Shown piece after piece: positions 1-32,070 of a DNA stretch of 32,070 nucleotides (its first letter is position 1; each line of letters begins with the position of its first letter). Source of the DNA: Akkermansiaceae bacterium (GTDB lineage Bacteria > Verrucomicrobiota > Verrucomicrobiia > Verrucomicrobiales > Akkermansiaceae); the NCBI GenBank assembly GCA_021733795.1, contig JAIPKB010000045.1, positions 1 to 32,070 of the forward strand, given 5' to 3'. Under the pieces are notes generated by a model. The model ran no database searches. It had not been told where the DNA came from and worked only from the letters and a program-made list of their open reading frames with translations. The position numbers and the translations under genes are program-made.

Positions 1-1413
1 AGCGTTGGCGGCCTCGCTGACGAGATCAAGCTCTACGACGGAGCCCTCACAGCCGAACAGATCGCCGCCGTGGCCAAGCCTCCTAAGGAGATGCCCAGCC
101 CTGCCTTGCCCCCGCGCAAGATGCCGATCGGACCCGAAGGCGCCGGCCGCTTCGGCGCCTGTTACACCAAGTTGAATTACTACCCAGAGTGGGACAATCT
201 CTGGCCGGTCGACGCCGACACCGACATCGTCGTCCGCTTTGACCAGTCGGCGACGCGGATGGTCTTCTGGCGTGGTACGCGGTATTCCCCCGCCTGGGTT
301 TCGGAGAACGGCTTGTGGATGGCGGACCAGAGTGTCGAGGCGTGGAACGACACGGAGGGTTGCTACGAGCACATGCAGGACCGCCGCTGCCGTTACTCGC
401 ACGTGCGGATCATCGAGAGCAACGACGCCCGCGTGGTTGTTCACTGGCGATACGCGCCCGTCTGCGCCGAAGGCAGGTTGTGGCGGGAGGACGAAAAGAC
501 GACAAGGGCGTGTTGGATCGACGAGTATTATTATATTTATCCCGACCAGTTGGGCATTCGCAAACCGACCTGGAAAACCGGCAGCCTCGGCGGTCCCCGC
601 CAGTTCCAGGAATCCATTCCGCTCACCCAACCCGGCCAATTGCAGGGTGACGTGATCGATGCCGGCTTCGCATGGGTTGCCAATCTCAAGGGCGAAAGCA
701 GCAAAATCTCCTTCGTGGCCGAGCCCGATCCGACGCGGACGTTCCCCAAGGATCTGGTCATCCAACAGCATCAGTTCCGCTCGCGGAACAAGCCGTCGAT
801 CATCTTCGAACCGGGCAATGCCATGGAATACGTGGCCGACCGCAAAATGCCGGCCGGAGGCCTGGATGTTCCCGGTTCATGCAACCACTGGCCCGTCGGT
901 CAGGCCGCCTGCGATGGACGGACGGTGCAGGCGGCCGACCGCCCGACCAGCTTTCTCGGTTACCCGATCTCCAATCCGCCGGTCCACGAAAAGGACGGCC
1001 GCTCGTGGTGGAACGGTCTCTACGGCATGACCGACATGGACATGGATGGGTTGGTCGTTGTCGCCAGGAGTTGGTCCCATCCGCCCGAGTTGACAGTTAG
1101 GTCCGCGGGTTTTGATTCGCCGGCTTATGATCCGTCCGAGCGTGCCTACAAGCTGACCAAGAAGAAGGCCGGGGCGGATGGCACCCTGGAGTTGATCCTT
1201 GCCGCTTCTGAAGAATCGCCTGTATTCAACCCAGTCTTTGTCGTCAGGAACTGGTCACCGCAGGCTCTCACGCTGACGCTCAACGGCCGTAGCGTCGTCC
1301 GCGGTAGCGGCTTTCGCGTCGGCACCCGGCACACCCTGGAGGGTGACGACACCATCATCTGGATCAGGCATCAATCGAGCGGGCCGGTGACGATCACCCT
1401 CACTGCCGAGTAA
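1..1413 (+). CDS. LamG-domain secreted protein, 3' part (5' end outside window)
   Basis: The reading frame is open from base 1, so the gene starts upstream. The first codons read ADEIKLYDGALTAEQIAAV, the typical last strand of a LamG/concanavalin A-like domain, which ends in a D-E-x-x-x-Y-x-x-x-L-x-x-x-x-I pattern. A GTG at 70 is therefore very unlikely to be the start. After this tail comes a region of about 430 residues rich in Trp, Tyr and Asp, with no signature I can name. It begins near GACYTKLNYYPEWDNLWPV, contains a WIDEYYYIYPDQ stretch, and ends in a beta-rich segment. LamG domains often bind carbohydrate or act as adhesion modules, and the neighbouring sulfatase suggests an extracellular glycan-related role, which is inference. 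I am confident that it is a partial LamG protein; the function of the main domain is unknown. Confidence 0.8.
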   Translation, partial: SVGGLADEIKLYDGALTAEQIAAVAKPPKEMPSPALPPRKMPIGPEGAGRFGACYTKLNYYPEWDNLWPVDADTDIVVRFDQSATRMVFWRGTRYSPAWVSENGLWMADQSVEAWNDTEGCYEHMQDRRCRYSHVRIIESNDARVVVHWRYAPVCAEGRLWREDEKTTRACWIDEYYYIYPDQLGIRKPTWKTGSLGGPRQFQESIPLTQPGQLQGDVIDAGFAWVANLKGESSKISFVAEPDPTRTFPKDLVIQQHQFRSRNKPSIIFEPGNAMEYVADRKMPAGGLDVPGSCNHWPVGQAACDGRTVQAADRPTSFLGYPISNPPVHEKDGRSWWNGLYGMTDMDMDGLVVVARSWSHPPELTVRSAGFDSPAYDPSERAYKLTKKKAGADGTLELILAASEESPVFNPVFVVRNWSPQALTLTLNGRSVVRGSGFRVGTRHTLEGDDTIIWIRHQSSGPVTITLTAE

Positions 1414-1503
1414 CTCCAACTGAATGATCAAGCAGGAATTCGAGATTGAGACTGCGGGACTGCGGGTGAGGCCCGGTTGGAGCACACCAGGGACGATCCC
1501 CCG

Positions 1504-2013
1504 ATGCCTGATCCTGCCGCCATCATCGGGATGGCCAACGCCTTCTGTGCGTCCCAGGTCCTCTTCGCCAGTTCCGACCTGGGCATCTTTGACTTTCTCT
1601 CCCGGTCGCCGATCGGCCTCTCCGCCGCGATCCGCTACAACCGGGATGTCTATCAGGCCTGGGGGCGGTTGCCGGAACTGGTGCGCAGCGGGAAGCCGGT
1701 GGAGAATCCGGAAATCCATCTCGGCGAGGATCCCGACAGGACGCGTGACTTCGTGCTCGCGATGCATGGCCGGGCGCTTGGCAGCGACCGGTCCCTGGTG
1801 CCCCAACTCAAGCTCAAGGGCCGGTGCAGGCTCCTGGCTCCCGGGGGCGGAGGCGGCACCTGCTTCGCGCTGATCGCCCGTCACCATCCGCAACTCTCTT
1901 GCACGGTGATCGATCTTCCAGGGGTGCTGGCTGTGGCAGAGGAACTGATCGCGGAACAGGGTGCCGGCGAGCGGGCCCGGACCATCGCCGGCGTCTTGGC
2001 ACCCGTCGCATGA
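1504..2013 (+). pseudogene. Collapsed family-2 O-methyltransferase (internally deleted and truncated)
   Basis: The ATG at 1504 opens a 169-residue frame beginning MPDPAAIIGMANAFCASQVL, typical of the N-terminal dimerisation domain of SAM-dependent family-2 O-methyltransferases. After DLGIFDFLSRSP the winged-helix segment that normally follows is missing. The frame resumes at IGLSAAIRYNRDVYQAWGRL and continues through the RTRDFVLAMHGRAL region. The SAM-binding glycine motif, normally D-x-G-G-G-x-G, reads APGGGGGTC here, so its acidic residue is lost. A TVIDLPGV strand follows, and the frame stops soon after GERARTIAG, before the catalytic C-terminal third. Family members are about 330-370 residues long. 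The missing parts and the altered motif make an active enzyme unlikely. An ORF starting at 1424 in another frame is a shadow. Confidence 0.75.
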
Positions 2014-2126
2014 AGACCATCAACCATATATATGAACACCAACAGCCCCATCGCCTCTCGATCGCATGACTTAGAATAGGGAAAGTGAAATAATTCGAGT
2101 GCGACGCCGTAGAAGGGGCTCCATCC

Positions 2127-2140
2127 CGGTGCCGGCACCG
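2127..2140. promoter_or_regulatory. 14-bp perfect palindrome upstream of the sulfatase gene
   Basis: CGGTGCCGGCACCG is a perfect dyad ending 19 bases before the ATG at 2160. Its position suits an operator, or a hairpin in the mRNA leader affecting initiation. No matching copy was noticed elsewhere in the window, and GC-rich palindromes arise by chance in such DNA, so the regulatory role is only a suggestion. Confidence 0.25.
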
Positions 2141-2159
2141 ATTGAGCAATTACAAGAAT

Positions 2160-3563
2160 ATGAAAACACCCCGTCCAATCATCATCCAGCATCCCGCCGC
2201 GTGGTTGCTCGCCGCTCTTGCCTGCGCCACCCTCTCGCACGCCGCCGACCGCAAGCCCAACTTCCTCTTCATCATCACCGACGACCAGCGCTGGGACGCG
2301 ATGGGTGCGGTGCAGAAGGAGCAGGGTGAGCGCGCGCGCTTCCCGTGGTTCGAGTCGCCCGCCATGGACCGTCTCGCTGCCGAAGGCGTGCGCTTCCGCA
2401 ACGCCTTCGTCACCCTCTCGCTTTGCTCGCCGTCCCGCGCCGCGTTCCTCACCGGGCGCTACAACCACGTCAACGGCGTCATCAACAACAACACGCCGTT
2501 GCCCGAAGACTCGGTTACCCACGCCTCCCTGCTGCGCGCCGCCGGCTACCGCACCGCCTACATCGGCAAGTGGCACATGGGTGGCCAGCGCGGCCAACGC
2601 CCGGGATTCGATCACTCCGCAAGCTTCGTCGGCCAGGGCATCTATCAGGATTGCCCGTTCGAGATCAACGGTGTGAAAACCTCCACCAAAGGATGGGTGG
2701 ACGACGTCAGCACCGACTTCGCGATCGACTGGATCAAACAAAACCGCGAACAACCGTTCTCCATGGTTGTCGGTTTTAAAAGCCCGCACAACCGGCGCGG
2801 CGGCGACAACCTGCCGGCCCGCCTGCGCGACCTCTATGCGGGCGCAAGCAGCCGCCCCGTGCCCAACCTCAACACACCCGCGATTTACCACAAACCCGAT
2901 CCGGTCACCGGCCAGTTCCCGCGCGGCCTCGCCGATAACTCGGTCCACATCGACTACCTCCGCCACATCAAGGGCGTCGACGAAAACCTCGGCCGCCTGC
3001 TGGACACGCTCGATCAACTCGGCCTGGCGGAGGACACTGTCGTCGTCTTCACCAGCGACAACGGCTACTTCCTCGGCGAACACGGCTGCGGTGACAAGCG
3101 CGCCCTCTACGAGGAGTCGCTGCGCATCCCGATGCTTGCCCGCTACCCGCGGCGCTTCGGCAAGGGGCTCGTGGTGGACGAAATGGTGCTCAACATCGAC
3201 CTCGCCCCAACCTTCCTCGACCTGGCGGGAGTGCCGGTTCCCGCCAAGATGCAGGGTGCGAGCTGGAAGGAACTCGCCGCTGGCAAGAAGCCGGCGAACT
3301 GGCGCACGTCCTTCCTCGCCCAGTATTACAAGGAACTTGGGGACACACCCACCTGCGTCGGCATCCGCACGGCCAACGCCAAGCTCGTCAAGTACGCCGG
3401 CCACGCCGAATGGACCGAAGCTTTCGATCTCGCCGCGGATCCCTACGAATTGAAAAACCGGGCGGTCGATCCCGCGCTGACCGGGAAACTCGGCTCAGAG
3501 TTGAACGCCCGGATGAAAGCCCTCGAATATACCTTTCCTACGGAAGCGAACAAATCCTACTGA
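2160..3563 (+). CDS. Secreted sulfatase, family S1 (formylglycine-dependent)
   Basis: A 467-residue protein that should hydrolyse sulfate esters, probably on glycans. ATG 2160 is preferred over the in-frame TTG at 2142 because it places a clean signal peptide first (positive MKTPR, hydrophobic WLLAALACATL, cleavage near SHA-A). The alkaline-phosphatase-fold core follows: the metal-binding FIITDDQ (D41, D42), the maturation motif C89-S-P-S-R whose cysteine becomes formylglycine, the GKWHMGG motif, and D300-N-G followed by GEHG in the metal site. All key elements are present and the length is normal, so it is probably active if a formylglycine-generating enzyme or anaerobic maturase is encoded elsewhere. 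The sub-family and substrate cannot be assigned by eye. A GH95 fucosidase 1.3 kb downstream fits sulfated fucans or other fucosylated polysaccharides, which is inference. Confidence 0.93.
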   Translation: MKTPRPIIIQHPAAWLLAALACATLSHAADRKPNFLFIITDDQRWDAMGAVQKEQGERARFPWFESPAMDRLAAEGVRFRNAFVTLSLCSPSRAAFLTGRYNHVNGVINNNTPLPEDSVTHASLLRAAGYRTAYIGKWHMGGQRGQRPGFDHSASFVGQGIYQDCPFEINGVKTSTKGWVDDVSTDFAIDWIKQNREQPFSMVVGFKSPHNRRGGDNLPARLRDLYAGASSRPVPNLNTPAIYHKPDPVTGQFPRGLADNSVHIDYLRHIKGVDENLGRLLDTLDQLGLAEDTVVVFTSDNGYFLGEHGCGDKRALYEESLRIPMLARYPRRFGKGLVVDEMVLNIDLAPTFLDLAGVPVPAKMQGASWKELAAGKKPANWRTSFLAQYYKELGDTPTCVGIRTANAKLVKYAGHAEWTEAFDLAADPYELKNRAVDPALTGKLGSELNARMKALEYTFPTEANKSY

Positions 3564-3805
3564 ATCCCGTCAGAAAACATCACCAGAATATGAAATAACT
3601 ATGAGGCCCTTGGCGTCGCCAGTCTCCCGCGCCGGGGGGGCTTGTCCCCTCGGACGGGTGAGGTCTGGGAAACGGGTCCGTAGTCCGACCCATTGATGTC
3701 TATCGTGCCACTGGCTCGAACATGAATTAAAGACCGGCTACCCCCCGGGACACCCGCCGGGGACGCATCGCTCGCGCTTTCACCTCGCTCCCATCCGCCG
3801 TGCGC

Positions 3806-4231
3806 TCAACCACCGTCGGCATCGTTGAAACTCCCACCATAGCCCGGGCGGTAGAGCAGCAGGCCGGTGTGTCTGGCGATCTCGCGGAAATGGGCGTCAA
3901 TGGCATACAGCCGTACCCCATCATGGATGGCGATGGCGGCGATCAGGACGTCGAGCCACGGGACGGTAAGTCCCCTTGCACGCAGTCGCCAGACGAGGGC
4001 CAGGGCGCGGTCCCAGTCGTCCTCGCGGCAGGGGCGATAGGGGATCACCGCAAAGTGCTCTCCCAGGCACGCCCTTTCCTCGAGACGCGCGCCTCCGAGG
4101 ACTTCCAGCCGGATCGGCGCACACCACTGGGCTTGGTAGGCATCCAGCAAGCCCTCGACGGCGAGTTTCACCCTCATATCGCCGTTCCGGCGGAGGCTTT
4201 CGATCCAGGCGGATGAATCCACAAGCACCAT
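3806..4231 (-). CDS. vapC: VapC-like PIN-domain toxin (putative ribonuclease)
   Basis: A 141-residue PIN-domain protein, the usual size for VapC toxins, which cleave tRNA or rRNA when not held by their antitoxin. The acidic metal-binding set is visible: D5 in MVLVDSSAWI, E43 in APIRLEVLGG, D94 in PWLDVLIAA and D112 in LYAIDAHF. Its ATG lies 6 bases after the stop of the upstream gene on the same strand, so the two are probably co-transcribed and translationally linked. The last 15 or so residues (YRPGYGGSFNDADGG) are a tail beyond the usual fold. The catalytic residues are intact, which argues for a functional toxin. The target RNA cannot be inferred. Confidence 0.9.
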   Translation of the reverse strand: MVLVDSSAWIESLRRNGDMRVKLAVEGLLDAYQAQWCAPIRLEVLGGARLEERACLGEHFAVIPYRPCREDDWDRALALVWRLRARGLTVPWLDVLIAAIAIHDGVRLYAIDAHFREIARHTGLLLYRPGYGGSFNDADGG

Positions 4232-4237
4232 GGTGGC

Positions 4238-4498
4238 TCAATCCGGATAGAGGGGAGGAACCGGATTGGCGGAATCATGACCCGCCGGGTCCGGGGCTGG
4301 TGCCTGATAGTCAAACGCCCCCTCACGGATCAGGCGGCCGAACTCACGGGCCTTCTTGCGCCGCACGAATTCGGTGACCGCCCGAGCCACAGCAGGACTC
4401 TTGTGCTTGTCTCCGGTGATTTTCATTAAATCGCCCAAAATGCGGTCTTCGATCTCCACAGTGATTCTCACGGAGGTGAGCTTATCATCATTTTGCAT
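4238..4498 (-). CDS. vapB: VapB-like antitoxin
   Basis: An 86-residue protein starting MQNDDKLTSVRITVEIEDRI. A short beta strand and two helices, ending near AVARAVTEFVRRKK, suggest a small DNA-binding antitoxin of the ribbon-helix-helix/VapB type. The C-terminal Pro- and Asp-rich tail (YQAPAPDPAGHD) would wrap around the toxin. It lies directly upstream of the PIN-domain gene, the standard antitoxin-toxin order. ATG 4498 is preferred because the in-frame TTG at 4507 would overlap the apparent -10 box. Identification rests mainly on gene order and size, since antitoxins diverge strongly. Confidence 0.78.
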   Translation of the reverse strand: MQNDDKLTSVRITVEIEDRILGDLMKITGDKHKSPAVARAVTEFVRRKKAREFGRLIREGAFDYQAPAPDPAGHDSANPVPPLYPD

Positions 4499-4505
4499 CA
4501 ATTTC

Positions 4506-4533
4506 AATATAAATCGGCATCAATTGGAGTCAA
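4506..4533 (-). promoter_or_regulatory. Promoter of the vapBC-like operon
   Basis: On the minus strand, TTGACT (4528-4533) and TATATT (4506-4511) are separated by 16 bases. Each matches the sigma-70 consensus at five of six positions. Only 7 bases lie between the -10 box and the vapB ATG, so transcription would begin at or next to the start codon and the mRNA would be leaderless or nearly so. This is the clearest promoter in the window. Confidence 0.55.
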
Positions 4534-4538
4534 TTGGA
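4521..4538. promoter_or_regulatory. Candidate VapB operator: tandem CAATTGGA overlapping the -35 box
   Basis: CAATTGGA occurs at 4521-4528 and again at 4531-4538, a perfect 8-bp direct repeat with a two-base gap, each copy containing the palindrome CAATTG. The repeat covers the -35 box of the vapBC-like promoter. VapB antitoxins typically repress their own promoter at such repeats, so this is a reasonable operator candidate. Confidence 0.4.
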
Positions 4539-4857
4539 TCCTGCAAATCCTGTATTTCCAGGTGACTCCTGCGGCCATCAGGCGGGAAATTTCAAGCCAC
4601 CCTCACCTTCTGACCGGTCCCACCGGCCCGCCGGCCACGAATTCCGCCTTGGTCAGCGTCTGGCGGAGATCCTCGAACCGGTGATGCAGGGATGGTTCGC
4701 CGAGAGCCTGGTCCGTTGCCTGCCCGCCACCAGGATCGGCAGGCTCTCCCCGCATGCTTTCGCTCCATCCTTCCGGTTGGCTCCGAACCGGTCCCGGCAC
4801 ATCAAGAGCCATTCTCGAAAGTTTCTTGCGTTTTTCGCGGTAACTACCCACCCCCGA
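4539..4857. other. Intergenic DNA between vapB promoter and GH95 gene
   Basis: No recognisable gene. A forward frame is open from 4534 into the GH95 gene, but its translation has no family features and lies upstream of a clear signal peptide, so I treat it as non-coding. A minus-strand frame at 4603-4851 is also unrecognised. The promoter of the fucosidase gene should lie here, but no convincing boxes were seen. Confidence 0.4.
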
Positions 4858-7242
4858 ATGAAATTCCCTTCTCTGCTCGCCACCGCATTGCTTGTTGCCA
4901 CCGCCCAGGCGGTCGAAATCTCACAAATCGGGGACCGCGTCTCGATTGAGAACCGAGCCCTCCGCCTTTTCTGCGATCTGAAGAGCGGCCGTTACTCCGG
5001 CACCCAACTCCGCTCCGGAATCACCGTTTTTTCCGACGGTTCGTTCATGATCGCGGATCTGATCCCCCTTGGCTTGGTCACGGCGAAGGCCGATGCGAAA
5101 GCTGCCGATGACATCGTTTTCCTCGGCAAGCCTGCGGCGGACTGGGAGAAGGAGGCGTTTCCGTTGGGCAACGGGCGCTTGGGTTGCATGGTCTTTGGCG
5201 GGGTAGGGGATGAACGGATCCAGTTCAACGTTGACAGCCTCTGGACCGGCGATGAGAACCTGCCCGGAGACTACGGAGCACCCGGCATGGGGCAGTACCA
5301 GAACTTCGGCAACCTGCACGTGGTCCTGGATGCCAAGGAACTCGCAACGAAATACCGGCGTGAACTGAACCTCGGCCAGGCGGTGAGTCGCGTGACCTAT
5401 CAACAGGATGGCACCGGGTTCGCGCGCGAGACCTTCTGCAGTCACCCCGCTCAGGTCATCGTTTCCCGGATGACGGCAAGCGCGTCGGGAAGGTATTCCG
5501 GCCGCATCACCCTTGCTGGCGGGCGCGCCGAAATAACCCGCGCCAACCAGACCCGGCTCACCTTCACCGGGACGCTGGAGAATGGTCTGGCATACGAGGC
5601 CCAGGTGCTGGTGGTGGCCGAGGGCGGCTCGGTCAAGGCGGATGGCGGCACGCTGGTGTTCAGCAAGTGCGACAGCCTGACCCTGGTCCTCGGCGCGGAG
5701 ACCAACTATGTCATGGACTACGCCCGGCAATGGCAAGGCGAGCACCCCCATCCGCGGGTGACCCAGCAGGTGGATGAAGCCGCGAAACAGCCTGCCGCCA
5801 AGCTGCTCGCCGCGCATGTGCAGGACCACCAGTCGCTCTATCGGCGGGTGGCGATCGATCTTGGCAAAACCGATGCGGCCCGGCTTGCGCTGCCGATCGA
5901 CCAGCGGCTGGCGGCGATCCGCGAGGGCAAGGCGGATCCGGACATGGAGGAACTGCTGTTTCAGTTCGGGCGTTATCTGCTGATCGCCTGTTCGCGGCCG
6001 GGGACACTGCCGGCGAATCTGCAGGGACTGTGGAATGACCAGAACACCCCGCCGTGGCATTCCGACTACCACAGCAACATCAACCTGCAGATGAACTACT
6101 GGCTCGCGGAGTCAGCCAATTTGGCCGAGTGCCATACGCCGCTGTTCGATCTTCTATCAGCCTCGCTGGAGCCATTCCGCAAGGCGACCAAGCTGGCCTA
6201 CGGTAACGAGATCCGTGGCTTCACCATCCGCACCTCCCACAATCCGTTCGGTGGAATGGGGTGGAAATGGAACATCCCCGCCAGCGCCTGGTATGCCCAA
6301 CATTTCTGGGAACACTATGCCTTCGGACGGGACCGGAAGTTTCTCGAGACGGTGGCTTATCCCTACCTCAAGGAAGTCTGCCATTACTGGGAGGACCACC
6401 TGAAGCAACTCCCCGACGGCCGCTTGGTCGCACCTAACGGGTGGTCGCCTGAGCATGGCCCCACCGAGGATGGCGTTTCGCACGATCAGCAGCTCATCTG
6501 GGATTTGTTCACCAACACGATCGAGGCTGCCGGGGAGCTGGGGGTGGACGTCGATTACCGCAGGAAACTCTCGGCAATGCGGGACAAGCTGGTGGGGCCG
6601 AAGATCGGCAAATGGGGGCAGCTCCAGGAATGGATGGAGGACAAGGACGACCCCAAGGACGACCACCGCCATGTTTCCCACATGTTTGCCGTCTATCCAG
6701 GCCGCCAGATATCATTCACCAAGACCCCCGACTTCGCGCGGGCCGCGGCGGTGTCGCTCAGGGCCCGCGGGGTCGGCCAGTCCGTTGGTTGGTCAAACGC
6801 CTGGAAGACCGCCCTCTGGGCCCGCTTGCTGGATGCCGAGACCGCCTACTCATATTATCGCATGGAGGTCTCCGCCAACGCGTTTCCCAACCTCTGGAAC
6901 GCCTGCTGGCCGGGACGGACCTTCCAGATCGACGGCAACTTCGGCATCACCGCCGGCGCGATCGAGATGCTGCTGCAGTCCCACGCCGGCGAGCTCCACC
7001 TGCTGCCCGCCCTGCCGCAAGCGTGGGCCACCGGGTCGGTCGCCGGGCTGCGTGCCCGTGGCGGGTTTGAGGTGGATATCGTGTGGAAAGATGGCAAGCT
7101 CAGCCAGGCGAGGATCCACTCAGCGGTCGATGGGCCATGCACGGTCCGCTACGGGGACAAGACGATTGCGCTGAACCTGAAAAAGGGGGAAATCGTTCAG
7201 TTGGACGGCGGCCTGGAGTCGATGAAGAACTCCGACCCATGA
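4858..7242 (+). CDS. GH95 alpha-L-fucosidase (secreted), unusual N-terminus
   Basis: A 794-residue enzyme predicted to release alpha-L-fucose, with inversion, from exported or imported glycans. ATG 4858 gives a signal peptide (MKFPSLLATALLVATAQA). About 70 residues of beta-rich sequence (SIENRALRLFCDLKSGRY) follow before the usual GH95 start (KPAADWEKEAFPLGNGRLG, then DSLWTGDENL). The catalytic (alpha/alpha)6 core carries counterparts of the residues studied in Bifidobacterium AfcA: N407 and N409 in SNINLQMNYW, E532 in SPEHGP and D692 in FQIDGNFG. DHRHVSHMF and the C-terminal GELHLLPALP and LRARGGFEVD motifs are present, so the enzyme looks complete. The stop overlaps the next start (ATGA), implying translational coupling. 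The extra N-terminus resembles the front of another glycosidase and may be a fusion. Confidence 0.9.
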   Translation: MKFPSLLATALLVATAQAVEISQIGDRVSIENRALRLFCDLKSGRYSGTQLRSGITVFSDGSFMIADLIPLGLVTAKADAKAADDIVFLGKPAADWEKEAFPLGNGRLGCMVFGGVGDERIQFNVDSLWTGDENLPGDYGAPGMGQYQNFGNLHVVLDAKELATKYRRELNLGQAVSRVTYQQDGTGFARETFCSHPAQVIVSRMTASASGRYSGRITLAGGRAEITRANQTRLTFTGTLENGLAYEAQVLVVAEGGSVKADGGTLVFSKCDSLTLVLGAETNYVMDYARQWQGEHPHPRVTQQVDEAAKQPAAKLLAAHVQDHQSLYRRVAIDLGKTDAARLALPIDQRLAAIREGKADPDMEELLFQFGRYLLIACSRPGTLPANLQGLWNDQNTPPWHSDYHSNINLQMNYWLAESANLAECHTPLFDLLSASLEPFRKATKLAYGNEIRGFTIRTSHNPFGGMGWKWNIPASAWYAQHFWEHYAFGRDRKFLETVAYPYLKEVCHYWEDHLKQLPDGRLVAPNGWSPEHGPTEDGVSHDQQLIWDLFTNTIEAAGELGVDVDYRRKLSAMRDKLVGPKIGKWGQLQEWMEDKDDPKDDHRHVSHMFAVYPGRQISFTKTPDFARAAAVSLRARGVGQSVGWSNAWKTALWARLLDAETAYSYYRMEVSANAFPNLWNACWPGRTFQIDGNFGITAGAIEMLLQSHAGELHLLPALPQAWATGSVAGLRARGGFEVDIVWKDGKLSQARIHSAVDGPCTVRYGDKTIALNLKKGEIVQLDGGLESMKNSDP

Positions 7243-9122
7243 ATGTCAAGCAGCGGGCCCGCGTCTGGGTCAGTGTCCTTGCGTTGATCGCATGGACCGC
7301 CGGCCAGCTTGGTGCCGAAGCTCCGAGGACCGTTCACGTGCTCGATGCCCGCTACTTGAGGGGCCTTGACCTGAGCCAACCGGAAAAGGCCGTGGAAGTG
7401 TGGGATAAGATGCATGCGCTGGCGGCGCTGCAAGGGATTGTCAACCGGGATGCGCCGCGGTTCTATCTGCTCTATTGCGCGGAGTTCGGCGTGGAGACCG
7501 ATCAGTTCTGGCTTGATTGGTTGCGCGGTGAAGACGGTTGGTTGCGCCAGACAGAGGTGGTTCCGCTCGCTTCCCTCGAGCAGGCCGTGGTCACCTTCCG
7601 CAAGTATGTCAAGGGGTTGGCGGTGTATGATCCCGGCGTGCCGGCGACTGCGTGTCTGGCTTCCACCGCCGCCGGGTGCGGCGATTTGTTGCCCGTGCGT
7701 TTCAGTGCGGACCCGAACTCCGTATTCGCGTTGCTCGCGGGCCGGTTGCACCTGCCGGTCAAGTTATGGCTCTTGAATCCGGATGGCACCTCTAAATTCA
7801 CCGGCCGGGGTATGATTCCCGATTCCAACAAACCAACGTCGGGCAGCGCCAAAGTGGACGCCTACCGCTGGGCCGTGCGCAGGTTCATTGAATCCGGCAA
7901 ATGTGATGCGCGTTTCGCGGCCTATTACCTCGACGCCTTCTGGCTGCAGCGCCCCCGGAACGGTGCGCCGGACCTGCACACGCTGTCGAATCATGACTAC
8001 TTCATCGCGCGGCGCGGGTTTTTCTTCGATCTCTCGCCGTGGGGTGATGAACCACCGGTGGACGATCCTAACCAAGCCGCGGGCATGGACCAACAAACGA
8101 TGCTCCGGATCCTGCGGGCGCTGCACGACCGCGTGCCTGACCGGATGATAAAGATTGGCGGGTTTCCACCCTGGCCCTATAAATACACCACCCACGGCCG
8201 CGCCGGGAAACACGATGGTGTTCCGACCGAGTGGGAGTTCACCCGGCTGATCTCGCAATTCAATGCCTACCACGAAGCCGACGCCGCCGGCCCGGGTGCG
8301 ATGGCCAACGCGTCGTACTTTGCGCACTACCCGCTCAAGGCCCGCTATCCGCAACCGAACCGGAAGCCCGTGCGCAAGGACTGGCTGGCAGCCGGATTCG
8401 TTGGTGCGGATGGGAAAGTCGCCGCGAAGCTTTTCGTCGGTCATTACGTCGGTGATTACGATTCGCCTTCCTGGCTCTACAAGGCCGTGCCGGCGTTTTT
8501 CGAGGATCCGCAGCGGGGGAATGTTCCGCTGGGCTGGGCGTTTGATCCCAATCTGGCGGATCGGGCACCGCAAGCCCTCGCCTACGCGTACCGGCACGCC
8601 ACCCCAAACGACTTCTTCATCGCGGGCGATTCCGGGGCCGGCTATCTGAACCCGCGCGGACTCACGCTGCGCCCGGATTCGAAGCTGCCGTCTGGACTGA
8701 AGTCTTGGCAGGAACACTGCTTGCTCCAATTCCGGCGTTGGGATATGTCGATCACCGGCTTCGTGCTGGACGGGGCGAGCGGCGCAGCCACCGAAACGGA
8801 ATTTGCCGCCTATCGCTCATTCAGTCCCGACGGTTGCGGCACGCATTTTGAGAAGGCCCCCCGAATGATCAGCGGCCTGCCAACGTGCCCGGAGCGCGAC
8901 CTGCCGGATTCAGCCGGGGAGGCCGCGGCGGTTATTGCGAAACTTGCGGGCGACGTCGGATCCGACGCGCGGTTCCTCTGGGCGCGCAGTATCCTCAAAT
9001 CGCCGGCCTGGTATGCGAAAGTCTCGCAGATCCTGCGCGACCAACATCCTGAGGCGCCGGTGCTGGTGGTCGATCCGTACACCTTTTTCGGCTTGATCCG
9101 GACCCAATCCGGTGCGGAGTGA
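7239..9122 (+). CDS. GxGYxYP-family protein, putative glycoside hydrolase
   Basis: A 627-residue secreted protein (signal MNVKQRARVWVSVLALIAWTAGQLGAEA in outline, cleavage near residue 28). The N-terminal domain contains HALAALQGIVNRDAPRFYLLY, typical of GxGYxYP proteins. The C-terminal domain carries the family signature as G466-A-G-Y469-L-N-P472, with Asn in place of the second Tyr. The family is common in Bacteroidota, Planctomycetota and Verrucomicrobiota polysaccharide loci and is predicted, but not well proven, to act on glycans. ATG 7239 is chosen because it overlaps the GH95 stop as ATGA; the open frame extends upstream inside GH95 but only as a shadow. Tight coupling with the fucosidase suggests a shared substrate. 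Confidence 0.88.
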   Translation: MNVKQRARVWVSVLALIAWTAGQLGAEAPRTVHVLDARYLRGLDLSQPEKAVEVWDKMHALAALQGIVNRDAPRFYLLYCAEFGVETDQFWLDWLRGEDGWLRQTEVVPLASLEQAVVTFRKYVKGLAVYDPGVPATACLASTAAGCGDLLPVRFSADPNSVFALLAGRLHLPVKLWLLNPDGTSKFTGRGMIPDSNKPTSGSAKVDAYRWAVRRFIESGKCDARFAAYYLDAFWLQRPRNGAPDLHTLSNHDYFIARRGFFFDLSPWGDEPPVDDPNQAAGMDQQTMLRILRALHDRVPDRMIKIGGFPPWPYKYTTHGRAGKHDGVPTEWEFTRLISQFNAYHEADAAGPGAMANASYFAHYPLKARYPQPNRKPVRKDWLAAGFVGADGKVAAKLFVGHYVGDYDSPSWLYKAVPAFFEDPQRGNVPLGWAFDPNLADRAPQALAYAYRHATPNDFFIAGDSGAGYLNPRGLTLRPDSKLPSGLKSWQEHCLLQFRRWDMSITGFVLDGASGAATETEFAAYRSFSPDGCGTHFEKAPRMISGLPTCPERDLPDSAGEAAAVIAKLAGDVGSDARFLWARSILKSPAWYAKVSQILRDQHPEAPVLVVDPYTFFGLIRTQSGAE

Positions 9123-9286
9123 TGTCGGAACACAACCAGACCATAGGCGTCGTTTTGGCGATCACATTCATCCTTGCGGCGGTGGCGGCGCGGGCCACCG
9201 GCGAAACCGATATCACACCGGTCGGCCCGATGGGCCAGCTCACCCAGCTCGTGGTCGGCGGCGGAACCACCAAGGTGCTCTCATGA
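9122..9286 (+). pseudogene. Remnant of an OPT/YSL-family oligopeptide transporter
   Basis: A 54-codon frame whose ATG overlaps the GxGYxYP stop (TGATG). It contains a membrane helix (IGVVLAITFILAAVAA) followed by RATGETDITPVGPMGQLTQL. The G-E-T-D-I-x-P-x-G-x-x-G-x-x-T-Q pattern is characteristic of an internal segment of OPT-superfamily transporters, proteins of roughly 550-700 residues. The frame stops eleven residues later. Everything before and after this segment of the transporter is absent, yet the start-codon overlap is kept, so an intact OPT gene may once have followed the GxGYxYP gene in an operon. It is not functional as a transporter; a small membrane peptide could still be made. 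Confidence 0.65.
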
Positions 9287-9463
9287 CTCCATCCGGCCGA
9301 GTTCTTTGAGCCAGTCGCCCAAGTTTCCGTTCGCGGCTTCGTCGCGAGACAGAGCGGAGTGATCGGCTGCTCCGCGCGCTTGGTCACGGCTCATTCGGAA
9401 AAATAAATATTGTGAAAGAGCGCGAACCGCCGCGCCGTTCTTTCCTCCTACCCAGACTAAACC

Positions 9464-10690
9464 ATGAAGAACCACCAAACGACCCGCCGCGATTTCCTGA
9501 AGACGACCGGTTTGACGACCGCCGCCATTGGATTCCCCACCATTATTGCATCGTCCGTGCTCGGCCGAGGGGCGACCCCGCCGCCCAGTGAGCGCATCGT
9601 CATGGGCGGCATCGGTCTCGGCAACATGGGTGGCGGCGACCTCGGCAATTTCCTCAACAACCCGGGCGTGCAGTACGTGGCGGTGTGCGATGTGCGGAAG
9701 AATGTTTGCAACGGTGCCAAGGGCACGGTTGACGGCAAGTACAACAACAAAGACTGCACCGCCTACGGCGATTTCCGCGAACTGCTGGCCCGGCCCGACA
9801 TTGATGCGGTCCATGTGGCCACTCCCGACCATTGGCATGCGATCATGGTGATTGAAGCCTGCCGCAACGGCAAGGACGTTTACTGCCAGAAGCCCGAGAC
9901 CCGCACCATGCGCGAAGGGCCGCTCATGGTCGAAGCCGCCCGCCGCTACGGCCGCGTGGTTTCCGGCGGCAGCCAGCGGGTGTTTGAAGACTACCGACAG
10001 GTCGTCAACAAATGCTGGAGCGGTGAACTCGGGCCCATCAAGTCGATCAACGTCGAAGTCGGCCCGCTGTCCCAGCCGTGCAATCTGCCGCCAGAGGATG
10101 TGCCCGCTGACATGGACTGGGAAATGTGGCTTGGGCCGGCCGCTTGGGCACCTTACAACTCGAAGCGCTGCGACGGCAATTTTGGCACCGGCGGCAACAG
10201 TTGGCGTTCCTATCTTGATTACTCCGGCGGCGGCATGACCGATTGGGGGGCCCATCATTTCGGCGGGGCGACGTTTGCCGTCGATGTGCGGGAACTGCAA
10301 CCGACCGAGATTTCGCTTGAAGAGGACGGCGGCAAGAAATTCCTGACGCTCAAATACCCCAACGGCGTGCTGCTGACTCACAACAAGCCGGGCAAGGGAA
10401 ACCTGGAGGTGGAGGGCACGCCCGGCGAGAAACGCGCCCCGAAGCCAATCCCCGGATATTCGGTCAAAGGGGGGATTTACGCCGACTTCCTGAATTGCGT
10501 GAAGACCCGCGGCAGACCGTTCCGCGACATCGAGCTGGCCGTCAATACCGTGGCTGTCAGCCATCTCAGCACCATCGCCTACACCCTGGGCCGCTCGCTC
10601 AAATGGGACGCCGCGAAACAACAATTCACCGGCGATGAAGAGGCCAACCGCTACCTTGACCGGGCCCGGCGCGAACCTTGGCAGCTGTGA
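9464..10690 (+). CDS. Gfo/Idh/MocA-family oxidoreductase with Tat signal
   Basis: A 408-residue NAD(P)-dependent oxidoreductase acting on sugars or sugar derivatives. The N-terminus carries a twin-arginine signal (T-T-R8-R9-D-F-L-K, then a hydrophobic stretch), so it is probably exported folded with its cofactor. The Rossmann part includes VMGGIGLGNMGGGD and VQYVAVCDV. The family E-K-P motif appears as Q142-K143-P144 with the catalytic lysine kept, and ATPDHWHA is typical. The C-terminal alpha/beta domain has YSGGGMTDWGAHH. Tat-exported members are very numerous in Verrucomicrobiota and Planctomycetota. It is followed 51 bases later by a HEAT-repeat gene. The substrate is unknown; the neighbouring fucosidase makes a deoxysugar possible. 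Confidence 0.92.
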   Translation: MKNHQTTRRDFLKTTGLTTAAIGFPTIIASSVLGRGATPPPSERIVMGGIGLGNMGGGDLGNFLNNPGVQYVAVCDVRKNVCNGAKGTVDGKYNNKDCTAYGDFRELLARPDIDAVHVATPDHWHAIMVIEACRNGKDVYCQKPETRTMREGPLMVEAARRYGRVVSGGSQRVFEDYRQVVNKCWSGELGPIKSINVEVGPLSQPCNLPPEDVPADMDWEMWLGPAAWAPYNSKRCDGNFGTGGNSWRSYLDYSGGGMTDWGAHHFGGATFAVDVRELQPTEISLEEDGGKKFLTLKYPNGVLLTHNKPGKGNLEVEGTPGEKRAPKPIPGYSVKGGIYADFLNCVKTRGRPFRDIELAVNTVAVSHLSTIAYTLGRSLKWDAAKQQFTGDEEANRYLDRARREPWQL

Positions 10691-10741
10691 GGCCAGCCCT
10701 AGCATCAGATACCAAAATTCAACTAAGAAAGACCACAAGTT

Positions 10742-11437
10742 ATGAACGAAGCAGCTTTTGACGCATTGAAAACCTACGATTGGGGCGTGGAGCCCAACGT
10801 GCTCCAGCCACTCACGGATGCCGTCGTGACCACCCACGGTAACGCGGCAGCCCGCTTGGAACTCGAAATCCAATTGGCCGCCGTACTCAAGACCGACGTG
10901 CCACGCGCGGCCAAGGACGCCGTGTGCCGTCTGCTCAAACCCATCGGCACGGCGGCTTCGGTGCCGACGTTGGCGGCCCTGTTGGCGGACGAAAAACTCT
11001 CCCACATGGCACGCTACGCGCTTGAGCTCATGCCGGCGCCGGAAGCCGGTGAGGCTTTGCGCGCGGCCCTTCCCAAGGTTGGCGGCAAGCTGAAGATCGG
11101 CGTCATTTCATCGCTCGGAGTTCGCGGCGACGCAGCCGGAGTTGCCCCCTTGCAGGCCTTGCTCGCCGATGGGGATCCCGCAATTGCGCGTGCCGCCGCC
11201 TACGCCCTGGGAGCAATCGGTTCCCCGGAAGCGAATGCGGCCCTCGCGGCCGCCAAGGCGAGCCCTGCGACGCGGGCCGCCATGGCCGATGCCTCGCTGG
11301 CCTGCGCGGAAGAACTGTTGGCCACTGATCGCAAGCCGGCGGCCAAGGCCACCTATCAGAGGCTCCTCGGCGGCAAGCCTTCCAAGCTGGTTGAGCAGGC
11401 TGCGGCTCGCGGCGTGAAGGCCTGCGAGGGGAGATGA
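10742..11437 (+). CDS. HEAT-repeat protein
   Basis: A 231-residue alanine- and leucine-rich helical protein. Repeated helix pairs such as VPTLAALLADEKLSHMARYA, AALPKVGGKLKIGVISSLG and VAPLQALLADGDPAIARAAA (each about 30 residues, with the D-x-x-x-A-x-x-A pattern) are typical of PBS-lyase/HEAT repeats. No signal peptide is visible, so it is probably cytoplasmic. Such proteins act as scaffolds or binding partners. It lies 51 bases after the Gfo/Idh/MocA gene and probably belongs to its transcript. Its stop overlaps the ATG of a damaged zinc-finger ORF (ATGA). Confidence 0.85.
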   Translation: MNEAAFDALKTYDWGVEPNVLQPLTDAVVTTHGNAAARLELEIQLAAVLKTDVPRAAKDAVCRLLKPIGTAASVPTLAALLADEKLSHMARYALELMPAPEAGEALRAALPKVGGKLKIGVISSLGVRGDAAGVAPLQALLADGDPAIARAAAYALGAIGSPEANAALAAAKASPATRAAMADASLACAEELLATDRKPAAKATYQRLLGGKPSKLVEQAAARGVKACEGR

Positions 11438-11719
11438 CCGCCTCCTCCTCCCCCCATGATCCGACCGATCCGACCGATCGCACTGATCGGGATTTCCCAG
11501 ACTGCCCGCTCTGCGGCAAAGTCATGACGCTGCGCACCGCCCGCCAGGGCAAGAACCAGGGCAGCCAGTTCTGGGGGTCACCTCACCGAGAAGGAAGCAG
11601 ATGTTCCCACTCCGGAGGAAATTCTCTCGAGCCTCGAAACGGCGGTGGCGGAATCCGGTTTTCCCGCAGAACTCAAACAGCGCTTCATGACTGCGATCAA
11701 AGCCGAGTCTAGGAACTGA
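11434..11719 (+). pseudogene. Broken C4-zinc-finger ORF (topoisomerase-type finger), frameshifted
   Basis: The ATG overlaps the HEAT-gene stop. After a low-complexity start (PTDPTDRTD, from 9-bp DNA repeats) comes CPLCGKVMTLRTARQGKNQG and then FWG, the front half of a topoisomerase-type C4 zinc finger, normally completed by a G-C-x-x-x-P-x-C pair. The second cysteine pair is missing: the frame changes at the G run near 11572-11576. Downstream, another frame from 11582 reads on as LTEKEADVPTPEEILSSLET and ends at TGA 11717-11719, with coding-like character. Either a frameshift or a small deletion has joined two pieces. Proteins with a helical bundle plus this finger occur in related bacteria, but the parent gene cannot be fixed. 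Confidence 0.5.
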
Positions 11720-11754
11720 TCCTGCTCTCCAACAGGCAACTTCAATAAGCTCGT

Positions 11755-12090
11755 GTGCCGCATTCTAAGGTGGAGGATTTCCATGTCGGGATTTCAATTG
11801 CCCAGCCGGGCCGGACAGGATGGAAGCCGCTCATGTATCGAATCGCCATCGAACAGTTTGGAGCACCTGCCACGGAGGCCGGTCGGATCCAATTTGCCTT
11901 GGAGTCGGCAGCGGCGCTGTCCGTGCTGGAGCTGATTGATCAGGCGGTTGCCAGGGAGATCGAGCTGTGTGGCCTGAAGGTGGGTGCGGGGAAACTCGCG
12001 GACCACCAGCGGGAGGCCGCGCGAGCCTTCGCCTGCGGCACCTTTGTGATGCTGGTATCATCAGCCTTTTCAAGCTGGCAGTCGATTTGA
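11755..12090 (+). CDS. Hypothetical ORF, 111 residues, possibly a gene fragment
   Basis: A GTG at 11755 opens a frame with reasonable codon use for this genome. It includes a helical stretch, IQFALESAAALSVLELIDQA, and GKLADHQREAARAFACGT. I recognise no family. No signal peptide or convincing ribosome-binding site belongs to this start. A strong AAGGTGGAGG sits before ATG 11783 in a different frame, but that frame yields only an unremarkable 51-codon peptide. The tail from about 12055 becomes Ser-rich and may be read-through into non-coding DNA. Given the broken ORF just upstream, it may be part of the same eroded locus. Confidence 0.3.
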   Translation: MPHSKVEDFHVGISIAQPGRTGWKPLMYRIAIEQFGAPATEAGRIQFALESAAALSVLELIDQAVAREIELCGLKVGAGKLADHQREAARAFACGTFVMLVSSAFSSWQSI

Positions 12091-12296
12091 CGGTCTAGAT
12101 TGAAGTGTTCCCGTCCAGGCCGTTTACCCAGTAGTCGGTGGCGGCGTGGGAGTTTGGCTTTCGGCGGGCATCGGGAAAATCGAAGCCCCGGTGCCCAAAT
12201 TCCTGTCGGCATGCTTGCCAGAGCGTGGCCGGGCGTCTACGGTCACCGGAAGTGACCACGATCCCTTCATCAATAGCTTGCCGCGCCTTCGTCCGC
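12091..12296. other. Spacer before the first CotH gene
   Basis: The forward frame of the CotH gene is open back to 12138 but has no signal-like or conserved sequence before the ATG at 12297. A minus-strand frame ending at 12095 translates to a peptide I cannot assign, possibly another remnant. No promoter boxes are convincing. Confidence 0.3.
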
Positions 12297-15200
12297 ATGG
12301 CAAGGCTGCTCTTGGTCGCGACCTTCGCTGGATCGACCGCCACCGCCCTGCCCGTGATCAGCGAAATCCTCGCCGATAACGGGACCGGGCTCCGGGACGG
12401 GGACGGCGAGTACAGCGACTGGATCGAGATCTTCAACCCGGATCCCGTCGCCGTCGACCTTGACGGATACTGCCTCACCGACGACCCCGCCGCCCCTGCC
12501 AAATGGCGGTTTCCACCCGCCACCACCCTCGGGCCGCTCAAGTTCCTGATCGTGTTCGCTTCGAACAAGAACCGCGCCGTTTCCGGTCAGCAACTGCACA
12601 CCAACTTCAAGCTCGACGGGGCGGGGGAGTACCTGGCGCTGGTCGCCCCCGACGGGGTCACCGTGGTCTCCGGTTTCGTGCCGATGTTTCCCGTCCAATT
12701 CACCAATGCCTCCTATGGTCTCGAACAGACGGCCATCACCGCCGAGGAGCCCCTTGTTGATTCCGATGCCCCCTGCACGGTCCATGTCCCGACCGACACC
12801 ACGCTGGGAACCTCATGGATGCAGGCTGGGTTCGATGATACGGCGTGGACCGCCGGCACGCCCGGCGTCGGTTACGAACGCGGCACCGGATATGAAAGCC
12901 TGATCAATCTCGACGTCGAGCAGGATATGTACAGCCAGAACGGATCGGTCTATATCCGTATCCCGTTCGAGGTTCCCGATCCAGGCGGGATCCTGGACCT
13001 CCGCCTCGAGATGCAGTTCGACGACGCTTTTGAAGCCTACCTCAACGGCACGCGGGTGGCGGGCGCCAACGCCGTCGTCTATCCGGCTTGGAATGCGAAC
13101 GCCACCACCGAGAGTCCCGACGGGGATGCCCTCGACCTCCGAACCTACTCCCTGCAATCCAGGATCGGCCTGCTCGAGAGCGGCGACGCGCTCCTCGCCA
13201 TCCAGGGTTTGAACATCAACCCCTCCGATGATGACTTCTTGATTCGCCCGCAGCTGGTGGCGACCCGCCTGACCGGAGTCACCATGGGCGGCCTCGCCTA
13301 TTTCACCGTTCCCACACCCGGAGCGCCGAACGGGGTTCAGCAGCAACTCCCCGCCAGCAAAGTCATCTTCTCGGAGCCTGGCCGGACCTTCACCAGCCCG
13401 TTCCAAGTCACCCTCAGCAGCGAGTTCGGGGAAGTCATCCGCTATACGCTGAACGGCACGGTGCCAAGCACCTCGTCGCCCGTCTACGCCGCGCCCCTCA
13501 CCCTCACCAACTCGACACAGCTTCGCGCCCGGGTTTTCGCCGCCAACAACGCAGTGGGGCCCCTCGCGATGGAAACCTACCTCCGGCTCTCCGCCGACCT
13601 GCAGAATTTCAGCTCCAACCTGCCGATCGTGATCCTCGAGAACTGGGGCCGCGGCAGGCCGGGGACTGAAACGAACACCCCCGGCTTCTGGGCCATTATC
13701 GAACCGGACGGCTCCACCAACAGCCGCGCCGAAATGCTCGACCCGTTCCAAGTCGCTTCCCGCTGCGGGATGCGCAACCGCGGATCCTCCTCCGAAGGGT
13801 GGCCGAAATACTCCCTCTCCATCGAAGCCCAGGATGAGAACGGCCTCGACAAGGGGATCAAGCCGCTGGGCATGCCGAAGGAATCCGATTGGATCCTGAG
13901 CGGCCGCTACCAGTTCGACCCGGCCCTCATGCGCAACGACCTCATGTATGAGCTCAGCAACCAGACGGGCGAATACGCGGTGCGCACCCGCGTCGTCGAG
14001 GTCTTCAACAACACCGACGGTGGGAACCTCTCCTACGCCGGCGACTACTTCGGGGTCTATACCCTCATGGAAAAGATCAAGCGCGATGACAATCGCGTCG
14101 CGGTCGCGGAAATCGGCCCGCGCGACGTCGTGGAGCCTAAGGTGAGCGGCGGCTACATGTTCAAGAAAGACCGCCTCGATCCCGGCGACTCCGGATTCGC
14201 GGTCAATCACATGGGCACCTTCGGGTGGGTCGAACCCAAGGAAAGCGAAGTCCATCGCACCCAGCGCATCTGGCTTCAGAACTATCTCAACGAGCTGGAC
14301 GCCGCCCTCTACGCCTCCAACTGGACGAACCCCGCCACCAGGAAGCATTTCACCGAGTATATCGACAGCGGTTCCTGGCTCCGGCACCACTGGCTCAACA
14401 CCCTCGCCATGAACGTCGACGGTTTCCGCCTCAGCGGATATTACTACAAGCACCGCAGTGACACCAACGGCGGCAGGCTCGGGGCCGGTCCGATTTGGGA
14501 TTTCGACCGCACCATGGAGTCGACGGACGGTCGCGACGACTCGCCCACGGCATGGGACGGCAGCGGGGACTCCAGCCACACCTGGGACGACTCGCGCTTT
14601 CCATGGTGGGGGCGCGCCCTGACCAATCCGGACTTCCGGCAGGCCCACACCGACCTCTGGCAGGAACTCCGCAAGACCACCTTCTCCACGGCCAATATCA
14701 ATTCCATCATCGATGACCTTGCGGCCCAGATCGACTTCCAGGACCCGGCCGGCGTCAACTCCCGTCTCGCCAGATCGCCCGCAGCCCGCAATTTCGCGAA
14801 GTGGACCCAATATCCCCCCCGCGGCGGCAGCCATGCCGCCGAAGTCACCCTGCTGAAGAACTGGCTGGTGACCCGTGGCAAGTGGATCGACCAGCAGTAT
14901 ACCGCGCCGCGGGGGTTCTCGGTCGCGCCCGGGCTGGTCTCCCCCGGCAGTACCGTCGGGTTCACGGGCCGCGGTGGGACCGTCTACTACACCACCGACG
15001 GCAGCGACCCCCGGCTTCCCGGCGGCGGCGTCTCCTCCTCGGCCAGTTCCAGCCTGCCCGTTGTGATCAACTCCACCACCATCATCACGGTACGCGCCCG
15101 CAACGGCACCGGACTCACCTCCTGGAGCGGACCGAGCAAGGGGATCTATCTCGTCGGCCCGCTCGCCACCGCCTCCAATCTCGTCATCACCGAAGTCCAT

Positions 15201-16484
15201 TACGCGCCGCTGCCGCCCGCCACACCGGCCGAACTCGCAGCGACCACGGAGGTCTCCGATTTCGAGTTCCTGGAACTGATGAACATCAGCCCGACCGACA
15301 CGATCGACCTCACCGAGGTGCACTTTGAAGCGGGCATCGACTTCCGCTTCACCGGTTCCGCCGTGACCTCCCTCGCGCCAGGCGAGCGCGTTCTCATCGT
15401 CGGCAGACGGGCCGCCTTCGAGGCCCGCTACGGAACCGGCCACAGCGCTCGCATCGCCGGGGAATTCGCCCCGTCCCGCCTCGACAATGCCGGCGAGCGC
15501 CTTCACCTCGTCGATGCCCTCGGCGTGACCATCGCCGACTTCAGCTACCACGACAAGAGCCCCTGGCCCCCCGCGGCCGGCTTTGCCGGCTACAGCATGG
15601 TCCTCAGGTCGCCCGCCATTTCCGATCCCGACTACACTGTCGCCGGCAACTGGCGCAGCAGCGGGTTCCTGGGTGGCAATCCGAATGCCACCGACAGCAC
15701 GACGCTTGTCGGGGTTGCCACCGACGACGACGATCACGACGGCCTCAACAATCTCCTCGAACATGCCCTTGGAACGGGCAGTTCCCAACCCGGCGATCCC
15801 GGTCGCCTCTTCTCATTCGCGATCCAGTCCCTCGAAGTGGCCGGCTCCATCAATGACTACATGACCTTCACCCACCGGCTCAACCTCACGGCCGATGACG
15901 TGATCCTGGATTTCGAGGGGTCCTTCGATCTCATGAATTGGTTGGGCGGGGATGCCTGGTTCCCGGTCGTCTCGGAAGTCAACCAAGGCGACGGCACCTC
16001 CCTGCTCACCCATCGGACCCTGTTGCCCTTCACTCCCGGGGCCAACCCGAACCTTTTCCTGCGCCTGCGCGTGCGTTCGCTGCTTGCTCCCTCCTTCGCC
16101 GACTGGCTGGCCGGCCAGGGGGCCACCGATCCGCAGGCACCCTTTGCCGGCTCCTCGTTGTCCAACCTGCTGGCCTATGCGGTCGGTGCCGACCTCGCCG
16201 CCACACCCGAGGCCGCTCTCCCCGCGTTTTTGATCATCAACGAGGCGGGCGTCGACTACCCCGCCCTTCGCTATCGGGTCCGCCAGGGTGCCGGCCAGCT
16301 CACCTGCGCGGTGGAGGTCTCCACCGACCTTGTGACTTGGCAGGACGGCGAGCAATCCACAGTGGAGGTTGCCGTCCCGCAGGACAACGGCGACGGCACC
16401 CGAACCGTCACGGTCCGCACCCTCAAGCCCGTCACCGCCGGGCCGGCCCTCTACCTGCGCCTCCGCGTCAGCCTGCCGCCGTGA
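12297..16484 (+). CDS. Giant secreted lamin-tail / CotH-kinase protein 1
   Basis: A 1395-residue extracellular protein. ATG 12297 is chosen because it begins a signal peptide (MARLLLVATFAGSTATA). Domains in order: lamin-tail domain (about 18-131, VISEILADNGTGL and WIEIFNP); galactose-binding-like beta sandwich (about 169-325, GFDDTAWTAGTPGVGYE); chitobiase-type Ig domain (about 362-421, IRYTLNGTVPS); CotH-kinase domain (about 441-842, with GDYFGVYTLMEKIKRDDNR and the metal-site stretch PIWDFDRTME near residue 735); a second chitobiase-type domain (about 892-952, VYYTTDGSDP); a second lamin-tail domain (about 958-1092); and a C-terminal module from F1267 shared with the second CotH protein. 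CotH kinases phosphorylate proteins in Bacillus spore coats; the role here is unknown. No PEP-CTERM or LPXTG anchor was seen. Confidence 0.88.
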   Translation: MARLLLVATFAGSTATALPVISEILADNGTGLRDGDGEYSDWIEIFNPDPVAVDLDGYCLTDDPAAPAKWRFPPATTLGPLKFLIVFASNKNRAVSGQQLHTNFKLDGAGEYLALVAPDGVTVVSGFVPMFPVQFTNASYGLEQTAITAEEPLVDSDAPCTVHVPTDTTLGTSWMQAGFDDTAWTAGTPGVGYERGTGYESLINLDVEQDMYSQNGSVYIRIPFEVPDPGGILDLRLEMQFDDAFEAYLNGTRVAGANAVVYPAWNANATTESPDGDALDLRTYSLQSRIGLLESGDALLAIQGLNINPSDDDFLIRPQLVATRLTGVTMGGLAYFTVPTPGAPNGVQQQLPASKVIFSEPGRTFTSPFQVTLSSEFGEVIRYTLNGTVPSTSSPVYAAPLTLTNSTQLRARVFAANNAVGPLAMETYLRLSADLQNFSSNLPIVILENWGRGRPGTETNTPGFWAIIEPDGSTNSRAEMLDPFQVASRCGMRNRGSSSEGWPKYSLSIEAQDENGLDKGIKPLGMPKESDWILSGRYQFDPALMRNDLMYELSNQTGEYAVRTRVVEVFNNTDGGNLSYAGDYFGVYTLMEKIKRDDNRVAVAEIGPRDVVEPKVSGGYMFKKDRLDPGDSGFAVNHMGTFGWVEPKESEVHRTQRIWLQNYLNELDAALYASNWTNPATRKHFTEYIDSGSWLRHHWLNTLAMNVDGFRLSGYYYKHRSDTNGGRLGAGPIWDFDRTMESTDGRDDSPTAWDGSGDSSHTWDDSRFPWWGRALTNPDFRQAHTDLWQELRKTTFSTANINSIIDDLAAQIDFQDPAGVNSRLARSPAARNFAKWTQYPPRGGSHAAEVTLLKNWLVTRGKWIDQQYTAPRGFSVAPGLVSPGSTVGFTGRGGTVYYTTDGSDPRLPGGGVSSSASSSLPVVINSTTIITVRARNGTGLTSWSGPSKGIYLVGPLATASNLVITEVHYAPLPPATPAELAATTEVSDFEFLELMNISPTDTIDLTEVHFEAGIDFRFTGSAVTSLAPGERVLIVGRRAAFEARYGTGHSARIAGEFAPSRLDNAGERLHLVDALGVTIADFSYHDKSPWPPAAGFAGYSMVLRSPAISDPDYTVAGNWRSSGFLGGNPNATDSTTLVGVATDDDDHDGLNNLLEHALGTGSSQPGDPGRLFSFAIQSLEVAGSINDYMTFTHRLNLTADDVILDFEGSFDLMNWLGGDAWFPVVSEVNQGDGTSLLTHRTLLPFTPGANPNLFLRLRVRSLLAPSFADWLAGQGATDPQAPFAGSSLSNLLAYAVGADLAATPEAALPAFLIINEAGVDYPALRYRVRQGAGQLTCAVEVSTDLVTWQDGEQSTVEVAVPQDNGDGTRTVTVRTLKPVTAGPALYLRLRVSLPP
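16095..16481 (+). repeat. C-terminal module copy 1 (cotH-like gene 1)
   Basis: This segment encodes about 129 residues starting FADWLAGQGATDPQAPF and containing GSSLSNLLAYAVGADL, YPALRYRVR, PQDNGDGT and a final LRLRVSLPP. Two further copies lie in tandem at the 3' end of the second CotH gene. DNA similarity is high, especially around the SLSNLLAYAVGADL codons, so the copies could recombine. Confidence 0.8.
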
Positions 16485-16485
16485 T

Positions 16486-16751
16486 GGGGGTGCATGACAA
16501 TAAGGTCAGAATTCCGCAAGCACAGGCAGGGACCGTCTTTCCGAGCGGTCCGGCGGGGGCGAGCCCGCACTTCCATCCAATCCCAAGCCACCCGGACCGT
16601 CCGCCCGCACCCATTCGCTGATCGGGAGGTCGGCGACCCCACGCCGATTTTCCCGCGCACGGGGCTGTTCCCAGCCGGACCGCCCGGAGGTCGGTCCCTG
16701 CCTGCGGTTCCCGGGGTGGCGGGGCGTTCGACTTGTTTGTCATGCACCCCC
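16486..16751. repeat. REPIN/MITE-like inverted-repeat element A (266 bp)
   Basis: Perfect 15-bp terminal inverted repeats, GGGGGTGCATGACAA at 16486-16500 and its complement at 16737-16751, enclose two small opposed hairpins: GGACCG/CGGTCC at 16530-16551 and again at 16677-16697. The arms around them (GGCAGGGACCG) are also inverted copies, so the whole element can fold into one long stem or two arm hairpins. It begins one base after the CotH stop. It encodes no protein. A closely similar copy, itself interrupted, lies at 23108-23526. Confidence 0.8.
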
Positions 16752-16843
16752 CTGATGGCGGCGGCGATAAATTGACTTGCCAAGCACGCTCCACCGCGCT
16801 CTGATCCCCGTGCCTTGATCAAGATGAGATTGGAACTAAAACA

Positions 16844-17635
16844 ATGAATACACTGAATTTGAGATTAGCGATTCCGGCCTTGGTGCTGGGGTTGTTTGTG
16901 GGTACCCGGGGTCAGGAAGAGGCCGACGTCCCCCGGGGCTGGCTGCGCATGCTGCCGGTGGGCGACGCACCGCCGTATATCCAGGAAACCCGCGGCGGGG
17001 TGCGCCATGAGGTGGACGCGCCGCAGGGGTCCGTGCCGCCCCGCGAGGTGGTGGTTCCGGCTCCGGGGAAGAGTGCCGAGGGCGAGGGGAAAGTGCGGAT
17101 GACCTTGGGACGAGTGAGTGAAGCCGTCCTGGTTGGGGTGGGGCCCGTGGTGCTTTCGGCAAAGCCGGAGAATGGCGAGCCGGCGCGGTGGACCCAGATC
17201 ATGATGCCGCGAAATTCCGCCGCGCTGGCGATCATCTTCCGCGATCCGCGGCAGAAATCCTGGGATGCCGTCCGGAGCATCGTCGTGGCGGATGACATTG
17301 GATCGTTTCCCGCGGGGACGGTAAGGTTCGTCAACGCGACGCCGTTTGAGGCGGGCGTCTCGTTCGAGGGAAAGAACACCCTGATGAAAGCCGGTCAGGT
17401 CATGCTCAAACAGCCGGCCCGGGGCGCGGCGATCAAAGACGAGCCCGTGATGGTGGCAATTCGGGATGCAAACGGCAAGACGGCGCGCGTTTTCGACAGT
17501 ACCATTTCGCAGGATGCCGGGGAGCGGACGAATGTGGTCATTTACTGGGCGGACGGTGCGAACCCGCGGCGGCCAAGCAAGGTGCTGCTCCATCGCGAAC
17601 GACCCGCGCCGCGCAAGATGCCCGGTGCCAGGTAA
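16844..17635 (+). CDS. Secreted protein of unknown function between the CotH genes
   Basis: A 263-residue protein with a signal peptide (RLAIPALVLGLFVGTRGQ; cleavage near residue 23) and no family I recognise. The mature part is beta-rich. A Pro-rich stretch (VPPREVVVPAPGK) is followed by RMTLGRVSEAVLVGVGPVVL, TVRFVNATPFEAGVSFEG and a basic C-terminal end, KVLLHRERPAPRKMPGAR. The FVNATPFEAGVSFEGK-like segment looks like an Ig-type or cupredoxin-type beta sandwich, but this is a guess. It lies 25 bases before the second CotH gene, so the two are probably co-transcribed and it may be a partner or substrate of the CotH protein. The CotH ORF extends upstream over this gene only as a shadow. Confidence 0.75.
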   Translation: MNTLNLRLAIPALVLGLFVGTRGQEEADVPRGWLRMLPVGDAPPYIQETRGGVRHEVDAPQGSVPPREVVVPAPGKSAEGEGKVRMTLGRVSEAVLVGVGPVVLSAKPENGEPARWTQIMMPRNSAALAIIFRDPRQKSWDAVRSIVVADDIGSFPAGTVRFVNATPFEAGVSFEGKNTLMKAGQVMLKQPARGAAIKDEPVMVAIRDANGKTARVFDSTISQDAGERTNVVIYWADGANPRRPSKVLLHRERPAPRKMPGAR

Positions 17636-17660
17636 CCAAACCCGAATCACTTCCCTTGCC

Positions 17661-20600
17661 ATGCCAAGATTCCTCCCAGGCCTTGCCTTCGCGTTGCTAA
17701 TCCCTGCGGTCTCCGCCGGGGTGGTGATCAACGAGGTCCACTACAACCCGCCGGAAAACCCGGTGCGGCAGGAGTTCATCGAACTCTACAACCCCGGAAA
17801 CTCCGCCGCCGAGCTCTCCGGGTGGCGCCTTTCCGGTGCCCTCGACTACGTCTTTCCCTCCGGCACCAGCATCCCCGCCGGCGGCTACCTCGTGATTGCG
17901 GAGGATCCCCCGACGCTGCTCTCGACTCTCGGTGCCACCGCGCTCGGGCCTTATGCCGGTCAGTTGGATTCCGAGGGCGAGACGGTCCGCCTGCGCGACC
18001 CGAACGACGCGGTGGTCGATGAGGTCGACTACCAGGTCGGCTTCCCATGGCCGGTGGCGTCGAATGGCGGGGGATCCTCGATCGAGCTGATCAATCCCTC
18101 GCTGGACAATGCGCTCGGAAGTTCGTGGCGCGCCTCCCAAGTGCCCCCGACGCCCGGCGCGCAGAACAGCGTCTTTGCGGCCAACGCCGCGCCGAACATT
18201 CGCAAAGTGAGTCACACTCCGGAGCAGCCGACTGCCGCCGATCCGGTGGTGATCACCGCCTTGGTCACCGATCCCGAAGGGGTGGCGACGGTGACGCTCG
18301 AGTATCAAGTGGTCGCACCGGGTGCTTATGTCCCGTCGCACCTGCCGCTGCGCATCAACAACAATGACATTTACCCCTTGGTGCCGCGCCCCGCGAACCG
18401 GTCTTACAATACCGGCTGGACCAGCGTGCCGATGCTTGACGACGGCACCAGCGGCGATTTACTGGCCGGCGATGGCATCTTCACCGTCACCCTCCCCGCG
18501 CAGGCGCACCGGACCCTCGTGCGCTACCGGATCACGGTCGAGGACGGGCTTGGCCTTGCCGCCCGGGTGCCCTACCCGGACGACGAGTCCCTGAACTTCG
18601 CCTATTTCGTCTATGACGGCGTCCCGTCCTACGCCCGCAACTCTCCGGCGATCTTGCAAACCCTGCCGGTTTACCACCTGATCACCCGCGGGCAGGACTA
18701 TGCCCAGTGCTTCGCCTACAACGGCGCCGACCAGATCAACCAGGGCAGCGACGCGCGGTTTTTCTACAACTGGAGCGGCACGTTGGTCTACGACGGGGTG
18801 GTCTACGATAACATCTCCTACCGCTTGCGGGGAGCGAATGGCCGCTACTACCTGCAGGGCAAGCGCTCGATGCGCTTCCGCCTCAACGACGGATCCTACT
18901 TCCAGGCCCGCGACCAGCTCGGCAAGAAGTATCCGAAGATGTGGCGCACCCTGACCACCGGCAAGGGCTTCGACAACCGCCAGACCCAGACCTTCGCGCT
19001 CAACGAGGCCATGAGCATGTATCTCTTCAACAAGGTCGGCGTGCCGGCTCCCGATACGCACTGGGTCCACTGGCGCGTGATCGACGGCGCGGACGAGGCG
19101 CCGGACCAATGGCGGGGGGATTTCCACGGGCTGAATTTCGTCCTCGAGACCTATGACGTCCGCTTCATGGAGGCGCACGGCATGGCGAAGGGCAACCTCT
19201 ACAAGCTTATCAACCAGACCAACGACTGGCAGCGCCAGCAGCGCTATCAGGCCGCCTTCGCTCCGAGCGACGGCAGTGATCACAACTCCATCGAAAACGA
19301 TCTCGATGGCGGCGACTCGGCGAGCTACATCGCCTCCCGCGTCAACATGGACCGCTGGAACCGCTGGCACGCGCTGGCCGAGGCAACCCGCATCTATGAC
19401 TTCTGGCCGAACTCCAACAAGAACATGACCTACTACTTCGAGCCGGTCTACAGCAGTAGGAACGGCTACAAAGGCAAGCTCTGGATCCTGCCCTGGGACA
19501 CCGATGCCAGTTGGGGTCCGACTTGGAACAACGGGCACGATGTCGTCTACAACGCGCTGTTCCCGTCCTACGACGGCGGTGGCGACAGCAACAGCACCCC
19601 CGAGCTCTGGCCCGAGTACTTCAACACGGTGCGCGAGCTCCGCGACCTGCTCTGGCAGAGCGATCAGATCAATCCGCTGATCGACGAGTTCTCAGCCTTT
19701 ATCACGCCCTTCGAGGCCGCCGATGCCGCCCGCTGGAAGGGAGCGCCCGCCGATGCAGGGAGCTACAGCGGCCTCGGCGGCGCGGGCACGACCTCCTTCG
19801 CCAACTTCGCGAAGGACATGAAGAACTTCGCCTTTGTCGGTGGCAGTTGGCCGGGCGGAAACGTGGGTGCCGGCGGACGCGCCGCGTTCCTCGACACCCT
19901 CCAGGCTTCGAACGGCGAGGGCGCGCAGCTCCCCGGCACCCCGACTATCACCTATACCGGAACCGCGGGGTATCCCACCGACGGTCTCGTGTTCCAGAGC
20001 GGCAACTTCGCCGATCCCCAGGGTGTGGGCAGCTTCGCGGCGATGGAGTGGCGCATCGCCGAGATCACCGACCCGCTGGCCCCCAAGCACGATCCGACCA
20101 GGCGCTTCAAGCTGGAATGGGAGGCCGACTGGGAATCCGGTGAACTGACCACCTTCGACCAGACGCTGGTGGTGCCCACCCCGGCGGTGCGCTCGGGCCT
20201 GACCTACCGGGCCCGGGTCCGCCACAAGGATAAAACCGGGCGCTGGAGCCACTGGTCAGCGCCGGTCACCTTCACCACCACCCTGCCGGACCTTTCCCCC
20301 TACCTCGCGGGACTGGTGATCTCGGAGGTCATGTATCATCCCGCCGATCCCACCGCCGCCGAGTTGGCAGCGGGCTTCACGGACGACGACGATTTCGAAT
20401 ACATCGAACTGCACAACGTCGGTCCGGTCGCGCTCAATCTAACGGACCTGCGGCTCACCAAAGGCGTCGATTTCGACTTTCTCGGGGCGGCCATCACCGG
20501 CCTCGCTCCCGGTGAGTTCGTCCTTGTCGTCTCAAACCGCGCCGCGTTTGAAATGCGCTACGGGACCGGGCTCCCGATCGCCGGCGAATGGGAGCCCACC

Positions 20601-21623
20601 GACAAACTCAACAACGCTGGCGAGCAAATCAAGCTCTCCTTCGGCGCGGGCGACACGATCCGCGATTTCATTTACGACGATGTGGCCCCGTGGCCCACCG
20701 CGGCCGATGGGATGGGGGCGTCGCTCACGTTGGCCGATCCGGATGCGGTCCCGGACCACGGTTTGGCCGCAAACTGGCATGCCAGTTCCGCCCCGCAGGG
20801 CAGCCCCGGAACCGATGATCTCACGGGTCCATTTGCCGAGTGGATGGCGGCCCGCGGCGCCACCGATCCCGCCGCACCCTTTGGCTCGTCCTCGTTGTCC
20901 AACCTGCTCGCCTATGCGGTGGGGGCCGATCTCACCCCCACTCCCGAGGCCGCCCTGCCCACCTTGGTGATCGTGGACGAGGGCGGAACCGCCTATCCCG
21001 CGCTGCGCTATCGCGCCCGCCGGGATACCGGCGATGTCACCTGCGCCGTCGAAGTCTCCGATGACCTCGTGCGGTGGCAGAGCGGCGGTGCCTTCACTAC
21101 CCAGGTCGGGGCCCCGCAGGATAACGGTGACGGCACCGACACCCTGACAGTCCGCTCCCTCCACTCAGTCGCCTCCAAGCCGACCCAGTTCCTGCGCTTG
21201 CGCGTCGCCCTGTCCGGCGTGGGATCCGGCCCCTTCGAGGTCTGGATGACGACCCACGGTGCCAGCGATCCGTTCGCTCCCTTTGGCTCGTCCTCGCTCT
21301 CGAACTTGCTCGCCTACGCGGTGGGGGCGGATCTCGCTCCCACTCCCGAGGTCGCTCTGCCTGCGGTTTCGATCATTCAGGAAGGCGCTGCCAGCTATCC
21401 CGCGTTGCGCTATCGTGTCCGCCGGGATGCCAACGATGTCACCTATGATGTCGAGGTCTCCAATGACCTCGTGCTGTGGCAGAACGGCGGTGCCTTCACC
21501 ACCCAGGCCGGGTCCCCGCAGGACAACGGCGACGGCACCGTCACGGTGACCGTCCGCTCGCTCCAGTCCCTCGCCTCCAAGCCGACCCAGTTCCTGCGCC
21601 TCCGCGTGAGCCTCACCCCCTGA
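17661..21623 (+). CDS. Giant secreted lamin-tail / CotH-kinase protein 2
   Basis: A 1320-residue extracellular protein. ATG 17661 begins a signal peptide (MPRFLPGLAFALLIPAVSA); the longer open frame back to 17466 overlaps another gene and lacks one. Domains in order: lamin-tail (about 18-170, VVINEVHYNPPENPVRQEFI); Ig-like (about 180-317, ALVTDPEGVATVTLEY); CotH kinase (about 337-680, with YRLRGANGRYYLQGKRSMRF and LWILPWDTDASWGPTWNN, the likely metal/nucleotide site); an intermediate fibronectin-like region; a second lamin-tail domain (about 884-1055, VISEVMYHPADPTAAELAAG); then two tandem copies of the C-terminal module, from F1058 and F1192. Architecture and C-terminus match the first CotH protein, but that protein has one module copy and two chitobiase-type domains. 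The phosphorylation target is unknown. Confidence 0.88.
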   Translation: MPRFLPGLAFALLIPAVSAGVVINEVHYNPPENPVRQEFIELYNPGNSAAELSGWRLSGALDYVFPSGTSIPAGGYLVIAEDPPTLLSTLGATALGPYAGQLDSEGETVRLRDPNDAVVDEVDYQVGFPWPVASNGGGSSIELINPSLDNALGSSWRASQVPPTPGAQNSVFAANAAPNIRKVSHTPEQPTAADPVVITALVTDPEGVATVTLEYQVVAPGAYVPSHLPLRINNNDIYPLVPRPANRSYNTGWTSVPMLDDGTSGDLLAGDGIFTVTLPAQAHRTLVRYRITVEDGLGLAARVPYPDDESLNFAYFVYDGVPSYARNSPAILQTLPVYHLITRGQDYAQCFAYNGADQINQGSDARFFYNWSGTLVYDGVVYDNISYRLRGANGRYYLQGKRSMRFRLNDGSYFQARDQLGKKYPKMWRTLTTGKGFDNRQTQTFALNEAMSMYLFNKVGVPAPDTHWVHWRVIDGADEAPDQWRGDFHGLNFVLETYDVRFMEAHGMAKGNLYKLINQTNDWQRQQRYQAAFAPSDGSDHNSIENDLDGGDSASYIASRVNMDRWNRWHALAEATRIYDFWPNSNKNMTYYFEPVYSSRNGYKGKLWILPWDTDASWGPTWNNGHDVVYNALFPSYDGGGDSNSTPELWPEYFNTVRELRDLLWQSDQINPLIDEFSAFITPFEAADAARWKGAPADAGSYSGLGGAGTTSFANFAKDMKNFAFVGGSWPGGNVGAGGRAAFLDTLQASNGEGAQLPGTPTITYTGTAGYPTDGLVFQSGNFADPQGVGSFAAMEWRIAEITDPLAPKHDPTRRFKLEWEADWESGELTTFDQTLVVPTPAVRSGLTYRARVRHKDKTGRWSHWSAPVTFTTTLPDLSPYLAGLVISEVMYHPADPTAAELAAGFTDDDDFEYIELHNVGPVALNLTDLRLTKGVDFDFLGAAITGLAPGEFVLVVSNRAAFEMRYGTGLPIAGEWEPTDKLNNAGEQIKLSFGAGDTIRDFIYDDVAPWPTAADGMGASLTLADPDAVPDHGLAANWHASSAPQGSPGTDDLTGPFAEWMAARGATDPAAPFGSSSLSNLLAYAVGADLTPTPEAALPTLVIVDEGGTAYPALRYRARRDTGDVTCAVEVSDDLVRWQSGGAFTTQVGAPQDNGDGTDTLTVRSLHSVASKPTQFLRLRVALSGVGSGPFEVWMTTHGASDPFAPFGSSSLSNLLAYAVGADLAPTPEVALPAVSIIQEGAASYPALRYRVRRDANDVTYDVEVSNDLVLWQNGGAFTTQAGSPQDNGDGTVTVTVRSLQSLASKPTQFLRLRVSLTP
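20832..21233 (+). repeat. C-terminal module copy 2 (402 bp)
   Basis: First of two tandem in-gene copies. It starts FAEWMAARGATDPAAPF and carries GSSSLSNLLAYAVGADLT, AVEVSDDLVRWQSGGAFTTQ and KPTQFLRLRVALSG. The period to the next copy is 402 bp (134 residues). Confidence 0.85.
21234..21620 (+). repeat. C-terminal module copy 3
   Basis: Second tandem copy in the same gene, starting FEVWMTTHGASDPFAPF with GSSSLSNLLAYAVGADLA, VEVSNDLVLWQNGGAFTTQ and KPTQFLRLRVSLTP at the very end. It is closer to copy 2 than copy 1 is, which suggests a recent duplication inside this gene. Confidence 0.85.
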
Positions 21624-21658
21624 GCTGGCGGGCGGGAAAGGGGGGGGGTGAATGCGTC

Positions 21659-21809
21659 AGAGGCTGTCTGAAAAATGGCTTGGCAGGGACCTTTTTCCGA
21701 AAGGTCCACGAGAATGGGTAGCGAATGAACGTGCCACGGCATTTCTATTCTCAGTTCATTCGCCCGGACGCTTCGGAAAAGCGTCCCTGCCATTTTCCAG
21801 ACCGCCTCT
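21659..21809. repeat. REPIN/MITE-like inverted-repeat element C (151 bp)
   Basis: The 21-nt ends (AGAGGCTGTCTGAAAAATGGC at 21659-21679, described here only in outline) pair with 21789-21809 at 19 of 21 positions. Inside lie two opposed hairpins (GGACC/GGTCC at 21687-21707 and GGACGC/GCGTCC at 21766-21786) and a central perfect 10-bp inverted repeat (21721-21730 and 21754-21763). It follows the same plan as elements A and B but with different end sequences. It sits between convergent genes and could serve as a two-way terminator. Confidence 0.75.
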
Positions 21810-21904
21810 CAGTCATCGCCTGCGCCTGAAATCCGTACGGTCCGCCAGGATGGTCAAAGCAAGGCACATCCTTCGCGCCGCATGCTCCTGCCCACCTTCA
21901 TTTC

Positions 21905-22891
21905 CTATTTTTTCAGGCTGGCCCAAGCGCGGTCCATCCCATCCCGAAGGATCCAGGCCCGCTTGCGATCCGACGCCTCCGAGCGCGCCGCCTTGAGCAC
22001 CCGGGCGAGTTCGGCACGGGATTTTTCCGATACGCCATCGATGACTTGCAGCGCCTCACAGGTGACCTCATACAGCGCGGCACATGCGGCCGCCTCACCC
22101 TTGTTGAACAGCGGCACGCCCCGCTTGATGGCCAGCTCAATCAGCCCGGTTGGGCTTGGAGCGGCCGCTTCCGGAGTGGCCGGAATCAACACCTGGTCGA
22201 TCACGTGAATCGTCCCATTGAAGCCACCGGCAGCCTTGGCAACCTCCACCAAGGTTCTGCCACTCTTGGCGTCGGCGTTGGCAGGGGCGGCTTGCTCATC
22301 GGTAGCCGTCACCGACTCGATCTCCAGCGAGAACGGTCCGGCATTCTTGTCCGCCAGCGTGAACCCGATCGACGCGACCGCCGCCGGATTGATCGCCTTG
22401 AACGGGAGGGCACGCCCGAACGCCTGAGGCTTGAAATCGGCGAACGGAATCCGGGTTTCCTGCCATTCGCCGGCCGTCGTGGGGAGGTAGGCGCGGTATG
22501 AGGTGGCGCCCATTTGGCCGGCCGTCCGCAGGTCCAGCCAGTAGGTCCGCCCGTCGCCCCGCGCTTTCACGACGATCGCGGTGGTTCCCGACAGCTCGAA
22601 TTTCCCGGGCTTGGTACGAACGGAGGCAAAACCGCCGTTGTTTTCCAGCGAAAGCTCGCCGCTGAATAGCAAGGTCCCCTGCTCGGTGCGCTTGAATCCG
22701 CCTTTGGACACTCCTCCCATGACCCCGTCATTGACGGATGTCCAGGATTCCAGGGAATCGGCGGTCTTGAAAGTCGCCAGTTCTTGCTGGGCCGCCAGCA
22801 ACGGCAACTGCGTCAGCAGAGCGCCCAAGGCGGTGGCGATGAGCCCGCCGCGGGCGGGGGAATAGGGCTTCGTGGTTTTCATGGTATTCAT
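21905..22891 (-). CDS. CIA30-family secreted protein with shortened fasciclin-like segment
   Basis: A 328-residue protein starting MNTMKTTKPYSPARGGLIAT, with a signal peptide ending near LLAAQQ. ATG 22891 is used; the open frame further upstream runs through a repeat element and is not coding. Residues of about 40-200 form a CIA30-like beta sandwich (WTSVNDGVMGGVSKGGFKRT, YWLDLRTAGQMGATSY, IPFADFKPQAFGRALPFK, IGFTLADKNAGPFSLEIESV). At about 210-235, LVEVAKAAGGF is joined directly to NGTIHVIDQVLIP: the first and last strands of a fasciclin domain with the roughly 100 residues between them missing. A helical C-terminal domain (LAIKRGVPLFNKGEAAACAA, then LYEVTCEAL) follows. CIA30 proteins have diverse or unknown roles in bacteria, so the function here is unknown. 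Confidence 0.82.
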   Translation of the reverse strand: MNTMKTTKPYSPARGGLIATALGALLTQLPLLAAQQELATFKTADSLESWTSVNDGVMGGVSKGGFKRTEQGTLLFSGELSLENNGGFASVRTKPGKFELSGTTAIVVKARGDGRTYWLDLRTAGQMGATSYRAYLPTTAGEWQETRIPFADFKPQAFGRALPFKAINPAAVASIGFTLADKNAGPFSLEIESVTATDEQAAPANADAKSGRTLVEVAKAAGGFNGTIHVIDQVLIPATPEAAAPSPTGLIELAIKRGVPLFNKGEAAACAALYEVTCEALQVIDGVSEKSRAELARVLKAARSEASDRKRAWILRDGMDRAWASLKK

Positions 22892-22978
22892 GTTCTGTGT
22901 GGTTGTTTGGTTGTGTTTGAAAAGTCCGTTCAGCGATCTCGCCGGCAGCGAACATGGATGCAACTTACCGCGGATTCG

Positions 22979-23023
22979 TAACTTGTCAAGGTTTTGTCGA
23001 AAAAATGTAGAAATATTTTTCGA
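22979..23023 (-). promoter_or_regulatory. Possible promoter and operator of the CIA30 gene
   Basis: On the minus strand a perfect TTGACA (22984-22989) is preceded by an 8-bp perfect inverted repeat, TCGAAAAA/TTTTTCGA (22997-23004 and 23016-23023, 11-base spacer), in an AT-rich patch of an otherwise GC-rich region. The matching -10 box is poor (TAAGTT after 16 bases, three of six). The dyad just upstream of the -35 suits an activator site. The gene start is about 90 bases downstream. Confidence 0.3.
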
Positions 23024-23107
23024 AGGCGCTTGCGACCGGGTCATGGATGGCCGGAATTCGTCGATATCGTGCAAGCCATGGGTGGGAGAACAAGCGCCGA
23101 AAAGCAC

Positions 23108-23526
23108 CGGGTGCATGACAATAAAGTCAAAATTCTGCAAGCACAGGCAGGGACCGTCTCTCTGAGCGGTCCGGCGGGGGCAAGGCCGCGCTTTTATCCA
23201 ATCCCAAGCCACCCGGACCGTCCTCCCGCCCCCATTCCAGGATCGGGTTGTCGGCGACCCCACGCCGTTATTCCCGCGCACCGGGCTTTTCCCACCCGGA
23301 CCGCCCAATGCTGTTCAATTAGGAATTTCCAACCACGGATTACACGGATTGGCACGGATAGTGCTCCGCGTTTTTGTCTCTTATCCGTGTACATCCGTGT
23401 CATCCGTGGTTGAATTTATCTGTCCTTCGCTCCCAATTGAACAGTATTGCCCGGACCGCTCGGAGATCGGTCCCTGCCTGTAGTTCCCGGGGTGGCGGGG
23501 CGTTTGACTTTTTTCTCATGCACCCG
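23108..23526. repeat. REPIN/MITE-like inverted-repeat element B, interrupted (419 bp)
   Basis: A second copy of element A. The ends CGGGTGCATGA (23108-23118) and its perfect complement (23516-23526) form the terminal repeat, and the interior matches A closely (GCAAGCACAGGCAGGGACCG, GTCGGCGACCCCACGCCG, TTCCCGGGGTGGCGGGGCG). The opposed GGACCG/CGGTCC hairpins are kept. The right half is split by a 145-bp insertion at 23305-23449. It lies between the divergent CIA30 and SDR genes. Confidence 0.8.
23305..23449. mobile_element. Nested 145-bp palindromic insertion inside element B
   Basis: The segment is flanked by a perfect 10-bp direct repeat, CCCGGACCGC (23295-23304 and 23450-23459), as a target-site duplication would be. 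Its ends are inverted repeats (CAATGCTGTTCAATT at 23306-23320, pairing 14 of 15 with 23435-23449). The interior is a near-palindrome of CACGGAT units (23331-23360 against 23381-23411), able to form a hairpin of about 30 bp. It encodes no protein, so it is a non-autonomous element moved by machinery elsewhere. Confidence 0.75.
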
Positions 23527-23553
23527 AAAAACGCCGGGAAACGACATTTCCGC

Positions 23554-23582
23554 TTGCCATGATGCAAATATTTGTGTAAGGC
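23554..23582 (+). promoter_or_regulatory. Possible promoter of the SDR gene
   Basis: TTGCCA (23554-23559) and TAAGGC (23577-23582) are 17 bases apart. The spacer holds the perfect AT-rich palindrome CAAATATTTG (23565-23574). It sits about 40 bases before the ATG. The -10 match is weak, so this is tentative. Confidence 0.25.
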
Positions 23583-23623
23583 ATGTGTAGAAAGCATCAA
23601 TTTCCAGAATCAACTCAACCGCA

Positions 23624-25129
23624 ATGAACCATTCCCCCGAGCAAATGAAACGATCAAACGCCCCACTGGTCCTCGTCACCGGCGCCACCGGATACATTGG
23701 CGGCCGGCTCGTCCCCCGCTTGCTGGAAGCTGGCTTCCGCGTGCGCTGTCTGGTGCGGGACGCCTCGCGGTTGCAGGGCCGGGGGTGGCGTGACGAGGTC
23801 GAACTGACCGAGGGCGACGTGCTGCGGCCGGACTCGCTCACGGCGGCGATGGACGGTGCGGTGGCGGCCTACTACCTCGTGCACAGCCTCGGGGCGGGCG
23901 CTGACTTTTCCGAACGCGACGTGCAGGCCGCCCGCAATTTCGGAGTGGCGGCGAAAGCCGCCGGAGTCGGCCGGATCATTTACCTCGGTGGGCTGGGCGA
24001 TCCGGCGACGGAACTCTCCGCGCATTTGCGCTCGCGGCAGCAGACAGGGGAGACGTTGCGGGAGAGCGGTCTCTCAGTCACCGAGTTCCGCGCCGGGGTG
24101 ATCGTGGGCTCGGGCAGCCTGTCCTTTGAAATGATCCGTTATCTCACCGAGCGGGTGCCGGTGATGATTTGCCCGCGCTGGGTGTACACGCGCATCCAGC
24201 CGATCGCCGTCCGCAACGTGCTGGACTACCTGGTGGAGGCCTTGCGGGTGTCCGAAAGCGCCGGCCAGATCATCGAAATCGGCGGGGCCGACGTCATCAC
24301 CTACGGCGAAATGCTCACCTTCTACGCCGAAGTCCGCGGCCTCCGGCGCTGGCTGGTGCCGGTGCCCGTGCTGACGCCCAAGCTGTCCTCGTACTGGGTC
24401 CACTTCGTCACGCCGATCCCGGCGGCCATCGCCCGGCCCCTCATCGCCGGCTTGCGCAATGAAATCATCGTCCGCGATGACCTCGCACACCGGCTTTTTC
24501 CCGCAATCCAACCGCTGGACTATCGAACGTCGGTCAAACTCGCGCTGGATAAGCTCGACGCCCACGCGGTTGAGACCGCCTGGTGCGACGCCCTCTCGAC
24601 CAGCCAGCGCGACGTTCCCCCCGTCACACTCACCACCCATGAGGGCATGATCATCGAGCAGCGGCAGATGGTCGTTGATGCGCCTGCGGACGCGATTTTC
24701 CGCGCCTTCACCGGCCTCGGCGGGGCACGTGGGTGGCTGTATCTGAATTGGACCTGGCGGCTCCGCGGGGCGCTCGACCGCCTGTGCGGCGGCGTGGGCT
24801 TGCGGCGCGGCCGGCGCGATGCCGATGACATCGGGGTGGGCGAGGCGCTCGACTTCTGGCGCGTCGAGGCGACCGAACCCGGCCGCCTGCTGCGGTTGCG
24901 GGCGGAGATGAAGGTGCCGGGCAAGGCGTGGCTGCAATTCGAGGTCAATCTGCCGGAGGCCGGTTCACACCCGGTTCTCACGCAGACCGCGTTCTTCGCG
25001 CCGAAAGGCCTCTCCGGCCTCGCCTATTGGTACCTTCTCTATCCGCTTCACGGCATGATCTTCGGCGGCATGATCCGGCGGCTTGGCGAGCTGGCCCTGG
25101 AGGGATCATCGGCAGCCCCCCCCCGGTAA
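23624..25129 (+). CDS. SDR-family NAD(P)-binding oxidoreductase with C-terminal DUF2867
   Basis: A 501-residue protein. The N-terminal part (about 14-320) is an atypical short-chain dehydrogenase of the NmrA/YbjT type: nucleotide-binding loop T19-G-A-T-G-Y-I-G26, then VRCLVRDASRL for cofactor choice, YYLVHSLG and RIIYLGGLGD. The usual Y-x-x-x-K pair is not obvious. From about 345 a polyketide-cyclase-like DUF2867 domain follows (MVVDAPADAIFRAFTGLGG, then GWLYLNWTWRLRGALDRLCG and TQTAFFAPKGLSGLAYWYLL). This fusion is a well-known conserved arrangement of unknown substrate. ATG 23624 is used; an internal ATG at 23645 is an alternative. It ends convergently with a small gene on the other strand. 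Confidence 0.9.
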   Translation: MNHSPEQMKRSNAPLVLVTGATGYIGGRLVPRLLEAGFRVRCLVRDASRLQGRGWRDEVELTEGDVLRPDSLTAAMDGAVAAYYLVHSLGAGADFSERDVQAARNFGVAAKAAGVGRIIYLGGLGDPATELSAHLRSRQQTGETLRESGLSVTEFRAGVIVGSGSLSFEMIRYLTERVPVMICPRWVYTRIQPIAVRNVLDYLVEALRVSESAGQIIEIGGADVITYGEMLTFYAEVRGLRRWLVPVPVLTPKLSSYWVHFVTPIPAAIARPLIAGLRNEIIVRDDLAHRLFPAIQPLDYRTSVKLALDKLDAHAVETAWCDALSTSQRDVPPVTLTTHEGMIIEQRQMVVDAPADAIFRAFTGLGGARGWLYLNWTWRLRGALDRLCGGVGLRRGRRDADDIGVGEALDFWRVEATEPGRLLRLRAEMKVPGKAWLQFEVNLPEAGSHPVLTQTAFFAPKGLSGLAYWYLLYPLHGMIFGGMIRRLGELALEGSSAAPPR

Positions 25130-25141
25130 AGGTGGCGGGTG

Positions 25142-25248
25142 TCGGTGTTTCGGTGTTTCGGTAGGTCAGTGTTTCGGTCAGAGAGAAAGGGCCAGTCGCT
25201 ACGCACCGATGCTTTCGCTCTGCTCCCACCGAAACACCGAAACATCGG
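25142..25248. repeat. Inverted repeat built from TGTTTCGGT units
   Basis: TGTTTCGGTGTTTCGGT at 25146-25162 pairs perfectly over 17 bases with 25228-25244. The 9-bp unit TGTTTCGGT occurs at 25146, 25154 and 25170. The element lies between the convergent SDR and small-ORF genes and could act as a two-way terminator or be a small mobile repeat. It is unrelated in sequence to the other inverted-repeat elements here. Confidence 0.7.
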
Positions 25249-25299
25249 CCCTGCCGCCCATTTCTCCAGCTCGCACGCGCACAGGTATTCCTCTTTCCT

Positions 25300-25554
25300 C
25301 TAAAACAGCACCAGCTCGCCGTGCGCCATCACCGCCAGTTGCGGCACGCGGAAATCAAGGCCGCGTTCCGAGGGGGATTGGAACACCGTCACCGCCTTCG
25401 TCCGGCTGGCCACGCCCGCCTGCTCGATGAGTTCCTTCCACGCCTCCCAAATCACGCTGCCCTTGAGCGTCTCGGTTTCCTCGGCGGTGAAGCGCGGTGA
25501 GAAATCAGGCCACCGGCCAACCGGTTTTCGGGTCAAGCGGATCGAGCTTTTCAT
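25300..25554 (-). CDS. Small conserved-looking protein overlapping nhaR-like gene
   Basis: An 84-residue protein starting MKSSIRLTRKPVGRWPDFSP, without signal peptide, membrane helix or a family I can name. It includes TLKGSVIWEAWKELIEQAGV and ends FRVPQLAVMAHGELVLF. Its ATG overlaps the stop of the LysR-type gene (ATGA), which strongly suggests that it is a real, translationally coupled gene. The start, coding character and overlap are the only evidence; its function is unknown. Confidence 0.6.
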   Translation of the reverse strand: MKSSIRLTRKPVGRWPDFSPRFTAEETETLKGSVIWEAWKELIEQAGVASRTKAVTVFQSPSERGLDFRVPQLAVMAHGELVLF

Positions 25555-26480
25555 TTCCCACTCGTCTTCTTCTTCCCGGGTCTCAGGCGCGCGGTGATCG
25601 CGCGAATGGCCGGATGGGTGAACCGACGCTCAGCCGTAATCGCGTAGAATTGGGTTTCGATCTCCTTGGTTCGGCCGAGCGCCACAAACCCATACCGCTC
25701 GATCGCCTCGGGCGCCACCACGGTGGGCACCACCATGAAGCCAAGTCCATCCGTGGCGGCGATTTTCGTCAGTGCCGCATCCTCAAACTCCGCCACCACC
25801 CGTGGCTGCACTCCGGCACTGCCAAACCATTTCTCCAAATCCCGCCTGAGGCTGCAGTTCTGGGTCGGCAGCAAGGCCGGTGCGCCATCGAGATTGCGCG
25901 GAAACCGGCCCTTGAGCTTCCTGGCAAGCCCGGGCATGGCGCAAAAGGTGATCTCCGAAGTTTCTAACAAGTGATTGAACACCTTGCCGGAGATTCCGGG
26001 GGACGCCGGCTCGTCCGACAGCACCAAGTCAAGGCGGTGGGTGTTGAGCTGAGATAGCAGGTCGGCCAGTTTGCCCTCGTGGCAGGTCAGTCGCACGACC
26101 GGTTGGTGGTCGAACACCGGGCGCAGGATGTCATAGCTCATGAGCTTCGGGAACGAATCCACAATCCCGACATGCAGCCGCAGCGAACGGACGCCGGGAG
26201 CCTGTTCCGAGCAGCCCAGAATCTCGGCTCCAAGGGCGAAAATCTCCTCCGCGTAGCCGTAGATCATCTGGCCGAACTCGGTCAAAGCCACCCCACGCCC
26301 GTGCGGCCGGAACAGGTCTCCGCCCAAGGCCACTTCGAGCAAGCCGATCTGGGTGCTCATCGACGGCTGCGAGATCCGGAGTTTCTCCGAAGCCTTGCGC
26401 AAGCTGCCTTCCCGGGCGACGGCCCAGAAATACCGGAGGTGGTGGTAGTTGAGAAACGCGGGGCCGTTCAAGTGTTCCAT
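25551..26480 (-). CDS. nhaR: LysR-type transcriptional regulator, NhaR-like
   Basis: A 309-residue regulator. The N-terminal winged helix-turn-helix (about 12-71) reads NYHHLRYFWAVAREGSLRKA, then LRISQPSMSTQIGLLE, which is close to NhaR, the activator of the Na+/H+ antiporter gene nhaA in enterobacteria. The C-terminal effector domain (about 95-300) includes LRLHVGIVDSFPKLMSYDIL and KIAATDGLGFMVVPTVV. No nhaA gene is in this window. It is divergent from the hibernation-factor gene with 96 bases between the start codons, so it may regulate that promoter or its own. The small coupled ORF downstream is its only operon partner here. The class is certain; the target is unknown. Confidence 0.9.
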   Translation of the reverse strand: MEHLNGPAFLNYHHLRYFWAVAREGSLRKASEKLRISQPSMSTQIGLLEVALGGDLFRPHGRGVALTEFGQMIYGYAEEIFALGAEILGCSEQAPGVRSLRLHVGIVDSFPKLMSYDILRPVFDHQPVVRLTCHEGKLADLLSQLNTHRLDLVLSDEPASPGISGKVFNHLLETSEITFCAMPGLARKLKGRFPRNLDGAPALLPTQNCSLRRDLEKWFGSAGVQPRVVAEFEDAALTKIAATDGLGFMVVPTVVAPEAIERYGFVALGRTKEIETQFYAITAERRFTHPAIRAITARLRPGKKKTSGK

Positions 26481-26576
26481 TTTCTCGAATAGTCTATTCG
26501 GATTTTCGTATTATGCAAATTGTTCTTCCGGCGGTAACCCTTGGCCGTGAAGCAGAACAACCCTTCCACCACCGCC

Positions 26577-26930
26577 ATGAAACTGACCCTGACCCACCGC
26601 AACCACGCTCCTTCCGCAACCATCGTCGGAATGATCGAGAAGGAACTCAAATCCCTGCAACCCGACCTCCAGATCGCCGAGGCGCGCGTCCACCTGGAGC
26701 GCAGTCTGACCGACAGCCCGCCATTCAGCGCGTCCTTCCACCTGGTGACTCCCGGGCCGGATGTGATCGTGCAGGCCACCGACCACACCCTGCGTGCCGC
26801 GTTGCTCAAGGCGTTCGAGGCGGCGCGGGACAAGATCGGCCACCGCAACCTCAAGCGCGCCCGGCGCCGTGAGGCGGCTCCCGCCATCGAGCTGACGCGC
26901 CGTCGGCCCGCCGGTGGCCAGCGCCGTTGA
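26577..26930 (+). CDS. hpf: Short-form ribosome hibernation-promoting factor (HPF/RaiA family)
   Basis: A 117-residue protein starting MKLTLTHRNHAPSATIVGMI, with the family's beta-alpha-beta-beta-beta-alpha pattern: EKELKSLQPDLQIAEARVHL, FSASFHLVTPGPDVIVQATD, then TLRAALLKAFEAARDKIGHR. The final 25 residues are Arg-rich (RARRREAAP, RRRPAGGQRR). It binds the ribosomal decoding region in stationary phase and blocks translation. The length fits the short HPF/RaiA form without the dimerising C-terminal domain. ATG 26577 is preferred to the TTG at 26541, which would add 12 non-conserved residues. It is followed by terC after 24 bases. Confidence 0.85.
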   Translation: MKLTLTHRNHAPSATIVGMIEKELKSLQPDLQIAEARVHLERSLTDSPPFSASFHLVTPGPDVIVQATDHTLRAALLKAFEAARDKIGHRNLKRARRREAAPAIELTRRRPAGGQRR

Positions 26931-26954
26931 CCCTGAACCAACCTCCATTGTCCC

Positions 26955-27893
26955 GTGACTGACAACTTGTGGTTCTGGATCGGCTTCAATGCCTTCGTTC
27001 TGGTGATGCTCGCCCTCGACCTGGGCGTGTTTCACCGGAAGGCCCATGTCGTGAGCATGAAAGAGGCGCTGTCGTGGACCGCCACCTGGATCACGCTCGC
27101 TCTCGTGTTCAACCTCGGCATTTGGTACTATCTGGGCCAGCAGAAGGCGCTCGAGTTTTTCACCGGGTATGTGATCGAGTACTCACTGAGCGTGGACAAT
27201 GTGTTTGTCTTCGCGCTGCTGTTCTCCTACTTCGCCGTGCCGCCGCTCTATCAGCACAAGGTGTTGTTCTGGGGCATCCTCGGCGCGCTGGTGATGCGGG
27301 CTGCCATGATCCTCCTCGGCGCGGTGCTGATCGCCAAGTTCGCGTGGATCATCTATGTCTTCGGCGCCTTCCTGGTCCTCACCGGCCTCAAGATGATCTT
27401 CAAGAAGGAGGAGGAGATCCACCCCGAGCGCAACCCGCTGGTACGCTGGTTCAAGAAACTCATGCCGGTCACCAGCGACTATCGCGGAGACCGCTTCTTC
27501 GTGAAGGAAAACGGCGTCCGCATGGCCACCCCGCTGTTCGTCGTGCTGCTGCTCGTCGAGTTCTCCGATCTCATCTTCGCGGTCGATTCGATTCCGGCGA
27601 TCTTCGCCGTCACCAAGGATCCGTTCATCGTTTATACGTCCAACGTGTTCGCCATTCTCGGCCTGCGCTCGCTCTACTTCGCGCTGGCCGGAGTGATGGA
27701 CAAGTTCCACTACCTCAAGATCGGCCTCGGCGTCGTGCTGACCTTCGTGGGCGTGAAGATGCTGCTGGCTCACTCGCCGTGGAAAATCGACACGCTGGCA
27801 TCGCTCGGAGTCATCGTGTTGGTGCTCGCCTCCTCGGTGGTGGCCTCATGGCTCTGGCCGAAAAAGCCGGCGGTGAAGGCTAACCCGCTTTGA
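26955..27893 (+). CDS. TerC/Alx-family integral membrane protein
   Basis: A 312-residue protein with about eight to nine membrane helices, starting with GTG 26955 (MTDNLWFWIGFNAFVLVM). Family hallmarks are D22 in LALDLGVFHRK, EYSLSVDNVFVFALLF, FGAFLVLTGLKMIFKKEEE and EFSDLIFAVDSIPAIFAV. Members Alx and MntX-like proteins export manganese or help load it into secreted enzymes, and TerC was first linked to tellurite resistance. No yybP-ykoY-type riboswitch fits upstream: only 24 bases separate it from hpf, so it is probably transcribed with that gene. Metal transport is inferred from the family. Confidence 0.92.
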   Translation: MTDNLWFWIGFNAFVLVMLALDLGVFHRKAHVVSMKEALSWTATWITLALVFNLGIWYYLGQQKALEFFTGYVIEYSLSVDNVFVFALLFSYFAVPPLYQHKVLFWGILGALVMRAAMILLGAVLIAKFAWIIYVFGAFLVLTGLKMIFKKEEEIHPERNPLVRWFKKLMPVTSDYRGDRFFVKENGVRMATPLFVVLLLVEFSDLIFAVDSIPAIFAVTKDPFIVYTSNVFAILGLRSLYFALAGVMDKFHYLKIGLGVVLTFVGVKMLLAHSPWKIDTLASLGVIVLVLASSVVASWLWPKKPAVKANPL

Positions 27894-28047
27894 TGGGTCA
27901 TGGCAGGCTGACGGCGAGTATGACTTGGGCAAGCTTGCCAAGCCGCCTGGCGTGACCCTCCCGCCGGCCGCTGCCGATGGCGGTGCCACTCTTGCCTCCT
28001 TCGTCGGCGACCCACTCTGCGGAAAACTCACCAACAACACCCCCTGA
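27894..28047 (+). pseudogene. Possible C-terminal remnant of an unknown gene before purK
   Basis: A frame without a start runs from 27892 to a TGA at 28045-28047, one base before the purK ATG. It has coding-like composition (ADGEYDLGKLAKPPGVTLPP, then SFVGDPLCGKLTNNTP). I recognise no family. Tight spacing to purK suggests the tail of a former upstream operon member whose front has been lost, but it could also be chance. Confidence 0.3.
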
Positions 28048-28048
28048 A

Positions 28049-28679
28049 ATGCACGAAACCTATGACGAGGACGCCCGCCTCATTGACCATCCGGCAACCG
28101 GCCCGCGGCTCGGCATCATCGGTGGCGGCCAGCTCGCCCGCATGACGACCATCGCCGCGCAGCAACTCGGCTGCGATGTGGTGGTCTTGGAAAACAACCG
28201 CCTGAGCCCCGCCGCCACCTTTGCCAGCCGCGCCATTATCGGCGATTGGAACACGGCGGAAGCGCTCCTCAAGCTGGCCTCGCAGGTGGACGTCATCACG
28301 CTTGAGAACGAATTTGTGGATGCCGCACTGCTCGCCGAACTCGAGCACGCGGGCCACTCGGTTTGGCCAAGCTCGCGCACGCTCGCACTCGTGCAGGACA
28401 AGTTTTCCCAAAAACAAGCGCTGCAAGCCGCCGGAGGGCCCATCCCGCGAATGCGCGCCACCGATGACCGGATCGCGCTGGATGCGGCCATCGCCGAACT
28501 CGGCCTGCCACTGGTTCTCAAGGACCGCCGCAACGCCTACGACGGCAAGGGCAACGCCACCATCCGGCAACTATCGGAAGTCGATGCGGCATGGGTGCGG
28601 CTCGGAGGGCACACCGGCAATCCGCTCTACGCGGAGGAATTCTGCGACTTCACCGCCGAACTCGCCATCATCAATAACC
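28049..28679 (+). pseudogene. purK: purK fragment (N5-carboxyaminoimidazole ribonucleotide synthase), 3' truncated
   Basis: The N-terminal 210 or so residues of PurK, which uses ATP and bicarbonate to carboxylate aminoimidazole ribonucleotide in purine synthesis. LGIIGGGQLARMTTIAAQQL is the nucleotide-binding start, ITLENEF and LVQDKFSQKQAL mark the middle, and LKDRRNAYDGKGNATIR and LYAEEFCDFTAEL belong to the ATP-grasp domain. The family length is about 370-400 residues. Similarity ends at about 28675, where the DNA becomes the start of sbtA; the remaining frame to 28771 is read-through. The active-site half of the ATP-grasp fold is absent, so the product cannot be functional. Another purK or a PurK-independent route is needed for purine synthesis. 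Confidence 0.75.
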
Positions 28680-28832
28680 ATGGAACTACTCGACGCCATC
28701 CGCGCCAACCTGCTTTCGCCCGCGGTGCTCTTCTTTGTGCTCGGCCTCATCGCCGCGCTTACCAAAAGTGACCTTAAATTCCCCGAGCCGCTGTATGTGG
28801 GGATGACGATTTACCTGCTGGTGGCCATCGGC
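28680..28832 (+). pseudogene. sbtA: sbtA fragment (sodium-dependent bicarbonate transporter), first 51 codons
   Basis: Starting at ATG 28680, MELLDAIRANLLSPAVLFFV and LGLIAALTKSDLKFPEPLYV are typical of the SbtA N-terminus, including its first membrane helix and the start of the second (IYLLVAIG). Intact SbtA has about 300 residues or more with ten helices. All the rest is missing, and the frame continues directly into sbtB. It cannot be a transporter. Confidence 0.7.
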
Positions 28833-29267
28833 ATGAATACCACCCCGATGAAACTCGTCACCATTGTCTGCGAAGCCTATGCCTTGGAAGCTGTGAAGAA
28901 GTTGTTGCGCGATGTTGGCGCACGCGGCTGGACCCATTTTGCGGTTGAGGGCGCCGGTGCGGGCGGTGAGCGCGGCGGCGAGATCAAGGAGTTTGCCAAC
29001 GTGCAGATCGAAGTCGTGCTCCAGCCTGCGGCAGCACAGGCCTTGCTCGAACGCCTGGACCGCGAACTCTTCCCACACTACTGCATGATCGCCTTTGAAG
29101 GCGACGTGGCGGTGATCCGCTCCCCAAAGAGGAATTCCCTGCCGGAGGGTCACGGCGGAACGGGGACTTTCACTCCAGGGCGAGCCGCAGCAGCAGGTCG
29201 TCGCTGTCCACCTGGTCGCCTTTTTTCACGAGCACCTCGGCGACGGTGCCATCGGCATTGGCACTGA
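28680..29267 (+). CDS. sbtB: SbtB-like PII protein, fused in frame behind an SbtA fragment
   Basis: A 195-residue frame. Residues 1-51 are the SbtA stub. From M52 (ATG 28833; ATG 28848 is an alternative) it reads MKLVTIVCEAYALEAVKKLL, then GARGWTHFAVEGAGAGGERG, EIKEFANVQIEVVLQP and ELFPHYCMIAFEGDVAVI, a complete PII-fold domain of the SbtB type. SbtB binds adenyl nucleotides and controls the bicarbonate transporter SbtA; the two are normally separate adjacent genes. Because sbtB's own start codons are kept, a normal SbtB may still be made, or the fusion could be membrane-tethered. After SPKRN the frame runs on about 45 residues and overlaps the 3' end of the convergent pyruvate carboxylase gene by 98 bases, so its natural stop seems lost. 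Confidence 0.72.
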   Translation: MELLDAIRANLLSPAVLFFVLGLIAALTKSDLKFPEPLYVGMTIYLLVAIGMNTTPMKLVTIVCEAYALEAVKKLLRDVGARGWTHFAVEGAGAGGERGGEIKEFANVQIEVVLQPAAAQALLERLDRELFPHYCMIAFEGDVAVIRSPKRNSLPEGHGGTGTFTPGRAAAAGRRCPPGRLFSRAPRRRCHRHWH

Positions 29268-32070
29268 CGATGGTGAGCATTTTCATGGCTTCGAGGGCGA
29301 CGAGTTTGTCGCCGGCCTTGACCTGTTGGCCGATGGCGACCGCGAGTTCGGTGACCATCCCGGGGATCGGCGCGCAGGCGTGGGCGGGATCGGCGGCGGA
29401 GCCTTTGGGGCGGCTGGTGGTGGAGGTGGCTTTGAGCGAGTTATCGAACACGACCGATTCGCGCGGCATGCCGTTGAGTTCGTAGAACAAGGCGCGCCGC
29501 CCCGCAGAATCGGCCTCGCCGATGGAGATCAGCTTGATGATGAGGATCTTGCCGGGATCGATTTCGATCTCGATCTCCTCACCGATCTGCAGGCCATAGA
29601 AAAACGCAGGGGTCGGCAGCGAGCTGAGGTCGTCGTATTTCGCCCTGAACGCCACGAAGTCGGCGAAAACCTGCGGATACATCAGGTGCGAGAACAGGTC
29701 GTCGTCGGTGGCGGGGCGGCCGAGGTTGGTGGCGAGGTCGGCGCGGGTGGCTTCGAGGTCCACGGGTTCCGCCAGTTCGCCCGGGCGTTTGGTGGTGGCC
29801 TTGCGGTTGCCGAGCACGACCTTTTGGACCGCCACCGGCCAGCCTCCGTCCGGTTGGCCGAGGCCGCCGGCGAGCATGTCGATCACGGACTCCGGGAAGT
29901 CGATGGAGCCGGGTTTCAAGTTCGGCACATCGGCCGCCTTGAGGCCGCGGGTGATGAGGAACATGCACATATCGCCGACGACTTTCGAGGAAGGCGTGAC
30001 CTTGACGATGTCGCCGAACAACTGGTTGACCTCGGCGTAGGTGCGGGCGATTTCGCGCCAGCGGTGGCCGAGGCCCATGGCGGCGGCCTGTTCGCGGAGA
30101 TTGGTGTATTGGCCGCCGGGCATTTCGTGCTCATAGACCTCGGCGGTGCCGGCGCGCGGGGCGGAGTCGAACGGTTTGTAGCTGGGCAGGACGACCTCCC
30201 AGTAGTCCGAGAGTTCGTTGAGTGCGTCGAAGTCGAGGCCCGGATCGCGGTCGGTCCCGGCCATGGCGGCGGCGATCGAATTGAGGTTCGGCTGGGAGGT
30301 GGAGCCGGACATCGAGGCGATGGCGAGGTCCACGATGTCCACCCCGGCGTTGGCGGCGGCGAGCACCGAGGCGGCGTTGATGCCGGAGGTGTCGTGGGTG
30401 TGGAAATGGATGGGGATGCCGATTTCCTGTTTGAGCGCGGTGATGAGCTTGCGGGCGGCCAGCGGCTTGCACAAACCGGCCATGTCCTTGATGGCGAGGA
30501 TGTGGGCGCCCATCCGCTCCAGTTCCTTCGCCTTCGCGAGATAGTAGTTCAGCGAGTACTTGTCCCGTTTTTCGTCGTTGATGTCGCCCGTATAACAAAT
30601 CGAGGCCTCGCAGAGGACCTTGCCGTGCTCGCGGGCGGCGGTCATCGCCACCTGCATGTTGGGCAGGTAGTTGAGCGAATCGAAAATCCGGAAGATGTCC
30701 ATCCCGGAGTCCGCCGCGTGGCGGACGAAGCCGGCGACGACGTTGTCCGGATAATTCGAATAGCCCACGGCATTGGAGCCGCGGAAAAGCATCTGGAAGC
30801 AGAGGTTCGGGATTTTCTCGCGCAGTTGGCGGAGCCGGTCCCACGGGCACTCGTTGAGGAACCTCATCGCCGTATCGAAGGTGGCGCCACCCCACATTTC
30901 CAACGAAAACAACTGGGGCACGCGGTAGGCCATGGCCTCGGCCGCGCGGAGCATGTCGTAGGTCCGCATGCGGGTGGCCATCAGCGATTGATGGGCGTCG
31001 CGCAGCGTGGTGTCGGTCACCAGCAAGCGGGTTTCCGCCAGGATCCACTTGGCAAACTCTTCCGGCCCGAGTTTCACTAACAAATCCCTGCTGCCGGCCG
31101 GAACCCGCGCATGGTGTTCGGCGACGAACGAGCCCGGCGCCACCGCCTTGGGCAGCAAGCCGGCGGGTTTCCAGCCTTTGGCGGTGGGGTTGCCGTTGAG
31201 GGTGATGTCGGAGAGGTAGGAGAGCGTGCGGGTCGCGCGGTCGCGGCGGGGCCGGAACTGGAACAACTCGGCCTTGGTGTCAATCAGTTTGGTGTGGGCT
31301 TGGCCGGCACGGAAGGTTTCATCGGCGATGACGTTCTCCAGGAACGGGATGTTTGTCTTGACGCCGCGGATGCGGAATTCACGCAGCGCGCGGTCCATCC
31401 GCTGGCAGGCCATCGGGAAATCCCGCCCCATCGCGGTGACCTTGACCAGCATCGAGTCATAGAAAGGCGTGACCACCGAGCCGGCGTCCCCGGAGGCGGC
31501 GTCCAACCGGATGCCGAAGCCGGCGGCCGAGCGGTAGGTGAGGATCCGCCCGTAATCCGGCGCGAAATTCTTCAGTGCGTCCTCCGTGGTGATGCGGCAC
31601 TGGATGGCGAAGCCGTTGCAGGGAATCTGCTCCTGCGGTGGAATCGCCAGCTCCTCGCCGAACAGGGGATTGCCCTGGGCGATGAGGATTTGCGAGCGCA
31701 CCAGGTCGATCCCGGTCACGCATTCGGTCACGGTGTGCTCCACCTGGATGCGCGGGTTCATCTCGATGAAGAACCAGTCGTTCCGGTCCATGTCGTAGAG
31801 GAACTCGACCGTGCCGGCATTGTTGTAGCCAATGCCTTTGGCCAGCTTGACCGCCGCCTCGCAGAGTTCCTTGCGGACCCTGGGGTCGAGGTGCATGGCG
31901 GGCGCGACTTCGACGACCTTCTGATACCGGCGCTGCACCGAGCAATCGCGCTCATGGAGGTGGACGACGTTGCCGTGCTGGTCGCCGAGGATCTGCACCT
32001 CGATGTGTTTGGCGCGGGAAATGTAGCGTTCGAGGAAGACCGCCGGATTACCGAAGGCGTTGAGCGCCTC
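29170..32070 (-). CDS. pyc: Pyruvate carboxylase (N-terminus outside window)
   Basis: The last 966 residues of a protein of about 1150. The frame is open to the window edge, so the gene begins beyond 32070. It makes oxaloacetate from pyruvate, bicarbonate and ATP, feeding the TCA cycle and gluconeogenesis. Visible parts: the second half of the biotin carboxylase domain (KHIEVQILGDQHGNVVHLHE, FIEMNPRIQVEHTVTE); the carboxyltransferase domain from about residue 350 (LLVTDTTLRDAHQSLMATRM, then IHFHTHDTSGINAASVLAAA); the PYC/OADA linking domain (about 690-820); and the C-terminal biotinyl domain with the biotinylated lysine in LEAMKM near residue 927. All parts seen are intact. It converges with sbtB, another bicarbonate-related gene. 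Confidence 0.95.
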   Translation of the reverse strand, partial: EALNAFGNPAVFLERYISRAKHIEVQILGDQHGNVVHLHERDCSVQRRYQKVVEVAPAMHLDPRVRKELCEAAVKLAKGIGYNNAGTVEFLYDMDRNDWFFIEMNPRIQVEHTVTECVTGIDLVRSQILIAQGNPLFGEELAIPPQEQIPCNGFAIQCRITTEDALKNFAPDYGRILTYRSAAGFGIRLDAASGDAGSVVTPFYDSMLVKVTAMGRDFPMACQRMDRALREFRIRGVKTNIPFLENVIADETFRAGQAHTKLIDTKAELFQFRPRRDRATRTLSYLSDITLNGNPTAKGWKPAGLLPKAVAPGSFVAEHHARVPAGSRDLLVKLGPEEFAKWILAETRLLVTDTTLRDAHQSLMATRMRTYDMLRAAEAMAYRVPQLFSLEMWGGATFDTAMRFLNECPWDRLRQLREKIPNLCFQMLFRGSNAVGYSNYPDNVVAGFVRHAADSGMDIFRIFDSLNYLPNMQVAMTAAREHGKVLCEASICYTGDINDEKRDKYSLNYYLAKAKELERMGAHILAIKDMAGLCKPLAARKLITALKQEIGIPIHFHTHDTSGINAASVLAAANAGVDIVDLAIASMSGSTSQPNLNSIAAAMAGTDRDPGLDFDALNELSDYWEVVLPSYKPFDSAPRAGTAEVYEHEMPGGQYTNLREQAAAMGLGHRWREIARTYAEVNQLFGDIVKVTPSSKVVGDMCMFLITRGLKAADVPNLKPGSIDFPESVIDMLAGGLGQPDGGWPVAVQKVVLGNRKATTKRPGELAEPVDLEATRADLATNLGRPATDDDLFSHLMYPQVFADFVAFRAKYDDLSSLPTPAFFYGLQIGEEIEIEIDPGKILIIKLISIGEADSAGRRALFYELNGMPRESVVFDNSLKATSTTSRPKGSAADPAHACAPIPGMVTELAVAIGQQVKAGDKLVALEAMKMLTIVSANADGTVAEVLVKKGDQVDSDDLLLRLALE

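Follow-up and report, generated by a model that had tools for sequence, protein, structure and literature searches.

A small secreted protein between CotH kinase-like giants of an Akkermansiaceae bacterium and its possible link to a Verru_Chthon-like pseudopilin system

What might a small secreted protein do between two giant exoproteins that carry kinase-like domains? The question arises from contig JAIPKB010000045.1 of an Akkermansiaceae bacterium, analysed over positions 1 to 32,070; this whole stretch of 32,070 nucleotides is called the window hereafter. The answer developed below looks beyond these three genes to a system open to testing, in which a pseudopilin cassette present in several copies repeatedly comes with an additional gene.

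Three genes and a repeat element

Open reading frames and Pfam matches bear out the arrangement described in the initial annotation, with two LTD/CotH giants, P0001 and P0003, bracketing the small protein P0002 on one strand (Table 1). P0002 ends 25 bases before P0003 and is separated from P0001 by 359 bases, and secretion signals were judged by eye. P0001 matches CotH (5e-40) and LTD (5.9e-23), along with CHB_HEX_C_1 and Fn3_assoc, and P0003 matches LTD (4.8e-31), CotH (4.1e-14) and Ig_Rha78A_N. The giants share their C-terminal part, with 45% identity between residues 932-1395 of P0001 and 853-1320 of P0003; their CotH domains align weakly (25% over 116 residues).

Most of the gap between P0001 and P0002 is taken up by a palindromic repeat that had been overlooked, and a further copy lies in the window at 23109-23525. 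A scan for promoters came up empty, and terminator-like sites occurred about as often as in shuffled sequence.

Table 1. Coordinates of the features discussed, as positions in the window
Feature	Position	Strand	Remarks
P0001, 1395 aa	12297..16484	+	LTD, CHB_HEX/Fn3_assoc, CotH (493-864), second LTD, two tandem C-terminal tail domains
CotH kinase-like domain of P0001	13773..14888	+	Asp708 and Asp735 correspond to D228 and D251 of B. subtilis CotH
Two tandem tail-domain copies of P0001	15711..16481	+	
Dispersed palindromic repeat between P0001 and P0002	16475..16762		Arms 16475-16507 and 16730-16762; copies elsewhere in the genome
P0002, 263 aa	16844..17635	+	Secreted, by a signal judged by eye; family VCA-linked elsewhere; predicted tandem Ig-like domains
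P0003, 1320 aa	17661..21623	+	LTD, CotH (~447-696), Ig-like, second LTD, two tandem C-terminal tail domains
CotH kinase-like domain of P0003	18822..19829	+	Asp580 and Asp613 correspond to D228 and D251
Two tandem tail-domain copies of P0003	20829..21620	+	

The small family and its giant pseudopilin neighbour

P0002, initially described as a protein of unknown type, matches no model in Pfam or NCBIfam; it belongs to a homologous family that is usually encoded beside a giant pseudopilin. Used alone as a query, P0002 finds homologues in 17 of the 59 genomes compared, its own included (best match outside its own genome, 1.2e-40), and a family profile, A1, finds members in 37. P0002 is one row of this profile, the homology having first been found with P0002 alone. 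One scan of the named genomes with the single sequence as query returned no relative.

The family has one constant neighbour, a prepilin-type protein of ~1200 residues resembling Verru_Chthon cassette protein A, for which VCA is used here as a working name. Across the 59 genomes, family and VCA occur together in 36, the family alone in one, VCA alone in four and neither in 18, and their per-genome counts are closely correlated (Spearman 0.93). Within the genus the counts correlate at 0.88, and the association of presence and absence is not significant (Fisher p 0.26). Among the 100 best places of the family, at least 56 immediately follow a VCA match on the same strand, at -7 to 327 nt; this is a lower bound because the counts come from the matches listed (the 100 best of the small-family rows, 149 VCA rows and 48 CotH rows), with VCA candidates mostly taken up to a limit of 11 per genome. 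The CotH rows in this comparison came from genomes with the small family and included a minority of those of genome G051; among the G051 rows listed, none lies on the contig of that genome's small gene, and the CotH giant of one relative (L066, on G021:C99) fell outside the rows compared. At the 62 VCA loci of named genomes, a small gene stands directly downstream in 23, divergently in four and several kb away in 11, with no small homologue at 20 of the 58 loci that have room for one. Strains of Luteolibacter marinus, Haloferula and Roseibacillus are among the carriers of VCA loci.

Seven of the nine small-family genes in P0002's own genome directly follow a VCA gene, the window copy being an exception. 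Two high-scoring small genes are orphans (contigs C3 and C41), and C33 and C10 carry high-scoring VCA genes that no small gene adjoins. The window itself yielded neither a VCA nor any other pseudopilin, and contig C41 is absent from the VCA list. P0002 shares the sequence homology of the VCA-linked family and not the VCA adjacency, which is usual in the family, not universal. Its nearest relatives in the tree, L169 and L173, form with it a three-row clade (support 100/97), and because both directly follow a VCA gene, P0002 looks like a detached cassette gene.

An AF2 model of P0002 (pLDDT 87.5) predicts two Ig-like domains, and its best match in the PDB is the ectodomain of PepT2 (Z 12.5, rmsd 3.4, 182 aligned). 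The extracellular domain of PepT1 and PepT2, a tandem of Ig-like domains, is the closest fold match, yet it is part of an animal transporter, its identity to P0002 is 16% at best, and no functional link is implied. Ig-like folds are common, and the fold of P0002 says nothing on its function. Compared by sequence with solved structures, the family profile found no convincing match (best E 0.14).

The cassette resembles Verru_Chthon A-D (TIGR02600, TIGR02598, TIGR02599 and TIGR02596) in its giant prepilin-type A-like protein and, at locus L090 of a relative, in a gene order of D-like, B-like, C-like and A-like genes, followed by the small gene, the four cassette-like genes being sub-cut-off matches; most loci show VCA and the small gene alone. 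It differs in that its matches, N-terminal or partial, fall well short of the curated cut-offs, VCA scoring 16.9-33.6 bits against TIGR02600 where it is matched, with no match in others and a cut-off of 332.3. Moreover, the small gene matches no model, and the window copy lies away from any cassette. The N-terminal pseudopilin segment of VCA also matches GspK, a minor pseudopilin of type II secretion (NF037980), but at about 18-28 bits against a cut-off of 130, and VCA is ~4 times the length of the model. A genome-wide scan of P0002's own genome for an outer-membrane secretin returned four PF00263 matches above cut-off. Among the papers searched, none goes by the name Verru_Chthon and none treats an Akkermansiaceae pseudopilin, and the surface system of VCA and small gene is apparently unstudied.

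A widespread tail domain and the role proposed for P0002

The tail domain that ends both giants combines an Ig-like sandwich with a helical part that in many cases has a DxDxDG loop. It has 110 matches in the own genome, where roughly a hundred exoproteins carry it; of the 30 best matches, 28 sit at the very C-terminus. Neither Pfam nor NCBIfam names the domain or offers a match worth naming. Its fold matches (VIA-align) were generic Ig-like rows, with Z up to 7.2, among which the absence of a family excludes nothing; a relation to the sorting domains of type IX secretion was looked for in these profile and fold matches, which gave no nameable family. The genome-wide occurrence of the domain rules out the shared C-terminal modules as a sign that P0001 and P0003 are paired. 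A strict tie to VCA is ruled out as well: the tail domain is present in 57 of the 59 genomes, and since 18 of these 57 lack a VCA match at E 1e-10, it cannot depend on VCA alone.

In the own genome, tail-domain giants directly precede four of 13 VCA genes. If chance rates of 1-2% are assumed, the binomial probability of such a frequency is about 7e-6 to 1e-4; two of these giants (C89 and C15) were in the tail-domain model. Another of the four is a CotH giant on C54, and its VCA fragment is closest to the VCAs of L169 and L173. At L061, a small gene stands 43 nt before a tail-domain giant without CotH, an arrangement similar to that in the window.

We assign a probability of about 0.5 to the reading that P0002 acts as an Ig-type adaptor in a Verru_Chthon-like pseudopilin system, one that would serve giants bearing the tail domain, including CotH proteins. 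P0002 would be a detached member of a two-Ig family normally encoded next after VCA, and would act as a periplasmic or surface adaptor or chaperone of a type II secretion-like pseudopilus, with export as the presumed direction. Its clients would be giant Sec-exported proteins ending in the tail domain, in the window the two CotH kinase-like giants, and its pseudopilin partner would be encoded at an unlinked site, with candidates on contigs C33, C10 and C54. If tail domain and cassette do cooperate, this would explain how giant surface proteins, kinase-like ones included, leave the cell. It is conceivable, if unlikely, that the principle extends further, to a distinct secretion system that recognises a C-terminal signal. 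In this reading, multiple paralogous pseudopilus machines of the Verru_Chthon-like type, every one equipped with its two-Ig adaptor, would serve Akkermansiaceae-type Verrucomicrobia in both the export and the display of a large repertoire of giants (about 100 per genome, extracellular CotH kinases included) marked by one C-terminal tail domain.

A possible but doubtful alternative is that P0002 chaperones or stabilises VCA itself and is encoded apart here, its site between CotH giants being accidental. That VCA is the sole constant neighbour of the small family speaks for this account, as do the orphan small genes and the VCA genes lacking one in the same genome, and tandem Ig-like domains would fit such a role; the recurrence of tail-domain giants beside the VCA-small pair, and the small gene lying so close before one at L061, argue against it. 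There is still less to recommend the view that the three genes are chance neighbours, namely repeat-moved giant exoproteins and a stray cassette gene. The many-copy repeat, with copies on either side of the P0002-P0003 pair, and the trio order found nowhere else examined are consistent with it, but the giants precede VCA genes above expectation (at the assumed rates), and the P0002-P0003 spacing is operon-like.

CotH domains and the proposal of the small protein as a kinase partner

Against PF08757, P0001 scores 138.4 bits and P0003 53.2 bits, both above the curated cut-off of 23.8 for the CotH family. A CotH-domain profile matched 5jd9 in the PDB at 6.8e-23, and phmmer searches of the PDB with P0001 or P0003 singly found no CotH structure. 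In protein kinases, an Asn five residues past the catalytic Asp binds metal; 5jd9 has Asn at this position, whereas P0001 and P0003 have Ser, P0003 with an Asn at +4. Both key Asp are present in each giant, as assigned by alignment to 5jd9 and by its 23-residue spacing. According to PMC7821199, D228 and D251 are the Asp residues inactivated in B. subtilis CotH mutants.

Judged by these alignments, P0001 and P0003 are CotH family members keeping kinase landmarks. They share with the spore coat kinase (PF08757; 5jd9/5jda) the profile match and both key Asp, but differ from it in being large exoproteins of modular build, in which LTD, CHB_HEX/Fn3 and tail domains are combined. In PMC6083626, Cthe_0239 is a cellulosomal LTD-LTD-Fn3-CotH protein, which likewise joins LTD and CotH modules within one exported protein; it is, however, a clostridial cellulosome component, and P0001 and P0003 have another C-terminal tail domain. 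A literature search on CotH in Verrucomicrobia found nothing on topic.

The proposal that P0002 serves both CotH kinases as a substrate or accessory, phosphorylated after export, draws on the short same-strand gap to P0003 and on the conserved Asp residues. The comparative evidence runs the other way: of the 37 genomes in which the family occurs, 25 are devoid of CotH domains, and a set of 20 regions that together carry 22 further CotH matches (11 of the 14 in the own genome, and 11 in relatives) contains no small homologue. Such an absence beside other CotH genes is what the initial annotation had said would refute its proposal. CotH is likewise absent from all 62 VCA loci of named genomes, relatives of P0001 (L135, L136 and L143) and of P0003 (in L124) have no small-family neighbour, and the CotH-small-CotH order was found nowhere else among the regions examined. 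A substrate or partner role is accordingly very improbable, although the window copy of P0002 could have a CotH link peculiar to itself. The own genome's three other CotH matches comprise the two in the window and one on C15 (L081), which is separated by about 13 kb from the VCA-small pair there; at L066 the CotH giant is convergent with such a pair.

Gene trio and kinase residues

The layout proposed by the initial annotation is borne out by the open reading frame coordinates, in which two giant LTD/CotH proteins, P0001 and P0003, and a small protein encoded between them, P0002, have the sizes and the common strand that had been claimed. Pfam recovers LTD and CotH modules in both giants, about 470 C-terminal residues are common to the two (45%), and the P0002-P0003 gap is indeed 25 nt, from which P0002 and P0003 probably share one transcript. 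P0001 and P0002 may be transcribed separately because most of their gap is taken up by a palindromic element, bounded by imperfect terminal inverted repeats of about 33 nt and dispersed in the host genome (84 matches, counting palindromic self-matches). Another copy overlaps the 5' end of the open frame of a CIA30-domain protein.

Coordinates of the features described
Feature	Sequence	Position	Strand	Remark
P0001	window	12297-16484	+	1395 aa
P0002	window	16844-17635	+	263 aa
P0003	window	17661-21623	+	1320 aa
Palindromic element, first arm	window	16475-16507		arms 82% complementary
Palindromic element, second arm	window	16730-16762
Further palindromic-element matches	window	23109-23525
CIA30-domain protein	window	21905-23308	-
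L124, nearest P0003 relative	G000:C297	12799-16440		48.5% over 1232 aa
L090 cassette	L090	8506-14923		five genes: three small pseudopilins, VCA, small two-Ig gene
Secreted-looking protein	L087	2249-3076		275 aa

The host genome (G000; 6.07 Mb, 318 contigs, 86% complete) contains 14 CotH matches, and related loci in named genomes are labelled Akkermansiaceae and Verrucomicrobiaceae. The CotH domains of P0001 and P0003 are distant from each other; neither protein stands out from the large modular exoprotein class to which both belong in G000. Near the closest P0003 relative in G000, a second CotH giant lies a few kb away and the small gene is absent.

Spore coat protein H, whose structure is solved (5jd9/5jda), is matched at 6.8e-23 by a CotH profile of nine domains, eight from G000 and one from a relative. 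According to PMC7821199, B. subtilis CotH is without catalytic activity when altered to D228Q or D251A. An Asp pair with the same spacing, 23 residues, is present in 5jd9, with counterparts at 708 and 735 in P0001 and at 580 and 613 in P0003. As to the loss of metal-binding residues, raised earlier as a possible objection, both Asp are kept; at +5 from the first Asp, 5jd9 has Asn and each of the giants has Ser, with P0003 carrying Asn at +4. Judged from this residue pattern, kinase activity of P0001 and P0003 is possible.

A small family linked to VCA genes

P0002 matched no model in Pfam or NCBIfam. As a single query it found homologues in 17 of the 59 genomes, its own included, and a 22-sequence profile search placed the family in 37. 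Its recurrent neighbour is a prepilin-type protein of ~1200 aa with a conserved FGRRFxIVSFRWL motif at its C-terminal end, several members of which have N-terminal matches, below cut-off, to Verru_Chthon protein A and GspK; we call these giants VCA. Both families occur together in 36 genomes (small family alone 1, VCA alone 4, neither 18), and their counts correlate at 0.93. Within the genus the counts correlate at 0.88, the presence test being non-significant (p 0.26) because nearly all genomes carry both. The comparison with CotH gave both in 12 genomes, the small family alone in 25, CotH alone in 9 and neither in 13 (p 0.58).

Among the 100 best small-family places, at least 56 come directly after a listed VCA in the same orientation. 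Another 10 have a VCA no more than 6 kb away in some other arrangement, 6 have one farther away, and 28 have none on the contig among the matches listed. Seven of the nine small genes of G000 directly follow a VCA, the exceptions being those in contig C3 and the window. At 62 VCA loci of named genomes, a small gene is directly downstream in 23, divergent in 4, several kb away on the opposite strand in 11, and absent in 24 (4 without room); CotH was found at none of the 62. The earlier proposal of P0002 as a CotH partner is not supported: P0002 is a member of a pseudopilin-linked family and is unlikely to be a CotH-specific partner.

The nearest P0002 relatives in a 53-row tree, at L169 and L173 (clade 100/97, identity 42% at best), both directly follow a VCA. 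Since these relatives and many other family members do so, P0002 looks like a cassette gene separated from its cassette.

One small-family clade (L047, L049, L052, L056) lies near pdxA-like genes, as judged by eye, with no adjoining VCA; high-scoring VCA genes are present, unlinked, in these genomes. The secreted-looking protein of L087 follows a divergent VCA (contig C284) and gives no match to the small-family profile.

Tail domain and neighbouring giants

The last ~130 residues of P0001 and P0003 form a domain, tandem in both, that matches no named family in Pfam or NCBIfam. Scoring 150 of 223 candidates gave at least 110 matches in G000 at E 1e-3, spread over roughly a hundred proteins, 12 of the 14 CotH proteins among them; the domain occurs in 57 of 59 genomes. 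A stop codon lies within 6 residues of the match end in 28 of the 30 best matches in G000, the other two being the inner one of the tandem copies in P0001 and in P0003. Its model (pLDDT 92) combines a helical part with a strand sandwich, and nothing beyond generic Ig-like matches came from the PDB (Z up to 7.2). A DxDxDG loop found in many members has been lost from three of the four window copies.

A tail-domain giant stands directly upstream of 4 of the 13 VCA genes of G000 (12 listed plus C54). The distance from the end of the tail domain to the VCA frame is at most about 260 nt on C89, C15 and C210; on C54 the upstream giant is a CotH protein with the tail domain, and VCA comes after it within about 160 nt. 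Giant and VCA share a strand in all four cases. The C54 VCA fragment is nearest to those of L169 and L173 (48% and 47%, versus 38-44% for four others), the same two relatives whose small genes are closest to P0002. Elsewhere, a small gene precedes a tail-domain giant without CotH by 43 nt (L061), and a VCA-small pair and a CotH giant point towards each other (L066). Given these arrangements, CotH giants appear to be some among many clients or neighbours of the pseudopilin system.

Predicted fold and the pseudopilin cassette

Modelled by AF2 from the family alignment, P0002 (pLDDT 87.5, pTM 0.82) has an N-terminal helix, likely a signal, followed by 18 strands. Among PDB structures the extracellular domain of PepT2 matches the model best (VIA Z 12.5, rmsd 3.4, 182 aligned), and Foldseek E values for the PepT group go as low as 1e-6. 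The C-terminal half also resembles AlgF domains, at Z 8.2-8.5, and the final domain of several pore-forming proteins, at Z 9-10; Z values of this size can mirror a common arrangement. We read the model as tandem Ig-like domains, and hence P0002 as a putative binding rather than catalytic protein, a fold proving no function. We infer that P0002 may act as an adaptor of a Verru_Chthon-like pseudopilin system serving tail-domain giants; counting against this are the commonness of VCA without a small neighbour among the 62 named-genome loci, the lack of a VCA near P0002 in the window, and 18 genomes with the tail domain and no VCA match.

Interest now lies in the pseudopilin cassette, the extra small gene and the tail domain. 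In L090, counterparts of the Verru_Chthon cassette proteins, each under cut-off, are ordered D-, B-, C- and A-like (VCA), followed by the small gene; many other loci hold VCA and the small gene without further cassette genes. Two to three VCA-small pairs stand in tandem within one stretch in L092 and L093.

Follow-up and report, generated by a model that had tools for sequence, protein, structure and literature searches.

A 144-bp segment in the window, which is the whole 32,070-nucleotide stretch of Akkermansiaceae DNA analyzed here, is very probably a non-autonomous MITE with IS4-subgroup ends, inserted into an older repeat (element B) by a trans-acting IS4-subgroup DDE transposase via an 11-bp staggered cut (Table 1). 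It is a new MITE of a kind already known and is otherwise ordinary mobile DNA. The first-pass annotation had described a 145-bp segment with inverted ends, a near-perfect CACGGAT-based stem, and a perfect 10-bp target duplication. Direct reading of the sequence gives the 10-bp repeat CCCGGACCGC at 23295–23304 and 23450–23459, and the terminal inverted repeats CAATGCTGTTCAATT and AATTGAACAGTATTG show 14/15 complementarity. Pairing of the inner CACGGAT/ATCCGTG arms is nearly perfect, and the stem is borne out by folding of the segment as single-stranded DNA (–38.2 kcal/mol, compared with a mean of –12.4 for shuffled sequences; z = –9.5; 0 of 200 shuffles). The inverted ends and the duplication thus hold, while both lengths change by one base: comparison with other copies places the boundary at CAAT...ATTG, giving 144 bp, and the target duplication is 11 bp with 10 of 11 bases identical, the one mismatch accounting for the earlier value of 10 bp. 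The element contains no IS-like frame and is too small for a transposase. Searches with the element against plasmids found no match, and a full-text literature search with pieces of the CACGGAT core returned unrelated papers only.

Table 1. Coordinates of the insertion, its host repeat, and the empty site in the window.
Feature	Position	Strand	Remarks
Left target-duplication copy	23295..23305	.	CCCGGACCGCC; 11-bp length set by other copies
Non-autonomous element, probable IS4-subgroup-type MITE, 144 bp	23306..23449	+	Boundaries common to other genome copies
Left terminal inverted repeat	23306..23320	+	CAATGCTGTTCAATT; 14/15 match to right end
Core stem	23331..23411	+	AACCACGGATTACACGGATTGGCACGGATA...TATCCGTGTACATCCGTGTCATCCGTGGTT; fold z –9.5; similar end-less cores in nine other family genomes
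Right terminal inverted repeat	23435..23449	-	CAATACTGTTCAATT on – strand (AATTGAACAGTATTG read on +)
Right target-duplication copy	23450..23460	.	CCCGGACCGCT; one mismatch to left copy
Element B, older interrupted repeat	23109..23525	+	Ends GGGTGCATGACA...
Element A, uninterrupted relative of B	16488..16749	+	
Empty site in A	16674..16684	.	GCCGGACCGCC; counterpart of the insertion site in B

The host genome (G000; a draft of 6.07 Mb in 318 contigs, 86% complete) contains about 30 full or partial copies of the element. Of the 19 two-ended insertions examined, which include two related variants, 18 have an 11-bp duplication, and copies lacking any duplication, which the first-pass annotation had named as the evidence to look for against transposition, come down to a single full-length copy (L007). 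The match between flanks was scored over 8 to 13 bp for 17 two-ended copies, including a 195-bp element on contig C20 and a 30-bp element on contig C40 whose ends are related, and in 16 of them the best-matching length is exactly 11 bp, with 9–11 of the 11 bases identical; in L014 and L016, where the flanks were read, all 11 bases are identical. Because of this multi-copy evidence, a chance origin of the repeats is excluded. Copies L005 and L012 show no difference across their aligned bases, but their targets are not the same (GGCTTCCAGCC and GGCACCCGGGC), and movement is therefore recent relative to the pace of base substitution. Judged from its copies, the element has moved. Its left end occurs in two main forms (CAATACTGTTCAATTAAG and CAATACCGGCCACTTAAG), while the right end is nearly constant.

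The 195-bp element on C20 (25475–25669; L159:1501–1695) is a second type of MITE with a different core, perfect 18-bp ends (CAATACTGGCCACTTAAG), and the flanks CCCGGACCGCC and CCCGGACAGCC. The 30-bp element on C40 (5181–5210; L163:1501–1530) consists of two ends placed back to back (CAATACCGGCCACTTAAGTGGCCAGTATTG) and is located in a B-type arm with an exact 11-bp duplication (GGCGGTCCGGT). It probably arose by internal deletion after insertion, and at this length further movement is not expected.

The sequences on either side of the segment align with element A (A 16488–16685 at 89% and A 16675–16749 at 91%), as anticipated by the claim that removing the segment and one repeat copy restores an A-like arm, and A and most other copies of the B family lack the insert and carry a single copy of the 11-mer. 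The segment could instead be an original part of B that was deleted from A, and the window itself holds just one B copy of each kind, as that account would allow. However, copies of the element are present at many sites unrelated to one another, and each has a duplication of its own; the uninterrupted state is that of most of the family, and a copy on contig C244 occupies this site of B with its orientation relative to B reversed. Deletion from A is thus extremely improbable, and the reversed C244 copy indicates separate insertions rather than the copying of a B-plus-insert unit. Transposition, as first proposed, is supported by the empty site in A together with the duplications at nearly all complete copies. 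Because B is interrupted, it must predate the insertion on this reading of the sequence. The same order of ages, B first and the element later, had been given in the first-pass annotation, and it is supported by the empty site and by the flanking repeat of the window B copy, which is poorly preserved and looks more degraded than the duplication of the element, as would be expected if B is the older insertion, with few bases behind the comparison. Other members of the B family have apparent flanking repeats of 8–9 bp (L032, L033, L037, and L039; AGCTCCAC in L032 and GAAACGCGG in L033). The A/B family is itself MITE-like, about 262 bp long with ends GGGTGCATGACA, and has many copies or fragments in the genome. 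The window also contains three 300-bp direct repeats that are 73–80% alike (16089–16388, 20826–21125, and 21228–21527), located at the 3' ends of two large genes (12138–16484 and 17466–21623) with CotH and lamin-tail domains.

The IS4 subgroup is characterized by ends of the pattern -AATR--------WTW---- and direct repeats of 10–13 bp (PMC2266710, Table 1). The ends of the element (CAATACTGTTCAATTAAG) fit this pattern and the 11-bp duplication lies within this range. Other subgroups were rejected, as the ends of IS231 and ISH8 elements start with CAT, compared with CAAT here, and IS4Sa elements have direct repeats of 8–10 bp, compared with 11 bp (PMC2266710). Unlike members of the IS4 subgroup, the window element is 144 bp rather than 1400–1650 bp long, has no transposase gene, and has an interior unrelated to an IS. 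The Y(2)R(3)E(6)K motif of the DDE transposase is absent from the element, as expected for a MITE, and the element is therefore filed as a derivative of the IS4 subgroup and not as an IS4 element. It is short, bounded by terminal inverted repeats, without a transposase gene, and present in many copies with target duplications, resembling in these features and in its mostly intergenic location the prokaryotic MITEs reviewed in PMC10969869. The main text of that review does not name IS4, and a literature search for IS4-family MITEs and Verrucomicrobia together found nothing.

The first-pass annotation had called for a transposase gene with the same ends, and related ISs are present in two other genomes of the genus but were not found in the host assembly. 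The IS L195 (genome G715) is 1464 bp long, has CAATACTGTTCGTTTAAG ends, and is flanked by an exact 11-bp duplication (GGCGTCCCGGC), although its gene appears damaged, with a 386-aa frame and two in-frame TGA codons in a longer frame. The IS L204 (genome G722) is 1456 bp long with ends CAATACTGTTTACTTAGC and a 469-aa frame, and lies between GGCAAGATGCC and GGCATCCTGCC. Both proteins match NF033592 (IS4 family transposase), Nterm_IS4, and DDE_Tnp_1, and the Y(2)R(3)E(6)K spacing, as read by eye, is kept in both (YPQRWEIELSIKETK and YPERWEIELTIKESK). Their ends agree with those of the window element at 14–16 of 18 positions, and their targets are likewise of the GGC-N5-GCC type. A third genome of the genus, G188, has a related end (CAATACGGTTCAATTAGG) adjoining GGCTTCCAGCC and GGCATCCTGCC. 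The 144 other genomes of the family gave matches to the core only; a full-length relative with both ends was seen in none of them.

Neither the ISAeme15 transposase nor that of L204 has a match in the host draft assembly, and around its eight PF01609 matches no CAATACTGTTCAATTA-like end was seen. An IS4-like PF01609 frame on contig C173 was considered as the source and rejected because its ends differ (CCATTCGCATCAACCTAAG). An exact end scan of the genome contigs gave 18 stretches, including some MITE-like pairs, in which a complete IS was not recognized. Searches with the end patterns in 388 genomes of the phylum and 289 of the order identified one further genome (G528) with MITE-like copies, and no IS was seen at the loci read there. 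ISs are often lost at contig breaks in draft genomes. We infer that such a transposase is, or formerly was, present in the host.

By analogy with the IS4 family, from which both mobilization in trans and cut-and-paste chemistry are taken, an IS4-subgroup DDE transposase supplied in trans would bind both CAATNCTGTTCAATT ends, excise the element, and join it to a target at strand cuts spaced 11 bp apart, and gap repair would then produce the 11-bp duplication. The target chosen would be a short dyad close to GGC-N5-GCC, a type of site often present in intergenic palindromic repeats, including element B.

This target rule comes from the flanks. In 12 flank sites of the ISs and IS fragments of the genus, GGC-N5-GCC is nearly invariant (10 of 12 match all six positions), and the MITE sites match 4 to 6 of the six. 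A profile derived from the IS sites places the window site in the top 1.2% of window positions and the intact site in A in the top 0.2%. Insertions into one and the same arm of B-type repeats, in both orientations, number seven (L001, L003, L006, L008, L013, L020, and L163), as do insertions into repeats of the GGCTTCCAGCC/GGCTGGAAGCC type (L009, L010, L011, L014, L016, L017, and L021), and these two intergenic repeat classes make up 14 of the 18 duplicated sites. The suggestion that the GGACCG arm hairpin is a preferred target, with repeated 10-bp duplications at other copies, therefore stands in part: the arms recur, with seven two-ended cases, and the duplications repeat at 11 bp, but the GGC-N5-GCC dyad is the general rule in this genus, the GGCTTCCAGCC repeats are used as frequently, and the window insertion is off the hairpin apex. 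On the evidence of these sites, the common target rule is an 11-bp dyad approximating GGC-N5-GCC and not the GGACCG hairpin itself.

The transposase might instead recognize the hairpin or dyad form itself, so that the element would be drawn to palindromic repeats and terminators whatever their sequence. We regard this as possible but doubtful. The concentration of duplicated sites in two classes of intergenic repeats would agree with it, as would the use of B-type arms: the arm pattern has 36 matches, counting those already occupied, compared with 1150 SCGGWCCGS sites across the genome, and the arms are therefore over-used relative to the bare motif, which itself shows no clear over-representation in the genome (1150 against a control of 1066). 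However, most of the other sites probably lie in genes, from which insertions would be lost, and such loss alone would concentrate the survivors in intergenic repeats; recognition of hairpins is therefore not claimed from the over-use of the arms. Moreover, the 11 bp of the B-type class lie in one arm rather than at the apex, and a hairpin centered on the insertion point at every site is unsupported for the GGACCG class. Palindromy outside the 11 bp is only slightly higher than at other GGCN5GCC sites (3.6 compared with 2.7 pairs, p 0.017).

Relatives of the Aeromonas type bear on the same question. A copy in a viral contig (L192) is nearly identical to plasmid copies annotated as ISAeme15, an IS4-like element of Aeromonas and enterobacterial plasmids that is named in no paper found in our literature search. 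Like the window element, ISAeme15 has ends of this type (CAATGCTGATCAGTTAAG and CAATGCTGTTCACTTAAG) and makes 11–12 bp duplications at dyads, whereas it is autonomous and 1430 bp long, and terminator hairpins with other sequences are among its targets. The plasmid copies L224, L226, and L223 split terminator-like hairpins (AAAGCCCGGTTCAGACCGGGCTTTTTTTT; GCGCCCATAGTGGGCGC) with duplications of 11–12 bp. A 206-bp MITE with CAATGCTGTTCACTTAAG ends, located in viral contigs (L173, L176, L182, L185, and L191) and matched in Aeromonas records, is inserted in hairpins resembling transcription terminators; it has no match in E. coli genomes. In these Aeromonas-type relatives, the duplication forms the top of the hairpin, and several hairpins are followed by a T-run, as in terminators. 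That both ISAeme15 and the 206-bp MITE sit atop hairpins of very different sequences is the reason the idea of hairpin recognition is retained as a minority reading, alongside the preferred reading of a GGC-N5-GCC-like dyad. Another IS4-family element, ISRm22, also lands in intergenic palindromic repeats, inserting into REP sequences with direct repeats of 6 bp (PMC1525189), although it belongs to the IS4Sa subgroup (PMC2266710) and its repeats differ from the 11 bp of the window element.

The core of the element has a wider distribution than its ends. Cores similar to the CACGGAT/ATCCGTG stem, without IS4-type ends, were identified in nine other genomes of the family (L099–L108), with up to three ATCCGTG units in each arm. 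Based on these matches, the stem is a repeat wider than the element. The end-less cores could suggest a functional RNA or a protein-binding array that was captured between IS4-type ends, with mobility being secondary, although the element has no match in Rfam and the number of units in the core differs among copies (L003, L012, L021, and L026). Such a captured function is improbable, and the mobile element with IS4-subgroup ends remains the preferred description.

The insertion offers a clean, sequence-only case of a MITE seen together with its empty site, the repeat that hosts it, and autonomous relatives from sister species that follow the same target rule. A broader proposal, which we put forward tentatively and consider rather unlikely, is that a broad set of IS4-subgroup transposases, from this genus to Aeromonas, may respond to the dyad or hairpin form of a target and not to its sequence, in which case intergenic palindromes and terminators would serve as landing pads where MITEs with such ends accumulate. 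The insertion specificities reported for the IS4 subgroup (PMC2266710) and for ISRm22 in REP sequences (PMC1525189) did not settle this question of recognition, and the shared dyad target makes recognition of sequence versus hairpin form by IS4-subgroup transposases testable.
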